Shown piece by piece: positions 1 to 64,000 of a stretch of DNA of 64,000 bases; within the stretch, counting starts at the first letter, position 1; every line of letters begins with the position of its first letter. This DNA is from Vasconcelosia minhoensis LEGE 07310 (GTDB taxonomy: Bacteria > Cyanobacteriota > Cyanobacteriia > Phormidesmidales > Phormidesmidaceae). Below the pieces are notes generated by a model. It had not been told where the DNA came from and did no database searches. It saw nothing but the letters and a program-made list of their open reading frames with translations. Position numbers and translations under genes: made by a program. The stretch covers positions 26,913 through 90,912 of the forward strand of contig NZ_JADEXG010000015.1 in assembly GCF_015207255.1 (NCBI RefSeq). Reading direction: 5' to 3'.

Positions 1-228
1 TCATAGCGCTGGCTGGGTTGTGTCGGCATCCAGCGACCCGGTGAATCGCCGCACTAGAGCGCTGCTCAGCTCCAGGTCAAACAGCAGATGGGACATGTCT
101 GAGGTTGGGGGCTCAGTCAAGGCGAAGTCGCGGGTAAACCGATTACGATGGTTGAGGCTTAATTTTAAGTCAGTTTTGTAGCCAACGCTACTAAGGTTCG
201 CCGTATCGGCGTCTGCCCCCTGTATGTT
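1..228 (-). other. Open frame without a start codon, possible gene remnant
   Basis: The minus strand is open from about 228 down to a TGA at 3-1, about 75 codons. The only ATG lies two thirds of the way in (DMSHLLFDLELSS). No family was recognised. It could be the decayed 3' end of a gene or chance. The stretch also holds the promoter region of the solute-binding protein gene that follows on the plus strand. Confidence 0.2.
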
Positions 229-256
229 TTAAGTGAAACCGCTATTCCTTTGTCCC

Positions 257-1507
257 ATGCCTTACCTTCCCCGCCGCCGCTTCCTCTACCTTTCTGCTAC
301 CACCACCCTGGCCACCCTGGCCGCCAGCTGTACCGGCAGCCAAAAGTCTGCAAACACGCGCTTCGACCCCGGCGCGACGACCTGGGACGAGGTGGTCGAG
401 CTGGCTCGCGGCACTACGGTTAACTGGGCGATGTGGGGGGGCAGCGACCAGACCAATGCCTATGTAGACAATTGGGTGGCCGACCAGCTCCAGACCAAGT
501 ACGACGTTACTCTCAATCGGATTCCTTTAAACGACACCGTGGAAGCCGTCAATAAAGTCATCGGCGAAGTGCAGGCGGGCGTGACCGAAAATGGCAGCAT
601 TGACCTGATCTGGATTAACGGAGAAAACTTCCGCACGATGAAGCAGGGCGATTTGCTGTTTGGCCCCTTCACAGACAAGCTGCCCGCGATGCAGTACTAC
701 GACACCAGCAATGCTTCAGTTGTGAGTGACTTCGGCCTCCCCATCGATGGCTACGAAGCGCCCTATACCGGTGCCTTTTACATCATGGCGGCGAACAGCA
801 ATCAGGTGCAGAATCCGCCTCAGAACTTTGACGAGCTGCTGACCTGGGCTAAGGCCAATCCGGGCCGCTTCACCTACGTCGCCCCGCCCCAGTTCGACGG
901 CAGCCGCTTTTTACTCACGGCCCTGTACGGCACGACTGGCGGCTACGAACAATACGCCGGAGCCGAATTTGACGAGGCGCTGTGGAATCAAAAATCCCCG
1001 CAGGTGTTTGAATATCTCCAAGAGCTCGAACCCTACCTCTGGCGCGAAGGCTCGACCTATCCCCCTACCCAGAGCCGCCTGCAAGAGCTCTTCGCCAATG
1101 GCGAAATCTGGATGCTGCCTGCTTTCACCGCTCGGATTGCGGAGGGGATTGCTACCGGCCAGTTCCCGGAAACGACTGAAGCTTTTGCCATGCCAGGCAT
1201 TTCCTTAGACGATCCCTCTTTCACGGCTATTCCAGTCAATGCCAGCAACCCCGCTGCGGCAATGGTGCTCGCCAATGTTCTCTCTAGCCCAGAGGGCCAG
1301 CTCCAGAAATTCAAGCCCGAGGTCTGGGGCGACCCGCCGCTGCTAGATCGCGCTCAGCTGCCGCCAGACCTCAAGCGCGAATTCAATCAGGTGGAAGAGC
1401 AGTACGGCATCCCGCTTCAGGAGCTGTCAAAAGATACGGTGCCGGTTGTGAATGCGGAGTATACGACTCGGCTAGAGGAAATGTGGGCGGAAAAGATTGC
1501 GGTATAG
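257..1507 (+). CDS. ABC transporter solute-binding lipoprotein, YnjB-like
   Basis: Predicted substrate-binding component of an ABC importer, exported and lipid-anchored. The ATG at 257 gives MPYLPRRRFLYLSATTT, a twin-arginine-like leader followed by a lipobox ending LAASC. An in-frame GTG at 233 would add eight residues before the RRRFL motif and seems less likely. The mature part carries WAMWGGSDQTNAYVD near its start and DLIWINGENFRTMK, which I associate with the YnjB family of extracellular binding proteins. About 416 residues is normal for the family. No permease or ATPase gene follows in this window, so the partner genes are elsewhere or upstream. The ligand cannot be told from sequence. 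Confidence 0.8.
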   Translation: MPYLPRRRFLYLSATTTLATLAASCTGSQKSANTRFDPGATTWDEVVELARGTTVNWAMWGGSDQTNAYVDNWVADQLQTKYDVTLNRIPLNDTVEAVNKVIGEVQAGVTENGSIDLIWINGENFRTMKQGDLLFGPFTDKLPAMQYYDTSNASVVSDFGLPIDGYEAPYTGAFYIMAANSNQVQNPPQNFDELLTWAKANPGRFTYVAPPQFDGSRFLLTALYGTTGGYEQYAGAEFDEALWNQKSPQVFEYLQELEPYLWREGSTYPPTQSRLQELFANGEIWMLPAFTARIAEGIATGQFPETTEAFAMPGISLDDPSFTAIPVNASNPAAAMVLANVLSSPEGQLQKFKPEVWGDPPLLDRAQLPPDLKREFNQVEEQYGIPLQELSKDTVPVVNAEYTTRLEEMWAEKIAV

Positions 1508-1556
1508 AGCGCTAGCAATCAGATTTATTACACTGGGATTCAAGAGGTGAACTGAA

Positions 1557-2198
1557 ATGGTCAACGCATCCCCAACTCTGATTGCTGATGCTTGGGTAAA
1601 AGCGACCTGGGACGAGTTCTTAGCCCTAGCCGAGCAGCCCGAGCTAGAAAAAGCGCGGTTTTACTACGATTCTGGCCGGATGAGGATTGAAACCATGCCT
1701 ATTGGGTCAGCCCATGGCCGAGACAATGGGACTTTGGCCGCTTCGGTGAGCCTATATGGAACGCTCAAAAACATTCGCTACGTCTCGTTCCTCAACAGCA
1801 GCTTTCGCAAAGCCGGTGAACGCGAGTGTCAGCCGGATCTGGCCTTTTACCTTGGACCGGAATTGCCGGATATCCCACGCAGCAATAGTCCCGTCGATGT
1901 CAATCTATACGGCCCGCCTACTTTAGTGATTGAAGTATCCGCGACGACCCTAAGTGATGACCTGGGGCAGAAGCGTCTGCTGTACGAGCGGCTAGGCATA
2001 CAGGAATACTGGGTCGTGAATGTAGAAGCCGCGACGGTGATTGCGTTTGCGATCGCAGACGGCGGCAGTCGGCAAATCCAGGTTTCAACTGTCCTACCCG
2101 ACCTATCTTTATCAATTGTCGAGGAAGCCCTACGGCGCAGCCAGTCAGAGGACGACAGCGCCGTCAATCGCTGGCTATTGCAGCAGTTTAGCGCTTAG
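1557..2198 (+). CDS. Uma2 family endonuclease-like protein (DUF820)
   Basis: Member of the Uma2/DUF820 family, a PD-(D/E)XK nuclease fold greatly expanded in cyanobacteria. Supporting motifs are ATWDEFLALAEQPE at the N terminus, ECQPDLAFYLG with the metal-binding Asp, PTLVIEVSATTLSDD with the Glu, and YERLGIQEYWVVN near the C terminus. At 213 residues it is full length. AGAGGTGA precedes the ATG at a usual distance. It stands alone between a transporter gene and a radical SAM gene. Biological role of the family is poorly known. Confidence 0.85.
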   Translation: MVNASPTLIADAWVKATWDEFLALAEQPELEKARFYYDSGRMRIETMPIGSAHGRDNGTLAASVSLYGTLKNIRYVSFLNSSFRKAGERECQPDLAFYLGPELPDIPRSNSPVDVNLYGPPTLVIEVSATTLSDDLGQKRLLYERLGIQEYWVVNVEAATVIAFAIADGGSRQIQVSTVLPDLSLSIVEEALRRSQSEDDSAVNRWLLQQFSA

Positions 2199-2301
2199 TA
2201 GGCAGCTGTGCGGATGGCTGAGGGCTTGCCATTAAGCTTGCTCTCATCCGTCATGATAGCTATTGTATTATCCTTTAAACTGCCTACCCCCCAGAGTCCC
2301 T

Positions 2302-3141
2302 ATGATCTTCAAAGAACGGCAGTCTCGTGACAAAGGCGTCATCGAAGCTGGTCGCCTGATGGAGCTACATCTGTATCCCGGCAACCAGTGCAATCGAGAA
2401 TGCGACTTTTGCACCGTTTTTGGCGCGCCCAAAGGCTGGTATACCGAATATACGTCCGAGCATCTAGACGCGACGCTGCGCCAGGTGCTACTGCATGGGC
2501 AGGGGGCCGTCAAGTTTTTCGGCGGCGAGCCGACGCTAAACCATGAAAACGTGATCTGGGCGATCGCGTATCTCCGTGAGCAGGGCTTCCAGGGCGCGAT
2601 TGTGATTTACTCCAACGGCATCCAGGCCGACCGGCTGCTGGAAGTTCTCGAATCTGACCCGCTGGATAAAACGACGGCGTCGCTGAACTACTCCATTGCC
2701 ACAGGGGACGGCGCGCCGCAGATGCCGCTTTCTTCCCTGCGGAAGCTAGAGGACTATGAGCAGGCAAATCCGGGCGCGATCGCGATTGGCCATCCCGACA
2801 TCGTCGATTCCGGGCGCGGCGTCGATCCGTTTACCGGCGAAGAAACCCGGCCTAAGGTCGCCCACCGCTGCCCCCACTGCTACCCGGTCCTCAAAACCAA
2901 CGGCCAGTTTCACGCCTGCCCCTTTGCGGTCGAAAATTCCGCGCCTCACTTTCAGATTGGCAGCATTCAGGATGACCCCGAAACCGTTGCCGATAATTTT
3001 CAGACCTTTCTAAACTGGCTCGATACGGTACATGAGCCCTTCGCCATCGAGCAAGACCTTCCAGCCTGCACGGTTTGCTGGCAGCATCTAAAATCGCTTC
3101 CGCCAGCACAGTTCAAAACCACCCAATCATCATCAGTTTAG
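2302..3141 (+). CDS. Radical SAM protein with extra Cys clusters
   Basis: Radical SAM enzyme: CNRECDFC gives the CxxxCxxC motif that binds the SAM-liganding 4Fe-4S cluster, and FFGGEPTLN is the glycine-rich SAM-binding stretch. The C-terminal third has further cysteines (CPHCYP, HACPFA, CTVCWQ), suggesting a SPASM-like auxiliary cluster. I chose the ATG at 2302 (MIFKERQSRDKG); an in-frame ATG at 2263 would add 13 poorly convincing residues. The substrate is not recognisable. An APH-type kinase gene follows about 65 bp downstream on the same strand, so they may be co-transcribed, but that is inference. Confidence 0.8.
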   Translation: MIFKERQSRDKGVIEAGRLMELHLYPGNQCNRECDFCTVFGAPKGWYTEYTSEHLDATLRQVLLHGQGAVKFFGGEPTLNHENVIWAIAYLREQGFQGAIVIYSNGIQADRLLEVLESDPLDKTTASLNYSIATGDGAPQMPLSSLRKLEDYEQANPGAIAIGHPDIVDSGRGVDPFTGEETRPKVAHRCPHCYPVLKTNGQFHACPFAVENSAPHFQIGSIQDDPETVADNFQTFLNWLDTVHEPFAIEQDLPACTVCWQHLKSLPPAQFKTTQSSSV

Positions 3142-3206
3142 GATTTTGAAGATAGACAAGTCCAAGCTAAGATGTTTCTCCGAATAGCTGTTGACTGATC
3201 AACGGA

Positions 3207-4301
3207 GTGAGGAGCGGTTTGGACCTGCCATTGATAGCTGCAAAACAGTTTTGCAATACCGAAATGGTCGATGTTCAGCCCCTGGGCAACGGCAATATTA
3301 ACCGTACCTTCCTGGTGACCGCTGCTCCGACTGAGCGCTTTGTGTTGCAGCAGATCAATACGCAGGTATTTCCGCAGCCGGAGCGGATTATGCAGAATAT
3401 TCGCGTGTTTACAGAGCATGTGCGCGATCGCGTCCAGACCGCTCCTTCCGCAGACCGTTGGGAAGTCCCTCAGGTGCGCTTAACCCAGGCGCAGCAGCCC
3501 TACTGGATCGATGCTGAAGACGCTTTCTGGCGAGCCATCAGCTTTATTGAAAATACCCAGACGGTGGACCAGCTCCAGACCCTAGATCAGGCTAGTGCGG
3601 TGGGTGCTGGCTTGGGCCGGTTTCATCACCTGATTAGCGATCTGCCCCCTGCAAAACTAGCCGATACCCTCGAAGGCTTTCACATTACGCCGCGCTACCT
3701 AGAACAATATGCGGCAGTACTGGCCAAAACCTCTCCCCCGCCGACGGCTGAAGTCACCCACTGCCTTGAGTTCATCGAGGCCAGGCAATCCTGGGCCAGC
3801 GTGTTAGAAACCGCCAAAGCCCAGGGCAAGCTGCCGCTGCGCCCGATTCACGGCGACCCTAAAGTCAACAACGTTCTGCTCGATGCCGAGACGGGACAGG
3901 CGGTGGGCCTGATTGACCTGGATACGATTAAACCCGGGCTAGTTCACTATGACATTGGCGACTGCCTGCGCTCGGGCTGCAATCGGCTTGGGGAAGAAAC
4001 CGAGCAGTGGGAAGCGGTCCGGTTTGACGCCGACTTCTGCCAGGCAATTTTGCAAAGCTACCTGGCGGCGGCCCGCTCCTTTTTTCAGCCTGCCGACTAT
4101 GACTACTTGTATGACGCAATTCGCCTGATTGCCTTCGAGCTGGGGCTGAGATTTTTTACCGACTATTTAGCGGGCAACGTCTATTTCAAGGTGCACCATC
4201 CAGAACACAATTTGCTGCGGGCGCTGGTTCAGTTCCAGCTGACGCAGAGTATAGAATCGCAGGCCGAGACGCTGCACCAGCTGATTCAGGAGCTACGATG
4301 A
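3207..4301 (+). CDS. Aminoglycoside-phosphotransferase-fold kinase (APH family)
   Basis: Small-molecule kinase of the APH/choline-kinase fold. The catalytic loop is PIHGDPKVNNVLLD and the metal-binding motif is GLIDLDTIKPG, followed by YDIGDCLRSG. The N terminus has VQPLGNGNINRTFLV and FVLQQINTQVF, as in N-acetylhexosamine 1-kinase-like APH proteins, so a sugar or amino-sugar substrate is plausible but unproven. The start is uncertain: GTG at 3207 gives the longest form, while TTG at 3219 has AGGAG four bases upstream. The stop overlaps the ATG of the next gene by four bases, implying translational coupling with the DOMON-like protein. Confidence 0.75.
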   Translation: MRSGLDLPLIAAKQFCNTEMVDVQPLGNGNINRTFLVTAAPTERFVLQQINTQVFPQPERIMQNIRVFTEHVRDRVQTAPSADRWEVPQVRLTQAQQPYWIDAEDAFWRAISFIENTQTVDQLQTLDQASAVGAGLGRFHHLISDLPPAKLADTLEGFHITPRYLEQYAAVLAKTSPPPTAEVTHCLEFIEARQSWASVLETAKAQGKLPLRPIHGDPKVNNVLLDAETGQAVGLIDLDTIKPGLVHYDIGDCLRSGCNRLGEETEQWEAVRFDADFCQAILQSYLAAARSFFQPADYDYLYDAIRLIAFELGLRFFTDYLAGNVYFKVHHPEHNLLRALVQFQLTQSIESQAETLHQLIQELR

Positions 4302-4846
4302 CGCAGCCCTTTCGTCTCTATCCCTTTGCTACCTCGCCCGACCTTCAGCTCACCGGCAGCATTGCCCGGGCTGGAACAAATTTCGCGATCGCCTATCAGC
4401 TCCAGGGCGACATAGACAAGCTCGTAATGCCGCCAGCCAAGGATCACCCCTCGCGCCGCGATCGCCTCTGGGAGCATACCTGCTTTGAGTTTTTCCTAGC
4501 CAGCCCCAAGGCAAAACCCTACTGGGAATTCAACCTGTCTCCCAGCGGAGACTGGAATGCCTATCACCTTACAGACTACCGCCAAAATCTGCGACAGGAA
4601 GAACGGATTAATACGCTGAGTTTTGTGATGGCGCAGTTCCCTTTGGAAGCGGCCCCATCAGCAGGCCAAACTTACCATCTCAGCCTCGACCTCGACCTGA
4701 CCCCGCTGATCGCACCCCATCAGCCGTTAGCAGTCGGCATCAGCGCTGTAGTCGAAACTCCTAGCGGCATCACCTATTGGGCCTTGACCCATCCTGAACC
4801 TCAGCCAGATTTTCACCGCCGAGACAGCTTTACGCTGAGATTGTAA
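4298..4846 (+). CDS. DOMON-like domain protein
   Basis: Cytoplasmic protein of about 182 residues with the pattern of cyanobacterial DOMON-like domain proteins: DRLWEHTCFEFFLASP, YWEFNLSPSGDWNAYHL and a C-terminal ITYWALTHPEPQPDFH. DOMON folds bind sugars or haem; here no signal peptide is present. It overlaps the kinase gene by four bases (ATGA), so the two are very probably one transcription unit, which hints at a carbohydrate-related role. No catalytic residues are evident. Confidence 0.7.
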   Translation: MTQPFRLYPFATSPDLQLTGSIARAGTNFAIAYQLQGDIDKLVMPPAKDHPSRRDRLWEHTCFEFFLASPKAKPYWEFNLSPSGDWNAYHLTDYRQNLRQEERINTLSFVMAQFPLEAAPSAGQTYHLSLDLDLTPLIAPHQPLAVGISAVVETPSGITYWALTHPEPQPDFHRRDSFTLRL

Positions 4847-5010
4847 CCTTTCATCACTGGTCTTCATGTTAACAGGCAGAGTACGCCCAGATTTAAAACT
4901 TTGCTTTGGACGATAATTCTCTATCTAAAGAGCCATAGTATTGGGTACAAAATCCTTCAAATTCATCCATTACGAGATAAAACGTCTCATTCGATACCTG
5001 TTACTGTTAG

Positions 5011-5346
5011 GTCATCTTACTAGCAGCCCCCACCCAGCTAGCCTATACCTGGCGAGAGTCGTGGATGAATCAGCCCTCAGTTGTGACCTGGAAATTAGAG
5101 GCAGCGCAGGCCGGTACGCAGCTGCACCTTTGCCACAGCGGTCTATGCATGGATACCACGAGAGCGTTTGTGAGTCCTGTTCATTTCTGGCAGGGACAGA
5201 CGCAGGCGCAGATTGGCTCTCAGAATGGGGCTCGGATGACCGGATTAGCGGCTTTCGCTTTGGATTTTGAAGGCGAATGGGAGGAGCGACTTGCCCAGCT
5301 TGCTGAAAAATTGCCAGACCTCAAATGCTACATACCTGAGCGCTAG
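5011..5346 (+). pseudogene. 3' remnant of an AHSA1/SRPBCC-domain gene
   Basis: From 5011 the frame reads continuously through LAYTWRESWMNQPSVVTWKLE, then GTQLHLCHSGL and EWEERLAQLAEKLP. This is the C-terminal half of an AHSA1 (activator of Hsp90 ATPase-like) SRPBCC domain: the strand before VTWKLE, the GTxLxLxHSG motif and the final helix. The N-terminal half is missing; an in-frame TAG lies at 5008-5010 and nothing SRPBCC-like precedes it. An ATG at 5065 could start a 93-residue protein, but that would begin inside the fold. I read it as a decayed fragment. Confidence 0.6.
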
Positions 5347-5348
5347 TT

Positions 5349-5447
5349 CTACAGCAACACCATGAATCTGATTGCTTTTCTACTGCGATCGTCCTGGGTG
5401 ACGTAATGCAGCCGAACGCCGTTGGTTTGGAGATAGTGATGCTGCAT
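5349..5447 (-). pseudogene. 5' remnant of an alpha/beta hydrolase gene
   Basis: Starting with ATG at 5447-5445, 12 bases after the stop of the tetR-type gene, the minus strand reads MQHHYLQTNGVRLHYVTQ and then degenerates, stopping at 5351-5349. The TNGVRLHYV pattern is the usual first strand of alpha/beta hydrolase fold enzymes. Only about 18 family-like residues remain, so this is a truncated gene end abutting the SRPBCC remnant. Short, hence moderate confidence. Confidence 0.45.
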
Positions 5448-5458
5448 CGTGGGATGGC

Positions 5459-6091
5459 CTAATTTTCGAGCGGCTGAGCCTGACGGTACTGCTGAAGCCG
5501 CTGCGCAAATCCGGCGGCGGCAATTTCAGCAGTGGTTTGCAGAGCCTCTGCCGTCATCCCATCGCGCGCACTGCCAGAGAGCCCCACCAGAATCGTAACG
5601 ACATAGTCCGCCAGGGCATCGACCCGGGGGTCTATCAGGTCGGGGGCAGCGGCGGCAATGCGATCGCGAATCCGCTCTCGGGTCATGCGCCGAAAGCCAG
5701 CGGTCAGCGCTTGAGCCTGGGCGTCGGTGCAGTTGCGGGTGCCGTCGATAATCAGACAGCCAGGCCGCTCAGGATTGGCCGTATAGATCTCGGCAGCGCA
5801 CGCAAACATCTGGCCGATCACGACTTCTAGCCTATCTTCTATCGCCAGCACCTCGGGCAGCCAGCCCCCCGCCACCTGGGCATAGTGCTGGAGCGCCCGC
5901 TCAAACAGCTCGCACTTACTGCCAAAGGCGGAATAGAGGCTGGGCGCGGTAATCCCTATCGTCTTGCTCAGCTCGGCTACCCCAACGCCGTCATAGCCCC
6001 GCTGGTGAAATAGATCCATGGCAGTTGCGATCGCGGCCTCTAAGTCAAACCCTCGAGGCCGACCGCGTCCCAGTATTTTTTTAGTGGTCAC
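5459..6091 (-). CDS. TetR/AcrR family repressor, BdcR-like
   Basis: TetR-type transcription factor of 210 residues. The N-terminal helix-turn-helix is clear: GRPRGFDLEAAIATAMDLFH then VAELSKTIGITAPSLYSAFG and SKCELFERALQHY. The C-terminal half contains GCLIIDGTRNC and a ligand-binding-type helical region. It is divergent from the short-chain reductase gene with a 60-bp gap at 6092-6151, the arrangement expected for local autoregulation. The pairing with a BdcA-like reductase matches the bdcR-bdcA arrangement known from enterobacteria, so it probably represses that gene; ligand unknown. Confidence 0.85.
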   Translation of the reverse strand: MTTKKILGRGRPRGFDLEAAIATAMDLFHQRGYDGVGVAELSKTIGITAPSLYSAFGSKCELFERALQHYAQVAGGWLPEVLAIEDRLEVVIGQMFACAAEIYTANPERPGCLIIDGTRNCTDAQAQALTAGFRRMTRERIRDRIAAAAPDLIDPRVDALADYVVTILVGLSGSARDGMTAEALQTTAEIAAAGFAQRLQQYRQAQPLEN

Positions 6092-6151
6092 TAGCTTATT
6101 CTCGATTTTCCTGCTATCTTTCTATAGTAGTCGATACAAAAACGGGAAATT

Positions 6152-6865
6152 ATGGCGACGTTAACGGGCAAAAAGGCTTTAGTCCTGGGTGGCAGCCGCG
6201 GCATTGGGGCCGCCATCGTAGAGCGGCTAGCCGCAGATGGGGCCGAAACGACCTTTACCTATGGCGGTTCGGCCGAGGCAGCTCAGGCGCTAGCCGATAA
6301 AACCGGCGCGAAGACGGTTCAGGCCGACAGCGCCGATCGCGTCGCGGTCGGTAAAGTCATCGCCGACCGGGGGGCGCTGGATATTCTGGTGGTCAATGCG
6401 GGGGTTGGAGTCCTGGGTCCGGCACTGGAGCTTGACCCTAAAGCGGTCGATCGGATGATCGACATCAACGTGCGCGGCCCCTACCACGCAGCGGTCGATG
6501 CGGCGCGGCAGATGCATGACGGCGGCCGGATTGTGATTATCGGCTCGGTCAATGGCGATCGCATGCCCTTCCCCGGCGGTGCCGCCTATGCCCTGACCAA
6601 GTCGGCGGTGCAGGGGATGGTGCGCGGCCTAGCCCGAGATTTTGGCGATCGCGGCATCACGGTCAACAGCGTGCAGCCCGGCCCGGTGAATACGGATCTC
6701 AACCCAGAGGACGGGCCGATGAAGGAGCTGATGCATTCCTTTATGGCGATTAAGCGCCACGCCCAGCCGGAGGAGATTGCTGGAATGGTGGCTTATCTGG
6801 TCGGGCCAGAGGCGGCCATTGTGACAGGAGCGCAGCACTCCATTGACGGCGGCTTTGGCGCTTAG
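6152..6865 (+). CDS. bdcA: Short-chain dehydrogenase/reductase, BdcA-like
   Basis: Classical SDR of 237 residues with an NADP-binding LVLGGSRGIGAAIV motif, NAG (LVVNAGVG), catalytic Ser (IGSVNGDR) and Tyr-Lys (YALTKSAV), and the C-terminal DGGFGA. Long stretches (GGSRGIGAAIV, GALDILVVNAG, IGSVNGDRMP, MAIKRH) resemble my recollection of E. coli BdcA, the cyclic-di-GMP-binding biofilm dispersal protein also annotated as an oxidoreductase. The symbol is from this resemblance plus the divergent TetR gene and was not checked by alignment. Whether it binds cyclic di-GMP or reduces a carbonyl cannot be told here. Confidence 0.75.
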   Translation: MATLTGKKALVLGGSRGIGAAIVERLAADGAETTFTYGGSAEAAQALADKTGAKTVQADSADRVAVGKVIADRGALDILVVNAGVGVLGPALELDPKAVDRMIDINVRGPYHAAVDAARQMHDGGRIVIIGSVNGDRMPFPGGAAYALTKSAVQGMVRGLARDFGDRGITVNSVQPGPVNTDLNPEDGPMKELMHSFMAIKRHAQPEEIAGMVAYLVGPEAAIVTGAQHSIDGGFGA

Positions 6866-7061
6866 GACGGGCTGGAATAGGATTCAGAGATAGCAATCGG
6901 GGGACGGCTTCTGCCATCTCCCGGCTTGGGAGCAGCCCCACCCTGTCGTCATCGCGCCGCTGACGGGGCTCAAATACCTCACCCAGCGACTCGTCCTCAC
7001 CCCTGGGATACACTAGGATTCTAGACCTATAGGGTCAGCATTGCTCACCCGCTACCGCCCT

Positions 7062-7148
7062 ATGATTTTGTCAACGCTTGACCTCAAAACCATCATCGAC
7101 CTCACCGATGAGCAATTCCATCAGCTGTGTGAGGCCAACCCTGGAGGT
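7062..7148 (+). pseudogene. 5' remnant of a Uma2 gene
   Basis: ATG at 7062 begins MILSTLDLKTIIDLTDEQF followed by HQLCEANPGG, the standard N terminus of cyanobacterial Uma2/DUF820 proteins. After about 29 residues the similarity ends and the frame runs into the leader of the antitoxin gene. No Uma2 core follows, so this is a truncated gene start, apparently interrupted where the more AT-rich toxin-antitoxin segment begins. Confidence 0.6.
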
Positions 7149-7189
7149 TGTATTCGAGTAAACCTATATATTAACTATATGGAGAAATT

Positions 7190-7447
7190 ATGCCAACCCC
7201 AGAACAGATTCAAAAAGATATACAAGACTTGCCAGAAGAGGCACAGGCTTTGTTAGTAGACTTTATACAAATTCTCAAAAGACGTTATTCCGAAACTGTC
7301 CAGAAGGAGCAGCCGTTAGATCAACCCATCTATGAAAAATTCAAAGAAAGCGGGCTTATAGGCTGTGTATCTGCTGAAGAAAATTTATCAGAAACTTACA
7401 AGCAGGTGCTTTTTGAAGAATTAAATACAAAGTATGATCATCGTTGA
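7190..7447 (+). CDS. Antitoxin of a PIN-type toxin-antitoxin pair
   Basis: Small acidic/basic protein of 85 residues beginning MPTPEQIQKDIQDLPEEAQ and ALLVDFIQILKRRY, an amphipathic start resembling DUF2281-type antitoxins. GGAG lies eight bases before the ATG. Its 3' end overlaps the PIN-domain toxin gene by 14 bases, the usual coupling of type II modules. The segment is AT-richer than its surroundings, consistent with mobility. Family assignment rests mostly on position. Confidence 0.7.
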   Translation: MPTPEQIQKDIQDLPEEAQALLVDFIQILKRRYSETVQKEQPLDQPIYEKFKESGLIGCVSAEENLSETYKQVLFEELNTKYDHR

Positions 7448-7850
7448 CACGGGCTTCTGGTTGGCCTTAGTCGATCAAAAAGACACCTATCATCAGATCT
7501 CTAAACAGGCTCTTCAAAAATATAACGAACCCTTGATCACAACTTGGTGCGTCATGACAGAAACTTGCTACCTGCTGCTGAAACGTAAAGGGGTTCAAGC
7601 TCAAACTAACTTTATCAATGGCTTTAACCAAAACCTGTTTACAGTCTTCAACCTGGAGCCTCAGCATGGCTTGCGGATGGAACAGCTCATGCAGCAGTAT
7701 GCCAACTTACCAATGGACTTGGCTGATGCCTCCTTAGTTATCCTAGCTGAGCATTTAGGACATGGGCGTATTTTTTCAGTTGACCAGCGAGACTTCAACG
7801 CTTATCGCTGGAAAAACACCTCTCCCTTTCAAAATCTGCTGTTTGAGTAA
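7434..7850 (+). CDS. PIN-domain toxin (VapC-like RNase)
   Basis: PIN-fold ribonuclease of 138 residues. The conserved acidic residues are visible: MIIVDTGFWLALVDQ (first Asp), CVMTETCYLLL (Glu), MDLADASLVILAE (Asp) and RIFSVDQRDF (last Asp). It would cleave RNA when released from the upstream antitoxin. Gene order antitoxin-toxin with 14-base overlap supports a functional pair. The target RNA is unknown. Confidence 0.85.
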   Translation: MIIVDTGFWLALVDQKDTYHQISKQALQKYNEPLITTWCVMTETCYLLLKRKGVQAQTNFINGFNQNLFTVFNLEPQHGLRMEQLMQQYANLPMDLADASLVILAEHLGHGRIFSVDQRDFNAYRWKNTSPFQNLLFE

Positions 7851-8062
7851 TGACATATGAAATCGATGCGCCCCTTTCGCAAGGTCTCTATACCGAAATT
7901 GCATTGATTGCAGCGGACTATCTAACCATTCCCCATGCGGCAGTGGTTGTTATGCCCCGGCGAGGACGTAATGGTGAGGAAGCCACTGGCCTAATCCTCA
8001 TTGGCGGCATCGGCTTGGGTGTCTCCCCAGCGTTCTTTCATCTGGCTAATTTTTTCCGCTGA
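7850..8062 (+). CDS. Small hypothetical protein, doubtful
   Basis: ATG overlaps the toxin stop (TAATGA) and would give 70 residues with a hydrophobic middle (AALIAAD-like and VVVMPRRGRNG). No family recognised. Its last 72 bases overlap the 3' end of the convergent nuclease gene, where the reading is probably just the antisense of that gene. It may be a fragment of a lost gene or not coding. Confidence 0.25.
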   Translation: MTYEIDAPLSQGLYTEIALIAADYLTIPHAAVVVMPRRGRNGEEATGLILIGGIGLGVSPAFFHLANFFR

Positions 8063-9306
8063 CGGGGCTTTACCGTAAGTTAGGCTTTCAAAGCTTAAAA
8101 CATTGTTCTCGTCGTCAAAGAAATCTGGATCGAATCGCTGTAGGATTCTCTCCACATAGAATTCCATACATTTTCTTTCAAGCGTTTTCGGCTTTAGAGA
8201 TTCCATGCGATAAATCGGTTCGCCAGTATTCCGAACAGGCCTATTCTGGCTATCTCGAAAAAAGCCGAAGTGGCGCAAGCAGTTCAGGACCTCGCTGATT
8301 TTTTCTCGCGATAACCCCAATTCTGCTTTCATCTGATCTCTTAAAGTCCTTGATATTTCGTTAAAGCTGCTCGGCACAGCTTGAGCATCCATTAGCCTGA
8401 TCAGCTGATCCAGAATGCTACTGCGATGTTCCGGCGCTAGATTGAGCCGCTGTTTTTTAAAGAAGCTTTCAAGGATATCATCGTCAGCGGCGGCTGGGAT
8501 AGTCAGTTCAGCCTCTGGGTCGTCATTGTCATCGATTGAATGAAGGTCTGCGCGGACTGCCAAAGTGCTCTGGATCCGGTCTAAGAAATTGTTTTGGTCT
8601 GCAACGGTAAAATTCCAGTTTTTATTGCGAAGATAGGCTTCTGATTCATCAATATCCAGCACCACAAAAATGGCCTGGTCAGAATCCAGTTGCAACCTTT
8701 CCCGATGCCGATTAAATTTCTCTATGCCTTGCTGGTAGTGCTGTCCGGCCTTGCACTCAATCAGCAGTGGTTTTCCATCCAACAGAAAAAACAAATCCAG
8801 CTCTGACGACTCTTCGTTTGCATATACAATTTTTGGATTTCTAAGATACTGGTAGCCAGCCCCAGCCGAATCAAGCAAATCAATGACTTTATGCGTAATG
8901 AACCGCTCAAACCAGCCCCCATCGAAAAACCCCTGTATATCTGAACGCCGATAGGAAGCAGCCAGGATATAATCTGAGCCCTCTGTTTTTTTGACAAATC
9001 TTCCGATCGATAAATAGTCGCACGACCTGAGCTTTTTAGATATTGATTGTGAATACGCTTTGCCCTTGAGTCATAGCCCTCCAGGCTGAAATGCACTCTT
9101 TTGCCGACGCTGTTTCTCAACTTCCAATGAAATTTTTTCAGGATAGAATAGTTATCTCCCAGGTAAAGGGATAGCCCGTCTAGTAAAGCATCGACTTGAG
9201 GGTCTGGCTCGTAGTAGTTCTCCTCTTCGACCTGATTGCGTTCAAACCACTCAATCACTTTCTGAGCCGCTTCCCCGGCTGAAAGTTCCTCCGGGTCTTC
9301 GGCCAT
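7991..9306 (-). pseudogene. PD-(D/E)XK nuclease gene, split by one frameshift
   Basis: Two overlapping frames together make one protein of about 438 residues. The first runs from ATG at 9306 to HFSLEGYDS; from about 9070 the sense continues in the next frame as KGKAYSQSISKKL, CDYLSIGRFVKKTEGSDYI, FFDGGWFERFI and into the nuclease core SSELDLFFLLDGK-PLLIECKAG (Asp, then Glu-x-Lys). One missing base near 9066-9073 accounts for the switch. The core resembles Card1/DUF1887-like restriction-type nucleases; the C-terminal 150 residues are unrecognised. Overlaps the small orf on the other strand by 72 bases. Either a recent pseudogene or a sequencing error. Confidence 0.65.
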
Positions 9307-9369
9307 CGGCCCAGTCTGCGCCTGTGGGTTGCTGCTAGCCCGTTCTGCGCTGGCCGGTTTGCTGACCCG

Positions 9370-9798
9370 TTATAAGCTGGTGAACTGCCTTCTAATCTCT
9401 GATTCCAATTCTGCCAGCCTGGCCTCGATGCTGCTGACGTCCTCCCGATTTGAGCTGGGCTGTCCCGATAGCGATCGCAAATTTTCTTCAATCTGATCGA
9501 TTTTTACCTCATGCGCCTGCGTCGTGCGCGCGATTCCTTCGATCGTTCTACTGGCTTGACCAACCAGATGGGCCGACTTAGTCCGCTCGAACTGGCGCTC
9601 GCGCTCGGCTGTTTGCTGATTGGCAGCCAGCTGTCTGAGCCGCCGATCCTGCTGAACATGTCCGGCGGCTGCGGCTGCGCCCGTGGCTGCGCCCACAATT
9701 GCGCCTTTAGCCCGATTGGGGATTAGCCAAAGCCCAGCTGCACCCAGGAGAATGCTAGAAACCAATACAGTCAGCGTGTTTTTGGTATGATGATTCAT
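9370..9798 (-). CDS. Small membrane protein with glycine zipper and coiled coil
   Basis: Product of 142 residues, family not recognised. Residues 8-27 form one membrane segment (LTVLVSSILLGAAGLWLI), followed by a glycine/alanine-rich GAIVGAATGAAAAAG zipper, then an Arg/Gln-rich helix and a C-terminal coiled coil (VKIDQIEENLRSL, IEARLAELESEIRRQ). It lies 63 bp upstream of the nuclease gene on the same strand, so they may be co-transcribed. A membrane-anchored partner of the nuclease is conceivable but unsupported by any known pair. Confidence 0.55.
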   Translation of the reverse strand: MNHHTKNTLTVLVSSILLGAAGLWLIPNRAKGAIVGAATGAAAAAGHVQQDRRLRQLAANQQTAERERQFERTKSAHLVGQASRTIEGIARTTQAHEVKIDQIEENLRSLSGQPSSNREDVSSIEARLAELESEIRRQFTSL

Positions 9799-9882
9799 GT
9801 TTCACCAGCCGCTAGCAATCAGGTCTGCCCACTAACGTCTATTGAACTCGAACTCATCCGGTTAGGCAAATGTTACGACCCG

Positions 9883-10638
9883 CTAACAGGTTGCCAGAGC
9901 CGACTGACTCACGCCGCACCGGGAGTAGAGTTTGCCTGCCGCAACAAACGCCTTAAACAGCGCCTGGCTACAGTCGTTTGGCAGCGACATTTCCGGGTGC
10001 CATTGTAAGGCAATTGCCCAGGGATGGTGCTCATGCTCCAGCGCTTCAATCAGGCCATCGGCGGCGTAACCCACGGCGCGCCAGCCGTTTGGAGTCTTTT
10101 CGACCGCCTGATGATGCCATGAAACCACCTCGATGCGTTGGCTGTTGACCATTTTAGCTAGCTTGCTCTGCTCTCTTAGCTGCACAATATGGGTCGTTGG
10201 CTGGCTCTGGTGAACGCGGTGGGGCACCTGTTCGCCAAAGCGGTCCGGCACGTGGGGAATGAGCCGACAGCCGCCGCTCGCGATCGCCAGTACCTGGAGG
10301 CCGCGACAGATACCCAGCAGGGGAACGTTTTTTGCGATCGCGGCCCGAGCCAGCTCAATTTCAAACGCATCGCGCGTTGGATCGATCCGATAGATAGTGC
10401 TGTGACCAGCCCCGCCGTAGCGACTGGGGTCAATGTCTCCGCCGCCGGTGAATAGTAAGGCATCCACCAAACCGACCAGGGTATCAATTTGAGTTTCTTC
10501 AGGCGGCAGCAAAATCGGGACGCCGCCCGCTTCCCGCACCGCATCCACGTAGTTGGCGTACTGGTAGTACTGCTGGTCTCCGTTCCGACCGTAGGCCGTA
10601 ATCCCGATCACGGGGGGACGATTACTTTGATTCAGCAT
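9883..10638 (-). CDS. Class I glutamine amidotransferase / peptidase C26 (gamma-glutamyl hydrolase type)
   Basis: Peptidase C26 family hydrolase acting on gamma-glutamyl amides, like PuuD. Visible motifs: PPVIGITAYG at the start, DALLFTGGGDIDP (oxyanion region), LLGICRGLQVLA with the nucleophilic Cys, and ALQWHPEMS with the catalytic His and Glu. Length (251) is normal. Its first 17 bases overlap the end of the aldo/keto reductase gene upstream, so the two form an operon. The exact substrate (gamma-glutamyl-GABA or another conjugate) is not determinable. Confidence 0.88.
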   Translation of the reverse strand: MLNQSNRPPVIGITAYGRNGDQQYYQYANYVDAVREAGGVPILLPPEETQIDTLVGLVDALLFTGGGDIDPSRYGGAGHSTIYRIDPTRDAFEIELARAAIAKNVPLLGICRGLQVLAIASGGCRLIPHVPDRFGEQVPHRVHQSQPTTHIVQLREQSKLAKMVNSQRIEVVSWHHQAVEKTPNGWRAVGYAADGLIEALEHEHHPWAIALQWHPEMSLPNDCSQALFKAFVAAGKLYSRCGVSQSALATC

Positions 10639-11701
10639 GGGTTCCCTGGAGGATAGTTTTGACGACCGCGGGTTCTAATGCTGGGACAGACACGAGCTTG
10701 AGATTAGCTTCCACGTGCTCTGGTTTTTTCATCCCGACAAGCGCCGTTGCTATGCCCGGGACGCTGCGGGTAAACTGTAGCGCCTGCTGGCCTAAGGTCA
10801 GAGGATAGTCCCTCGCGAAATCCAGAAAAGGCAGCATTTTTTCGAATTCGTCTCCCTGCGCGATCGCGGCGCTGGCAATCGGCGTCAGCCCTAATGTTTC
10901 AGCCGCTTGAATTGTGGTAACGCTCTGACCATCAATGGTCTGAGTCGCCTGGTTAGCCCCTTCTAGCATTAGCAGATTGAGCGGCAGCTGAATGTATTCA
11001 AAGGCGCTTTTCTCGCTTTTGGAACCCGCCTGAGCGATGGACTGCGCTTTAGCCAAATCAATATGAGCGGGTTGAGTGGAAGGAACGCGAAAAGCATCCC
11101 AGGTGGCAATTCCGTAAGCCCCAATTTTGCCCTCGACAACCGCGTTTTCTAGCACGGCAAAGGCTGCCTCCAGCCGTTCATAGAAGACCTCTGGAGAAAC
11201 CGCTGAAAGCTGGGCTTCTGGATTGTGCAGATAGTAAATATCGATGGTTTCTAACCCCAGATTCTCCAAGCTGCGATGCAGCTGATCCCGGAGGTATTCA
11301 GGGTGCATACAGTGCCGCTGCTCAGCTAGGTCAGCCATCGCGATCGCGGCGTTGGGCTGCTCAACATAGGTTTCACGAAACCAGGCTACCCGGTCAGGAT
11401 GCGGGACAAACCCACCCTTCGAGCAAACAATGATTTCCTCGCGAGCGGCGATTCCCTCATTGAAAACCCGCTGAAGTGCCTGCCCGACGGCGCGTTCGCT
11501 GCGCTGGTGGCGGTAGTTAATGGCGGTATCTACGACGTTGATGCCCTGCGCGATCGCGTCTACAATCGCCTGACGCATCAGCCCGTCGGTCTGGTCGTCT
11601 ATCGGCCCCAGATAGGTGCCAATGCCAATGGAGCTTGCCGTCAGCACCGCCGACTTGAAATGAGACGGGTCACATTGCTGCTGCCGCCGCTGATAGCCCA
11701 T
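10622..11701 (-). CDS. Aldo/keto reductase
   Basis: NADPH-dependent aldo/keto reductase. The N-terminal part has SIGIGTYLG, then NVVDTAINYRHQRSERAVG (catalytic Asp and Tyr), VCSKGGF (Lys) and DIYYLHNPEAQL (His). A C-terminal cofactor-binding region reads VPGIATALVGMKKPEHVEANL. I prefer ATG at 11701 because GAGGGG stands just upstream; the frame is open to an ATG at 11737 with no ribosome site. It overlaps the C26 amidotransferase gene by 17 bases. Substrate unknown. Confidence 0.85.
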   Translation of the reverse strand: MGYQRRQQQCDPSHFKSAVLTASSIGIGTYLGPIDDQTDGLMRQAIVDAIAQGINVVDTAINYRHQRSERAVGQALQRVFNEGIAAREEIIVCSKGGFVPHPDRVAWFRETYVEQPNAAIAMADLAEQRHCMHPEYLRDQLHRSLENLGLETIDIYYLHNPEAQLSAVSPEVFYERLEAAFAVLENAVVEGKIGAYGIATWDAFRVPSTQPAHIDLAKAQSIAQAGSKSEKSAFEYIQLPLNLLMLEGANQATQTIDGQSVTTIQAAETLGLTPIASAAIAQGDEFEKMLPFLDFARDYPLTLGQQALQFTRSVPGIATALVGMKKPEHVEANLKLVSVPALEPAVVKTILQGTHAESK

Positions 11702-11771
11702 TGTCCCCTCAGGGGTCGCCCGACCTGAAATTACCATTTGATGACTGAGTTTATCTAAACAACTGTCTCCG

Positions 11772-12566
11772 CTATCCTATCTCAGCCATCAATGCAGGCT
11801 GATCGGTTAAAGCGGCAAGAGACTGGATCAGGGTCTGTAGAAAAGGCTGGGGCTGATGGTGCAAAAAGAAATGATTGCCCTGAAATATCTTCAGGTCAAA
11901 GCAGCCGCTGGTATGGTCGCGCCAGCCCGCTAGGTCTAAACTGCTCACGGCGTTGTCCTGCTGGCCGGCATAGACGCTAATCGGACAGTCCAGCGGCCGA
12001 TCTGGAACATAGATATAGGTTTCCAGCAGGGTGAAATCTGCCCTCAGGCTGGGGAGAAAGAGTTCCAGAATGCTACGGTCTTGCTGGATGGAGGCTGGAA
12101 TGGCTTCGTAGCGGCGGTTGAGCTCGGTGATAAAGGCTTGCTCCGGCAGCGGATGAATGTGGGGCGTTGCAATCGGGATCTGAGGAGCGGGGCAGCTACA
12201 GCAAAAGAGCTGCATTGGCCCCGGTGGCTGCCGCTGTCGCAGCGCTCTCGCTACCTCAAAACCGAGAACAGCACCCATGCTGTGGCCCAGGAAAGCAAAA
12301 GGTATATTCAGACAGGGCTCCAACGCCTGAGTTAGCACCGGTAGCAATTGTGCTAAACGAACATAGGGATTTTCCGCAATCCGCTTGCCTCGACCTGGCA
12401 GATGAATGACGCAGAGCTCCACCCCGGCAGGCAACAGCGTAGCCCAGCGGCTGTAGGCAGACACCATCCCGCCTGCACAGGGAAAGCAGAACAGCCTCAA
12501 TCGAGCTTCTGGTCTTGGCTTAGGACACACTATCCAACTGGCGGCTCCCTGGGTCATATTCATCAA
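11772..12566 (-). CDS. Type II thioesterase of NRPS/PKS systems
   Basis: GrsT-like external thioesterase of 264 residues that hydrolyses misprimed or stalled acyl groups from carrier domains. Motifs: LFCFPCAGGM near the N terminus, AFLGHSMGAVLGFEVA with the nucleophilic Ser, and NHFFLHHQ with the catalytic His. It lies on the same strand as the large synthase cluster but is separated from it by the AT-rich genes at 12.7-18.9 kb. It most likely edits the PKS/NRPS assembly line upstream. Confidence 0.88.
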   Translation of the reverse strand: MMNMTQGAASWIVCPKPRPEARLRLFCFPCAGGMVSAYSRWATLLPAGVELCVIHLPGRGKRIAENPYVRLAQLLPVLTQALEPCLNIPFAFLGHSMGAVLGFEVARALRQRQPPGPMQLFCCSCPAPQIPIATPHIHPLPEQAFITELNRRYEAIPASIQQDRSILELFLPSLRADFTLLETYIYVPDRPLDCPISVYAGQQDNAVSSLDLAGWRDHTSGCFDLKIFQGNHFFLHHQPQPFLQTLIQSLAALTDQPALMAEIG

Positions 12567-12681
12567 CCTTCACATTCTTAGGTAGTAAATAGACAATCCT
12601 CTAAGGGATGATCTAGTTATGCAATTCAAAACATATTTGAAGTCTACATAGCTGCTTTTGCTGCTTCCATGTATTCTGATC

Positions 12682-13299
12682 TCACCATAGCTTCGGATAG
12701 CTCAAAATAAGGGATTTTTGGCTCCTTCCGAGAAGATGAGCATACGCTACAAGGGCTCCTCTATGATGAGCAATATAATCGATCATGCAATCAAGAATGT
12801 CTACATGGGTATAGTCAGCAGGTACAACGGGACTTTCTGGTGAGAAAGACTTCTCAATCTCTTCAACTGTTCTGCTCCCAAACATTTCCACAGCAGCATC
12901 CATAACGCCATCGAACAGGACTAAGGCTTTTCTCAAAGAAGTCGAAGCAGCAGCAGCCAAAGGCCACCTCTGAACATCAATGACTGCTCCTAGCGCTCTT
13001 TCGTCAGCCATAGTTATCCAAGTCATATCTTTAACTGCTTCGCGTTCGCATAGCGGAGCATAGCCTTCATAAGGGCCAAACATGCCTGAAAGGAAATATT
13101 CATTTGCGATGACGACATGTAGAACTTGACTTGCAACGGTCAACGTATCTTCTGTTGGCTTAAAATCGGAATCTTCTTCCTTGAAAGAATCAATCGCTCG
13201 ATGAAAGCATACTTGATGATCGCGAATTTTCTGCACAAAAGGGTTGGAAAACGATTTAATGGGTGGCAGCGGAGGGACTAAAATTTCTGCAAAGCTCAT
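12682..13299 (-). CDS. DinB-like metal-binding four-helix protein
   Basis: DinB/YfiT-superfamily protein of 205 residues. The likely metal histidines are in LHVVIANEYFLSGMFG and near the C terminus in DYIAHHRGALVAYAHLLG, a typical DinB ending. DinB-type proteins include thiol-dependent S-transferases and many of unknown role. It is AT-rich compared with the synthase genes and contains no HIP1 sites. A role in the biosynthetic pathway is possible but not shown. Confidence 0.75.
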   Translation of the reverse strand: MSFAEILVPPLPPIKSFSNPFVQKIRDHQVCFHRAIDSFKEEDSDFKPTEDTLTVASQVLHVVIANEYFLSGMFGPYEGYAPLCEREAVKDMTWITMADERALGAVIDVQRWPLAAAASTSLRKALVLFDGVMDAAVEMFGSRTVEEIEKSFSPESPVVPADYTHVDILDCMIDYIAHHRGALVAYAHLLGRSQKSLILSYPKLW

Positions 13300-13438
13300 T
13301 TCTGTTCCTTTTCCGGACTAGCTGATTACTTTTAACATTAAGAGAAAATATAATGTATTGCATTAGATCTTTTTTTCTTTGATTAGGAGATTCTTTATCT
13401 GTAAGTAGCCTGCAGCAGATTCAGGTAGTATATAAATA

Positions 13439-14386
13439 CTAAGATCGGACTCGAAACCATTTCAGGGTTGCTGAAATAGCTTTCGATAAAGGCGTTGCCA
13501 GATTGTAAAATACATTGGAAAACTTATCATGGTTTACAACAAAGGGCTCTTCAAATTCGTAAAGCATCTCTACTAACTCCCCGGCAGACTTATTGAACAG
13601 GCCAAGTAGTCTCAACATCGGTTTGGAAACGACCTGATATTGAGGATTAGTACCAGCCTGTATGAAAATTTGATTAATAAACTGGCGAGTAGTCAACGTT
13701 TCTGCATTCGGTATATGCCAAACTTGTCCCAAAGCGGTCTCTTCCTCTGCTAATAGAACAAGAGCAGCCCCCACATCTACGATGTAAGTAAACGTGTGTG
13801 GCTGATCAAGGTCTCCGAACACTTGGGCAGCGCGTCCCTGTAAGGCTGCTTGAAAGATTTGCTCGCCTACAGCAGAAACTCGCACCCGAGGGCCAAAAAA
13901 ATCAGATGCCCGCCCAATAGCAACCCGCACTTTACCGGCTCGGTGAGCATCAAGTAAATCGGTCGCCATCCTGGCACGTACTCTACCTTTACGGGTATGA
14001 GCCATGTAAGGTAGGTCTTCAGTCATAGGTTCACCCTGCGTTTTTCCATACATATAAAGGTTATCCATGACGACTAACTTGGCCTCAGTGGCTGCGGCTG
14101 CTTCTAAAACACTATGCTGAATTGCCGGAAAGAGCTCTGGCCAACGATGATAAGGTGGGTTAAGGGCGTTGTAGACAACATCTGTGCCCTTAATAGCTTC
14201 CCTCGCAAAATTGAGGTCGGTAATGTCACCTGCCAAAACTTCGACTGACGAAGGTACTTGCGCTCGACCACTGCGACTGATTAGCCGAACACGCTGCTGT
14301 TTGGCCAGCAGATGATCCATAACTGACAGCCCTACTGGACCGGCACCGAGAATAGTATGAAAATTGGAAATAACAGTATCAGGCAT
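13439..14386 (-). CDS. NAD-dependent epimerase/dehydratase family protein
   Basis: Extended SDR fold of 315 residues. The N terminus FHTILGAGPVGLSVMDHLL is an atypical dinucleotide-binding loop (GxGxxG), followed by GDITDL, DVVYNALNPPYHRW and DNLYMYG where YxxxK is not obvious; the canonical tyrosine motif is weak, as in atypical extended SDRs. VFGDLDQPHTFTYIVDVG is a typical sugar-epimerase-like stretch. It is a stand-alone gene with long gaps on both sides. Substrate unknown. Confidence 0.75.
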   Translation of the reverse strand: MPDTVISNFHTILGAGPVGLSVMDHLLAKQQRVRLISRSGRAQVPSSVEVLAGDITDLNFAREAIKGTDVVYNALNPPYHRWPELFPAIQHSVLEAAAATEAKLVVMDNLYMYGKTQGEPMTEDLPYMAHTRKGRVRARMATDLLDAHRAGKVRVAIGRASDFFGPRVRVSAVGEQIFQAALQGRAAQVFGDLDQPHTFTYIVDVGAALVLLAEEETALGQVWHIPNAETLTTRQFINQIFIQAGTNPQYQVVSKPMLRLLGLFNKSAGELVEMLYEFEEPFVVNHDKFSNVFYNLATPLSKAISATLKWFRVRS

Positions 14387-14982
14387 CTTTCTATACTCTA
14401 TATGACACAGTGACAGGTACTAAATTCAATCAGTGATAGCAATCTCCTTGTTGCAAAGGGCTTGTGTCTGTCGAAATAATGGCAGTCTAATCTAGGCAAA
14501 GCTTCGAGGACGGATCCGTTCTTCGATTAGCAATCAAGTTTCCTTATCTGCTCAATTAGGAAGAATCTCGCTAGCGCACCACGAAAAATTTAAGTCCTGT
14601 CTAAAATATCAAGGCGATTTTGGGATTGCGACCCTCGACAATGAGCGATATGGCAGCCGCTCGAAGTGTCTATTGGTAAAAGTAAAATCTCTGAGCTTGA
14701 AGCATATATTCGCCAGTTTGGGGCTCTCTAAATTAAGTTTCATAGTTTAACACCTGCGGCTTCATTTTCCTGTATAGAACAAGACACTGCTGTATCTTTA
14801 ATGATCATCTTCATGATAAATTAATACAGTTTACTTATCTCCATTGAAAAAACGAAATGTTTTGGTTTAAATGAAACTCACAGCCTATGAGCTTAATAGT
14901 CCTAAACTTTCACACAGAAAGAACTATATGCGCTTAGGATTTTAGCAAATTAAGCTAGAAGTATTTATTTGGTAACGATGCA
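14387..14982 (-). other. Intergenic region, no gene seen
   Basis: About 600 bases between divergent genes, AT-rich. No convincing coding frame, RNA gene or long repeat was seen on either strand. It must carry the promoters of the epimerase-like gene (minus) and the exported protein gene (plus). A short reading near 14660-14730 (KSKISELEAYIRQFG) hints at a lost gene but is too short to assign. Confidence 0.4.
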
Positions 14983-15786
14983 ATGAAAGCAACTCAGCTA
15001 TTATCAGCTTGCACCATTTTGTTTAAGCCTCATGGCTGGGCACCCTTCTGCCTGATTACGGCTGCCTCCGTTTTTGTAAAGCCAACTCCCCCTGCCTACG
15101 CTCAAACTTTTTTAGAAGTAGATGGACGCGAAAGCATTCGTTTCGTTCCCGAAACAGTCGATATTTTAGAAAATTTGGGGTTGGACTTGCTTCCGCCTAT
15201 TTCTACTGCTACGCCAGCTCAGGGCTTCGACTTTGGATTTCAATTTATCCCTCCAGATTCAAATACTTTACGACGCAGCAATTTAGCCTTTGAAGTAATT
15301 GAGATAGAGGGAGCTCTCTCTACAGTCCCACTAGGGGGAATAGAATCTTTTGACGCAAGCTTCGAATTTATCGTAAACACTGAGCGACTTGATTTAGATC
15401 CGATATTAAGGTTTGATAACTTTTCAACTTTTGTGCCGTCCAACTTTTTTAGCCCAGAGTTTCAAATTTTTATTGCTCAAGAAGATGAGCAGCGCTTTCC
15501 CGAGTTCCGCCTATTTGATGTTTCGGTTCTAGGCCCTATCACGTTAGACCCATCGACTCAAATGCTAGTGTTGGAAAACGTTGATTTGAATATTTCTCAA
15601 GAGTTTAGTGACTTTCTTCAATCTGCCGGTGCCGAAGTCGATACCACTGGCTTAAAATTTATTGAGGCACGCGGAGATAGAGAGCTTCTAGAAATTTCGA
15701 CTACAGAGGTCCCTGATCTAAGCAATAGCTTAATTGGAATATGCTTAGTTGGATTTGGACTATTAGTCTCCAAACTGCGCTCGTAA
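14983..15786 (+). CDS. Exported protein with degenerate PEP-CTERM-like anchor
   Basis: Product of 267 residues, function not recognised. The N terminus has a hydrophobic segment (CLITAASVFV) ending with AYAQ, a plausible signal peptidase site. The middle is rich in Phe, Asp and beta-prone stretches. The C terminus VPDLSNSLIGICLVGFGLLV-SKLRS resembles a PEP-CTERM sorting signal (a VPxxS start, one membrane helix, basic end) but with VPDLS instead of VPEPS. It converges on a clear PEP-CTERM gene. AT-rich. Confidence 0.6.
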   Translation: MKATQLLSACTILFKPHGWAPFCLITAASVFVKPTPPAYAQTFLEVDGRESIRFVPETVDILENLGLDLLPPISTATPAQGFDFGFQFIPPDSNTLRRSNLAFEVIEIEGALSTVPLGGIESFDASFEFIVNTERLDLDPILRFDNFSTFVPSNFFSPEFQIFIAQEDEQRFPEFRLFDVSVLGPITLDPSTQMLVLENVDLNISQEFSDFLQSAGAEVDTTGLKFIEARGDRELLEISTTEVPDLSNSLIGICLVGFGLLVSKLRS

Positions 15787-15812
15787 TTCTATAGAGAGTA
15801 CAGTATTTCAGC

Positions 15813-15862
15813 CTATTAATGATTAACGCTTGGTCTACAAACTAAGAGCTAATCACTAATAG
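15813..15862. terminator. Inverted repeat between convergent genes, likely bidirectional terminator
   Basis: CTATTAATGATTA at 15813-15825 pairs with TAATCACTAATAG at 15850-15862 (12 of 13 positions), with a loop of about 24 bases. It lies in the 95-bp gap between the two convergent exported-protein genes. No strong T-run follows, so the role as terminator is inferred from place and structure. Confidence 0.45.
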
Positions 15863-15881
15863 ACTACATTATTTTGCTCTT

Positions 15882-16865
15882 CTATGATGGCCAAGCTTTG
15901 CCTCTGTAGCTAGTGACAGTCCAAACATATAGTAAAGCAAGTCCTAATATGCTTGAAGGCTCAGGCACTTTCTCTGCTTCTAAAGGAACAGCTCTTAAGC
16001 TTACCGGAAAGGGGAAAGATACAACCCCATATCCATTGCCTACTGAAAAAATAGGATCTTGCACCTGACCTTCTTCATAGACAGCCTGAATGCCTCCGCC
16101 AGCATTTTCAACATCTCTCAGGAACGAGCTAGCCAAGCCTGAGAGTAAAGGTGACAGATCGTCTTCTTGCGAAGCAGAGAAAGGATCTGAAAAAATTGCA
16201 TCGAAATCATCTTCAATGGCTGTCGTGCTGCCATACTCTAAAACATTATAGAAGTCAGAATAGCCGAAGTCGATGAACTTAGTATCTTCGTAAATCAGAA
16301 AGATTTCAACATCTTCTGGCTTAGCACTGTAAATTCTTTCCTCTACAGTTGAGTCAGGACTTGCAAACCAGTTTTGGCCTAGCAGATCAGTACCCAAATT
16401 CCAAGTTTCTGTGAGGTCACGATCCGTTTTTTGTCCGTAACTTATACCGATCTTGTCCAAGGAAAGATTGTTGCTATTCAGAAAAGTTGAAAAGTTTGCA
16501 AATCCAAGAATGTCAGTCAAGCTAGCTGAACGAGTTGCCCCACTAGGAGGTAATTCTGGGCTCGCGTGCTTGCCCGTTGTGTAGTACGGAGCAATATTGC
16601 CAGGAGCGTTTTTGCTGATTTCGATATGGCCAACGTCTGGAGCTGAAAAGTCTAGATTGAAAAAAGCGGTAAATCCCTGATTTTGGCTAGGGTCGCCCGT
16701 TAGCAACAGTTGATTATCTGACTGTAGGGGACGAGCAGAAATGTTCTTTAGTTGGGTATAGTCATACTGGCTCAGATCAAGATTAGCAGCTTTAGCTGGC
16801 AACGATACCGAGATTGCTACGGTACTGCCTAAGGCCAGAGAAGTAAAGACAATTTTCTTTCTCAT
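15882..16865 (-). CDS. PEP-CTERM sorting domain protein
   Basis: Exported protein of about 327 residues. The ATG at 16865 (MRKKIVFTSLALGSTVAI) gives a normal signal peptide ending SLPAKA; an in-frame ATG at 16898 only adds a poor N-terminal extension. The C terminus carries the PEP-CTERM signal EKVPEPSSILGLALLYV followed by a short basic tail, which directs processing by exosortase in bacteria that make exopolysaccharide. The mature domain is not recognised. AT-rich like its neighbours. Confidence 0.8.
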   Translation of the reverse strand: MRKKIVFTSLALGSTVAISVSLPAKAANLDLSQYDYTQLKNISARPLQSDNQLLLTGDPSQNQGFTAFFNLDFSAPDVGHIEISKNAPGNIAPYYTTGKHASPELPPSGATRSASLTDILGFANFSTFLNSNNLSLDKIGISYGQKTDRDLTETWNLGTDLLGQNWFASPDSTVEERIYSAKPEDVEIFLIYEDTKFIDFGYSDFYNVLEYGSTTAIEDDFDAIFSDPFSASQEDDLSPLLSGLASSFLRDVENAGGGIQAVYEEGQVQDPIFSVGNGYGVVSFPFPVSLRAVPLEAEKVPEPSSILGLALLYVWTVTSYRGKAWPS

Positions 16866-16943
16866 TTTGAGAATCCTTGATAAAATGTCATAACTCAATC
16901 AATGCGAATCCCTGATTTTGGTCATTCTTACCTATTACTACCC

Positions 16944-17678
16944 TTAGCGATGCCCTTTGACCAAGACAATCGCTAGGGTCAAATACCAAAAGTTAAGCAG
17001 TGTAGTGCTAATAAAGACAGCTGATTCAAACAAGCTTATGCCTGAATCACCTAGCAAACTGAGCAGCCACGCGATCGCAACTACAATACCAAACCCGCTA
17101 AGCCAAATAGGCAGCTGCCGAGAGCGCAAAACTGCGAGCGATAATAGCCCGACCCAAAGAGCGGTGAACATTTGAACACCGATATACTCACCGACCTTGC
17201 CAGCATAGAGGTTAAACGTATCGTATAGAAGTGAGATAGTCTCCTGAAGTGCTGGTGAATTGTCTGATACAACGTAACGATTAGCCAAGTATGGCATTAA
17301 AAAGAGCCAGCGTATAATTCCCAGGCTTTTCATAGCGCCGCTTATGATGCCAAAGGCAGTTGCGCTCAGTAAAAGTGGGTTCTGCTTGAGACCAAAATAG
17401 CAGTGCAAAACGATTGCAAGTGGTACTAGCAAAATTGCTGATAGAAGGTAGCTATAGTAGCCAAAAACAACGGAGCCCTGATGGGCAACCAATCGTGGTA
17501 ATACAACAGAAGCTGGCTCATCTAAGCTAGCGGGCCAATCGATAGCCTGACCTAGAACCACAAACGCGGTCATAAAGAAAACAATTTCTAGAACCAGCAG
17601 AACGGAAGCAATTTGAGGAAGGTTATTGACGCCAGTCATCACCTGTTTTTGCGAAAAACTTGTGTTCATAGCTTTCAA
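16944..17678 (-). CDS. Multi-pass membrane protein, DUF4386-like
   Basis: About 244 residues with six or so hydrophobic helices, for example IASVLLVLEIVFFMTAFVVLG, YSYLLSAILLVPLAIVL and LWVGLLSLAVL. The pattern NLYAGKVGEYIGVQMFTALWV matches what I know of DUF4386 proteins, integral membrane proteins of unknown function. It lies 74 bp downstream of the MFS gene on the same strand and could be the last gene of that transcript. Confidence 0.6.
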   Translation of the reverse strand: MKAMNTSFSQKQVMTGVNNLPQIASVLLVLEIVFFMTAFVVLGQAIDWPASLDEPASVVLPRLVAHQGSVVFGYYSYLLSAILLVPLAIVLHCYFGLKQNPLLLSATAFGIISGAMKSLGIIRWLFLMPYLANRYVVSDNSPALQETISLLYDTFNLYAGKVGEYIGVQMFTALWVGLLSLAVLRSRQLPIWLSGFGIVVAIAWLLSLLGDSGISLFESAVFISTTLLNFWYLTLAIVLVKGHR

Positions 17679-17752
17679 AGAGAATCCATCATTGACGATT
17701 AAAGTATAACTGCGATTTGGAATGTGAATTCTATTTTTTGGTCTGGCTTTGT

Positions 17753-18898
17753 CTATCGTTTCTCAAAAAACAATAGACAGAAAGCTAGGATCAGGAATGT
17801 GAATAGGATAGGCGCAAACAAATAGCGGTTGCCCAAATAGTGCATCGAAATCGCCGATAGGATCGGACCTGCTGTACAGCCAACGCTATAGGCAGCCGTG
17901 AATAGGCTACTTCCCGAAGGCAGATCGCGATTCGCAATTTGGCCGCCAATAATTGCTAGGGCCAGAGGAAAAATTGGGCTCATGGCTGCACCCGTAGCAA
18001 AAGCGATTAAATATACTACTGGGATGGTATCAACAAAAGATAATCCCAAAATAGAGAAAATAATTACACTTATGCTTACCTTAAGGAGATGAAGTTTGCC
18101 TAAACGATCGGCTAGATAGGTAACAGGCAGGGTTGCCAGCAGCCCACCTAAAATAAATGCGCTAAAGGTATAGCCAATTTGGGAAATGGGGTATCCTTGC
18201 CGCAGTAAGTAAACTGGATAAAGTGATACCAAAGTAGCAATGGCCACTCCATAGGAAAAAGCGCCCTGTAGAGGTAATTTTATCCGTTTATAGACACCCA
18301 AGCGTAAGGGCTGAAAGCGAATTTTTTTCTCTGGCAGGCCAAATAAGATGAATAAGACGCCGCTTAAGATCAGTAAGCTGCCTAGGCTGAATGTAATCTT
18401 TGGGGAGTAATCGTAGGCTATAGCGCCAATCAGCGGACCTAGACCAAACCCTAAACTGAACGAGAGGGCATCAATCCCGTTGACTATGGCACGATTGCTG
18501 TCTGTGCAAAAGTAGTTAATTGCGGTTTGTCCCGAAACCAGGTACAAACAGACTGCACCGCCCATTACCGCTCGCAGGATGAACCATAGCAACAAGTCAT
18601 CTGTCCATGGAAACAAAGGAGCTGTTGCAGCCATAAGAGTAAAGCCAGCGATCATCGTTTTGCGTAGCCCAAAATGTTGAAGCAGTTTAGCAACAATGGG
18701 AGTGCCGATGGCAATTGTCAAAAAATAAAGTGTTGAGTTTGCACCTATCCAAAGGTCTGAAATCCCCTGCTGAGCCATTAGTGTTGAAATAAACGGATTG
18801 AATAAGCCGAGCGAAATTCCTGACAGGAAAGCAACAGCATAGAGAGCGGGTAAACCGCTTGAAAAGGGAGATGTAGAAGAGGAAGCTATTCTTTGCAT
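17753..18898 (-). CDS. MFS efflux transporter, probable exporter for the cluster
   Basis: Major facilitator protein of 381 residues with about 12 membrane helices. It begins GLPALYAVAFLSGISLGLF; the region between helices 2 and 3 reads GTPIVAKLLQHFGLRKTMIAG, an MFS A-motif-like loop. Its start is only 12 bases after the stop of the NRPS gene, so it is probably transcribed with the synthase operon and exports the product. Its base composition is clearly more AT-rich than the synthase genes, unusual for an operon member. Confidence 0.8.
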   Translation of the reverse strand: MQRIASSSTSPFSSGLPALYAVAFLSGISLGLFNPFISTLMAQQGISDLWIGANSTLYFLTIAIGTPIVAKLLQHFGLRKTMIAGFTLMAATAPLFPWTDDLLLWFILRAVMGGAVCLYLVSGQTAINYFCTDSNRAIVNGIDALSFSLGFGLGPLIGAIAYDYSPKITFSLGSLLILSGVLFILFGLPEKKIRFQPLRLGVYKRIKLPLQGAFSYGVAIATLVSLYPVYLLRQGYPISQIGYTFSAFILGGLLATLPVTYLADRLGKLHLLKVSISVIIFSILGLSFVDTIPVVYLIAFATGAAMSPIFPLALAIIGGQIANRDLPSGSSLFTAAYSVGCTAGPILSAISMHYLGNRYLFAPILFTFLILAFCLLFFEKR

Positions 18899-18910
18899 AA
18901 TAATTAAGAG

Positions 18911-21838
18911 CTAGGGACTGGAGGCTGATTTGATAGATTTCAAGAGCAGGTTCTGCATCTGGTCAACATATTGCCGGGCAAGCTGTTGAATGGTATCTGC
19001 GCGATAGAAATTTCGTGAATATTCGATTTCTAGTTCCATCACGCCTTCGCTGATTGAGAAAAAGAATTCCAGCAGGGTAGTGCGCTTTTGTTCCGGCAGG
19101 GCTAAACGGCGATCGCGGTCGGCTTGGATAAACTCAAAGACCTCAGAGCCGGGGAGGGAGCGATTGCCCAGATAGTTTGCCCTGACCGGGGTAAGCTTTT
19201 CATCGGGGTAGAGATGGTCGGGCAGCAGTTCCCCAATCCAGTCGTAGGTGACGCCATTCATGGGCAGAGCGGCAAACTGCTGCCCAATTTGGGCAACTAA
19301 GGTCTGCCAATGATCGCCGGAACTCACCTGGAGACCCACTGGAAAATTGACGGCGAAGTTACCGAAGCTCTGCCAGAATACCTGACCCTGGCCCAGGTCT
19401 CGGCCATGACTGCGATGGCTGACCACAATCCATTCTTTTTTTGACCAGTCAGCAAGCAGCTGGTAAAGAGGCGCAAGCAATAGCCAATAGACATTGCACC
19501 GATAGCGCTGCTTGGCGTCCTGAAGTAAGCGATTCGTTTCAGCCGGCGTTAGCTGAATCTGCTCGCTCGCGGTAGAGGCTTCGATATTTGCCCCTTTGAC
19601 ATAGTCGAACGGGGGTTGAAAGGCGGATGCCTCGGAGGGAAACTGGGCCTGCCAATAGTCGATGTGGCTGTTCAATTCGCCCTGCTGCTCAGCGGTCTGC
19701 AGCCGTTGGATGTAGCTGAGATAGTTCGCCGATACCGTCCCATCAGGAGCCGGACCCTCCGACAGCAGCCGATCGTAGGTTTGCCAGAGATCGCGAAATA
19801 GGACGCTGCCCGCCAGCAAATCGGCAATCATGTGGTGGGCTACTAAGGTAATGTCGTAGCAGGTTTCATGCACCTTGACGACGACTAACGCAAACAGGGG
19901 CCACCGATCTAGGCGCAGCTGCTGAAGGGTCTGTTGAATTTTGAATTCGACGTAGCGATCGCGATCTTCGGGTGCAAAGCAGCTACCGTCGCAGAGGGCA
20001 ATCTCTAAGGGCGGCGGCTGGAGCAGCTGCTGCCGCCATTGGCCATCCTGCATTTCAAACACCATGCGCAGAGCCGAATGTCGAGCAATCACCTGGTTGA
20101 AGGCCAGACTGAATCGGCCCATATCCAGCGCCTTTTGGTAGCGAAATCGGCTACAGCCTGCCCACTGGTAGGGCGGGTCAAAGTAGGTGACAATCCAGCG
20201 CTGAGCCGGGGCCAGCGGAAAGGATGTAGCGGCTGACGGCGCATCCGCTATGACAGGCTGAGGGGCGACAGGCTGAGGGGCTAGCAGCGCTTTGCGATCG
20301 AGCTTGCCGTTGTGATTTTTGGGCAGCCCAGGCAGCCACTCGATCCGCTGGGGAATCATATAGTGGGGCAGCTTCTCAGCCAGAAACTGTTTCAGCTCTC
20401 GGGCGGCGATGGTTTGGCCCGCAAGCCAGGCAACCAGACGCTTTTGCCCAGCTTCATAATCCATCGCGAGGACAGCGGCTTCCTGAACGGCAGGATGGAG
20501 GATGAGCGCATTTTCAATCTCGCCTAGCTCTACCCGGAAGCCGCGAATTTTTACCTGGTGGTCGATTCGACCGTGATATTCAAAGTTGCCGTCGGGCAGT
20601 TCTTTCGCCAGGTCACCAGAGCGGTAAAGGGTCTCGCCCGGAATGTCGGCAAACGGGTTGGGCTGAAACGTAGACGCCGTGCGTTCGGGGTCTTTAAGAT
20701 AGCCCTTCGCCAGCTGCACGCCGCCGATCCAGAGTTCGCCCAGCTCACCGGGCGGCACTGGCTGCATCTGCGCGTCTAAGATGCGGATATAGACATTGTC
20801 AATGGCTTTGCCAATGGGGATACTGCGCTCTGGCCGAGATTCGATCAGGTGAGCCGTGACATCGATTGAGGCTTCGGTCGGACCGTAAAGATTAGCCAGA
20901 CCCGTCTTTAATCCATGGCGATCGATCCACTGTCGAATAAAGTCGGCGGGCAGCGCTTCGCCGCTAAAGATCAGCCAGCGCAGGTCAGGAAAGCGCCAGG
21001 ACTGGTTCGCTAGGGCATTGATGAACTCGCCAAACAGTGAAGGCACAAAATGCATCACCTGAATGCGCTGGGTCTGCATCCATCGAGCGAACTCCCAGGG
21101 GTTGAGGACGATTTCTCTCGCTACCGGACAGATGCTTGCCCCTTCCATCAGGGTCCAGAAGAGTTCCCAGACCGAAATGTCAAAGCAAAAAGAGGTTTTC
21201 TGCGCCACGCGATCGCCCGGTCGCAGCTGAAAAGTTTTCTGCATCCAGTCCAGTCGGTTCATATAGCCCCGGTGGCTGAGCATCACCCCCTTGGGCCGCC
21301 CGGTCGAGCCTGAGGTGTATAGAACGGTCATCAGATCGTCTGGATTAGGCTCAATCGCTGGTCCCGTATCAGCACTTTTAGACCAGATTTCTGGAAAGAT
21401 TTGCGCGATCGCGCCTGCAAGCTCAAGGGGAGTTCCTATATCCAGAAATAACAGCTGTTGCAGGGACAGCGGTGGCACCAGACAGGTGGACAACGCAGCC
21501 GCAACCTCTTGCTCGCTCAGCAGAATTTGAATCTCGGCATGGTCAAGAATGTAGCGAATGCGCTCAGCCGGGTAGTCCGGGTCTAAAGGTACATATGCCC
21601 CACCCGCCTTGAGAATGCCCAGGATGCCAATCACCATCAGCGGGCCGCGCTGGGTCATGATGCCGACCCGCGAGTTGGGCTCGACGCCCTGGCTGCGCAG
21701 GTAGTGAGCCACCTGGTTGGAGCGGCGGTCGAGCTGGGCATAGGTTACATGCTGACTGTTTTGTAAGACCGCGATCGCGTCGGGGGTCTGTTGGGCCTGC
21801 TCAACGATCTTCAGGTAGGGAACTTCAAGTCTTGACAT
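18911..21838 (-). CDS. NRPS protein: adenylation (serine-type) - condensation, no carrier
   Basis: 975 residues. Residues 1-515 are an adenylation domain: LYTSGSTGRPKGV (A3), FDISVWELFW (A4), NLYGPTEASID (A5), YRSGDLAK (A7) and NGKLDRKALL (A10). Aligned by eye to GrsA, the ten pocket positions read D-I-W-H-I-S-L-I-D-K, close to the serine code D-V-W-H-L-S-L-I-D-K. After a Pro/Ala/Val linker comes a condensation-superfamily domain (about 540-970) with AHHMIADLLAG and GNFAVNFPVGLQV; ANYLG near the end recalls epimerisation domains. No LGGxS-type carrier is present, so the activated amino acid must go to another protein, most likely the last carrier of the upstream PKS-NRPS protein. Confidence 0.88.
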   Translation of the reverse strand: MSRLEVPYLKIVEQAQQTPDAIAVLQNSQHVTYAQLDRRSNQVAHYLRSQGVEPNSRVGIMTQRGPLMVIGILGILKAGGAYVPLDPDYPAERIRYILDHAEIQILLSEQEVAAALSTCLVPPLSLQQLLFLDIGTPLELAGAIAQIFPEIWSKSADTGPAIEPNPDDLMTVLYTSGSTGRPKGVMLSHRGYMNRLDWMQKTFQLRPGDRVAQKTSFCFDISVWELFWTLMEGASICPVAREIVLNPWEFARWMQTQRIQVMHFVPSLFGEFINALANQSWRFPDLRWLIFSGEALPADFIRQWIDRHGLKTGLANLYGPTEASIDVTAHLIESRPERSIPIGKAIDNVYIRILDAQMQPVPPGELGELWIGGVQLAKGYLKDPERTASTFQPNPFADIPGETLYRSGDLAKELPDGNFEYHGRIDHQVKIRGFRVELGEIENALILHPAVQEAAVLAMDYEAGQKRLVAWLAGQTIAARELKQFLAEKLPHYMIPQRIEWLPGLPKNHNGKLDRKALLAPQPVAPQPVIADAPSAATSFPLAPAQRWIVTYFDPPYQWAGCSRFRYQKALDMGRFSLAFNQVIARHSALRMVFEMQDGQWRQQLLQPPPLEIALCDGSCFAPEDRDRYVEFKIQQTLQQLRLDRWPLFALVVVKVHETCYDITLVAHHMIADLLAGSVLFRDLWQTYDRLLSEGPAPDGTVSANYLSYIQRLQTAEQQGELNSHIDYWQAQFPSEASAFQPPFDYVKGANIEASTASEQIQLTPAETNRLLQDAKQRYRCNVYWLLLAPLYQLLADWSKKEWIVVSHRSHGRDLGQGQVFWQSFGNFAVNFPVGLQVSSGDHWQTLVAQIGQQFAALPMNGVTYDWIGELLPDHLYPDEKLTPVRANYLGNRSLPGSEVFEFIQADRDRRLALPEQKRTTLLEFFFSISEGVMELEIEYSRNFYRADTIQQLARQYVDQMQNLLLKSIKSASSP

Positions 21839-21894
21839 GGGTCTTTATCTCAGTAAATAAATTTAATTCGCTAGCCGCTCGGAGCGCCCCCCAG

Positions 21895-21910
21895 CCCCCA
21901 ATTCTGGGGG
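21895..21910. repeat. GC-rich intercistronic hairpin
   Basis: CCCCCA at 21895-21900, ATTC loop, TGGGGG at 21905-21910, within the 95-bp gap between the PKS-NRPS and NRPS genes. The surrounding words (cccagcccccaattctgggggagcc) resemble small intergenic repeats scattered in cyanobacterial genomes. It could attenuate or protect the polycistronic message; no T-run follows. Confidence 0.45.
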
Positions 21911-21933
21911 AGCCCGGAGACTGGCTTCCTCTT

Positions 21934-24900
21934 TTAACCCACTACAGCCGTTGTTGCCTGTAGACTCTGCCCCATCTCTTGCAAACTGCGACAGCTGAGC
22001 AGTGCTTTACGATTGACAGAACCCCACTGTTTCTCTAGCTGGGTGACGATACGGATGCGCTCAAGCGAATCGAATCCCAGGTCGGCTTCTAAATCGAGAT
22101 TCAGATCTTGCAAGCCGATCGGCGTATGACAAATGTCGGCGGCTACCTGTTGTAGGAGGGCAGCAATCTCCCCGTCAATCGGTTCTTCCATCTGGGGGGC
22201 TACGGTCGGCGGGCTGACCTCTGCCAGAGCCCTAAGCTCGGCCTGGTAGGCCTGCATCAGCTGATCGATAGACGCGGCGGCGAAGAAGCTGCTGTCATAG
22301 CTGGCAAACAGATGCAGCCGATCGTCAAAAATCTCCTGTAAAACATCGAGAATACCCGCCGCGTTGATGCCCCCCGCCTGATAGTCGGTTACGCTGAGCG
22401 GCCCGTACTGAGTTTGCAGCGGCAGATGTCCGGTGTAGGGAAGGTAAACATTCGACTTAATCGCCTCATGAAAAATGGAGAGGCTATAGGATGGCACTTG
22501 GCCCGACTCTAAGGGGAGATGATCGCGGAAGGTCAGCCCCATTTTGTAAGTTTGCGCCCGGTCTAGACCGCTGGTTAAGGGACCTTGAATCGCCTGCTGT
22601 ACCCGCTGTAAAAGACACTCCCAGGACTCCTCGGGCTGAACGCGCTCAAAGCTCAGGGCCAGATTCTGGGCAAAGCTGCTGACCTGCGTAGAGGCATCTA
22701 CCTGAGGATAAACGCGGCCGCCAGTCGGCATTTGCAAAATCATCTGGGCGCTTTCGCGATCGCACTGACTCAGCGCCCGCAGAAAAGCGCCGGTCAGCAA
22801 CGTATTCAACGGCAGCCGCCATTCCCGGGTTCGCGCGATCAGCTGCGTCGTAATCCGGCGGTCGAGCTGATAGGGCTGGCTGTGATACTGCGGCAGGGCA
22901 AAGCGAAAGGGCTGGCTGTCGGGATTCCAAGAGTAGGTGGTCTGTCCCTGCTGATGGATATACTCGTTCAGGGCCTGGTTCGCGCTTGGCTCGGGTGCGG
23001 CGTTCATGGCGGTGACCGTAGCGGCATAGTCCGCTAGGCTTGTGGCCTCAGGCAGGTCAGGCACTTGCCCCTGACAGCGAGCGTGATACAGTTCCAAGAA
23101 TTCGTGCAGAATAATGTGATTGCCCAGGCCGTCGGAGATGATGTGCTCATTGCCTAAAAAGAGCTGATAAACAGAGTCCTGGAGCTGCATCACCGAGAAC
23201 TCGTGCAGCGGCCACTGGGTCAACGACCAGGCGTAGTTGAGACAGCGCTGACGTTCTTCTACCAGAGAACTGGCCTGGGCTTCTGGACTGAGCGGACGCA
23301 GATCGGTAAAGGCAATCTCTGGCAGCGACGGCTGGGTTAATACCTCCAGACGGAAGTCGCGGAAGCGCTCGGCCTGGGGCGGGATGTGGAAGCGCGATCG
23401 CAGCATCGGATGGCGCTCAATCAGGTCCTGCCAGCTCTGCTGAGCAATCTCTAGGTCAAATGGGCCTTCTAGCCGTACGGTGGCAAATAGACTGTTGGAA
23501 TTGACTAGCCAGTGACCAATCAGGTGAAAGTACTGGCCGTGCAAAAGCTCGACGGGCTGGGCGTCTGTTGTCTCGATCGAAGTCTCGATTATAGGTGACA
23601 GTGAAGCTGGTAAGGGTTCTGGCTCAGACTGCCCCTGCCAGGGTTCCAACAGCTCAATCACCGCCTGCAAATGGGGTAGCTGGAGCAGGTCACGTAAGGA
23701 AACCTCTTGCTGGAAAGCCTGCTGGGCTGCGGTGGGAATCAGCTTCATCAGACCGTTCATCAGCTGCGTCAGCATGATTGAATCGAGACCTAGTTCACCT
23801 TCCAAGGTTTGGGTTAATCCAATCTGCGACGGCTGTAACCCGGTGATTTTTGCTGTAAGTGACAAAACGCGCTGTTCTAGGTCCTGGGCTTCCAAATCGG
23901 TCGAATTGTCTGTGGTGGCTTGGCTCAGCAGCTCAGCGGCAGACGTGGCCTCAGCCGGTAAACGGGTAGGCAGCTCGACCCAAAACCGCTGGCGCTGGAA
24001 CGGATAGGTCGGCAGGGATAACCGCTGGCGTGGATAGTCCCGGTCAAATCCGCGCCAGTCAATCTCGACTCCCTGAGTATTTAGAACCGCAGCACTCTCC
24101 AGTAGGGTTGTCCAATCTGGCTGTCCGCTACGCAGAGACGGGAGCCAGCTGCCGGCCAGACCGAGATGGTTGTTTCCCTGATTGATTAAGTTAGGGTCAG
24201 GACCCACTTCAACAAAGATCTGACAGCCCTGTCGCTGGAGGGTTTCCATGGCGACTTCGAGGGACGCTGACGACTGTAGCTGCTGGCTCCAATATTGACG
24301 CTGAGAGAATTCTTGATCACTGGCAATCTGGCCGGTGAGACTCGATACTAACCCTCGCTGAAGCGGACGGTAGCCGATCTCGGCGGCGCGGCGCTCAAAA
24401 GCGAGCATTGCCTCAGCAGCGTTCTCGGCGGACTGCTGCATTAACTGGCCCCGCTCGGCTGCTAGCAGAAGCCCTGCTTCTAGGCTGTAAAGCCCGGCAG
24501 CACAGGCAGCGGCATATTCACCCACGCCCTGGCCAAAGACCCAGTCGGGCTGGACCCCCCAGGACTGCCAGAGCTGGGAAAGGGCGTACTCCACTGCGAA
24601 CAGAGCGGGCTGAGCGTAGGCCGGTTGATCAATTAGCCGAGCCTGCTCTGGCGAGGTGGGATAGAGAATGGCTAAGAGGGGGATGGAGAGGCGCGATCGC
24701 AAAATCTCCTCACAGTCCAACAGTACCTGTCTAAAGGTGGGCTGGCTCGCATAGAGCTGACGGCCCTGCTGGACCAGCTGTGAGCCTTCCCCAGTGAACA
24801 GAAACGCGACCTTAGGCAGCTGGGATTCTGTCCCACACCAAAGCTCTGGACTGGCCTGACCGGCGCTGAAGTCGGCAAGCTGCTGGCTGAGCTGTTCTGC

Positions 24901-26502
24901 GGAGCTGGCAACCGCGCTGAGCCGATGCTTAAACCGGGCTCGGGTGGTATTGGCTGTAAAGCAGAGGTCGGCCAGGTTTGTATCTGTATGGGTGAGCAGG
25001 TAGAGCTCATAGCGGCTGGCGAGCTGCCGCAGGGCGGTTTCACTTTTTGCAGAAAGGGTCAGCAGATGCAGCGGTCGATCGACTTCAGCCGCAGCTAGGG
25101 GCTGGGAAGTCGCCTCTTCGACCACGATATGAGCGTTGGTACCGCTGACGCCAAAACCGCTGAGGCCAGCCCGGCGCGGCTGATTGTCAGCTGGCCAGGG
25201 GGTGAGCTGAGTGGGAATAGCAATCGGCAGCCGCGCCCAGGGAATATGAGGGTTTGGCTGGTTAAAGTTCAGGTGGGGAGGGAGGGTCTGATGCTGGAGC
25301 GAGAGCACTAGCTTAATGAGGCCAGCGATCCCAGCGGCTGATTCCAGATGGCCTAGGTTAGTCTTGGCAGCGCCGACAAAAAGCGGCTGTTCTGTCGATC
25401 GATTCCGGCAAAGTTCCGCCGCTAAAGCTTCAATCTCGATTGGGTCGCCCAGAGCCGTACCGGTGCCGTGGGCTTCAACATAGCTGATCTGCTCTGCCTG
25501 CACGCCACTGTTGGCCAGCGCCTGACGAATCACAGCCTGCTGGGCCGGACCGTTGGGCACCGTCAGGCCGCTGCTGGGGCCGTCCTGATTGACGGCAGAA
25601 CCGCGAATTAGAGCTAAGATGGGGTCGCCCTGCGCGATCGCGTCGCTCAGACGCTTCAGCACCACCAGCCCGCAGCCTTCACCCCGGGCAAAGCCATCGG
25701 CCTCAGCATCAAAGGTTTTGCAGCGGCCGTCTCGGGCTAGCATCCGCGCCCGACTAGTGGCCACGAACCCATCCGGCGATAGAGCCAGATTCACCCCGCC
25801 CGCCAGCGCCAGATCGCATTCCCGTTGGCGCAGGCTCTGGCAGGCCAGATGCACCGTCACCAGCGAAGACGAGCAGGCCGTATCCACCGCCATACTCGGC
25901 CCTTGCAACCCTAGCGTATAGGACAGCCGCCCCGCCGCCGCGTTCAGATGATTGCCGGTGGTGCTGTAGGCGTCGATTGCCGTCAGGTCGCCTGCCCGCG
26001 TTTGCAGCTGCAAGTAGTCGTTAACGGTAATGCCGATGAAGACGCCGGTACGGCTGCCGCGCAGCTTTTCCGGCTGGAGTCCGGCATGTTCAATCGCTTC
26101 CCAGCCGACTTCGAGCAGCAGCCGCTGCTGCGGGTCGAGATGGATGGCTTCGCGCGGCGGAATGCCGAAGAAAGCCGCGTCAAACTGGTCTACGTTACGC
26201 AGGAAGCCGCCCTTAGAAACATATAGCTTGCCCGGCTGATCGGGGTCATCCGAGTAGAGGTTTGCCAAATCCCAGCCGCGCTCAGCCGGGACCCCCGTTG
26301 TCGCATCTATTCCACGGCGCAGCAGCGACCAAAACATTTCGGGGCTGTTGACGTTGCCGGGAAACCGACAGCCCATCCCAACTACTGCGAGCGGTTCGGT
26401 CTGTGCCTGCTCCAGGGACGTAAGCTTGGCCCTGAGCTCTCGCATGGCTATCAGCGCACTCTTCAGCCGCTCTTTTTGATCGCTGGACGGGGAGGTATTC
26501 AT
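21934..26502 (-). CDS. PKS-NRPS protein: KS - inactive AT - ACP - C - carrier
   Basis: 1522 residues. KS (about 38-460) is intact: DTACSSS, EAHGTGT, KTNLGHLESA. The AT region (about 560-790) reads FGQGVGEYAAAC where GHSxGE is expected, so the catalytic Ser is Gly (codon at 24526-24528), and the middle part with HAFHS is missing. An ACP (GELGLDSIMLTQL) follows near 900, then a condensation domain (about 985-1420) with NEHIISDGLG, which keeps the second His of HHxxxDG, and a terminal carrier (DLGFDSLERIRIV). No KR, DH or ER. This would add a beta-keto unit and pass the chain to an aminoacyl carrier, presumably loaded with serine by the A domain of the next gene. Confidence 0.88.
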   Translation of the reverse strand: MNTSPSSDQKERLKSALIAMRELRAKLTSLEQAQTEPLAVVGMGCRFPGNVNSPEMFWSLLRRGIDATTGVPAERGWDLANLYSDDPDQPGKLYVSKGGFLRNVDQFDAAFFGIPPREAIHLDPQQRLLLEVGWEAIEHAGLQPEKLRGSRTGVFIGITVNDYLQLQTRAGDLTAIDAYSTTGNHLNAAAGRLSYTLGLQGPSMAVDTACSSSLVTVHLACQSLRQRECDLALAGGVNLALSPDGFVATSRARMLARDGRCKTFDAEADGFARGEGCGLVVLKRLSDAIAQGDPILALIRGSAVNQDGPSSGLTVPNGPAQQAVIRQALANSGVQAEQISYVEAHGTGTALGDPIEIEALAAELCRNRSTEQPLFVGAAKTNLGHLESAAGIAGLIKLVLSLQHQTLPPHLNFNQPNPHIPWARLPIAIPTQLTPWPADNQPRRAGLSGFGVSGTNAHIVVEEATSQPLAAAEVDRPLHLLTLSAKSETALRQLASRYELYLLTHTDTNLADLCFTANTTRARFKHRLSAVASSAEQLSQQLADFSAGQASPELWCGTESQLPKVAFLFTGEGSQLVQQGRQLYASQPTFRQVLLDCEEILRSRLSIPLLAILYPTSPEQARLIDQPAYAQPALFAVEYALSQLWQSWGVQPDWVFGQGVGEYAAACAAGLYSLEAGLLLAAERGQLMQQSAENAAEAMLAFERRAAEIGYRPLQRGLVSSLTGQIASDQEFSQRQYWSQQLQSSASLEVAMETLQRQGCQIFVEVGPDPNLINQGNNHLGLAGSWLPSLRSGQPDWTTLLESAAVLNTQGVEIDWRGFDRDYPRQRLSLPTYPFQRQRFWVELPTRLPAEATSAAELLSQATTDNSTDLEAQDLEQRVLSLTAKITGLQPSQIGLTQTLEGELGLDSIMLTQLMNGLMKLIPTAAQQAFQQEVSLRDLLQLPHLQAVIELLEPWQGQSEPEPLPASLSPIIETSIETTDAQPVELLHGQYFHLIGHWLVNSNSLFATVRLEGPFDLEIAQQSWQDLIERHPMLRSRFHIPPQAERFRDFRLEVLTQPSLPEIAFTDLRPLSPEAQASSLVEERQRCLNYAWSLTQWPLHEFSVMQLQDSVYQLFLGNEHIISDGLGNHIILHEFLELYHARCQGQVPDLPEATSLADYAATVTAMNAAPEPSANQALNEYIHQQGQTTYSWNPDSQPFRFALPQYHSQPYQLDRRITTQLIARTREWRLPLNTLLTGAFLRALSQCDRESAQMILQMPTGGRVYPQVDASTQVSSFAQNLALSFERVQPEESWECLLQRVQQAIQGPLTSGLDRAQTYKMGLTFRDHLPLESGQVPSYSLSIFHEAIKSNVYLPYTGHLPLQTQYGPLSVTDYQAGGINAAGILDVLQEIFDDRLHLFASYDSSFFAAASIDQLMQAYQAELRALAEVSPPTVAPQMEEPIDGEIAALLQQVAADICHTPIGLQDLNLDLEADLGFDSLERIRIVTQLEKQWGSVNRKALLSCRSLQEMGQSLQATTAVVG

Positions 26503-26578
26503 GGCGTTGTTCAGGGAATAATGGGTTCAACAGAGATGAAGCTAAACGGGACAGTCCGCAGCCTGGGCTATAGCGAGA

Positions 26579-29500
26579 TTAGGGAGAACCGACAGCCGCT
26601 AGCTCCTGGTCTAACAGCGCGGCCAGATCGTCTTCGGAAAGGGCTTCCAGTTCGGTAGCAGGCTCGGGAACTTCAGCTGCTGCGGCAGATTCAACTGGCT
26701 CAATTTCAAGCACTGCTTGAGCCAGATAGTCTGCCAGCGTCTCGAGATTGGGATAGTTAAATGCCAGCGTAGAGCTCAGGGTTTTTCCCAGTCCGGCTTC
26801 TAACCGACCTTTCAGATCGACCGCCATCAGTGAGTCCAGACCCAGCTCGGTGAAACCCTGGCGTAGGCTGAGAGTTTCTGTCGGAGGCAGCCCGAGAACC
26901 TGGGCGACCTCTGCCTTGAGATAGGCAATCAGGTAGGCTTTACGCTGGGCCTGCGGTGTCGTGGTAAGACCTGCCAAAAAGTCTGAGGGGCCATGGTCGG
27001 ATTGCTTTAGCTCGGCAGCTGGGGTGCCGAGATCGGCCAGCAGCGATCGCGCTCCTTTAATTTCATAAACTGACTTAAAGCGCGACCAGTCAACCCGAGC
27101 AGCGGTGATTTGGGCGGTTGCCTGGGACATCAGCATTCCCAGCAAATCCAGGGCGGTCTGGGGCTGCCAGGTCTCTATCCCAACCCGCTTGAGCAAAGCT
27201 TGAATCTCGTCAGAAGCCATACCGCCCTCAGCCCAGGGTCCCCAGTTGATGCTGAGCGCGGGCAGTCCTAGAGCGTGGCGGTGATGCGCGATCGCGTCCA
27301 AAAAGGCATTGCCAGCCGCATAGTGGCCCTGGCCAAAGGAACCCCAAATTGAAGCAATCGAAGAGAAACAAACAAACTGTTCCAGCGGCATTTTCTGAGA
27401 TAGCTGCCGAGAGAGCTGATGCAGGTACCAGGTTCCCAACAGCTTAGGCCGCATGATGGTCTGTAGCTCAGCCTGGCTCATCTCAGCCAGCGGCTGTTCG
27501 GCCACCAGGCCCGCCGCGTGAAAAATGCCCTTCAGCGGCTGTGCCGAGCCTTGTAGCTGGGCAAAGGCCGCCGTCATCTGCTCCCAATTGCTGACATCGG
27601 CCTGCAATACTTCAACCTGGGCACCTTTCGCTTCCAGGGCCTGAACCGCCTGCACGCGCTGAGCAACTTTGCTGTCAGCAGGTAGGTTCGGCCACTGCGA
27701 TCGCGTCGGTAGCGCCGTCCGACCCAGCAGAGTCAGATGGGTAGCGCCCTGTTCAACCAGCCAGTGGGCCAGGCTCAGTCCCAGGCTGCCAAAGCCGCCG
27801 GTAATCAGATAGCGACTGTCGTTTTTGGGCTTAAAGGGAACCACGGCAGACCGTTGGGTAGGTGCCAGGCGAGCGGTATAGATTTGGCGATCGCGAACCG
27901 CTAAATAGTCTTCTGCCGCAGCAGTTTGCATTAGCCGCAGTACGATATCGGCCTGGGCCATTGGTGAGTTATCAGCGGGGTCCAGGTCAATTAGCCCGCC
28001 CCACAGCTCTGGGTGCTCCAGCGGTAGCACCCGACCTAGACCCCACAGAGGAGCCTGAGCCAGGGCGACAGGCCGTTCAGAAAGGGCTTGGGCTCCCTGA
28101 GTGGCTAGCCAAAGCCGAGGCGTTGCCGCCTGCTGCCGGACGGCCTGCACTAGCTGTAGGACACTGCCGCTGCCCAGTCGCTGAGCCGCTTCCATATCAG
28201 CCCAACTTTCTTCGGTCAGGTCTAAACTCCACAGATGAACGATGCCCTGACAGGGTTGGGCTGCCAGCAGCGACCGCAGCTGAGTCGAAAAGATCTCGGG
28301 CTCAGCCGGATTGAGCACTTGGCCAACCGTCTGAGGGGAGCGATAGGCATAGACGAGTTCGCAGGTTGTTCCCGGTTCGCTAAGGCGCTGGGCTAGGGCC
28401 TGACCGACGCCCTGCTGATCGGCAAAGATCAGCCAGTGGCCTGCTGTGGACTGATTTTCTGCTGCTTCAAATTCTGTTGGAACAATCTGCCACTGCACCT
28501 CGTAAAGTGCATCTGAGGCTGCGATTGGGCTGGAGAGTTCAGTAGGAGACTGGACTGGGGACTGAGCTGCCCAACGGGAATTTTCCGACTTGACCCAGTA
28601 GCGGCTGCGCTGAAAGGGATAAGTTGGTAGGCTCACCCGCGATCGCGGAGTTGGCTCGACGGCTGCCCAGCGAATTGGGGTGCCCTGGGTCCAAAGCATG
28701 CCTAAGCTGGTGAGCATCTGCGTCCAGTCCGGCTGGCCCCGGCGCAGGGAAGGTAGCCAGGTACCGCTGCCCGGCGTCCGGCACTGTCGCCCCATCCCCA
28801 GCAGCACCGGATGCGGTCCCACTTCTAAGAACAGCTCGTAGCCCTGGTCGGCCAGCGTCTGCATAGCTTTGGCAAAATTGACGGAATGGCGCACCTGGCG
28901 TCGCCAGTAGTTGGGCTGGGTGACCTCATGGGTCACTATTTCGCCTGTGACGCTAGAAACGATTGGTACCTTAGGCGGCCTCAGAGCAATGGCGGCGGCC
29001 TGCTGCTGAAACGCTGCCAGCATCGGCGTCATCAGCGGCGAATGAAACGCATGGGAGACATGTAGAGGGTGAACGTCGATGCCGTCCGCCTCAAGCTGTC
29101 TGAGCACTGACTGTACCGATTCTCCGACACCCGAGATAACCGTATTTTGAGGGCCGTTGATCGCCGCGATCGCAACCGCATCGCCATAGGGCGCGATTGC
29201 CTTGCTGACCTGTTCATAGCTCGCAATCACCGCCGCCATCTGCCCTCCAGCGGGTAGCGCCTGCATCAGGCGTCCGCGTTCGACAATCAGCTTCAGCCCG
29301 TCTTCCAGGCTATAAACTCCGGCCACACAGGCCGCCACATATTCACCAATGCTGTGGCCCAGCACAATATCTGGTTTCACGCCCCAGGATCGCCACAGCT
29401 CAGAAAGGGCATACTCAATGGCAAAGAGAGCAGGCTGCGTATAGGCCGTCTGGTTGAGCGGCGAATGCCCTGTGGGTGGATAAATCACATCAAGAATGGA

Positions 29501-31300
29501 CTGACCCAGCAGAGGTTGCAAAATGCGATCGCACTGTTCCAGCGTCTCTCGGAAAACCGGCTGAGTTTCGGAGAGCTGTCGCCCCATATTCAGCGACTGA
29601 GAGCCCTGGCCGGTGAACAAAAAGGCGATTTTTGGCCGACCGGTTTCGGCGATTTGACGACAGACAATCGAAGGTGCTTGGGGAAATGCCTCCAGCTGTT
29701 GGCGTAGACCCTCGGCTGAATCTGCCACTGCTGCCAGGCGATGGTCATAGGCCGTGCGCCCCGTATTAGCCGTATAGCAAATATCTGCTAGGGATTGTTC
29801 TGGATGGGCCGACAGATGATGAACATAGGACTGCACTAGCTCGTTCAGGGCAGCTTCACTTTTGGCAGAGAGCGTCAGCAGCTGACTCTCGCGATCACAG
29901 GCAACCGGCTTCGGTTCGGGGGCTGCCTCCACTAGAAGATGGGCGTTGGTACCGCTAAACCCGAAGGAGCTCAGCCCGGCGATGTGCTTGTCATGCAGCG
30001 GCTGCCAGGGCGTGGGCTGGGTAGGAATCTGGATCGGCAGCTGCTCCCAGGGAATGTGAGGATTGGGAGTCTCAAAGTTGAGATGGGGAGGAATCTCCAG
30101 ATGTTGCAGGGAAAGCACCAGCTTGATCAGTCCGGCGACGCCTGCCGCCGATTCCAAATGGCCGAAGTTGGTCTTCACCGACCCGACGATTAGCGGGCGA
30201 TCGGCAGGGCGATTGGCCCCAAACACCGCCCCTAAAGCTCTGAGCTCAATCGGGTCGCCGAGGGCAGTGCCGGTGCCGTGGGCCTCTACGTAGCTCACCT
30301 CTTCGGGTTTTACGCCGCCATTCTCTAAAGCCCGGCGAATCACCGTCTGTTGAGAGGGGCCGTTTGGCACGGTCAGGCCGCCGCTGCGACCGTCCTGATT
30401 CACCGCTGAGCCACGAATCACCGCCAGTATCCGGTCCCCATCGGCCTCAGCATCGCTTAGTCGCTTCAGCATCACCACGCCGCAGCCTTCGCCTCGGGCA
30501 TAGCCATCGGCCTGGGCATCAAAAGTTTTGCAATGACCATCGGGGGCCAGCATTCGGGCCTGACATTCGTTGATGGTGCCGACCGGTGTGAGAATCAGAT
30601 TGACCCCGGCTGCCATGGCCAGGTTACATTCTCGCGATCGCAAACTCTGACAGGCCAGATGTACCGACACCAGGGACGAAGAGCAGGCGGTATCGACCGC
30701 CATGCAGGGACCCTGAAAGCCAAAGGTATAGGCCAGCCGACCGGCGGTGACGCTAAAGGCATTCCCTGTCGCGGTGTGCGGGTCGATCAGGCTGAGCTCG
30801 GTGGCCAGCTGGAAGTAGTCCAGGTTCATAATCCCGACAAACAGGCCGGTCTGACTGTTGATCAGGCTTTGAGGCACGTAGCCCGCCTGCTCCAACGCTT
30901 CCCAGCCCACCTCCAGCAGCAGCCGCTGCTGGGGATCCATGCTGACTGCCTCGCGGGGAGAGATGCCAAAGAACAGCGGATCGAACTGGTCCACCTGGTC
31001 TAAATAGCCCCCGGCTCTGGCATACAGCTTTCCTGGCGTACCCGGTTCGGGATGGTAGACCTGAACCATCGACCAGCGGTCGTCAGGCGTTTGCCCAATC
31101 GCGTCAGTGCCGCTGTGCAACAGCTGCCAGAACTCGTCTAGCGTATTGCTCCCCGGGAAGCGACAGCCCATGCCGACAATGGCGATCGGTTCGACGCGAT
31201 CGCGTTCGCTGGCCTCTAGCTTTGCCTGCATATCCTTGAGCGCAAGCAGGGCACGTTTAGTCGGGGAGAGGGCGGTTTTGGGGTCCTCAGTATGGCTCAT
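26579..31300 (-). CDS. Type I PKS module: KS-AT-KR-ACP
   Basis: 1573 residues. KS (about 40-460): DTACSSS, EAHGTGT, KTNFGHLESA. AT (about 560-860) is complete: LGHSIGEYVAAC with the active Ser, and HVSHAFHSPLM, the signature of malonyl-CoA selectivity. KR (about 1150-1400): YLITGGFGSLGL cofactor loop, FSSIASIWG Ser and YAAGNAFLDA Tyr-Asn. ACP: FTELGLDSLMAVDL. No DH, so the unit added would keep a beta-hydroxyl. It is the only one of the three modular proteins here with an intact AT and might supply malonyl groups to the others. Followed by the KS-AT-ACP-C protein after about 76 bases. Confidence 0.92.
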   Translation of the reverse strand: MSHTEDPKTALSPTKRALLALKDMQAKLEASERDRVEPIAIVGMGCRFPGSNTLDEFWQLLHSGTDAIGQTPDDRWSMVQVYHPEPGTPGKLYARAGGYLDQVDQFDPLFFGISPREAVSMDPQQRLLLEVGWEALEQAGYVPQSLINSQTGLFVGIMNLDYFQLATELSLIDPHTATGNAFSVTAGRLAYTFGFQGPCMAVDTACSSSLVSVHLACQSLRSRECNLAMAAGVNLILTPVGTINECQARMLAPDGHCKTFDAQADGYARGEGCGVVMLKRLSDAEADGDRILAVIRGSAVNQDGRSGGLTVPNGPSQQTVIRRALENGGVKPEEVSYVEAHGTGTALGDPIELRALGAVFGANRPADRPLIVGSVKTNFGHLESAAGVAGLIKLVLSLQHLEIPPHLNFETPNPHIPWEQLPIQIPTQPTPWQPLHDKHIAGLSSFGFSGTNAHLLVEAAPEPKPVACDRESQLLTLSAKSEAALNELVQSYVHHLSAHPEQSLADICYTANTGRTAYDHRLAAVADSAEGLRQQLEAFPQAPSIVCRQIAETGRPKIAFLFTGQGSQSLNMGRQLSETQPVFRETLEQCDRILQPLLGQSILDVIYPPTGHSPLNQTAYTQPALFAIEYALSELWRSWGVKPDIVLGHSIGEYVAACVAGVYSLEDGLKLIVERGRLMQALPAGGQMAAVIASYEQVSKAIAPYGDAVAIAAINGPQNTVISGVGESVQSVLRQLEADGIDVHPLHVSHAFHSPLMTPMLAAFQQQAAAIALRPPKVPIVSSVTGEIVTHEVTQPNYWRRQVRHSVNFAKAMQTLADQGYELFLEVGPHPVLLGMGRQCRTPGSGTWLPSLRRGQPDWTQMLTSLGMLWTQGTPIRWAAVEPTPRSRVSLPTYPFQRSRYWVKSENSRWAAQSPVQSPTELSSPIAASDALYEVQWQIVPTEFEAAENQSTAGHWLIFADQQGVGQALAQRLSEPGTTCELVYAYRSPQTVGQVLNPAEPEIFSTQLRSLLAAQPCQGIVHLWSLDLTEESWADMEAAQRLGSGSVLQLVQAVRQQAATPRLWLATQGAQALSERPVALAQAPLWGLGRVLPLEHPELWGGLIDLDPADNSPMAQADIVLRLMQTAAAEDYLAVRDRQIYTARLAPTQRSAVVPFKPKNDSRYLITGGFGSLGLSLAHWLVEQGATHLTLLGRTALPTRSQWPNLPADSKVAQRVQAVQALEAKGAQVEVLQADVSNWEQMTAAFAQLQGSAQPLKGIFHAAGLVAEQPLAEMSQAELQTIMRPKLLGTWYLHQLSRQLSQKMPLEQFVCFSSIASIWGSFGQGHYAAGNAFLDAIAHHRHALGLPALSINWGPWAEGGMASDEIQALLKRVGIETWQPQTALDLLGMLMSQATAQITAARVDWSRFKSVYEIKGARSLLADLGTPAAELKQSDHGPSDFLAGLTTTPQAQRKAYLIAYLKAEVAQVLGLPPTETLSLRQGFTELGLDSLMAVDLKGRLEAGLGKTLSSTLAFNYPNLETLADYLAQAVLEIEPVESAAAAEVPEPATELEALSEDDLAALLDQELAAVGSP

Positions 31301-31340
31301 GATGACGATCTCTTCGGTGAGTAAACAGCAGACAAAAAGA

Positions 31341-34300
31341 TTAATAGCGGATGGCTTCTAGCGCGCTCAAAAGAAGAGATTCAGCCTCTTTTTCAGAAAG
31401 CGTTTCGACAGATTCACTCGACACCCCGATGGGCTGGGGGATTGGTGCTGAAACCGTCGGTGGGCTGGCAGCAGGTTCCTCCTCAGCCGGGAACAGCGTT
31501 TGCACTAGGTGGCCGCCCAGCGCATCCAGGGTGGGATAGTCAAACACCAGGGTGGAGGCTAGCGGCTGCCCTAAAGACTTTTGCAGAGTGTTGCGCAGCT
31601 CCACCGAAGTAAGCGAATCCATCCCCAGGTCAAAGAAACCCTGATGCAGGTCAAAGGAATAGGTCGGACTTAGCCTCAGTAGGGTTCTAAGCTGATCCTG
31701 GAGGTATTCAAACAGTCCGGCAGCGCGTTCATCTGCGGGCAGTGCTGCTAGCTGAGTGACAATTTCTGCGGCCGAGCTAGTATCGGTTTCTTCAGCAGTC
31801 ACCAACTCTGACAGCAGCGGCGGCAGGGCTGGAGCCTGGGTCACAAACTGTTCCCACCGCACCGGCACCACGCCTACCTGGGCGGCGGGCTGCTGGAGCA
31901 GCTGATCTAGGGCCTGGAAGCCAGATTCGGGCGCGATCGCGTCCAGCCCCAGAGCCATCAGCCGCTGCTGTTCGCGTTCGCCCAGCCGGTCGGCCATACC
32001 ACCGTCGGCCCAGCTGCCCCAGTTGACGCTGAGGCCGGGCAGCCCGCGCCCTTGGCGGTAGTGGGCTAGGCTGTCTAGAAAGCTGTTGGCCGCCGCGTAG
32101 TTGGCCTGGCCGGGGGAGCCCAGCATCGCCGCCACCGAGGAGAACAACATAAAGTGATCCAGGGAGAGATCCTGGGTGAGCTGGTGCAGATTCCAGGCCC
32201 CGGCGACTTTGGGAGCCATGACCCGATCGAACCGGATGGGGGTTTGCTGAATCAGCAGACCGTCATCAAGCAGTCCGGCAGCGTGGAAGATGCCCCGCAG
32301 GGGCGGCAGCGTGGCCTGAATTTCGGTCAGCACCCGAGCCAGGTCGCCCATGCGGGTGACGTCGCCCTGCAGGACGCGCACTGTAGGGTTGGGGTAGTCG
32401 GGGAGGACAGCAGTTTTGGGATCGCGGCGGCTGACCAGCACCAGATGCTTGGCTCCCTGGTCGATTAGGTGCTGGGTCAGCTGCTGGCCCAGACTGCCCA
32501 GCCCGCCCGTAATCAGATAGGTGGCGTTGGCCTTCAGGGCCAGCGGTGGGGACTGCTGGAGGGTAGTGCGGGTTAGGCGCGCGACCTGGCGCTGCTGACG
32601 GAATGCGATCGCGTCTCCCATCGGCGCTTGCAAATCCGACAGCAGCTGCTCGGCTTCTTGGGGTTGAGGGTCTGCGGCCAGGTCAATTAGGCCGCCCCAA
32701 ATTTCCGGCTGCTCCAGGGCAATCGCCCGTCCCAGTCCCCAGAGCGGAGCCGCACCCACCTGGGCGACAGATGTCTCGACGGCCTGGGTGCCCCGGGTCA
32801 CAAACCAGAGCTTACCGCCTACCGCGCCGAGGGATTCTGCCAGGCCCTGAGTCAGCATCAGGCCGGTCTTTACACCAACTGTCTGGGCGGTTTGCAGGGC
32901 GTCTGAGCTGCCTTCCTGGGGGATGTCTGCGCCCCAGAAATGAACGACGCCGCGCAGGGGCTCTCCTTGGCAAATCACCGCTTCACACAGCTGCTGCCAG
33001 TCCTCAGAACGCTGGGGATTGATCTGCCAAGCTGAGCCCGTCAGCTGCAAAGTCTCCCCGACGCTGACCTGAGTGCAGGTATTGCCCTGCTGAACCAGCT
33101 GGCGGGCCAGACCGGCGGCGACACCGCCTCGATCGGCGAGCAAAAGCCATTGTCCGGTGCCATGACTGGCCGCTGCTTCGCGGCTGGCGACCGGCTGGGG
33201 CCGCCAGGCCACGCGGTAGAGCCAGTCCTGCCAGGCCGGGCGGGCCAGCTGCCGTAGCGCATCCCGCTGAATGCGTCTGACCTGGAGATCTTGCAAGCGG
33301 GCCAGGCACTGTCCGGCCTGGTCGAATATATGCAGGTCGGCCCGGCGAATCGGCTGCCCGGCTTCGGCGGAATGAATTTTGCCGTGAATCCAAATCGGCG
33401 ATCGCACCGGCTGAAGCAGCTGGAGCTGGCCCACGCCGACCGGCAGGTAGGTCTCCTCACCGTCATCGGGCAGCGTCGCGAACAGCAGCTGAAAACCGGC
33501 ATCCATCAGCACCGGATGGAGCTGATAGGCGTCTGCCGTATTGGCTGGGACGACTTCGGGTAGCTGTACCCGGGCCAGGGCCTGATTCCCCTGTCGCCAG
33601 AGCTGCTGGAGTCCCTGGAAGCTGTCGCCGTACTCCAGACCGCGCGATCGCAGCTGCTGATAGTAGGCTTGGCAATCCACCGACTCCGTACAGCCAGCCT
33701 GGGCCGCTGCCAAGGTCAGGGCTGGCGTTACTGCGGCAGCTGGGGCCAGGGTTCCAGCCGCGTGCTGCACCCAGTCTGTCTGGGATTCTGACGAAGCATC
33801 AGCGCTGACAATCCGAAACTCACCGGTCGGGGAAACAATCATTTGCACCTGCCGCCTGTCCGACTCGGGCAGCACCATCGCCGCTTGAATCGAGACAGCT
33901 TTCAGGCAGCGCCCCGGGGTCTGGGCCGCTGCCGCTAGCGCCATTTCTAGAAAAGCCGCTCCCGGTAGAACGGCAAGCCCGCTGACCCGATGGCCACCGA
34001 GCCAGGGCTGCTGCGCCAGGCTGAGCTGCGCGGTAAAGACGGTGTCCTCAATCGCCAGCGGCACCGGCTGACCGATGAGAGGATGTCCTGGATTGGTTAC
34101 AACTTTCGCCTTGGCTGTTTTCTCGACCCAGTAGCGATCTCGCTGCCAGGGAAACAGCGGCAGCGGCAGCACCCGGCAGCCCGGTGAGAACAGTCCTGCC
34201 CAGTGGATCGGCTGACCTTGCGTATAGAGCCGACCAAGAGCGGCCAGTAAAGTCGCTCGCTCAGGCTGGTCTGGCCGCAGGGAGTCCGTCGCGTCAGAAA

Positions 34301-36443
34301 GCTGGGGCGTCGGACTAATTTCGAGCAGGGTGGCATAGCCCGCTTCGGTGAGGGCCGCTAGCGTTGAGGCAAGATCGTTCGGTGCGGTGAGCGTCTGGCC
34401 CCAGTGAGCGGCTGTAATATCAGTCTCGGTAATCCAATCAGCAGCAGCAGTTGAAAACAGAGGCAGCTTAGCTGGGTAGAGTTCGTAACGCCGTTCGATG
34501 GTGGTAATAAAGGCGTCGGGCGACTGGGCGCGATCGCATACCAGCCGCACCGCATCGCGCAGCCGCAGTCTGCCCGCCACATAGGCCGCAGCAATTTCTC
34601 CCAAACCGTGACCGACCACGGCCTTGGGCTCAATTCCCCAATGCCGCCAAAGGTGGGCCAGCGCGACCTGGATGGCAAAGATGGTAGGCTGCGCGATCGC
34701 GGCTTCTGGCAAACGAGACTGTTCCCGATCGGCGGTCAGCTCTGCTAGCAAAGACCAGTCGGCATAGTCGCGAATCAGCGCGTCGCAGTCCTGAATCATG
34801 CCGCGAAAAACGGGTTCGCTTTGCAAAAGGGTTTGTCCCATGCCCAGCCACTGAGCTCCGTCGCCCGTGAACACAAAGGCGACCTTGGGACTGCGCCGTT
34901 TAATCGGTGAATCTGGCACCTCGTCTAACCGGCTGAGCCGCTGTTGTAAATCCTCTAGTGAATGCGCGACAAGGGCTAGCCGGTACTTGTGATGGGTACG
35001 CCGGGCGCTAGCCGTATAGCAGAGATCTTTCAGAGAGACGTCGGGATTCTTCTTCAGCCAGTTCCCATAGGATTGCACTAAAGCCTGGAGCGCCTCTGGC
35101 GTATGGGCGGACAGCGGCAGTAAGTAAGCTTCTTTTGAGGGCGAAGAGCAGGGAATCTCAGCCGGGGCCTGCTCTAGCACCACGTGAGCGTTGGTGCCCG
35201 CGAACCCAAAGGCGCTAACTCCGGCCTTGGCCAGGCCCGAGGTTTTAGGCCAGAGAGTGAGCGCAGTCTGTACCCGCAGCGGCAGCTGCTCAAAGGGGAT
35301 ATGGGGATTCGCCTGTTGAAAATGGAGGCTAGGGGGAATCTGGCCGTGCTTCAGCGACAGCACTACCTTAATCAGGCTGGCGATGCCGGCCGCGGCTTCT
35401 AAATGACCGATGTTGCTCTTCACCGCGCCTAGGGCGCAGACCGAATCGGTGCGCCGCTGCTCCTTTAGCACTTCCGCCAGCGCCATCACCTCAATCGGGT
35501 CGCCTAGCCCCGTCCCCGTGCCGTGGGCCTCAATGTAGCTGACCTCTCCCGGACAGACCTTCGCCTTAGTCAAAGCGTCTCGGACTACCGCCGACTGGGA
35601 GGGACCGTAGGGCACCGTCAACCCCTTACTGCGACCGTCGTGGTTGATCGCACTGCCGCGAATGGTGGCATAGACCGGGTCGCCGTCGGCCAGGGCCTGG
35701 GAGAGCGGCTTGAGCACGACGCAGCCTGCCCCTTCGCTACGCACATAGCCGTTAGCGCTAGCGTCGAATGCCTTGCAGCGACCGTCGGGGGAGAGCGCCT
35801 TGAGCTTGGTCAGTCCCAGGGTGCCAATCGGCGAGAGAATAATGTTGACCCCCCCGGCTAGGGCCATGGTCGCTTCCTGATTCCAGAGGCTTTGGCAGGC
35901 CAGGTGAACAGCGACCAAAGAAGACGAACAGGCCGTATCCACGACCATGCTCGGCCCGCGCAGGTTGAACGAGTAGGAGAGCCGTCCGGCGACAATGTTT
36001 AAGGCATTGCCGGTGAGGTCATAGCCCTGGGGCTGGGTCGCATAGTCTGACTCCACTCGGCTGTAGTCATTAGTCGAAATGCCGATGAAGACACCTGTCT
36101 TTGACCCAGCCAGAGTTTCTCTCACCTGCCCGCCATCTTCCAGTGCCTCCCAGGCCACTTCCATCAGCAGCCGCTGCTGGGGATCCATTGAGACTGCTTC
36201 CCGAGGAGAGATGCCAAACAGGTGCGGGTCAAAGCGATCGACCTGGTCCAGAAAGCCGCCGTAGCGAGAAGACATTTTACCTGGAACATCCGCATCGGGG
36301 TGATACAGCTGAGAGATTTCCCAGCGGTCGGCGGGAACTTTAGTGATGGCATCGACGCCATTACAGAGTAGCTGCCAAAATTCCTGAGGATTAGGCGCTT
36401 GCGGGAAGCGACAGCCGATACCAGTGATTGCAATGGGTTCCAT
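31341..36443 (-). CDS. Type I PKS module: KS - inactive AT - DH - KR - ACP
   Basis: About 1700 residues from ATG 36443 (MEPIAITGIGCRFPQ); the frame is open to 36521 but the extra 26 residues are a low-complexity Thr/His/Pro stretch. KS intact (DTACSSS, EAHGTGTG, KSNIGHLEAA). The AT region has VVGHGLGEIAAAY with Gly (GGT at 34607-34605) in place of Ser and lacks the small subdomain. DH: GGHRVSGLAVLPGAAFLEM (HxxxGxxxxP). KR: YLITGGLGSLGQ, LFSSVAAML, YAAANSFLDS. ACP: FFDLGMDSLTSVEL. Predicted to yield an alpha,beta-unsaturated unit, with malonyl supplied in trans. First of the three modular proteins by gene order. Confidence 0.88.
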   Translation of the reverse strand: MEPIAITGIGCRFPQAPNPQEFWQLLCNGVDAITKVPADRWEISQLYHPDADVPGKMSSRYGGFLDQVDRFDPHLFGISPREAVSMDPQQRLLMEVAWEALEDGGQVRETLAGSKTGVFIGISTNDYSRVESDYATQPQGYDLTGNALNIVAGRLSYSFNLRGPSMVVDTACSSSLVAVHLACQSLWNQEATMALAGGVNIILSPIGTLGLTKLKALSPDGRCKAFDASANGYVRSEGAGCVVLKPLSQALADGDPVYATIRGSAINHDGRSKGLTVPYGPSQSAVVRDALTKAKVCPGEVSYIEAHGTGTGLGDPIEVMALAEVLKEQRRTDSVCALGAVKSNIGHLEAAAGIASLIKVVLSLKHGQIPPSLHFQQANPHIPFEQLPLRVQTALTLWPKTSGLAKAGVSAFGFAGTNAHVVLEQAPAEIPCSSPSKEAYLLPLSAHTPEALQALVQSYGNWLKKNPDVSLKDLCYTASARRTHHKYRLALVAHSLEDLQQRLSRLDEVPDSPIKRRSPKVAFVFTGDGAQWLGMGQTLLQSEPVFRGMIQDCDALIRDYADWSLLAELTADREQSRLPEAAIAQPTIFAIQVALAHLWRHWGIEPKAVVGHGLGEIAAAYVAGRLRLRDAVRLVCDRAQSPDAFITTIERRYELYPAKLPLFSTAAADWITETDITAAHWGQTLTAPNDLASTLAALTEAGYATLLEISPTPQLSDATDSLRPDQPERATLLAALGRLYTQGQPIHWAGLFSPGCRVLPLPLFPWQRDRYWVEKTAKAKVVTNPGHPLIGQPVPLAIEDTVFTAQLSLAQQPWLGGHRVSGLAVLPGAAFLEMALAAAAQTPGRCLKAVSIQAAMVLPESDRRQVQMIVSPTGEFRIVSADASSESQTDWVQHAAGTLAPAAAVTPALTLAAAQAGCTESVDCQAYYQQLRSRGLEYGDSFQGLQQLWRQGNQALARVQLPEVVPANTADAYQLHPVLMDAGFQLLFATLPDDGEETYLPVGVGQLQLLQPVRSPIWIHGKIHSAEAGQPIRRADLHIFDQAGQCLARLQDLQVRRIQRDALRQLARPAWQDWLYRVAWRPQPVASREAAASHGTGQWLLLADRGGVAAGLARQLVQQGNTCTQVSVGETLQLTGSAWQINPQRSEDWQQLCEAVICQGEPLRGVVHFWGADIPQEGSSDALQTAQTVGVKTGLMLTQGLAESLGAVGGKLWFVTRGTQAVETSVAQVGAAPLWGLGRAIALEQPEIWGGLIDLAADPQPQEAEQLLSDLQAPMGDAIAFRQQRQVARLTRTTLQQSPPLALKANATYLITGGLGSLGQQLTQHLIDQGAKHLVLVSRRDPKTAVLPDYPNPTVRVLQGDVTRMGDLARVLTEIQATLPPLRGIFHAAGLLDDGLLIQQTPIRFDRVMAPKVAGAWNLHQLTQDLSLDHFMLFSSVAAMLGSPGQANYAAANSFLDSLAHYRQGRGLPGLSVNWGSWADGGMADRLGEREQQRLMALGLDAIAPESGFQALDQLLQQPAAQVGVVPVRWEQFVTQAPALPPLLSELVTAEETDTSSAAEIVTQLAALPADERAAGLFEYLQDQLRTLLRLSPTYSFDLHQGFFDLGMDSLTSVELRNTLQKSLGQPLASTLVFDYPTLDALGGHLVQTLFPAEEEPAASPPTVSAPIPQPIGVSSESVETLSEKEAESLLLSALEAIRY

Positions 36444-36560
36444 GGGAGATTTTGCACAAGGGTGGGTAAGGGGAGTATGGGAGTGATGGGGTGTTGGGGT
36501 AAGGGAGTGAGTTTTAGGCAAAAGTAGATAAGTAGATCATCCTAATCATTTGTAGGACTA

Positions 36561-36687
36561 TGTCATGCTGAGCATTGCGCTAGCGCAGCCATGCCCCTTG
36601 GGCTATAGCATTTCACGGGAGCCTTTACATATCAAGAGATTCCTCGGCTTCGTTGCTCCTCTGGAGCCGCTTCGCGAACGGAATGAC
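36561..36687. repeat. REP/MITE-like intergenic element
   Basis: About 127 bases bounded by TGTCAT (36561-36566) and ATGACA (36682-36687), with internal palindromes gcgctagcgc and ttcgcgaa and the phrase agattcctcggcttcgttgctcc, which resembles dispersed repeats of many cyanobacterial genomes. It lies in the roughly 320-bp gap between the free ACP gene and the first modular PKS gene, the only long gap inside the cluster. No other function is seen in the gap. Confidence 0.5.
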
Positions 36688-36761
36688 ATCCTTGGGCTTA
36701 ATTGTGCCGACCTACTTAGGTTATTTCGCAGATTTAGAGAATCACGCGAAATGACAAACTT

Positions 36762-37031
36762 TTAAGCCTGAGTTTCTTCGGCCAGACGCTCGGCTAGTTC
36801 GGCAATGGTGGGATAGTTAAAGATTAAAACCGGGTTGAACTCGTAACCCAGCCAGGTTTCTAACTGACCCAACATGCCCATCGCCTGGGCGGAGTCTAGG
36901 TCGTAGTTGTCAAAGGGTTCGTGGATGTCGATCTCGTCGGCGTCGTAGTCGAGACGCTGGGCCATTTGGGCGATCAGCCAGTCTTGAATGGCTTCGGCGG
37001 AGTGGGATTGAGTGGTTTTAGTGGGATTCAT
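36762..37031 (-). CDS. Free-standing acyl carrier protein
   Basis: 89-residue acidic ACP. The phosphopantetheine attachment site is in NYDLDSAQAMGMLGQL, followed by YEFNPVLIFNYPTIAELAERL, the usual helix III-IV pattern of PKS carriers. Located between the PfaD-like reductase and the first modular PKS, it may hand the acyl chain of the PUFA-type synthase to the modular PKS. It would need activation by the Sfp-type transferase at 55.5 kb. Confidence 0.88.
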   Translation of the reverse strand: MNPTKTTQSHSAEAIQDWLIAQMAQRLDYDADEIDIHEPFDNYDLDSAQAMGMLGQLETWLGYEFNPVLIFNYPTIAELAERLAEETQA

Positions 37032-37084
37032 AGGAGTGTGGTTCTAAATAACAAGAGGAACAACAGCAAACAGAGCTGCCCAGG

Positions 37085-38650
37085 TTAGAACAGCGGCTCT
37101 GGCCGATAGCGAGAGTAGTGAGCCGGGAGCTGTAGCCCCTGGAGCTGGAGATGCTGGAGCCGATAGCGGTAGGCCGCCCCGGTGATCAGGTGATGGGCTA
37201 TCTCTGCAACTCGCCGGGCGGTGGGGTCGGCTAGGTAGGTGTCTTTCACCCAGTGGTTAAACGCGCCCATGGCGGGGCCGCACCAGATCTGGTAGTCCAT
37301 CTCGCGACGGGGCTCGCCGAGAATCGACCAGCGTGATGACAGCCCCAGATACCAACGAAAAATCAGCGCCATTTTGCGCTTGGGATGGTCCTGAGCCCGG
37401 GCAATCTGCTCCGGGTCGCGCTGGTTGAAATAGGCGACAGTTTCCTGCCAGATGGTCTCCAGCGGCTGGCCAAACACCTGCTGCTCCAGCTTTTCGCGCT
37501 CAATAGGCTCAATCTCATCGATGCTGTCGTAGCGCTGGTAGAGTTCGTAGAGCTTCTGCGATCGCATCGGAAACAGCGTCCCCCGCTTCAGCAGCTGCAC
37601 CTTCACCCCCATCTCAAACATGTCGGCGGAGGGCGCCATGGTGACATCGGCCATCTGCGCCTTGGCGAGCAGCTCTTTAGTGTGGGCAGAGGTGCCCGCT
37701 TCCACGCAGGCCTGGTTAACCGAGCCGGTGACCACGTAGCTCGCCCCCATCGCAAAGGCGGCCAGGGCCGCATCAGGGGTGCCAATCCCGCCCGCCGCGC
37801 CGACTCTCACCGGGGTGGGGTAGCGATACTGCTGCTGAATCTGGTCTCTCAGGGCCAACACGGCGGGAAACAGGCAGACCAGGGCGCGATTGTCGGTATG
37901 GCCGCCGGAGTCGGCTTCAATCGTGATGTCGTCCGCCATCGGCATTTGGGCGGCCAGCGCTGCCTGCTGCGCGGTAATCGCCCCCTGCTCAACCAAAGGG
38001 GTTAGGAACTTAGCGGGGGCGGGCTGTAAGAACTGCTGGGCCACCTCCAGCCGCGAGAGTTTAGCAATGACCTTGTGCCGACTCTGGAGCTGGCCGGCGG
38101 CGTTTAGGGATAGCCCCGCGACTCGATAGCGAACTAAATCCGGCGTCAGAGAGAGAAAGGCCGAGGCTTCGATCGTCGTGACGCCGTGCTTTAGATAAAG
38201 ATCGACCGCGCCGCGCTCCAGGGCCGGTTCGCTGGGGCTGTGAATCAGGTTAAAGGCATAGGGGCCATCAGGGAGAGCCTGTTGGATTTGCGCGATCGCA
38301 TCCTCTATCCTCCCCGGCACCAGCCCCGCCGCCCCAAAGCTGGATAAGATCCCGGCTTTCCCCAGGGCAATCACCATGTCTTCAGAAGAAATGCCGTTGG
38401 CCATCGCCCCCGCCATGTAGGCGTAGCGCACCCCGTGGGCAGCCCGAAAGGCGGCGTCGCCCAGCTGCTCTGGCGGCAGGGCCAGGGCAAAGCAAAGCGG
38501 CGTCTCACCGCTGGCGAGCTGATGGGTAAAGCCGATCTGACTGCCCGCTTGCAGCACGTAGCAGGGCGCGGCCAGATGGCGAAGTTTTGTTTGGATACCA
38601 TCTGGATCAACCGCGATTACGGACGATTCGGGCGGAGAGAGAATGGGCAT
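37085..38650 (-). CDS. PfaD-family trans-acting enoyl reductase
   Basis: FMN-dependent enoyl reductase of the PfaD / 2-nitropropane dioxygenase-like family, acting in trans on ACP-bound enoyl chains in PUFA and hgl-type synthases. Visible are the barrel motifs GILSSFGAAGLVPGRIE, FNLIHSPSEPALE, EADSGGHTDN, VGAAGGIGTPDAALAAFAMG and QKLYELYQRYDS. About 521 residues, normal for the family. ATG at 38650 (MPILSPPESS) is chosen since it lies 8 bases after the preceding stop with GGAGG upstream; the frame is open to 38722 inside the upstream gene. The C-terminal region IWCGPAMGAFNHWVKD is characteristic of PfaD. Confidence 0.92.
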   Translation of the reverse strand: MPILSPPESSVIAVDPDGIQTKLRHLAAPCYVLQAGSQIGFTHQLASGETPLCFALALPPEQLGDAAFRAAHGVRYAYMAGAMANGISSEDMVIALGKAGILSSFGAAGLVPGRIEDAIAQIQQALPDGPYAFNLIHSPSEPALERGAVDLYLKHGVTTIEASAFLSLTPDLVRYRVAGLSLNAAGQLQSRHKVIAKLSRLEVAQQFLQPAPAKFLTPLVEQGAITAQQAALAAQMPMADDITIEADSGGHTDNRALVCLFPAVLALRDQIQQQYRYPTPVRVGAAGGIGTPDAALAAFAMGASYVVTGSVNQACVEAGTSAHTKELLAKAQMADVTMAPSADMFEMGVKVQLLKRGTLFPMRSQKLYELYQRYDSIDEIEPIEREKLEQQVFGQPLETIWQETVAYFNQRDPEQIARAQDHPKRKMALIFRWYLGLSSRWSILGEPRREMDYQIWCGPAMGAFNHWVKDTYLADPTARRVAEIAHHLITGAAYRYRLQHLQLQGLQLPAHYSRYRPEPLF

Positions 38651-38658
38651 GGTCTGAA

Positions 38659-41600
38659 CTAAGCCTCCTGAATGCAGAGTGCAATAGCCTGGATGGCGTA
38701 AATGCGCATGGTTTCTTTCCACAGGCTGGCATCGCCAATTATCGTGATGCGTTCGGCCTCTCGACGAATCTCGGAAATGTGGACTTCCAAATACAGCTTT
38801 TGGTTGTCAGGGGTGATCTGGCCGCGATACTTCCAGATGATGGGATGGTTGAGCGCTTGGGCAAATCGGGGTGAGGTAAAGCCCTGGTCGAGCCCCTGGT
38901 GAAGGGCGTAGAGCTGCATGGCTTGCAGAATGGTTTCGACGCCCAGTGCCCCTGGCATCACCGGATCCTGATAGAAGTGGAAAGGAAAATACCAGCTGCT
39001 GGGAGAGATTGTTTTCTCTGCGTAAACATAGCCCTGCTGATGCTGTCCACCAGCGGCAACCACCGCGGCTCGGTCGAGCAGGTCAAAATAGCCGCTGGCC
39101 AGCCGAGCGTGGGGCCGATTGACCTGGGGCTGATAGAATCGCTTGCGAACGGTTTGATTGCGCAGGTTTAAAGACTTTCCTGCCGGTGCTGACTCTAACC
39201 AGGTGGGCTTTAGCTTGCCGCCGTCCAGCCCCGACTGATGGGCCAGCACCTGGTCGCTAAAGTAGCCGAAGACCATCGTGCCGCGATAGAAGGGCTCGCC
39301 TTCGCAGGACAGCTGATAGGAAAACGATTGTAGAATTGTCCCCGCCAGCACGTTTACCGAAGTTAGCTCGACCTCATCGGTGATGGTTTTACCCCGCAGG
39401 TCAATCTCTTTGAGTACGGTGGCCTGGCCGTCAATGTTGCGGAAGTAGAGATCTTCTGACAGCGACTGAAGCGGCGTGCCCAGGTAGAGGCCGAGAAAGA
39501 TGCAGGGCTGTCCGGCAATCTCAATGTGGGCGCAGTAGGGCAGGTGGGGATAGCTGTTCTCTCGGTAAAACCAAGCATCGACGGGCACATCGTACTCGGT
39601 GACAATTTTTGCCCCCGGTACCAGCCGCCGTTCCGTAGGCACCTGTAACACCCGGCTGACCAGCTGAAAGTCTCGGTTAGGAATGCGGGCGCAGCGGCGC
39701 TGGTCAAAGACGGCAAAATCGGGACCTAAACAGTCGGCGACCCGGCCCATCGCCAGAGTTCGTAGGGACTCATCGTCAAACGCTAGTTCTTTGGTAGGGG
39801 CTTCGGCGGCGGCGGTTCCATCCAGCTGTAGCCCCAGATGGTCGATGGTGGCAATGATTTTTTCGCTCCAGATGACCTGGATATTCGCGATCGCGTAGGG
39901 CCTCGGCTCCAGCCCAATCTCAGTCACGTCCAGCTGATAGCGCAGCGTCCCTGTCGCCGGGGTCACCTGGCCGCGAAACTGAAAGGCCATTTTGCAGCCC
40001 GGCAGTGGCTGGAATCGAGCCTTCTGGACTCGCCTATGCAGACCCAGCCAGAGCAGATAGACTTGCAGCAGCTGAGAGCCGCCCTCGACCATCAGGCTGC
40101 CCGGCATCGTCGGGTCGTTTTTGAAATGGCATTGGAAATACCAGTCTTCGGGCGTGACGGTTTTGCTTCCCAGAATCTGGCCTAACCCAGCGCCGCCGCC
40201 GGTGGGCTCAATCTGCGTCACCTGGTCCACCATCATCAGCGCCGGGGGCGGCAGTCGCAGAGAGGGATTATCCGCCTGATAGTCAGGCCCCAAAACGCTC
40301 AGGTTACCCCGGCTCAGCTGCACCAGATCGGGCGTGTCCAGCTGGGTTTTAGGACTGGAAAGCAGCGGTATAAACGGCTTTTTGTCGGATATTGTGACCG
40401 GCTTCGCGACAATTCCCTGCCCCTTGGCCAGCTCCTCATCTGAGAACAGTCCGGCACAGCCCCCGGACAGCTGCATCCAGAGCCTATCGCCCGCCCAGCA
40501 TTCGCCTTCAAAAAAGACCAGCAGGCTCCGAGTGGTCTGTACATGAGCCGTAATCTTCACCCGATAGCGCAGCGTTTTCAGCGCTTTGGGCTGCACCGCC
40601 TTAAACTCACTGTTCAAATCCAACAGCCGAAAAGAGCGCTGACCGCGGCTCTCAAAATCGCTGCCCAGGTAGCTCAGCAGCAGCAGCAAACCATGCCCCG
40701 CCTCGGCGCAGATGCCGATCGGAATCTGACCATCGACGCTGTACCAGGCATCTGGGGGAATGTCGTACTCGGTCTCAATCACGCCGGTTGTGTAATCGCC
40801 GCGATCGCCCGAGAGCGCCGTCACCCGACTGACAAAGTGAAAGGGCGGACTGGGCAGCCGCACTCGCCGCAGATAGCCATCCACACGCTCATAGTCTGGC
40901 CCAAACAGCCGCGAAACCCTATCCTGCGTCAGTTCCAGCACCTCCGCCGCATTCAGAATCTCTGTTTTAACAGACGGTTCGGATTTCTCAGTCGGCGTAA
41001 TCCCCGAACGCAGCCCCACCCGCTGAGGTAGGCTGGGTCGCGACCCAGCAGCAGCCCCATACAGCGGCGACAGATCTAGCGAAACCCGATGACTCACCAG
41101 CTGCGCCAGGGCCTTCACGATCGCGGTATAGTCATCCGTCCCCCGTCGATTGATTCCCATCACCGCATGGTCCCGCTGTGCCAGGTTCTGACTAATCCAG
41201 CGGGCGCAGGTGCCGCCCGCCCCCAGCTCGATAAAGACCCGCGCCCCGTCGGCGTAGACCTGGTTTACCAGCTGCGGAAAGTCGAGCGGCTGACAGATGC
41301 CCGTGGCCAGCTGGTGGGCAACGGCGTCCTGATCGAGCGGCAGGGGCTGATAGGTGGCAGAAGTATAAAACCGGATGGGCGACGGGTTGAGCGGCTGCAA
41401 ATGGTTCAGGGCAAACAGCTCGGGATAGGCCGAGGCCATCGCTTCGCAGTGCAGCACCAGATTGGCCGGTGAGCGAAACGACTCGCACTGGAGGGCGGCG
41501 ATAACGCGATCGCACCCTTCAGCATCGCCCCCAATCACCACTTCCTGGGGCGTATTGATGTGGGTGAGATAGACTCGCGGCTCCTGCGCTAGGCAGGCTC

Positions 41601-43602
41601 GCACCTGCTCCGGGGAAGTCAGCAGCACATAGCTACTCCAGCGCAGCTTGCCAGTATCCGGCCAATGCGCCTGAATCACCTCCTGGGCACCGCCCAGCTG
41701 TGACTGGAACAGGCGCGACTGATGAACAAACTCGCTGCCGTAGTCAGCGTTTGACCAGACGTCGAGGGCATACATCATGGTGCTCTCGCCCATGCTGTAG
41801 CCAAATGCGGCCTGGGGCTGCACCTGAAAAATCTTTTGAATAATTTCGGTGAACAATACCGAGAACCCTGTCCCGGTTTCTAGCAGCGCCAGTGGCAGCT
41901 CCCCGAGCTGTGCTTCTCGGGCCTCTAGCTCACGCTTCGAGAGTTTGTGCTGGCTCTTGGGATAGAGCTGCTGAACCTGGAAGAAAGCCAGCGGGTTCGA
42001 AATCAGTCGATCTACCCGCTCAAATAGCTGAGGAAAGCGATGGAACAGGGTGCGGCCCATGTCCAGGTAGGTGTTAAAGGCACCGGGGTAGACGAAGGCG
42101 ACGCTGCCCTGCTGGCCCTGGGGCCGGGCGGTGAAGTAGCTTCCGGCTGGACTCTTCCAGTCCTTGCCTTGGCTAAAGGCCCGCTGAATACCGATACGCG
42201 CCCGCTCAATTTCCTTCAGCAGCTTCTCTTTTTGCGCGCCGACCAGGGCCAGGGCGTAGGGGACTTCAGGGGAAGCGGCCAGACTGGTTTCTCTGGCTAA
42301 AGCACCGAGGCTGTCGGTTTCGCTCAGGCGCTGTTCTAGCTGGTCGAGCTGGGATAGGAGCGTAGGCTGGTCGGCAGCCGCGATCGCAAACAAACAGACG
42401 GGCCTCGTCTGATCGCCCGGCTGCTGCGGATGGTGGGCCTCTGCCAGTAGCAGATGCCCGTGGCGACTGTTGACCGCCGCCCGCCGCTGGAGCTGCGGCC
42501 CCGCTGAAAGCCAAGGCCGGGCCTCGGTTGGCACATAGAACGGACTGGCCTGCCAGAGCGCGGGATGACGGGGAGCCTGCCAATTCGGCACCGGCGGCAG
42601 GTAGCGATGGTACAGGCACAGAGCGGCGTGAATCATTCCCAGCAGGTCTGCAACAGCACCGGTTTCGCCGAGATTCGCCTTGATACTGCCGACCGCACAG
42701 CACAGCTCAGAACCGGGATCGCCCCGATAGACCTGGGTGAGTCCCTTCAGCTCGATTTCGTCAATGCTGGCATTGCCGCTGGCCACCAGCTCCAGGTAGC
42801 CGACGGCGGCAGGCGCGACCCCAACCTGCTGAAGCCCCTGTCGAACCCGAGCGGCAACGGCCTCGGCGGTGACGAATGCCGGCTGACAGTGGGAGGTCGC
42901 CTCGATCACGGCGTAAATCCGGTCGCCCGCCTGAATCGCTTTCTCGTAAGACTTCAGAACAATTGCCGCTGCGCCCTCGCCGGGATAGTTCTCCTGGGCC
43001 TGGGCCTCATAGCTGAAGGCGGTTTTACCGACAGCGGGGGGAATCAGGCTGGCCTGATGGGAGACCGCGATCGCGACCGCGTCAACTTCTCCCGCCGTCA
43101 GCATCAGCTGGGCTCGGTCGATGGCACTGAGGACAAAGTCGGCGTTGGGCTCCAGGGTCAGGGTTGTGGTTTGGCAGCGCCAGAGCTGAGCGAGCTTGGT
43201 CGCAGTCGGGGAAGCGGTCTGCGGCTGGGTTTGGACCGCGATCGTGCCGCCTCGGCGGCGATGGCCCACTCGGGCTTTATCAATCGTTTCGGCGGCGGCG
43301 CTGTTTGCACCTGCGGGTTGAATCACGCCCAGTCGCGTCAGGCCGTCCTTCCCCTGGCCAACGGCTCGATGCAGCACCGTCAGCAGCAGCAGCTCCGCTG
43401 GCGTAAACCGGCTGAAATCCTTCGGCGGAATTTTGAGCTCAAAGGCATCGACTTCAAGGCTGCTGAGATAGGTGCCCGGCACCCCTGCGGCAGGCTGAGT
43501 AAAGTGCGGTTTACCCTCATAGCTGCTGTTGACTATCGCGTCGAGCCCGATACAGCTGCCCGCGATCGCGTCCATTCCCACTATGGCCAGTTTAATACTC
43601 AC
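38659..43602 (-). CDS. PUFA/hgl-type synthase subunit: CLF-AT-DH-DH
   Basis: 1647 residues. The first 380 have a ketosynthase fold but no catalytic residues: the Cys position is in PNADFVLSAID, and the two His motifs read LVASGNASIDE and KANLGETGAVAD, so it is a chain-length-factor-like domain. An AT follows (about 480-860) with AAFGYSMGESTMMYALDVW, as in PfaB. Two double-hotdog FabA-like dehydratases make up the rest; the active-site strands are CHFKNDPTMPGSLMVEG and FHFYQDPVMPGALGVE, each with a preceding hotdog (PPDAWYSVDG, PVDAWFYREN). Canonical PfaC has KS-CLF-DH-DH with PfaB separate, so this is a rearranged CLF-AT fusion that must use the KS of the 46-50 kb protein. Confidence 0.88.
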   Translation of the reverse strand: MSIKLAIVGMDAIAGSCIGLDAIVNSSYEGKPHFTQPAAGVPGTYLSSLEVDAFELKIPPKDFSRFTPAELLLLTVLHRAVGQGKDGLTRLGVIQPAGANSAAAETIDKARVGHRRRGGTIAVQTQPQTASPTATKLAQLWRCQTTTLTLEPNADFVLSAIDRAQLMLTAGEVDAVAIAVSHQASLIPPAVGKTAFSYEAQAQENYPGEGAAAIVLKSYEKAIQAGDRIYAVIEATSHCQPAFVTAEAVAARVRQGLQQVGVAPAAVGYLELVASGNASIDEIELKGLTQVYRGDPGSELCCAVGSIKANLGETGAVADLLGMIHAALCLYHRYLPPVPNWQAPRHPALWQASPFYVPTEARPWLSAGPQLQRRAAVNSRHGHLLLAEAHHPQQPGDQTRPVCLFAIAAADQPTLLSQLDQLEQRLSETDSLGALARETSLAASPEVPYALALVGAQKEKLLKEIERARIGIQRAFSQGKDWKSPAGSYFTARPQGQQGSVAFVYPGAFNTYLDMGRTLFHRFPQLFERVDRLISNPLAFFQVQQLYPKSQHKLSKRELEAREAQLGELPLALLETGTGFSVLFTEIIQKIFQVQPQAAFGYSMGESTMMYALDVWSNADYGSEFVHQSRLFQSQLGGAQEVIQAHWPDTGKLRWSSYVLLTSPEQVRACLAQEPRVYLTHINTPQEVVIGGDAEGCDRVIAALQCESFRSPANLVLHCEAMASAYPELFALNHLQPLNPSPIRFYTSATYQPLPLDQDAVAHQLATGICQPLDFPQLVNQVYADGARVFIELGAGGTCARWISQNLAQRDHAVMGINRRGTDDYTAIVKALAQLVSHRVSLDLSPLYGAAAGSRPSLPQRVGLRSGITPTEKSEPSVKTEILNAAEVLELTQDRVSRLFGPDYERVDGYLRRVRLPSPPFHFVSRVTALSGDRGDYTTGVIETEYDIPPDAWYSVDGQIPIGICAEAGHGLLLLLSYLGSDFESRGQRSFRLLDLNSEFKAVQPKALKTLRYRVKITAHVQTTRSLLVFFEGECWAGDRLWMQLSGGCAGLFSDEELAKGQGIVAKPVTISDKKPFIPLLSSPKTQLDTPDLVQLSRGNLSVLGPDYQADNPSLRLPPPALMMVDQVTQIEPTGGGAGLGQILGSKTVTPEDWYFQCHFKNDPTMPGSLMVEGGSQLLQVYLLWLGLHRRVQKARFQPLPGCKMAFQFRGQVTPATGTLRYQLDVTEIGLEPRPYAIANIQVIWSEKIIATIDHLGLQLDGTAAAEAPTKELAFDDESLRTLAMGRVADCLGPDFAVFDQRRCARIPNRDFQLVSRVLQVPTERRLVPGAKIVTEYDVPVDAWFYRENSYPHLPYCAHIEIAGQPCIFLGLYLGTPLQSLSEDLYFRNIDGQATVLKEIDLRGKTITDEVELTSVNVLAGTILQSFSYQLSCEGEPFYRGTMVFGYFSDQVLAHQSGLDGGKLKPTWLESAPAGKSLNLRNQTVRKRFYQPQVNRPHARLASGYFDLLDRAAVVAAGGQHQQGYVYAEKTISPSSWYFPFHFYQDPVMPGALGVETILQAMQLYALHQGLDQGFTSPRFAQALNHPIIWKYRGQITPDNQKLYLEVHISEIRREAERITIIGDASLWKETMRIYAIQAIALCIQEA

Positions 43603-43640
43603 CCAATCCCTCCTTGACTTTCTGCTAAATTCCGACGGTC

Positions 43641-45407
43641 TTAGCTAGCGAGCGCAACCGCTCTCTCTGAATCTGTCTCTGGTACACTTTCGGAACAGAC
43701 ATTTTCCAAAAAGAGAGACTTCAGCCGGGCACTCTTCACCACCTGCATTGCCTCGACCTGCATACATAGCGTCCCATCGGCCCGATGGGCGGTCCCATGG
43801 GCGGTAACCGTACTTTCGTCCTCAGCCAAAATTTCTAGGGAAATCGTAAAGGTCTGGTCAAATGACAGCGGCTGGAGCTGCTGCATATGACCAAACTGAG
43901 AAGGCAGGCTGCCGAGATCCCGCTGTTTTCTCACCCAGGCCAGCAGGCACTGGTAGAAGGCGTCCGCTGTGTAGGGGTTGAACGTGCGCACGGGGAACTG
44001 TCCCTGCTGCAGGCGGCTGAGCGTGGGCAGGTGACACTGAACGACGAGAGATTTTTCGCTAATTTCCAGCAGAGTTCTCAGGCTCTGGAAGCCCGGCTGG
44101 TGGAAGAGGGTACCGTCTTGGTACAGGGCGGTGGGCGGAGCTGGGGGGTGCGATCGCGCGCCTGTCTCCAGCGCTGACGGAGTTCGTGTCAGCATTAGCT
44201 CGGTTCGATAGTGATACCGCTGTAATCCTCTGGTCCCTTCGCTCCAGACGCCAGCTTCCAGGGTGACGGTGGTTTCGTCGGCCTGTCTTTCCGTCAGCTC
44301 TAATGTGTAGGCCGGAGCCAGAGTGCGGTCGAACACAATCCCCTTCAGCACCTTGAAGTCTCGTGCCCCAGTAAACCGATAGCCGGGATAAAGCTGTTCT
44401 CCCCCGTTGGCAATCCAGCTCAGCCCGCACATGGCAGGCAGCACCGGCTGGCTGCCGATGACATGTTCGCGGACAAAAGGATTCGTGGCTAGGGTGAGCT
44501 GGCGGCGAACCCGATGCCGATGCCCCTGGCCGTACGGGCCGCCAGCGGGAAGCTCGATCGGGCGGCTCATCACGGTGAGCTGAGTGGCGGCGGGACTGCT
44601 CTCGGCCAGCTCAGCCGCCAGCAGCTGAGCGCCATAGGCGGGGGGAATCAGCGCCATCTCCAGCTGGGCAAAGTGCCGCTTCAGCTCAGCCGTGACCATG
44701 CCACCATCCCAGGGACCCCAGCCCACGGCGACGACGTGACAGCTGGGATAGCGCCGCTGCAAACGGTGGGCTGTCTTGTTCAAAATCTCGTTAGCCAGGG
44801 CATAGTCGGCCTGTCCGGCATTGCCGTAGAAGCCAACAAAGGAAGAGAACAGCACTAGGAAGTCGAGCTGGCTAGGGTCTACGCAGCTGAGTAGGTTATT
44901 GAGACCGGTAACTTTGGTGTTGTAGACTCGCTCAAAGTCTGAGTCGGTCTTGTGCTCAATCCGCTTGTCAGCTAGGGCACCCGCGCCGTGAATCAGTCCG
45001 GTGATGGGGCCCGCGATCGCGCCCGTGACTGCCTGCTGTAAGGCTGCCTCGTCGGTAATATCAGCGCTCATATATTCGGCCTGACCTCCCACCTGCTGAA
45101 TCGCCGACAGCGTTGCGATAATCTCTCGCTGCCCGACAATCTGTCGATAGCGCTGCTCCACCGCAGCTGGCTTGGGCTTCTCACCCTGGGCCAGCAGCGC
45201 CTGCATAATCTGTCGCTTCAGCTCGGCTTCCTCGCAACAGCCCTCGGCCCAGGCAGGCTCCGGTTCTGCCATTGCGGACCGGCCCAGCAGCACAAACCGA
45301 CAGCGATACTGCCGCGCCAGCTCAATCACGCACTGGGCGGTCACTCCCCGCGCGCCGCCGCTAACTAGAATGACAGAATTAGAGTGAATCTTTGTCGATG
45401 TAGTCAT
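43641..45407 (-). CDS. Ketoreductase catalytic half plus hotdog dehydratase (PfaA C-terminal part)
   Basis: 588 residues. Residues 10-290 are a KR catalytic domain: VILVSGGARGVTAQCVIELA (NADPH loop), RFVLLGRS, LIHGAGALADK, LFSSFVGFYG (Ser), ADYALANEILN (Tyr, Asn) and GWGPWDGGMV. Residues 300-575 resemble the hotdog dehydratase at the end of PfaA: FVREHVIGSQPVLPAMCGL with the active His. The structural half of the KR is on the preceding gene, so this protein alone is not a whole KR. Starts with MTTSTKIHSNS 42 bases after the previous stop; two in-frame stops separate them. Confidence 0.85.
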   Translation of the reverse strand: MTTSTKIHSNSVILVSGGARGVTAQCVIELARQYRCRFVLLGRSAMAEPEPAWAEGCCEEAELKRQIMQALLAQGEKPKPAAVEQRYRQIVGQREIIATLSAIQQVGGQAEYMSADITDEAALQQAVTGAIAGPITGLIHGAGALADKRIEHKTDSDFERVYNTKVTGLNNLLSCVDPSQLDFLVLFSSFVGFYGNAGQADYALANEILNKTAHRLQRRYPSCHVVAVGWGPWDGGMVTAELKRHFAQLEMALIPPAYGAQLLAAELAESSPAATQLTVMSRPIELPAGGPYGQGHRHRVRRQLTLATNPFVREHVIGSQPVLPAMCGLSWIANGGEQLYPGYRFTGARDFKVLKGIVFDRTLAPAYTLELTERQADETTVTLEAGVWSEGTRGLQRYHYRTELMLTRTPSALETGARSHPPAPPTALYQDGTLFHQPGFQSLRTLLEISEKSLVVQCHLPTLSRLQQGQFPVRTFNPYTADAFYQCLLAWVRKQRDLGSLPSQFGHMQQLQPLSFDQTFTISLEILAEDESTVTAHGTAHRADGTLCMQVEAMQVVKSARLKSLFLENVCSESVPETDSERAVALAS

Positions 45408-45449
45408 AATCGAGTTCCGATAACAGGCTTAAATAAGAGCTTCAACAAA

Positions 45450-46191
45450 TCAGACAGCGTCAGCAGACGTCAGCGTTACCCGCCCCAAGCGCCCATAGCC
45501 AACTTCGCGAATGAACAGATTTGGGTCGTGGATTTCTGCAATTAGGGCGTTGGCCGCCTCGACCGCAGAAAGCTCGGGGCTAATGTCAATGGCGCGACAG
45601 AAGACGGTGGGCCATTCCAGCCGGAGGGTTTTGGTTAGTCCAAACAGGCCGCCGCTGGTTGCTGGGTAGGGTCGGTCTCCCAGTCCTAACTCCCCGTCCA
45701 GACGGGCTACGGTAATAAAGCTGCGGCGCTCTCGACGCTCGGCCTGAACCAAAAAGGGTTGGAGCTGTTTGGCCAAGAAAAAGACCGTTTTGATCAATCC
45801 TCTATCTGAAACCGGCTCCAGTGGGTGCAGGTGAATGAAGGTATGGATAGCTCCGTATGCCTGCGCGATCGCGCTCAGCTGCATCTGCATCTGTCCTTCT
45901 TCTACAGTTTTCAGGTGGACTGACCGAATTTCTGCCGAAACTGTCGATTTTCTCACCAGCGATGGCGGAAACTTGAGGATAACAACCGGCCAGCCCTGAT
46001 CGCTTAGCCGCTGCACCACCTGCGCCGTCAGGGGAGAACCCTCGTCAGTAACCAGGCAGGCTCCTCGATCGGGCAGCTGAAATTCTAGATAGTCAGGCGC
46101 AGAGAGCAGCATGGGCTTCACCAGGTAGCGCTTAAGTGCAAGATGGGATGAGAGCTGGGTTAACAGGCCAGGGCTGGCTGATTTTTTTTTT
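45450..46191 (-). CDS. Ketoreductase structural half-domain, continuing the KS-AT-ACP gene in another frame
   Basis: About 240 residues matching the non-catalytic N-terminal half of PfaA/HglE-type ketoreductases: APDYLEFQLPDRG, CLVTDEGSPLTAQVVQRL, WPVVILKFPPS, GLIKTVFFLAKQL, RRSFITVARLDGELGL, GGLFGLTKTLRLEWP. In a normal synthase this follows the ACP without a break. Here the frame joins the upstream gene only by losing one A from the A10 tract at 46191-46182. A separate start is poor: the first in-frame ATG (46112) has no ribosome site and leaves little linker. The upstream gene ends 60 bases inside this one. Best read as the second half of a slippage-controlled fusion. Confidence 0.7.
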
Positions 46192-49100
46192 AAGCTGCTC
46201 CACCAGATAGTCCGCAATCTGTTGCAGCGTCCGCAGCTCACCCAGCGCTTCTGTATTCAGTCGGGGCAGGTCAGTCAGGACATCCTGAACTTTGCCCATA
46301 ATCTCGACTCGCTTAATCGAGTCGATGCCCAGGTCGGCCTCTAAATCCATATCTAGCTCCAGCATTTCTGCTGGATAGCCGGTTTTTTCACTGACGGCAG
46401 TTAGCAGAGTTGAGATCGCCTCATCTCGCATCGCAGTCGATTCTTCCACGGCCGATGAATTCGGCGGTTCTACCGGTGCAGGTGGGACTGGTGAAGGAGC
46501 AATCGGCGGCGCTATGGACTCTACCGGCGGCGCAGCAAGGTGTGCGACTGGCACAGGCGGCGCTGTTGGCACAGAAGGAGGAGAGAACTGAATGGGTTCA
46601 ATCGGTTCGGCAGTTCTGACCATGGGCGGCTCAGCTACTGACGCTTTAGGCGCTGGTATCTCAGGCGCTGATATTTCAGGAGCAGTGATTGAACTGGGCG
46701 CAGCCTCTAGCTGCTCAGCCCGTGGCGTAACTGATGCTGGACGGGCCGCCGCGGGCAGGCTACCACCCTGAAGCTGCTGCACAATCTGCAAAAACGCTTG
46801 AGAACAGCCGGTCTGATCCCTCAGGTATTGTTCATGGACCCGTAGAATTTCAGTCTGATGGCGACAAAACTGAGTCAGCAGGTTTTCTAGGGTGTTTTTA
46901 GGCAGGTTATCGGGTGCGGATTGGGGGGTGGAGTTTGGCATGGTTTCAGAGTCGAAAGGACAGATATCGAGAGATTGAGGGATGGGTTCGGGCAGAGAAA
47001 TGGGCGTAGTTTGAACAGATAGAGATTCAGCGTCCGAGTTTTCTACCCTGCTGGCAGGAGCAGCCTCAGCGATCGCGGCAGCAGCGGGCTGACTGGCAGA
47101 CGGACTGGCGGGTGGCTCAGCCAACCTCACCTGATGTCCGTCCAGCAGCGCCTCGGCGAACGCCTGCTTGGTTTTATCGCTGACGTAGTTATTGCCGTCC
47201 AGGCCAATCTGCAAGCGCGACTTGGCCGTTGATTTGGGCAGCGGCGGGTCGAGCTGATAGAAGTCAATATTCCTGAGCGGCAGTCCCGCCACCTGGAGCT
47301 GCACAACCGCCTGCCGCAGCTGCAGGTCGCTGTCTTTTTGGCGGCTGGGGTTGAGCGCGATCGCAAAATGGGGCCGATTGCCCAGAATGCTCTCCACTAA
47401 GCCAGTCAAAATCCGCCGGGGGCCAATCTCAATAAAGCAGTCGCCGCCCGCGGCATAGATATTCTCGATCTCTTGCTGGAAGTGGACGGGCTTAAGCAGA
47501 TGGGCCTTCAGCAGGGTTCTAATCGCCTCGGGCTCAGCGGGATACAGCTCTCCCGTGGTGTTGGCGTAGACCGGGATGGTCGGAGGGTGAAACGCGATCG
47601 CGTCCAGGGCTTCAGCAAAGGGTTCGCTGGCGTGGCGGATAAAGGGGGAGTGGAACGCCGCTGATACCGGCAGCGGCGTGACCTCATAGCCGCGATTGCT
47701 AAAGATCTGTTGAACCGCGGCGAGCTCGGGCCGGCTGCCGGAGAGGACGACCTGATTGGGTCCGTTGTAGTTGGCAATGCTGACGTGGGACAGGTTTTGA
47801 ATGATTTGTTCTATCTCGCTCACCTCTCCCTGCACCGACAGCATGGTCCCTAGCTCACTGGGATGGGCAGATTGCGGCGGGCAGTCCATCGCTTCACCGC
47901 GCGCTTTGATTAGCGTCAGGTAGTCCTCATCGCTCAGCACCTGGGCGGCCCAGAGCGCCGTGATTTCGCCAAAGCTATGCCCGGCGGTAAAGCTCGGCTC
48001 TAACCCGGCCTGCTGGAGGATTTTGTAAAGCCCAAAGCTAAAGGCGCCTATCGCGGGCTGGGCGTTGCGGGTGGACTTCAGCGATTCGGTCTCGGCCACT
48101 TCCAGACTGCTCTCAAAAGCCGGGCGCGGAAATACGACTTGAGAAAGCGGCGGCTGCCCCTCCTGTACAAACAGATCGTCCATCTGCTTGTAGGCCTGAT
48201 GCACGGGCGGAAAGTCAATCGCCAGCTTGCGCCCCATATTTAGGTACTGCGACCCCTGCCCGGGGAACAGCGCGACGACTCTACCGCTCAGCGTCATGCC
48301 CTGCCGGCGGTAGTACAGCCCGCGCGGATGCTCCCAGCTGTCTGGCTGATTCTCATTAGCCAGCAGCTTAACGCTGATTTCCAACAGTGTTTTAAGTTCG
48401 TCTTGTGAGTTCACCACCATGCCGAGTCGTGCTGCATCCAGTGGAACCTCGGCTGCTTTGTAGGCAATCACTAAATTTCGGTAGGTACTCTCAGCCGTTG
48501 GCGACTTCAGCTCGGCTAGAACGGTCTGACATTGTTCAGCCAGCGCCTCGGGGGTTTGGTCCCACAGCAAAACGGCCTGCGGTACAGAATGTAAGCGGTA
48601 GGCGCATCTGTGCTCCTGGTCATACTCTTCTAAAACCACGTGATAGTTAGTGCCGCCAAATCCAAAGGAGCTGACGCCCGCCCGCCGCAGCGCTGTCCCT
48701 TCCTGAATCCAGGGCTTGACCTCTGTGTTCAGATAGAACGGTGAGTCCGCCATTTCAAATTTAGGATTGGGCTGAGAGATGTTGATCGTTGGCGGCAGAA
48801 TCTTGTGATGCAGCGCCAGCGCCGTCTTAATCAGGCTGGCTGCGCCCGCAGCGGCTTTGGTATGGCCAATTTGAGACTTGACGCTGCCCAGGGCGATATA
48901 TTCTTTTTTAGGATTGTCTTCGCCAAAGACCGACTTGAGCGCCCCAAACTCACATTCGTCGCCACGCGGGGTGCCCGTGCCGTGGGCTTCCATCAGGCCG
49001 ACCGAGGCGGGGGAAAAACCCGCATCCTCGTAGGCCCGCTTCAGCGCTAGCATCTGCCCTTCTGGCCGGGGCGCATAGATGCTCTTATAGCGGCCATCGC

Positions 49101-50037
49101 TGGAGGTGCCCACGCCTTTGACCACGGCATAGATGCGATCGCCATCCCGCTCTGCATCGTCCAGCCGCTTCAGCACCATCATGCCGATTCCTTCCCCCAC
49201 CATCATGCCGTCCGAATCCGCGTCGAAGGGGCTGAGGTAGTCTTTTTTGGAAAAGGCCGGGGTTTTGCTAAAGCACATATAGTTGAGGACAGAGTTGTCC
49301 GTATCTACCCCGCCCGTAATCATCAGGTCGCAGCGACGCTCGATTAGCTCACCCACCGCCATCTTGAAGGCGCTCAGCGAGCTGGCGCAGGCGGCATCGA
49401 CGGTGCAGTTGGTGCCGCCCAGGTCAAAGCGATTGGTGATGCGCCCGGCGACTACGTTGGTTAACATGCCGGGAAAGGAGTTCTCCTGCCAGGGCACGTA
49501 GGCCAGCCTAAGCTTTTCGATAATTTTTTCGCGATCGCGCTCGCACAGTCCGCTGCTTTTAAGCACTTTCTCCCAAATCGGATACTGAAGCCGACTGGTC
49601 AGCGGCGTGATCATCTTCCACAGGCCGCTGGCCCCCAGGACGACGCCGGTGGTTTCCCGTTTAAAGTCTCGAGACTTGCCGTAGCCCGCGTCCTCCAACG
49701 CATCTCGGGCGACGATTAGCGACAGCAGCTGGGCCGAATCGATCGCTTCCAGGCTGTCTGGCGGCAGCCCAAATTCCAGCGGGTCAAAGTCAATTTTGGG
49801 CAGAAAGCCGCCACGCCGGGAGTAGGTTTTATCCGGCGCTTTGGGATCGGCATCGTAGTAGTCCGCGACGTTCCAGCAAGATTCCGGAACATCGGTAATG
49901 CAGTCTTCTTTATTGATGATATTGCACCAGTATTCCTGAAGATCGCGCGCTTTAGGAAACAGAGCGGACATTCCAATAATTGCAATCGGAATGCGCTGGA
50001 GCTGGCAGTACCACTGGGTGCGCCCTTGATCTGTCAT
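46132..50037 (-). CDS. PUFA/hgl-type synthase subunit: KS-AT-ACP (PfaA/HglE-like)
   Basis: 1301 residues. KS (about 12-470) of the PUFA/hgl clade: VDAACASSLSAFKMA, EAHGTGTPRGDE, KSQIGHTKAAAG. AT (about 600-920): FTAGHSFGEITALW with Ser, and SAAFHSPFI. A long Pro/Ala/Glu/Ser-rich linker leads to one ACP, EADLGIDSIKRVEIMGKV; PUFA synthases usually have several tandem ACPs, so chain throughput may be lower. The zero frame ends 22 residues past the ACP (EQLKKK, then ISQPWPVN to TAA), directly after an A10 run. ATG at 50037 follows a long promoter region and is the first gene of the minus-strand cluster. Confidence 0.92.
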   Translation of the reverse strand: MTDQGRTQWYCQLQRIPIAIIGMSALFPKARDLQEYWCNIINKEDCITDVPESCWNVADYYDADPKAPDKTYSRRGGFLPKIDFDPLEFGLPPDSLEAIDSAQLLSLIVARDALEDAGYGKSRDFKRETTGVVLGASGLWKMITPLTSRLQYPIWEKVLKSSGLCERDREKIIEKLRLAYVPWQENSFPGMLTNVVAGRITNRFDLGGTNCTVDAACASSLSAFKMAVGELIERRCDLMITGGVDTDNSVLNYMCFSKTPAFSKKDYLSPFDADSDGMMVGEGIGMMVLKRLDDAERDGDRIYAVVKGVGTSSDGRYKSIYAPRPEGQMLALKRAYEDAGFSPASVGLMEAHGTGTPRGDECEFGALKSVFGEDNPKKEYIALGSVKSQIGHTKAAAGAASLIKTALALHHKILPPTINISQPNPKFEMADSPFYLNTEVKPWIQEGTALRRAGVSSFGFGGTNYHVVLEEYDQEHRCAYRLHSVPQAVLLWDQTPEALAEQCQTVLAELKSPTAESTYRNLVIAYKAAEVPLDAARLGMVVNSQDELKTLLEISVKLLANENQPDSWEHPRGLYYRRQGMTLSGRVVALFPGQGSQYLNMGRKLAIDFPPVHQAYKQMDDLFVQEGQPPLSQVVFPRPAFESSLEVAETESLKSTRNAQPAIGAFSFGLYKILQQAGLEPSFTAGHSFGEITALWAAQVLSDEDYLTLIKARGEAMDCPPQSAHPSELGTMLSVQGEVSEIEQIIQNLSHVSIANYNGPNQVVLSGSRPELAAVQQIFSNRGYEVTPLPVSAAFHSPFIRHASEPFAEALDAIAFHPPTIPVYANTTGELYPAEPEAIRTLLKAHLLKPVHFQQEIENIYAAGGDCFIEIGPRRILTGLVESILGNRPHFAIALNPSRQKDSDLQLRQAVVQLQVAGLPLRNIDFYQLDPPLPKSTAKSRLQIGLDGNNYVSDKTKQAFAEALLDGHQVRLAEPPASPSASQPAAAAIAEAAPASRVENSDAESLSVQTTPISLPEPIPQSLDICPFDSETMPNSTPQSAPDNLPKNTLENLLTQFCRHQTEILRVHEQYLRDQTGCSQAFLQIVQQLQGGSLPAAARPASVTPRAEQLEAAPSSITAPEISAPEIPAPKASVAEPPMVRTAEPIEPIQFSPPSVPTAPPVPVAHLAAPPVESIAPPIAPSPVPPAPVEPPNSSAVEESTAMRDEAISTLLTAVSEKTGYPAEMLELDMDLEADLGIDSIKRVEIMGKVQDVLTDLPRLNTEALGELRTLQQIADYLVEQLKKKISQPWPVNPALIPSCT
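46182..46191 (-). promoter_or_regulatory. A10 slippery tract, predicted slippage/frameshift site
   Basis: Ten consecutive A on the coding strand (T10 on the plus strand) within CTT-AAA-AAA-AAA-ATC. In the zero frame the synthase stops 16 codons on. Removal of one A joins the ACP in frame to the KR structural half-domain. Runs of nine or more A are known sites of transcriptional slippage by bacterial RNA polymerase. A sequencing error in the homopolymer would give the same picture. Confidence 0.6.
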
Positions 50038-50817
50038 AGGACTTCGACCTGTTATAAAAACTGCTCGGGCTGAGTCTTCGACGCGCTCTATCGCTGTTTG
50101 AGAACAAAGGGCTAAGCCGATTGTTCTATCGTCACCTAGCGATCTGACGCCAGGCCGGTCTCGCCGAACACCATCAGTCTAGGGGCAGTACTCTATGACA
50201 ACAATAGTGAATCTTTAGACAAAACTAGGATTTTATTTAGCCCAGGCCCAGGATACCGATGTAAGCTACGCGACATCGAACCTTGAGATCATCAATCAAC
50301 AGGATTGCTCAGTGGGTGACCTGCAAAGGAGTGGAAACAAGAAATATAAATAAAATATAAAAAGTATAGAGAAATGCTTTCAAAAGCTTTGTAGGTGAGA
50401 TTAAATGAATCCTGGAAAATCAAACGTCGGCTGTAGTTCCTGCCCGTATCCGATGTCACAATGCTGGATGGTCTGACCGTAAACCTACTTTAGGAGCGTT
50501 CTCAGCTTATATGACTTGTCCGACATTCTGTTCCGCCAAAACTGACAGCTCCAGCGGCAGCCTCAAGGCGTTTTTAATTCTATGCGGCCAGAATAGCGGC
50601 ACAGATTTCCTTTACATTGCGTTTTAGCTCCGCTTTGCCCGATACTATTGTCCGTTCGGCAGAATTTGATTCATTTCGACTGATATATCCCTTAGGAGCG
50701 TCACACCACCCTGGTGGCATGACTTTTAGGAAAGTCGTTTAAACAGCTTTCCCTTTTTCAGCCCAGTTTAGAGACTCTCTGCTTTGTCCGTTATTTTCGA
50801 AGCGATGGAGATCGTCT
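50038..50817. promoter_or_regulatory. 780-bp divergent regulatory region
   Basis: No coding frame recognised. It separates the minus-strand synthase cluster from the plus-strand kinase/regulator genes and must hold both promoters. A 10-base direct repeat TTAGGAGCGT occurs at 50490-50499 and 50692-50701, 202 bases apart; the second copy is followed by more GC-rich words. The AT-rich block at 50335-50375 could be a promoter or leader. The repeat might be an operator for the AraC-type regulator encoded next door, which is inference. Confidence 0.45.
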
Positions 50818-52809
50818 ATGTCCTTAGGGTATCCAGGTCACCAATCTGAAGGTCATCTCTCTAATGACCTAGCGGAGGTGCAGCAGTCAGCAGTATCGCT
50901 GTGGGCGCTGCGACCCCTCTTCGATCGGCTAGCTGAGCCCGCTATCTGGGTCAGCCGTGAGGCGCAGCTGGTACATGCTAATCCCGCTGCCTGTCGGCTG
51001 TTTACCACCCGACGACATCTGCTTTCTGCCAACTTAATCAGCGTTCCCGGCTGGGATCTGTCGGCCAGCCTGTGGCAAACCTGCTGGAGCAGCGCCCAGC
51101 AGGGCCGCCCCAGGGGCTGGTGCGTCACGTTTGCGGCCCAGCCCCCGCTCAGCCTGCGGGTGACCTTAACCGCCATGAATGCGAAATATGGCTGTCTGCT
51201 GCTCCAGGCGAGATCGCTCCCCTTGGGACGGCTGGCCGAATGCGCACCGGCCAGCGTCGCTATTCCACCGGGCCAGGGCTTAGGACATACTGGTTCAGCC
51301 TTGAACCGGCTCAGCTCAAGTCGAACAGAGCTATGGCAGAAAACCATGCTGGAGGCAATCGACCTGGGGATCGTCAGCCTCAGTTTGCAGGGGCAGGTGA
51401 TTAATTTTAATCGGGCTTTTGTTCGGCTATGGTGCGGCTGTCCCTCGTCGGAGCATCTCAAAACCCGAGCCGAACTCCAAGTCTTTATCGACCAGCAGCT
51501 GCTGCCGGGCTGCCGCTGTGAGCTTGAGGTCGATCGTTTCGAGGCCGATTTAGAGCGAGATCGCGCCTTCCTCAATCTGGCTAACGGGCGCATTTTGGAA
51601 TATTGGCGGCAGCCCCAAAAGCTAGGCGGGATGACGATTGGCCATGTCTGGAGCTTTCGCGACGTCACCCGCAGCCGCCGGGCAGAGCTGGCCCTCCAGC
51701 AAAGTGAGGCGAAGTTTCGTACCTTTGCCGAAACCACTAACGTAATTGTCTTTATTAAGCAGGGCAATCAGCTCTGCTATGTGAACCCGGCAGCGGAAGC
51801 GATCACCGGCTATTGCCGCGAAGAGCTGCTGGCCAGACCCGACATTGAAGCGCTGATTCACGAGCAGGGTGAGGTCAACTACGCTGGGTTGGACTATCAG
51901 TCTGAGGTAACTCACCGGCAGGAAATTAAGGTCCTGACCAAGGCTGGTCAGGACTGCTGGCTCGACTGCGCCTTTGGCGTGATTGAGTTCGCTGGAGATC
52001 TGGCGGTGATTGGCACGGCCACTGATATTACCCAGCAGAAGCAGGCAGAAGCGATTCTCCAGCAGGCGCTAGAGCGCGAATGTCACCTCAGCGACCTCAG
52101 GGCTCAGTTTTTGCATGTGATTTCTCACGAATTTCGCTCACCGCTAAACGATATTGCGATCGCGACCAGTGCCCTGATGCGCTACCACAGCCACTGGACC
52201 GAGGCAGACAAAATCGACTGCATCGAGGGCGTCCGGAGCGATGTCCAGCGGCTCAGCGAGCTGCTCGACGAAGTGCTCTCCATCAGCCGGGAGGAGTCAT
52301 TCCACACCTATTCCCAAACCCAGCCTTTAAACGTAGAGCAGTTCTGTGCCGAAATTCTAGACGAGCTAGAGCGCCGTGATGGAGAGCATCGGTTTTCCTT
52401 CATCCGGCAGGGCGACTGCGCTACCGTCCTGATCAATCAGCGCCTGCTGCGGCTGGTCTTGACGAATCTGCTCTCTAACGCCGTCAAATACTCTCCCGCC
52501 AGTGAAACCATTCAGCTCTGCCTGCACTGCGAGCAAACAGCCCTCACCTTCCAGGTTCAAGACCATGGCATGGGGATCTCGGCCACCGATCAGGCCCGTA
52601 TCTTTTCACCCTTCAATCGAGGCAGTAACGTTCAACACATTCCCGGCCTGGGACTCGGGCTGACGATTGTAAAAATGCTGGTTAATTTCTATGGGGGATC
52701 GATCGAAGTGACTAGCGAGATCGGCGCTGGCACCCTGTTTAGGGTGATGCTGCCACAGTTTTCCACCAAGAATGAAAGCACTGCTCAGGTTCAGACCGAC
52801 TGTAATTAA
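50818..52809 (+). CDS. Multi-PAS sensor histidine kinase
   Basis: 663 residues, no membrane helix seen, so probably a soluble sensor. Three PAS-like domains are suggested by LAEPAIWVSREAQLVHANPA, LGIVSLSLQGQVINFNRAF and VIVFIKQGNQLCYVNPAAE with ITGYCREELLARPD. The HisKA box is HVISHEFRSPLND (phospho-His), and the ATPase has LTNLLSNAVKYSP, DHGMGIS and GLGLGLTIVKML. It is followed 34 bases later by a REC-AraC regulator, its evident partner. Signal unknown. It lies divergent to the biosynthetic operon and likely controls it. Confidence 0.9.
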   Translation: MSLGYPGHQSEGHLSNDLAEVQQSAVSLWALRPLFDRLAEPAIWVSREAQLVHANPAACRLFTTRRHLLSANLISVPGWDLSASLWQTCWSSAQQGRPRGWCVTFAAQPPLSLRVTLTAMNAKYGCLLLQARSLPLGRLAECAPASVAIPPGQGLGHTGSALNRLSSSRTELWQKTMLEAIDLGIVSLSLQGQVINFNRAFVRLWCGCPSSEHLKTRAELQVFIDQQLLPGCRCELEVDRFEADLERDRAFLNLANGRILEYWRQPQKLGGMTIGHVWSFRDVTRSRRAELALQQSEAKFRTFAETTNVIVFIKQGNQLCYVNPAAEAITGYCREELLARPDIEALIHEQGEVNYAGLDYQSEVTHRQEIKVLTKAGQDCWLDCAFGVIEFAGDLAVIGTATDITQQKQAEAILQQALERECHLSDLRAQFLHVISHEFRSPLNDIAIATSALMRYHSHWTEADKIDCIEGVRSDVQRLSELLDEVLSISREESFHTYSQTQPLNVEQFCAEILDELERRDGEHRFSFIRQGDCATVLINQRLLRLVLTNLLSNAVKYSPASETIQLCLHCEQTALTFQVQDHGMGISATDQARIFSPFNRGSNVQHIPGLGLGLTIVKMLVNFYGGSIEVTSEIGAGTLFRVMLPQFSTKNESTAQVQTDCN

Positions 52810-52843
52810 GGCCGAGATTTCATTTGAGATCTCCTAACATCCC

Positions 52844-53647
52844 ATGTCAAAGATTTTACTGATCGAAGATTCAGTCCGCACTGCCAGCCTCTTTGCGAAA
52901 TGTCTGCGCAGTGAAGGCTACTGTACTTTTGCCGCACTGAACGGCTTAGAAGGGGTACAGCTGATCAAAAGCGAGCAGCCCGATCTGGTGATCTGCGATG
53001 TGCTGATGCCGCAGCTCGACGGCTATGGGGTTCTCTCGCACCTGCGCTCGGACCCGGCAACGGCGGTCACGCCCTTCATTTTCTTGACCGCCAGATGCTC
53101 GCGAGAAGAAGTCCGCTACGGTATGGAGCTAGGGGCCGACGACTACCTGACTAAACCCTGCTCCTTTGACGAGATTCTGAAGGCGGTCTCTACCCGACTG
53201 GACAAGCAAAAGTCCTTACAGCAGTGGTGCTCAGCCGAATGTCAGATCCGCCAGCCGAGTCCGCCAGCCCTAAACGAAAGCCAGCCGTCACCAGAGCCCG
53301 CGTCGTTTTTTCCAGCGCTGCCCAAGTTAGAAAAAATCTTTACCTACATCGAAGCCCACTTCTGCCAGCCGATCACGCTGGACGATGTGGCCCAGGCGAC
53401 CAACTATTCCCCGGCCTATATGACCCATCTAGTCAAGCGTAAAACCCAGCGCAGCGTCTACTGTTGGATTCTAGAGCGGCGGATGGTGGAAGCCAGAAAG
53501 CTGCTGCTAGAAGATCGGCTGTCGGTGAAAGAAGTCGCATTGCAGATTGGCTACAGCGATCCGGGCTATTTTACCCGCCAGTTTAAGCAGTACCATCAGG
53601 TGTCACCCAAAACCTGGCGACAGCAGAACACGGATCCGCAGCGCTGA
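52844..53647 (+). CDS. Response regulator, receiver plus AraC-type HTH
   Basis: 267 residues. Receiver domain 1-120: ILLIEDS (acidic pocket), LVICDVLMPQLDGYG with the phosphorylated Asp, FIFLTA and DDYLTKPCS with the Lys. A Pro/Ser-rich linker follows, then an AraC/XylS DNA-binding domain: ITLDDVAQATNYSPAYMTHL (first HTH) and VKEVALQIGYSDPGYFTRQF (second). It would be phosphorylated by the preceding kinase and bind operators near the cluster. Good candidate for pathway-specific activator. Confidence 0.92.
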   Translation: MSKILLIEDSVRTASLFAKCLRSEGYCTFAALNGLEGVQLIKSEQPDLVICDVLMPQLDGYGVLSHLRSDPATAVTPFIFLTARCSREEVRYGMELGADDYLTKPCSFDEILKAVSTRLDKQKSLQQWCSAECQIRQPSPPALNESQPSPEPASFFPALPKLEKIFTYIEAHFCQPITLDDVAQATNYSPAYMTHLVKRKTQRSVYCWILERRMVEARKLLLEDRLSVKEVALQIGYSDPGYFTRQFKQYHQVSPKTWRQQNTDPQR

Positions 53648-53774
53648 GTTATCAGAACCGGCCGGGCTCAAATCTTAAAACAATCAAAAAAATTCCTAGG
53701 TTTCCGAAAGTTTCTCCATTGATTGCGGCCTAGATCTTATCTATTCTCAAGTCAAAGATTGTTGGCTTGTTCGC

Positions 53775-53966
53775 ATGAACCGCAGAGAGATTGAAGAATT
53801 TCTGATTAGCCGAGCTTCGCAAAATGCAACGTTTAGGCAGGCCCTGATTCTCAATCCAAAGCAGGCGATGGCACAAGTCGGGATTATTCAGCCTGCACAC
53901 ATCACGATTTATGTACTTGAAGAGACGGCGACAACGCTGTACATTGTGCTGCCCTACCGTCCCTAA
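53775..53966 (+). CDS. Short NHLP-leader-like peptide without an obvious core
   Basis: 63 residues. The sequence pattern FRQALILNPKQAMAQVGI, then ITIYVLEETATTLYIVLP, matches the nitrile-hydratase-like leader peptide (NHLP) family, whose precursors have FRQxLLxDPKxAL, then a VLEETxDTLYLVLP ending before the core peptide. Here only YRP follows, so no core peptide remains. It lies 127 bases after the regulator and 19 bases before the FAD oxidoreductase gene, probably in one transcript with the latter. It may be a stand-alone leader-fold peptide used as a carrier or scaffold; function unknown. Confidence 0.6.
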   Translation: MNRREIEEFLISRASQNATFRQALILNPKQAMAQVGIIQPAHITIYVLEETATTLYIVLPYRP

Positions 53967-53985
53967 CTGTTAAATTTACTCTGGA

Positions 53986-55266
53986 ATGGCCATGGAGAGA
54001 CTCGCGATTATTGGCTCTGGTATCTCAGGTACCCCGGCTGCCTACTATCTGCAAGACCGCTATGAGATCGATATTTTTGAAAAGAGCGATCGCGTCGGCG
54101 GCCATGCCCACACCCTGGACGTAGCCGAGGGCGATCGGCTGCTCTCCTTTGATACGGCCTTCGTCGTCTGCAATCGCCCCAACTATCCCAACCTGTTTAA
54201 ATTCTTTGAAGATATCGGCGTCTCTACCCAGCGCCACCTGGGCGGCTTCAACTTTTACAATCTGAACAGCGGCCTCCAGTTTAACTCAGAAGATTTTGGC
54301 CTCGACCCAGCAGCAGTTGAAGCCCGCTACGACGCTGACTTTGTCGAGATCTACCACGAGGCCAATCGCTTCTTCACCCAGTCGCGCAAAGATTTCTGGG
54401 CAGGCAAAACCCGCGTGCCGCTTCAGGACTATCTCGACCAAAACGGCTATAGCCAATCCTTTCGCGATAACTTTGTCGTCCTGATGGGGTCGGCGGTCTG
54501 GTCAATTCCAGCTGAATCGCTGATGGAGTTTCCGGCCTCTACCTTTATTAGCTTTTTCATGACCCACGATAAGGGCGGGCTAGGGGGCCGCTCGGTGGAA
54601 TGGGAGACGGTCAAGGGCGGCAGCAGCCGCTATGTCGAACGCGTCAAGTCGCTGCTCAAGCGGCCGATCCGAACCCAGGAAGCGGTTTTGTCAGTGCGTC
54701 GCGATCGCGACGGCGTGCTCGTTAAAACAGACAAAGGAGAGGCGCGCTATGACAAGGCAATGATTGCTACCCACGCCGACCAGGCCCTGGCGCTGGTAGC
54801 TGAGCCCACGGAATTGGAGCAGTCGGTTTTAGGCCGCTTTCAATATCACCGCACCGACGTCACCGTGCATACCGACCCGGTAATTCTCAACGTAGACAAA
54901 TCCAAGTGGCAATCCTGGAACTATGGCCAGGTCGAAAAGGCAGGAAAGGTGCATACCTTTGTCACCTACTATGCCAACAAGGTACATAATTTTGAAGCTG
55001 AGAAAGACTATTTCGTCTCTTTAGATACGCCGCCCCTCGACCTCGACCCGCAGCAGGTGATCAAGGTCATTCGCTACCGCCATCCCGCCTACGACATGGG
55101 CACCCTCGAAGCCCAAAAACAAATCCATCAGCTGAACGAGACCGGCCCTATCTATTTCTCTGGCACCTACTTTCACGTCAAAAATCGCGGTATTGATTCC
55201 TACGGCTTCCATGAAAGCGGCATTTCCTCCGCCCTGGCCATCGTCAACCAGCTCTCGAAAAACTAA
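53986..55266 (+). CDS. FAD-dependent amine-oxidase-like oxidoreductase
   Basis: 426 residues. N-terminal dinucleotide motif LAIIGSGISGTPAAYYL, then IDIFEKSDRVGGHAHTL, typical of flavin-containing amine oxidase/desaturase-like enzymes. C-terminal FAD-contact region: GPIYFSGTYFHVKNRGIDSY and GFHESGISSALAIVNQL. Such proteins are often near fatty-acyl modification genes. Just upstream is the leader-like peptide gene. Position beside the synthase regulators suggests a tailoring oxidation or desaturation of the product. Substrate not determinable. A second ATG six bases later (MERLAIIG) is an equally good start. Confidence 0.85.
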   Translation: MAMERLAIIGSGISGTPAAYYLQDRYEIDIFEKSDRVGGHAHTLDVAEGDRLLSFDTAFVVCNRPNYPNLFKFFEDIGVSTQRHLGGFNFYNLNSGLQFNSEDFGLDPAAVEARYDADFVEIYHEANRFFTQSRKDFWAGKTRVPLQDYLDQNGYSQSFRDNFVVLMGSAVWSIPAESLMEFPASTFISFFMTHDKGGLGGRSVEWETVKGGSSRYVERVKSLLKRPIRTQEAVLSVRRDRDGVLVKTDKGEARYDKAMIATHADQALALVAEPTELEQSVLGRFQYHRTDVTVHTDPVILNVDKSKWQSWNYGQVEKAGKVHTFVTYYANKVHNFEAEKDYFVSLDTPPLDLDPQQVIKVIRYRHPAYDMGTLEAQKQIHQLNETGPIYFSGTYFHVKNRGIDSYGFHESGISSALAIVNQLSKN

Positions 55267-55380
55267 CGGGTGCATTCCGATGACGCAGATACAGGAAAGC
55301 GCCCACTCTCCGAGAAGAGCAAAGCTCTACATCCCCCAACCTTTTCACCCACGGGGAGAGCAGGTGAGCCGGATTCAAAG

Positions 55381-55420
55381 ACCCTCTCCCGTTTTGGGAG
55401 AAGGATTTAGGATGAGGGCA
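55381..55420. repeat. Short intergenic palindromic repeat
   Basis: CCCTCTCCCGTTTTGGGAGA, then aggatttaggatgaggg, in the 186-bp gap between the oxidoreductase and phosphopantetheinyl transferase genes. TCTCCC (55385-55390) pairs with GGGAGA (55396-55401). The wording is that of small repeats found between genes in many cyanobacteria. The rest of the gap shows nothing else. Confidence 0.5.
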
Positions 55421-55452
55421 GACAGGGCATCTACAAAAGTAGGATATAGCAG

Positions 55453-56160
55453 ATGCTCACCTTAGTGTCTGGTCAGGTTCACCTTTGGCAGCAGACTTTA
55501 GCAGTAACGCCTGCTCGGCTCAGGCAGCTTGGAGCGCTGCTATCCCCCGATGAGCAACAAAAGGCCTCACGCTTTTGCCGCGAGCAGAGTCGGCAGCAGT
55601 ACGCGGTTAGCCGCGGCAGCCTGCGGCTGATTTTGAGCCGCTATATGATGATTGAGCCTCAGGAAATCCGGTTTGGCTATGGCCCCCAGGGTAAACCCTT
55701 TTTGGCAAACGCTATCGGAATGACCATTGACTTTAACTTATCCCACTCAGGCCAGCTCGTTTTGATTGCGATCGGGCGCGATCGCAGCCTGGGTATTGAT
55801 CTAGAGCAGGTAAGAACTGCTACAGACATCGTAGCCCTTTCTGAACAGTGCTTTTCGCCCGATGAATGCCGGCTGCTGACCGCTTACCCACCCGACCAAA
55901 AACACAGAGTCTTTTTTCAGCTTTGGACCTGCAAAGAAGCCTTGCTTAAAGCAACCGGAGTCGGACTCAGGGATATAGAACACATAGAAATTGTCGCGCT
56001 CCCCCAGACTCCCTCCAGACAGGTCCAGTTTTCTCAACGCTCATCCCGTCAGTTCTCACTCCAGCTCATCGTCGATGACCCAGATTATATTGCGGCTCTG
56101 GCCGTTGAACGCAAAGGGGCAGAATTGGCTGATACGCTAGGCCGCTTTCGCAGTATTTGA
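55453..56160 (+). CDS. 4'-phosphopantetheinyl transferase, Sfp/HetI type
   Basis: 235 residues. Activates carrier domains by attaching phosphopantetheine from CoA. Motifs: RFGYGPQGKPFL, FNLSHSGQLVLIAIG, LGIDLEQVRTATD (Mg-binding GIDxE) and FFQLWTCKEALLKATGVGL (WxxKEAxxK). This is the normal length for the Sfp family. The cluster contains at least six carriers that need it (46-50 kb ACP, free ACP, four modular carriers). It ends in a 24-base convergent overlap with the wHTH-like gene on the other strand. Confidence 0.92.
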   Translation: MLTLVSGQVHLWQQTLAVTPARLRQLGALLSPDEQQKASRFCREQSRQQYAVSRGSLRLILSRYMMIEPQEIRFGYGPQGKPFLANAIGMTIDFNLSHSGQLVLIAIGRDRSLGIDLEQVRTATDIVALSEQCFSPDECRLLTAYPPDQKHRVFFQLWTCKEALLKATGVGLRDIEHIEIVALPQTPSRQVQFSQRSSRQFSLQLIVDDPDYIAALAVERKGAELADTLGRFRSI

Positions 56161-56763
56161 AAGGCTGTAGACACCCGTTTTCACCCGATACCAGTTCTGA
56201 TCACGGGTACCAATAGAGAGGATATTCGAAATCCGGTTACGGGCCTTTAAATATTGCCCTCTAGGCATTTCAACGGTTCTAAAGAGCGCTGTCATCACAT
56301 CGGCAACGGAAAAAGGAGCCTCAGGCTGGGTTTGGAGAAAGAATAGAACCGCCTCCTGCAGAGGTTTCTCCGCTGCACCTTCACGCAGGTAGCTCTGCCA
56401 GTCGGCAGTTCTGCCGTCTTTCTTGACTCGGCCAGCTTTCTTCCGCTTTTGGGCTTTGGCTTGATTGGATTCAGCTTTAACTGAGTTCAGTTCAGCTTTC
56501 TCCAGGTTAGGTGCGGTGGCTGCTGAAGACTCCGCTTCGTCAGCATCTGTAGATTCTATTGGCTCAGCGGGTAGTGGCTCAGCGGGTAGTGGCTCAGCGG
56601 GTAGTGACTCAGCCCCTACCGCAATGTCTTGAAACATCGGCATGACCGACCGCAGGGCATTTAGCCGCCTTTGAAGTTCAGCTTGCTGAGCGGCCAGGCT
56701 CATTTCTCGTTCCAGCAGCTCAGCTTCAACCGCCTTCAGTGTCGATAAAGTAGGGTTGCTCAT
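56137..56763 (-). CDS. Hypothetical protein with coiled coil and C-terminal winged-helix-like region
   Basis: About 208 residues from ATG at 56763 (MSNPTLSTLKAVEAELLER). Residues 1-45 form a coiled coil (LEREMSLAAQQAELQRRLN). A Pro-rich part has tandem LPAEP repeats, followed by a Lys-rich stretch (AQKRKKAGRVKKDGRTADW). The C terminus LQEAVLFFLQTQPEAPFSVADVM... NWYRVKTGVYSL looks like a winged helix. Not recognised as a known family; DNA binding is inferred. An in-frame ATG at 56799 adds 12 doubtful residues. Overlaps the phosphopantetheinyl transferase gene by 24 bases. Confidence 0.65.
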   Translation of the reverse strand: MSNPTLSTLKAVEAELLEREMSLAAQQAELQRRLNALRSVMPMFQDIAVGAESLPAEPLPAEPLPAEPIESTDADEAESSAATAPNLEKAELNSVKAESNQAKAQKRKKAGRVKKDGRTADWQSYLREGAAEKPLQEAVLFFLQTQPEAPFSVADVMTALFRTVEMPRGQYLKARNRISNILSIGTRDQNWYRVKTGVYSLSNTAKAA

Positions 56764-56901
56764 ACAAATAGTTAATTGACAACAATAAGTACGTTTCACG
56801 ATAGCACTAATTTATCGGAAACGACTTATCTAAATGTCAATAGCAGCATCGGCGCAGATAGCCGCCATCCTTTCTGCCGATGAGATCTGAAACCTCCATG
56901 A

Positions 56902-57402
56902 TCACTGGCCTGATTCAGCCCCAGCGACAAAACTCAAGCCAGTTGGGCCAACTTCTGTTTCCTGCATCATCGACTCATCGCCTGCTGTCCACATAAAATG
57001 GGGTGTCCCAGCCGGGGTATAGACGACAGTTCCCACTGGGTAAGGCCTCAGCTCAGCGCGGTCAAACTGTTCTCCAATACCATAATACATGGTGCCCGCA
57101 AGGACGGTTGTGATTCGGGGGTCGGGGTGAGTATGAGCTGGAAAAGCGGTGCCAGGATTCATTTTTCCGAACAGGATACACAGTTCTGAATCAGTCGAAT
57201 TGCCCCAGGCGATCGCGCTTTTTACCCTTGTCACAGCTGGATTCGAGCTCCACTCAAGGCGATCAGGCAAAACCGTCTGTGCCTGCGAAGAATTTGGAGC
57301 ATCAGGGGTTGCTATCTCCGCCCAAGTCCTATTTGCTATGGACGATAGCAAGGCAATGGAGATCAAACTCGCGAGCAGGGTTATGTAAAATGACTTCTTC
57401 AC
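56902..57402 (-). CDS. Exported cupin-domain protein
   Basis: 166 residues with a signal peptide (MKKSFYITLLASLISIALLS, cleavage after TWAEIA-like end) and one cupin barrel: FPAHTHPDPRITTVLAG (metal-binding His pair and Glu position) and VYTPAGTPHFMWTAG (second His). Periplasmic. Small exported cupins of this kind often bind a metal and modify or sense aromatic or thiol compounds, but no substrate can be named. Confidence 0.8.
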   Translation of the reverse strand: MKKSFYITLLASLISIALLSSIANRTWAEIATPDAPNSSQAQTVLPDRLEWSSNPAVTRVKSAIAWGNSTDSELCILFGKMNPGTAFPAHTHPDPRITTVLAGTMYYGIGEQFDRAELRPYPVGTVVYTPAGTPHFMWTAGDESMMQETEVGPTGLSFVAGAESGQ

Positions 57403-57414
57403 AATATTGACCTC

Positions 57415-57714
57415 TTGGATGTGAGTTACGTTCTCTTTGGATTAAGTCAGTACCCTAGCGTGCTGAATAAAACAGCGAAAACCCACAGCAGCGGGCCAAC
57501 CGCTTCAGAGGGCTGGCAACTGGACAACAGCGTTATTCAAATCCAGCCATTCCTGCGGGTTAATGATTATCAACATCTCTTGGAACTCACTTTGATGGGC
57601 CTGTGTGTGGCCGAGCAGCCCCCATTTTTGGCACAAAATTCTATCGTTGGGGGGCAGTTAATTCATCTTTTGCACCGAATGGAGCCTCGGTTTATTTCAG
57701 TCGAAAATCACTGA
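57415..57714 (+). pseudogene. 3' remnant of a LysR-type regulator gene
   Basis: The frame from TTG 57415 reads FLRVNDYQHLLELTLMGLCV, then AEQPPFLAQNSIVGGQLIHLL, the effector-domain C terminus of LysR regulators (a NDxxxLLxLxLxGLGIxxxPxFL pattern). No helix-turn-helix or effector N-terminal part precedes. It overlaps the EamA gene end by seven bases and is a remnant. LysR genes commonly sit divergent to EamA exporters, fitting a lost regulator. Confidence 0.5.
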
Positions 57715-58577
57715 TACTGGCCAGGGGTAGCACCGACAAACGCGATCGCGCTCACCAACAGCCCGGCGCCGACCATCCCCAGCGAGCCCAGCGGTTCCCG
57801 AAAGAACCAAACCCCAATTAGAGCAGCCGTCAGCGGCTCTAGCAGGGTGGCGATGCTCGCTACCGTTACCGGCACGCTGAGCAGGCCGACCATGTAGATA
57901 GCATAGGCAATTCCCGTCGCGATGACGCCCAGATAAAGCAGATAGGGCAGCGCCAGCCACCAGTCTGCCCAGCTGGACTGAAGCGCGATCGCGGGCAGTA
58001 GCCACAGCGCCGCCGCCGAAAATCCCAGCGCTGCCACCTGGAGCGGCGCGGTCTTAGCCACCTGAGCTTTGGCAATGACGGCATAGGCCGCATAGGAAAG
58101 ACCAGACCCTAGCGCCAGCGCAACGCCGATCGGAAAACGGGGCGCGATCGCGAACTGCGGACCTGAGATTAGCAGCGTCGTTCCAGTCAGACCCAACGCG
58201 AGGGCCGTGTAGAGCCTAGCCGTCAGCCTTTCTCCTAGCTGCCAGGCGGCCAGCAGCGCTACAAACAGCGGCGCTGAGCAAATTGCCACCAGCGCCGTTA
58301 CGGCGACGCCCGCCAGGGGAACAGCGGCAAAGTAGCAGACCTGGTAGGTCGCGATGCAGGCTCCCATGCCGAGATAGGTCAGTCCGTTTACCTGAGCGAG
58401 CTGCCGCCTGGGCTGCCTGCTGGACAGGAAGAGTAACAGCGGTGCCGCCAGGGCCATCCGCCAAAAGCCTACCACCAGCGGGTTCATCACCACTACCCGC
58501 TGGAGCAGAACCAGCGTCGTCCCCGTCGTTCCCCAAGAAATGGCAGCCAAACCAATGAGTAAAAGTCCGATCCGCAT
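57708..58577 (-). CDS. EamA/DMT family exporter
   Basis: 289 residues with ten hydrophobic helices in two EamA repeats. It begins MRIGLLLIGLAAISWGTTGT, repeat two starts near FPIGVALALGSGLSYAAYAV, and the C terminus LEPLTAALIGVWFFREPLG is a DMT signature. Exports small metabolites (amino acids, drugs) or, in this superfamily, nucleotide sugars. A LysR remnant lies just downstream. No specific substrate. Confidence 0.88.
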   Translation of the reverse strand: MRIGLLLIGLAAISWGTTGTTLVLLQRVVVMNPLVVGFWRMALAAPLLLFLSSRQPRRQLAQVNGLTYLGMGACIATYQVCYFAAVPLAGVAVTALVAICSAPLFVALLAAWQLGERLTARLYTALALGLTGTTLLISGPQFAIAPRFPIGVALALGSGLSYAAYAVIAKAQVAKTAPLQVAALGFSAAALWLLPAIALQSSWADWWLALPYLLYLGVIATGIAYAIYMVGLLSVPVTVASIATLLEPLTAALIGVWFFREPLGSLGMVGAGLLVSAIAFVGATPGQYQ

Positions 58578-58738
58578 GACAACCTGCTTCTAAACCGCTG
58601 TCCCCAACTTATCGAGCGCCTCCGGCGCTGTATTGTAATTTCTTGCGCAGTCTACTCCTATCGAATGCTTAAGATAGGGAATAGCGCGATCGCGCTCTCC
58701 AACGGTACGATAGCAGCTGGCCTTCACCTCCACCTGCC

Positions 58739-60382
58739 ATGCTTGACCTCTGGTACAAAAGCGCCGTCATCTACTGCGTCGATGTTGAAACCTACATGGA
58801 CGGCAACGGCGATGGGGTCGGTGATTTTGAGGGTCTGCTAGGCCGACTCGACTATCTGGCCGGGCTGGGGATTACCTGCATTTGGCTAATGCCCTTTTAT
58901 CCCACGCCCAACCGGGACAATGGCTACGACGTGACCGACTATTACAGCGTCGATCCGCGCTTGGGGACGCTGGGCGACTTCGTGGAGTTTTTGCGGCAGG
59001 CCCGCGATCGCGGCATCCGGGTGATCGTTGACCTGGTGATCAATCACACTTCGACCGACCATCCCTGGTTCCAAGCCGCCTGCGCAGACCCGCAGTCTAA
59101 GTATCGTAACTACTATGTCTGGTCCGAGGAAAAACCTGCTGATGCCGAAGAGGGCATCATTTTCCCCGGCTATCAGGAGAGCACCTGGACCTACAGCGAA
59201 AAAGCAGAAGCCTACTATTTTCATCGCTTTTATCATCACCAGGCCGACCTCAACATTGCCAATCCCGAGCTGCGCGAAGAATTTTGTAAAATTATGGGAT
59301 TTTGGCTAGAGCTCGGGATTTCTGGCTTTCGGGTCGACGCGGCTCCTTTTTTAATCGAGCTGAAGGGTATTGAGCAACAGGCTGATGTAGCCGAGCCATA
59401 CGAGTATCTAAAGCAGATGCGAGACTTTCTCTCCTGGCGGCGCGGCGACGCAATTATTCTGGCTGAAGCGAACGTGGCGATGGAGAATGTGCCTCACTAC
59501 TTTGGTCAGGGTGAAAAGCTACAGATGTTGTTCAACTTCATCGTCAACCAGTATCTGATGCTGGCCTTTGCCCGTAAGTCTGCGGCTCCTTTAATTGAGG
59601 GCTTAAACGCGCCGCCTGAAATTCCCGATACCGGGCAGTGGGCCTATTTTGTTCGCAATCACGATGAGCTATCGCTAGACAAGCTTTCCAAAGCCGAGCA
59701 GGAAGAAATTCTCACCCAGTTTGAACAGGATAAAGCACAAGTCTGGATCTACGATCGCGGCCTGCGGCGACGCTTTCCACCGCTAGTACAAAACGACCCC
59801 AAACGGATTCGCCTCGCCTACAGCCTGATGTTCACGATGCCGGGCACCCCCGTCCTCAAAGCTGGTGAAGAAATCGGCATGGGCGACGACCTATCCTTAG
59901 AACAGCGGAAGTCTATTCGGACGCCGATGCAGTGGTCCAACGAATCCAACGGCGGCTTTTCGACCGCACCGGCGGAAAAGCTGATTCGCCCTGTCATCGA
60001 TACAGGCCCCTACGGCTATCACCAGCTCAACGTGGTCAAACAGCAAAAAGCATCTGACTCGCTGCTGAACTGGATGGAGCGAGCCATTCGGACGCACAAA
60101 GAATGCCCCGAACTGGGCTGGGGTCATTGGAAGATTCTAAAGGCCGATAGCCCCGGCGTGCTGGCGCTGCAATATCGCTGGCGCAACGGCACCCTGGTCA
60201 CGCTGCATAATCTAGCCGCTGAGGACTGTACGACGAAGCTAACGCTAGAAGATAGCTCCGAAAATCATTGGACCGATTTGTTTGGCGACCAGTCCTACGA
60301 GCCGATTACCCAACCTCAGCAGGGTATTCCGCTGGCGGGCTACGGCTATCGCTGGCTGCGGATCGGGCGAAAGCGGCTGTAG
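58739..60382 (+). CDS. GH13 alpha-amylase family enzyme, trehalose-synthase-like
   Basis: 547 residues of the GH13 family, near trehalose synthase. Conserved regions: DLVINHTSTDHPWF (region I), GISGFRVDAAPF (II, catalytic nucleophile Asp), ILAEANVA (III, acid/base Glu), VRNHDELSLDKL (IV, Asp). MLDLWYKSAVIYCVDVETYMDGNGDGVGDF is the usual start, the latter in two pieces. The enzyme would act on alpha-1,4-glucans or maltose. Stand-alone gene; the upstream spacer is 161 bp. Confidence 0.88.
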   Translation: MLDLWYKSAVIYCVDVETYMDGNGDGVGDFEGLLGRLDYLAGLGITCIWLMPFYPTPNRDNGYDVTDYYSVDPRLGTLGDFVEFLRQARDRGIRVIVDLVINHTSTDHPWFQAACADPQSKYRNYYVWSEEKPADAEEGIIFPGYQESTWTYSEKAEAYYFHRFYHHQADLNIANPELREEFCKIMGFWLELGISGFRVDAAPFLIELKGIEQQADVAEPYEYLKQMRDFLSWRRGDAIILAEANVAMENVPHYFGQGEKLQMLFNFIVNQYLMLAFARKSAAPLIEGLNAPPEIPDTGQWAYFVRNHDELSLDKLSKAEQEEILTQFEQDKAQVWIYDRGLRRRFPPLVQNDPKRIRLAYSLMFTMPGTPVLKAGEEIGMGDDLSLEQRKSIRTPMQWSNESNGGFSTAPAEKLIRPVIDTGPYGYHQLNVVKQQKASDSLLNWMERAIRTHKECPELGWGHWKILKADSPGVLALQYRWRNGTLVTLHNLAAEDCTTKLTLEDSSENHWTDLFGDQSYEPITQPQQGIPLAGYGYRWLRIGRKRL

Positions 60383-60389
60383 TAGAGGT

Positions 60390-61757
60390 TCAGAGAGAAT
60401 TGAGGAACTGGAGTAGGGCAGCGCGATCTCGTTCCCCGAGGGCCATAAACTGCGCCTTTGACTCAGCCGCCTCGCCATCGTGCCAGAGCACCGCCTCTTC
60501 GATCGTACGGGCTCTGCCATCGTGTAGATAGCCCGCGTAGGGCAGCACCGTTTGCACTAGGCCTAATCCCCACAGCGGCGCCGTCCGCCATTCGCTGCCG
60601 CTGGCGTCAAAGTCTGGACGATTGTCGGCCAGGCCCCCACCCATATCGTGCAGCAGTAAATCGGTATAGGGATGAATGGTCTGGTTCGCCAGCACCGGAA
60701 TATCCGCCGGGCCGGTTTTGAGCGTGGCCACATGACAGGCCGTACAGCTAACCTGGGCAAACAGCCTTTCGCCCCGCTGCACCTGGGGATTATCGCGCAG
60801 CGTCCGCGCCGGAACGCCCAGGGTTTGAACATAGAATGTGGTGGTATCTAGCGTTTTCTGATCGACGTCGGGGCTGGCCTGGCCGCCTGTGAAAACCGGG
60901 TTGGTCACGCCCATATCGTTGAAGTAAGCTACCGCCGTCTGCACTTCGAGCGAGACCGTGTTGGCTTTGAACCCAAAGCGACCCAGGGCCTCAGCTTGAG
61001 CACCGGGGTCCCATACCCGGTTGGGACGGCCCGAAATGCCATCCTGGTTGCGATCGTCCGGGTCGGCCTGGTCGAGGATAGCGACTTCCGGCACCACCTC
61101 CAGCAGGCCGCTACCAAAGATTGGCGGTGGCACCCGCAGCGAGGTCAGCATGTCATCAGGTAAAGGCTTCTCGGGGTCCGCTTGAGTTAGCTTCAGCCGG
61201 GGCGATCTCAGTTCATAAGCCCGCCCGTCAGGATATTGGCCTACCTGCGTCTGCCAGTCCATCGCCATCCGCGCGTCAGGGACATGGCCATAGACGGCGC
61301 GATCGCGAATCTGTACGCCAATCTCAGGCACCGGTACCACGCCCATCGCCGGGTTGACCTCGCCCATCGGCAGGCTCACCCGCACCAGCGACTGCCCCGG
61401 CTCGGGCATCCCCCGACCGTCTTTAATATGGCAGCCGACACAAGCGGCGTTGTTAAACAGCGGTCCCAATCCCGGATTTACCTGCGCTGGCGCTGTGACA
61501 AAGACCGCCTCAAAGTTGGCGTCTCCTTCAGCGTGCTGGTCAAATTCTGCTGCCGAGAGACCCGGCGCAGGCTGAGAAAAGGCCCGGGAGGAGCGGTTGT
61601 TAACGGTGGTTGCTCCCCCGGCCCCGGTCTGTCCAGGAGAAGAGCTGCGCCAGGAATTAAGCCCAAAGGAAAGGAGAGCGCCCAGGACAGCTGCCGCTAG
61701 CAGCAGCCCCAGATATTTCTTCCAGCGAGGGAGTTGGGATGAGAGAACCGGGGCCAT
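60390..61757 (-). CDS. Di-haem cytochrome c oxidoreductase (DHOR/DUF1111)
   Basis: 455 residues with one N-terminal anchor (LGLLLAAAVLGALLSFGL). Two haem c sites: NNAACVGCHIKDGRG and AQVSCTACHVATL. Other family words are GRAYELRSPRL and GIATLGF-like regions with PIFGSGLLEVVPE. It lies seven bases after the imelysin gene; the imelysin plus di-haem oxidoreductase pair is a known arrangement in bacterial iron-responsive operons. Likely periplasmic electron transfer in iron acquisition. Confidence 0.85.
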   Translation of the reverse strand: MAPVLSSQLPRWKKYLGLLLAAAVLGALLSFGLNSWRSSSPGQTGAGGATTVNNRSSRAFSQPAPGLSAAEFDQHAEGDANFEAVFVTAPAQVNPGLGPLFNNAACVGCHIKDGRGMPEPGQSLVRVSLPMGEVNPAMGVVPVPEIGVQIRDRAVYGHVPDARMAMDWQTQVGQYPDGRAYELRSPRLKLTQADPEKPLPDDMLTSLRVPPPIFGSGLLEVVPEVAILDQADPDDRNQDGISGRPNRVWDPGAQAEALGRFGFKANTVSLEVQTAVAYFNDMGVTNPVFTGGQASPDVDQKTLDTTTFYVQTLGVPARTLRDNPQVQRGERLFAQVSCTACHVATLKTGPADIPVLANQTIHPYTDLLLHDMGGGLADNRPDFDASGSEWRTAPLWGLGLVQTVLPYAGYLHDGRARTIEEAVLWHDGEAAESKAQFMALGERDRAALLQFLNSL

Positions 61758-61764
61758 AGAAATT

Positions 61765-62919
61765 TTAAATTAATGGAACGAGCTGGGTTTCAAGGGTTTC
61801 TTGCAGCGCTAGCACAGCGTCCTGGGCCTGCTGCAGAGCGGGCGCGGCATCAGGGTCGGTGACGCTTTCTTCTAAGGGAGCGGGCACTGCTTCTAGAGCC
61901 GCGATCGCGGCCTCAAATTCAGCCTGAATTTGTTCGTCTGCGGCAGCGTCTCGCTGGGCAACATAGCGGCTCAGACTGTCCGCAGCAGCTGTTTCAGCCC
62001 CCGCCTGACCGTAGTAGACAGCGCGAGCGCCGATGACGTTGTTCTTCAGATCGGCGAGGGTGTTGTGACTGAAGCGGCTCTCTAGATTGACCGGGTCCTG
62101 CTCTTCTAAAGGCACGCCAATCTTCTCAGCTGCTACCTCGTTCAGCGACTCAATCAGCCCAGTTACCATTTCCTGGGCTCCGGCAGGTAGGGTGGGATAA
62201 ACCGTATTATTCTCTCCCGCCTGGGCGATTACCTCCCGGTATGGCGGCTGGCCGTTTATGCCCACCTGCCAGCTCTCTAGCAGCGCGCTAGAAACTCGGC
62301 TGAGATCCTGACCCAGGGCCTGTAGGTAGGCGCGATCGCGATCGCTGAACTGGTCGAGGGATTTATCGTTTTCTAGGCCAAATAGCAAATACTCAATCGT
62401 GTGCATCCCCTTCTGACTGTCGGGCAGCTGCGCAACCTGCTCGGCAGTTAGCGGCTCATCACTCGCCAGCACCTGTTGAATATCAGTTTCATTAACTGGC
62501 CAGGTGTCGAGTGCGGCGTCATAGCCTAGGGAGCCCGCCGGACCGAAGGCAAAGCTCTCGGTTCTTTCCCAGACTGAGCGCGCTTCCAACCAAGCTTCAC
62601 GGGCCGCCGTCAGGGACGCCTCACTGGGCGCATTGGCAAACTGATCGAGGCTTGTAGCTAGCTCCTGAGCAGCAGCCTCAAACTGCTCATACTTGGGCAC
62701 TACGACTCGATTGGTAAAGCCTGCAATCACCTCGCGATCGGCAAATTCCCCGCTCCAGGCCAGATCTACGGTACCGCCTTCGCCTCCTTCACCGCCGGCT
62801 GCTTCCGTCTGGACGGCGGGGGATTCTGCGTCGCTGACGTCAGGCGCGGAGGTCGTGCAGGCGACCAGACTGCTGGTCAGCCCTACTGCCAAAAATAGCC
62901 CAATCGGTTTTAATCGCAT
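61765..62919 (-). CDS. Imelysin family lipoprotein (IrpA-like)
   Basis: About 384 residues from ATG at 62919 (MRLKPIGLFLAVGLTSSLVAC) with a lipobox LVAC. The frame is open to 62988 but the extra 23 residues precede the signal and are unlikely. The imelysin signature GxHxxE is present as KGMHTIEYLLFG, and the N-terminal part has EARSVWERTESFAFGP. Imelysin/IrpA proteins are iron-regulated and implicated in iron uptake. Followed by the di-haem oxidoreductase. A Ser/Pro/Glu linker follows the lipobox. Confidence 0.88.
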   Translation of the reverse strand: MRLKPIGLFLAVGLTSSLVACTTSAPDVSDAESPAVQTEAAGGEGGEGGTVDLAWSGEFADREVIAGFTNRVVVPKYEQFEAAAQELATSLDQFANAPSEASLTAAREAWLEARSVWERTESFAFGPAGSLGYDAALDTWPVNETDIQQVLASDEPLTAEQVAQLPDSQKGMHTIEYLLFGLENDKSLDQFSDRDRAYLQALGQDLSRVSSALLESWQVGINGQPPYREVIAQAGENNTVYPTLPAGAQEMVTGLIESLNEVAAEKIGVPLEEQDPVNLESRFSHNTLADLKNNVIGARAVYYGQAGAETAAADSLSRYVAQRDAAADEQIQAEFEAAIAALEAVPAPLEESVTDPDAAPALQQAQDAVLALQETLETQLVPLI

Positions 62920-63054
62920 CTTGACTCTACTTTCAACTAAACAACTAAAGATTAAAAATAGCGTAGGACTAATGCGATATATTTGCAATTAAAATTATCA
63001 GCTGCTCTACCCATGCAGCGGTAAGTCAGCCCGTAGATGAGCGGTCCTAAGCCT

Positions 63055-63693
63055 CTAAAGTGAGCGTTCGATTTGCCTCCAGCGCTGCACCGATTGCCTT
63101 TCCCACTGATTCTGGGCATAGGCCGCTAGCTTCTCGGGCACGTTATCGCCGTTTAGCACCAGCCGATTCAGCATCAGCGCTAGATCAGTATCGGCAATGC
63201 ACCATTCGCCGAATAAATTTTGGGCATCGTCCACTAACAAGCGTTCCACCGCAGTAAATAGCCGGTCTGCGGAGGCTTGTGCCGCATCGGAGAGGGGGGT
63301 GTCCACCGGCTGAGAAAATACGACTTCGGTTGAACGCTCGGTGCGGATAGGTAAAAAATCACTGCGCAGCCAGGCCTGAATTTGTCTGGCTCTGGCTCTT
63401 TCCCGAAGATTGCTGGGATAGACCCGCCTGTATTTTGGCGGGGGCAGCAGATCTTCCAAATACTCTGAGATGGCAGAAGATTCTGACAGGTGAAAGTCTC
63501 CGTGGGTCAGCGTTGGTACACGGCTGGTCAGAGACAACTTCTGATAGTCGGGACTTTGGTTCGCTTCAGCTTGCAAATCAACTGTCTGAAGCTCGAACTG
63601 AGCCTCCTTTTCAACTAGCGTCACAAATACCGACATTGCATAGGGGCTGAAGAACTGCGAGTCAGCATAAAGCATGAATGTGTAGTGACTCAA
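63055..63693 (-). CDS. yfcF: Glutathione S-transferase, YfcF-like
   Basis: 212 residues. Thioredoxin-like N domain: FFSPYAMSVFVTLVEK, SRVPTLTHGDF, then LSESSAISEYLED (glutathione-binding ESSAI). C-terminal helical domain: RARARQIQAWLRSDFLPIR and FGEWCIADTDLALMLNRL, which closely fit my memory of E. coli YfcF. TTG at 63693 is the start that keeps the family's length before FFSPY; an ATG six codons later is the alternative. Four bases separate it from the Rpn-type gene upstream. Symbol by resemblance, not alignment. Confidence 0.82.
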   Translation of the reverse strand: MSHYTFMLYADSQFFSPYAMSVFVTLVEKEAQFELQTVDLQAEANQSPDYQKLSLTSRVPTLTHGDFHLSESSAISEYLEDLLPPPKYRRVYPSNLRERARARQIQAWLRSDFLPIRTERSTEVVFSQPVDTPLSDAAQASADRLFTAVERLLVDDAQNLFGEWCIADTDLALMLNRLVLNGDNVPEKLAAYAQNQWERQSVQRWRQIERSL

Positions 63694-63697
63694 AAGC

Positions 63698-64000
63698 TCA
63701 GCTCGAACGCTCTATTAGCCAACTCTGTAAGTCCGTTAAGCTGGCAAAATCCAGTACAGCCTCACTCAGCTCCTCCAGCTCAGATAGGGGTAACGCCGAC
63801 ACTGAAGCCTGCATCTCCTCCGAAAGTTCGCCAAACCGCTTCCTCAGCAGTCGAAAGCTCAGGTGAACTGCCTCTTCCTGACGACCTTCCTGACGACCTT
63901 CCTGACGACCTTCCTGACGACCTTCCTGACGACCTTCCTGACGACCTTCCTGACGACCTTCCTGACGACCTTCCTGACGACCTTCCTGACGACCTTCCTG
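63698..64000 (-). CDS. 3' end of Rpn family / DUF4351 protein (partial)
   Basis: The minus-strand frame runs off the window edge at 64000 and stops at 63700-63698. It consists of QEGR repeats, then EEAVHLSFRLLRKRFGELSE, SEELSEAVLDFASL-like helices and SWLIERSS, the DUF4351 ending found in cyanobacterial Rpn-type PD-(D/E)XK proteins. The nuclease part is outside the window. The repeated linker is a common place of length variation in these proteins. Confidence 0.75.
   Translation of the reverse strand, partial: QEGRQEGRQEGRQEGRQEGRQEGRQEGRQEGRQEGRQEGRQEEAVHLSFRLLRKRFGELSEEMQASVSALPLSELEELSEAVLDFASLTDLQSWLIERSS
63874..64000. repeat. 12-bp tandem repeat array
   Basis: The unit cttcctgacgac repeats about 10.6 times without visible change and continues past the window end. 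On the minus strand it encodes (QEGR)n in the linker of the DUF4351 protein. Perfect identity of units suggests recent slippage expansion. Confidence 0.9.

What the first reader, a model, noticed from the sequence alone, without database searches (positions are those of the whole stretch)
45450..50037. A10 tract may switch a PUFA-type synthase between short and KR-fused forms
The KS-AT-ACP gene stops 16 codons after CTT-AAA-AAA-AAA-ATC; losing one A joins it exactly to the KR structural half-domain, which otherwise lacks a good start and ribosome site. Sense on both sides is intact, so the sequence could use transcriptional slippage to make two products: a truncated KS-AT-ACP and a synthase with KR half. 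I know of no described hgl/PUFA gene controlled so. A homopolymer sequencing error is the main alternative.
Basis: partly seen in the sequence, partly recalled or inferred. Interest (0 to 1): 0.75.

Follow-up and report, generated by a model that had tools for sequence, protein, structure and literature searches.

The report
A10 slip site in lipid synthase
At one domain border of a lipid-making megaenzyme gene, 56 of 96 cyanobacterial gene copies examined carry a run of exactly ten A bases, and this run likely makes RNA polymerase slip so that one gene would yield both a short and a longer enzyme.

Summary
The A10 tract is real (46182-46191, minus strand) and is the only A/T run of ten or more in the 5.26-Mb assembly.

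At 96 homologous ACP-to-KR borders from 63 cyanobacterial genomes, 56 have exactly A10, 5 A9, 6 A8, 2 A7 and 27 no run. Runs of 8-10 occur in 10 of 11 coded families, also at 64-66% G+C. The frames are joined at 80 borders and shifted at 16; all 16 shifted ones keep A8-A10, and frame state changed at least seven times on the tree. Given the peptide, codon usage does not explain the run.

Corrections: the KR half does have a start and ribosome site here (ATG 46112), so separate translation is a live rival or companion. A close relative's tail implies one base more than the window, so the exact length here is unsure. No RNA or protein data: slippage itself is untested.

The parts
46132..50037 (-). 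KS-AT-ACP ORF (PfaA-like), 1301 aa, stop TAA at 46132-46134
   Evidence: ORF; Pfam KS, AT, PP-binding; TIGR02813 positions 3-965, 1434.6 bits
46182..46191 (-). A10 tract (T10 on the plus strand), candidate slip site just after the ACP
   Evidence: only A/T run of 10 or more in the assembly; A8-A10 at 67 of 96 homologous borders
46118..46122 (-). GGTGA, possible ribosome site five bases before ATG 46112
   Evidence: sequence; function not tested
45450..46112 (-). KR structural half (KRs) from its own ATG, 220 aa
   Evidence: TIGR02813 positions 1756-1978; P0232, 220 aa, starts at the same residue
45450..46181 (-). KRs frame from the end of the A-run to its stop; no stop codon between run and KRs core
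43641..45407 (-). KR catalytic half plus dehydratase-like domain, 588 aa, separate ORF
   Evidence: Pfam KR, PS-DH; TIGR02813 positions 1990-2582
38659..43602 (-). PfaC-like ORF, context only
   Evidence: Pfam Ketoacyl-synt_C, FabA, Acyl_transf_1; PfaB-family and FabA-type models
37085..38722 (-). PfaD-like ORF, context only
   Evidence: TIGR02814, 686.6 bits

Best explanation
The A10 tract is a recurrent site at the ACP-to-KR border of cyanobacterial PfaA/HglE-type synthase genes, and RNA polymerase is predicted to slip on it so that one gene would make both a KS-AT-ACP protein and a longer KS-AT-ACP-KR-half protein. Shown: the run, its recurrence and length at the same border, the joined or shifted frames, and the open KR-half frame behind it. 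Inferred: transcripts with A9, A10 and A11 would coexist; where the DNA frame is joined, slipped transcripts would give the short enzyme, and where it is shifted, as in the window, slipped transcripts (A9 here) would give the long one. Because the KR catalytic half is a separate ORF here, the slip ratio would set what share of synthase subunits carries the half-domain needed to assemble a ketoreductase. In the window's lineage the KR half may also be made on its own from ATG 46112.
For: A10 at 56, A9 at 5 and A8 at 6 of 96 borders, 63 genomes, 10 of 11 coded families, A10 also at 64-65% G+C (L083, L085, L087). In four genomes the only A10 is this one (own; G150, G232, G279). None of 9 or more in 182.7 kb of other coding sequence of 66 loci. 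32 clusters with a run: 10.8 expected to keep it given their peptides and codon usage, product 10^-18.7; in 17 the run is closed by AAG, product 10^-8.6. 1 of the 14 clusters without a run of 8 has Lys-Lys in the linker. Frame state changed at least 7 times while all 16 shifted loci keep A8-A10. 420 codons between run and KR core in the 16 shifted loci hold no stop; that stretch fits the joined-locus profile in 9 of 9 anchored shifted loci. 3 of 16 shifted loci have no ATG, GTG or TTG there (L044, L055, L088). The criterion of PMC1088944, a length-conserved A/T run among homologues, is met (section read).
Against: No reads, RNA or peptides. 27 of 96 borders have a joined frame and no run of 7 or more. 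The window has its own ATG and GGTGA for the KR half, and its stretch upstream of that ATG is the least conserved of the nine (25 of 5000 shuffles as good). Four shifted loci (L083, L085, L086, L087) have a TTG overlapping the stop right after the run, so coupled translation is possible. Stops in slipped frames of joined loci are not individually closer than elsewhere in the gene for most (fractions 0.001-0.71, mean 0.23). 70 of the 96 borders come from one family. The codon test is conditional on having a run. P0126 implies that the window strain may not have exactly A10 in this frame. Persicobacter shows the same split with no run.
Confidence: 0.7

Rival explanations
1. Separate genes: KS-AT-ACP and the KR half are two proteins, the KR half being started at its own ATG by coupled translation, and the A-run is a by-product of a lysine-rich linker.
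For: ATG 46112 with GGTGA; P0232-P0240 start at the matching residue; TTG-stop overlap in four loci; Persicobacter split without a run. The length filter (about 145-460 aa) cannot show fused forms, so it only proves that such predicted proteins exist.
Against: 3 of 16 shifted loci lack any usual start codon there; the stretch upstream of the start is conserved in the KR frame; codon choice keeps the run; 51 of 67 runs of 8-10 lie in joined frames, where no second start is needed.
Confidence: 0.13
2. Ribosomal frameshifting: ribosomes, not polymerase, slip on the A-run.
For: In 14 of 16 shifted loci a ribosomal -1 shift would join the frames; A-rich heptamers lie in the run; some loci have a GGAGG-like stretch just upstream.
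Against: The window and L060 need the opposite direction; no consistent downstream structure (mean z -0.10 in 32 representatives); ten A are kept where seven would do; the GGAGG-like stretch is missing in many.
Confidence: 0.1
3. Phase variation: replication slippage changes the run length between cells, switching the long form on and off.
For: Frame state differs between relatives; L057 (A9, joined) and L060 (A10, shifted) share the 15 bases after the run.
Against: Length is held at ten in 56 of 67 runs of 8-10; joined A10 in 45 of one 46-row clade; runs are closed by AAG. Population reads were not available.
Confidence: 0.04
4. Sequencing error or recent decay in this genome.
For: Draft of 161 contigs; homopolymers are error-prone; P0126 implies one base more.
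Against: P0126 and P0127 also stop right after the ACP; all domains are intact; 15 other shifted borders occur in other genomes.
Confidence: 0.03

Closest known systems
Thermus thermophilus dnaX, A9 transcriptional slippage (PMC1088944, PMC5009743, passages seen)
   Same: A-run in a joined frame; slipped mRNAs give a shorter protein
   Different: Slippage there is demonstrated; here it is inferred, in a lipid megasynthase, with ten A and with the DNA frame joined in some lineages and shifted in others
IS-element transposases with A8-A10 runs, including Nostoc sp. PCC 7120 (PMC1088944, Discussion read)
   Same: A-run between two overlapping ORFs, slippage would fuse them
   Different: Chromosomal lipid synthase, not a mobile element; run also kept in joined genes
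PfaA polyunsaturated fatty acid synthase (TIGR02813)
   Same: Domain order KS-AT-ACP-KR-DH across three ORFs
   Different: The window gene is cut into KS-AT-ACP, KR half and KR-DH, with A10 at the first cut
HglE-type heterocyst glycolipid synthases and hgl-like islands (PMC11804610, passages seen)
   Same: Cyanobacterial PfaA-like synthases; the paper mentions gene fusions and fissions of islands
   Different: The text held does not contain the words frameshift or slippage; the names HglE/Hgl for my unnamed loci are inferred, and the window has PKS and NRPS neighbours

Membership tests
Programmed transcriptional slippage | A/T run of about nine or more in a coding region | tested here: met
   A10; 61 of 96 homologous borders A9-A10
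Programmed transcriptional slippage | Run length conserved among homologues (criterion of PMC1088944) | tested here: met
   56 of 96 exactly A10; 27 of 96 without a run, mostly longer joined genes; codon test
Programmed transcriptional slippage | Shifted extension behind the run conserved | tested here: met
   no stop in 420 codons; profile fit in 9 of 9 anchored, 7 of the 16 could not be anchored
Programmed transcriptional slippage | Heterogeneous mRNAs and two products | not testable with these tools
   no RNA or peptide data
Programmed -1 ribosomal frameshifting | -1 shift gives access to the downstream frame | tested here: not met
   not in the window or L060; direction fits in 14 other shifted loci
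Programmed -1 ribosomal frameshifting | Stimulatory structure downstream | tested here: not met
   window z 0.50; mean -0.10 over 32 representatives
PfaA (TIGR02813) | Model score above cut-off and domain order | tested here: met
   KS-AT-ACP ORF 1434.6 bits, cut-off 1010.1; the other two ORFs match later parts below the cut-off
HglE heterocyst glycolipid synthase | Makes heterocyst glycolipid aglycone; hgl island neighbours | not tested
   window neighbours are PfaC/PfaD-like, PKS and NRPS ORFs; island gene set not searched
Phase-variable locus | Run length varies among cells of one strain | not testable with these tools
   no reads; length mostly ten among species

The most novel reading that the evidence does not exclude
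An ancient, phylum-wide transcriptional slip switch in cyanobacterial hgl/PUFA-type synthases: selection holds a ten-A run at the ACP-KR border while the DNA frame itself drifts between joined and shifted, so the ratio of KR-bearing to KR-less megaenzyme is written in polymerase slippage rather than in the frame.
Probability: 0.6. Interest if true: 0.92.

Novelty: new variant of a known kind. Interest (0 to 1): 0.85.

Why it matters
The programmed slippage cases I know of in bacteria are dnaX, secretion genes and transposases. A length-held A10 inside a lipid megasynthase, found in 10 of the 11 cyanobacterial families that had the gene in my samples, would be a new use: one gene supplying synthase subunits with and without the KR half-domain. 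It would also mean that such genes annotated as split, fused or frameshifted may be the same gene read two ways, and it is directly testable in laboratory Nostoc or Anabaena strains.

Tried and rejected
Ordinary split gene: I first took the stand-alone KR-half proteins as showing that the A10 is incidental; the DNA of homologues changed that, though the split stays the main rival. Sequencing error: weakened by P0126 and P0127. Ribosomal frameshifting as sole cause: direction in the window and lack of structure. Crowded stops in slipped frames: not convincing. The genome-contig scan with the KR half gave two loci, Dolichospermum and Spirosoma. In the window's own order (63 genomes, its own included) four others had only weak hits, so no near relative's DNA was obtained. 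Plasmid collection: nine hits, none from a cyanobacterium; three of the nine looked at, none with a run of 6 or more in the 600 nt before the KR half. The motif-based border finder missed loci and was replaced by tblastn anchoring. The KR half alone matches solved structures only weakly, as SDR reductases. Papers on hglF/hglG: none listed.

Full report
What is there. The gene at 50037-46132 (minus strand) encodes KS-AT-ACP, 1301 aa, and matches the first part of the PfaA model (TIGR02813 positions 3-965, 1434.6 bits). The ORF ending at 45450 matches positions 1756-1978, the KR structural half (here KRs), and the ORF 43641-45407 positions 1990-2582, the KR catalytic half and dehydratase. One PfaA is thus laid out in three pieces. 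The second border (stop TGA at 45450, ATG at 45407) has a counterpart: P0071, P0073 and P0092 are KS-AT-ACPs-KRs proteins that end at the matching point. The first border is the finding: CTT AAA AAA AAA ATC, stop at the 16th codon after ATC, and a joined frame of 1528 aa if one A is lost. The A10 is the only run of 8 or more in the window and the only A/T run of 10 or more in the assembly; there are 16 other A9 runs.

Correction to the finding. KRs has a start: ATG at 46112, 19 nt after the TAA, with GGTGA five bases before it. The database holds a 220-aa protein, 99% identical, that starts exactly there (P0232), and P0233-P0240 (66-74% identical) start at the matching residue, while P0241 (63%) starts later. 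One search listed 120 of 132 hits; its length filter admits only about 145-460 aa, so it cannot show fused forms, and predicted proteins begin at a start codon by construction.

Close kin. P0126 (1292 aa, nearly identical) and P0127 (1284 aa, 69% over residues 860-1301) also stop just after the ACP, with tails LEKKNQPALAC and LEKKNQPVLSR. The P0126 tail is the third-frame reading of the window's bases after the run, so it must have one base more than the window between CTT and TCAG; G plus A10 is the simplest reading, but only protein was available. The interruption is therefore not unique to this assembly, while the exact run length in the window strain may be off by one.

Comparative test. 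KRs homologues were sought in 388 genomes of the class (43 with a match, 64 places) and, with another query and cut-off, in 386 of the phylum (45 with a match, overlapping; 32 new places). All 96 borders, from 63 genomes, were fetched and anchored by tblastn of ACP and KRs. Exactly A10 in 56, A9 in 5, A8 in 6, A7 in 2, no run of 7 or more in 27 (recounted). By coded family, 10 of 11 have at least one run of 8 or more; f27 (one locus) has none, and f32 supplies 70 of the 96. The run persists at high G+C: A10 in L083, L085 and L087 at 0.64-0.65, A8 in L080-L082 at 0.66. Genome-wide counts, in the own genome and 20 genomes that I chose: in the own genome, G150, G232 and G279 the only A10 is the one at this border; in G072, G074, G093, G139 and G193 it is one of two; G118 and G342 have one A10 elsewhere (their borders are A7 and A9), G256 and G291 have none (A9 and A8), and the other eight have four or more. 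In other coding sequence around the borders, 182.7 kb over 66 loci (64 plus Dolichospermum and Spirosoma), there is no A/T run of 9 or more, 7 of 8 and 18 of 7.

Against. 24 of the 27 lie in open frames of at least 2100 aa, that is, with the whole KR and dehydratase part joined on; of the 67 with a run of 8-10, six do (L030, L031, L034, L051, L127, L138; open frames). So the run goes mainly with the architecture in which the gene ends after KRs or is cut before it.

Joined and shifted frames. At 80 of 96 borders ACP and KRs share one DNA frame, at 16 they do not; all 16 have A8-A10. In 14 of them one more A (or a ribosomal -1 shift) joins the frames; in the window and L060 one A fewer does. 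On a tree of ACP plus KRs (98 rows, quick method, 34 of 95 inner branches weak) the frame state changed at least 7 times, also with the two comparison rows left out, and presence of the run at least 9 times; one 46-row clade has A10 in 45. L057 and L060 share the 15 bases after the run, one with A9 and joined, one with A10 and shifted.

Is it only lysine codons? Loci were collapsed to 46 clusters, 32 with a run of at least 8 and 14 without. With the peptide fixed and each locus's own codon usage, 10.8 of the 32 would be expected to keep the run (product 10^-18.7, taking the least telling locus of each cluster). The test is conditional on having a run; of the 14 clusters without, one (L043) has Lys-Lys in the linker. 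In 17 clusters the run is closed by an AAG codon (product of AAG usage 10^-8.6). Elsewhere in the genes 73 of 152 Lys-Lys pairs are AAAAAA.

Is the far side read through the run? In all 16 shifted loci the KRs frame has no stop between run and KRs core, 420 codons in all. The peptide there matches a profile of 33 joined loci in 9 of 9 anchored shifted loci: 0 or 1 of 5000 shuffles as good in eight, 25 of 5000 in the window; the other 7 and Spirosoma could not be anchored. In L044, L055 and L088 no ATG, GTG or TTG lies from the run to 15 codons into KRs. Against this, L083, L085, L086 and L087 have a TTG overlapping the stop right after the run, and the window has its ATG.

Mechanism. Polymerase slippage explains both directions of shift, the length of ten where seven would do for ribosomes, and the lack of consistent downstream structure (mean z -0.10 in 32 representatives, window 0.50). 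The criterion that a run conserved in length among homologues is very likely used for purposeful slippage is stated in the Discussion of PMC1088944 (section read), which also reports Nostoc sp. PCC 7120 IS elements with 8-10 A. In the window's own genome an A9 run in L013 lies where an HTH ORF and a DDE_3 ORF of a transposase overlap; L016 is similar but more broken, and L018 has a like context. Ribosomal -1 shifting may add to it in the 14 loci where the direction fits. What the two products do is inference: with the KR catalytic half in a separate protein, the slip ratio would fix how many subunits offer the partner half.

Limits. No reads, no peptides. Outside cyanobacteria four records were looked at: Spirosoma has A7 with overlapping frames, Persicobacter is split without a run, two actinobacterial records are joined without a run.

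Literature. Searches for hglE with slippage, hglE with frameshift, transcriptional slippage with cyanobacteria (15 of 17 listed), with polyketide synthase and with Nostoc, PfaA with frameshift, heterocyst with frameshift, and homopolymer slippage with polyketide listed no title on such a site. PMC11804610 (passages) treats hgl island evolution and holds neither frameshift nor slippage in its main text; PMC3711429 and PMC5009743 (passages; the latter held only in part) do not name these genes in the passages searched. Supplements and most subscription papers were not searched, so novelty is only as good as that.

Noticed in passing
L013 and L016 (window genome contigs C43, C47); L018 (C71): A9 runs inside transposase-like genes: in L013 an HTH ORF and a DDE_3 ORF overlap at the run; L016 is similar but more broken; L018 has a like context and was not scanned. 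3 of the 16 A9 runs of the genome.
   Followed up: partly
L057 and L060 (genomes G162 and G181): Related borders with identical 15 bases after the run; one A9 and joined, the other A10 and shifted: a natural toggle of the frame.
   Followed up: partly
L083, L085, L086, L087: Right after the A10 a TTG overlaps the stop TGA of the ACP frame, so these four may couple translation as well as slip.
   Followed up: no
L169 (Persicobacter psychrovividus plasmid pPP1): ACP and KR half lie in different frames with no A-run of 6 or more; no feature annotated there in the collection's table.
   Followed up: partly
window 17753-43602: The Pfa-like ORFs are followed on the same strand by PKS ORFs, a KS-AT-ACP-condensation ORF, an AMP-binding plus condensation ORF and an MFS transporter: a hybrid lipid-PKS-NRPS cluster of unknown product.
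   Followed up: partly
window 38659-38722: The PfaC-like and PfaD-like ORFs as listed overlap by 64 bases; a later start for the second is possible.
   Followed up: no
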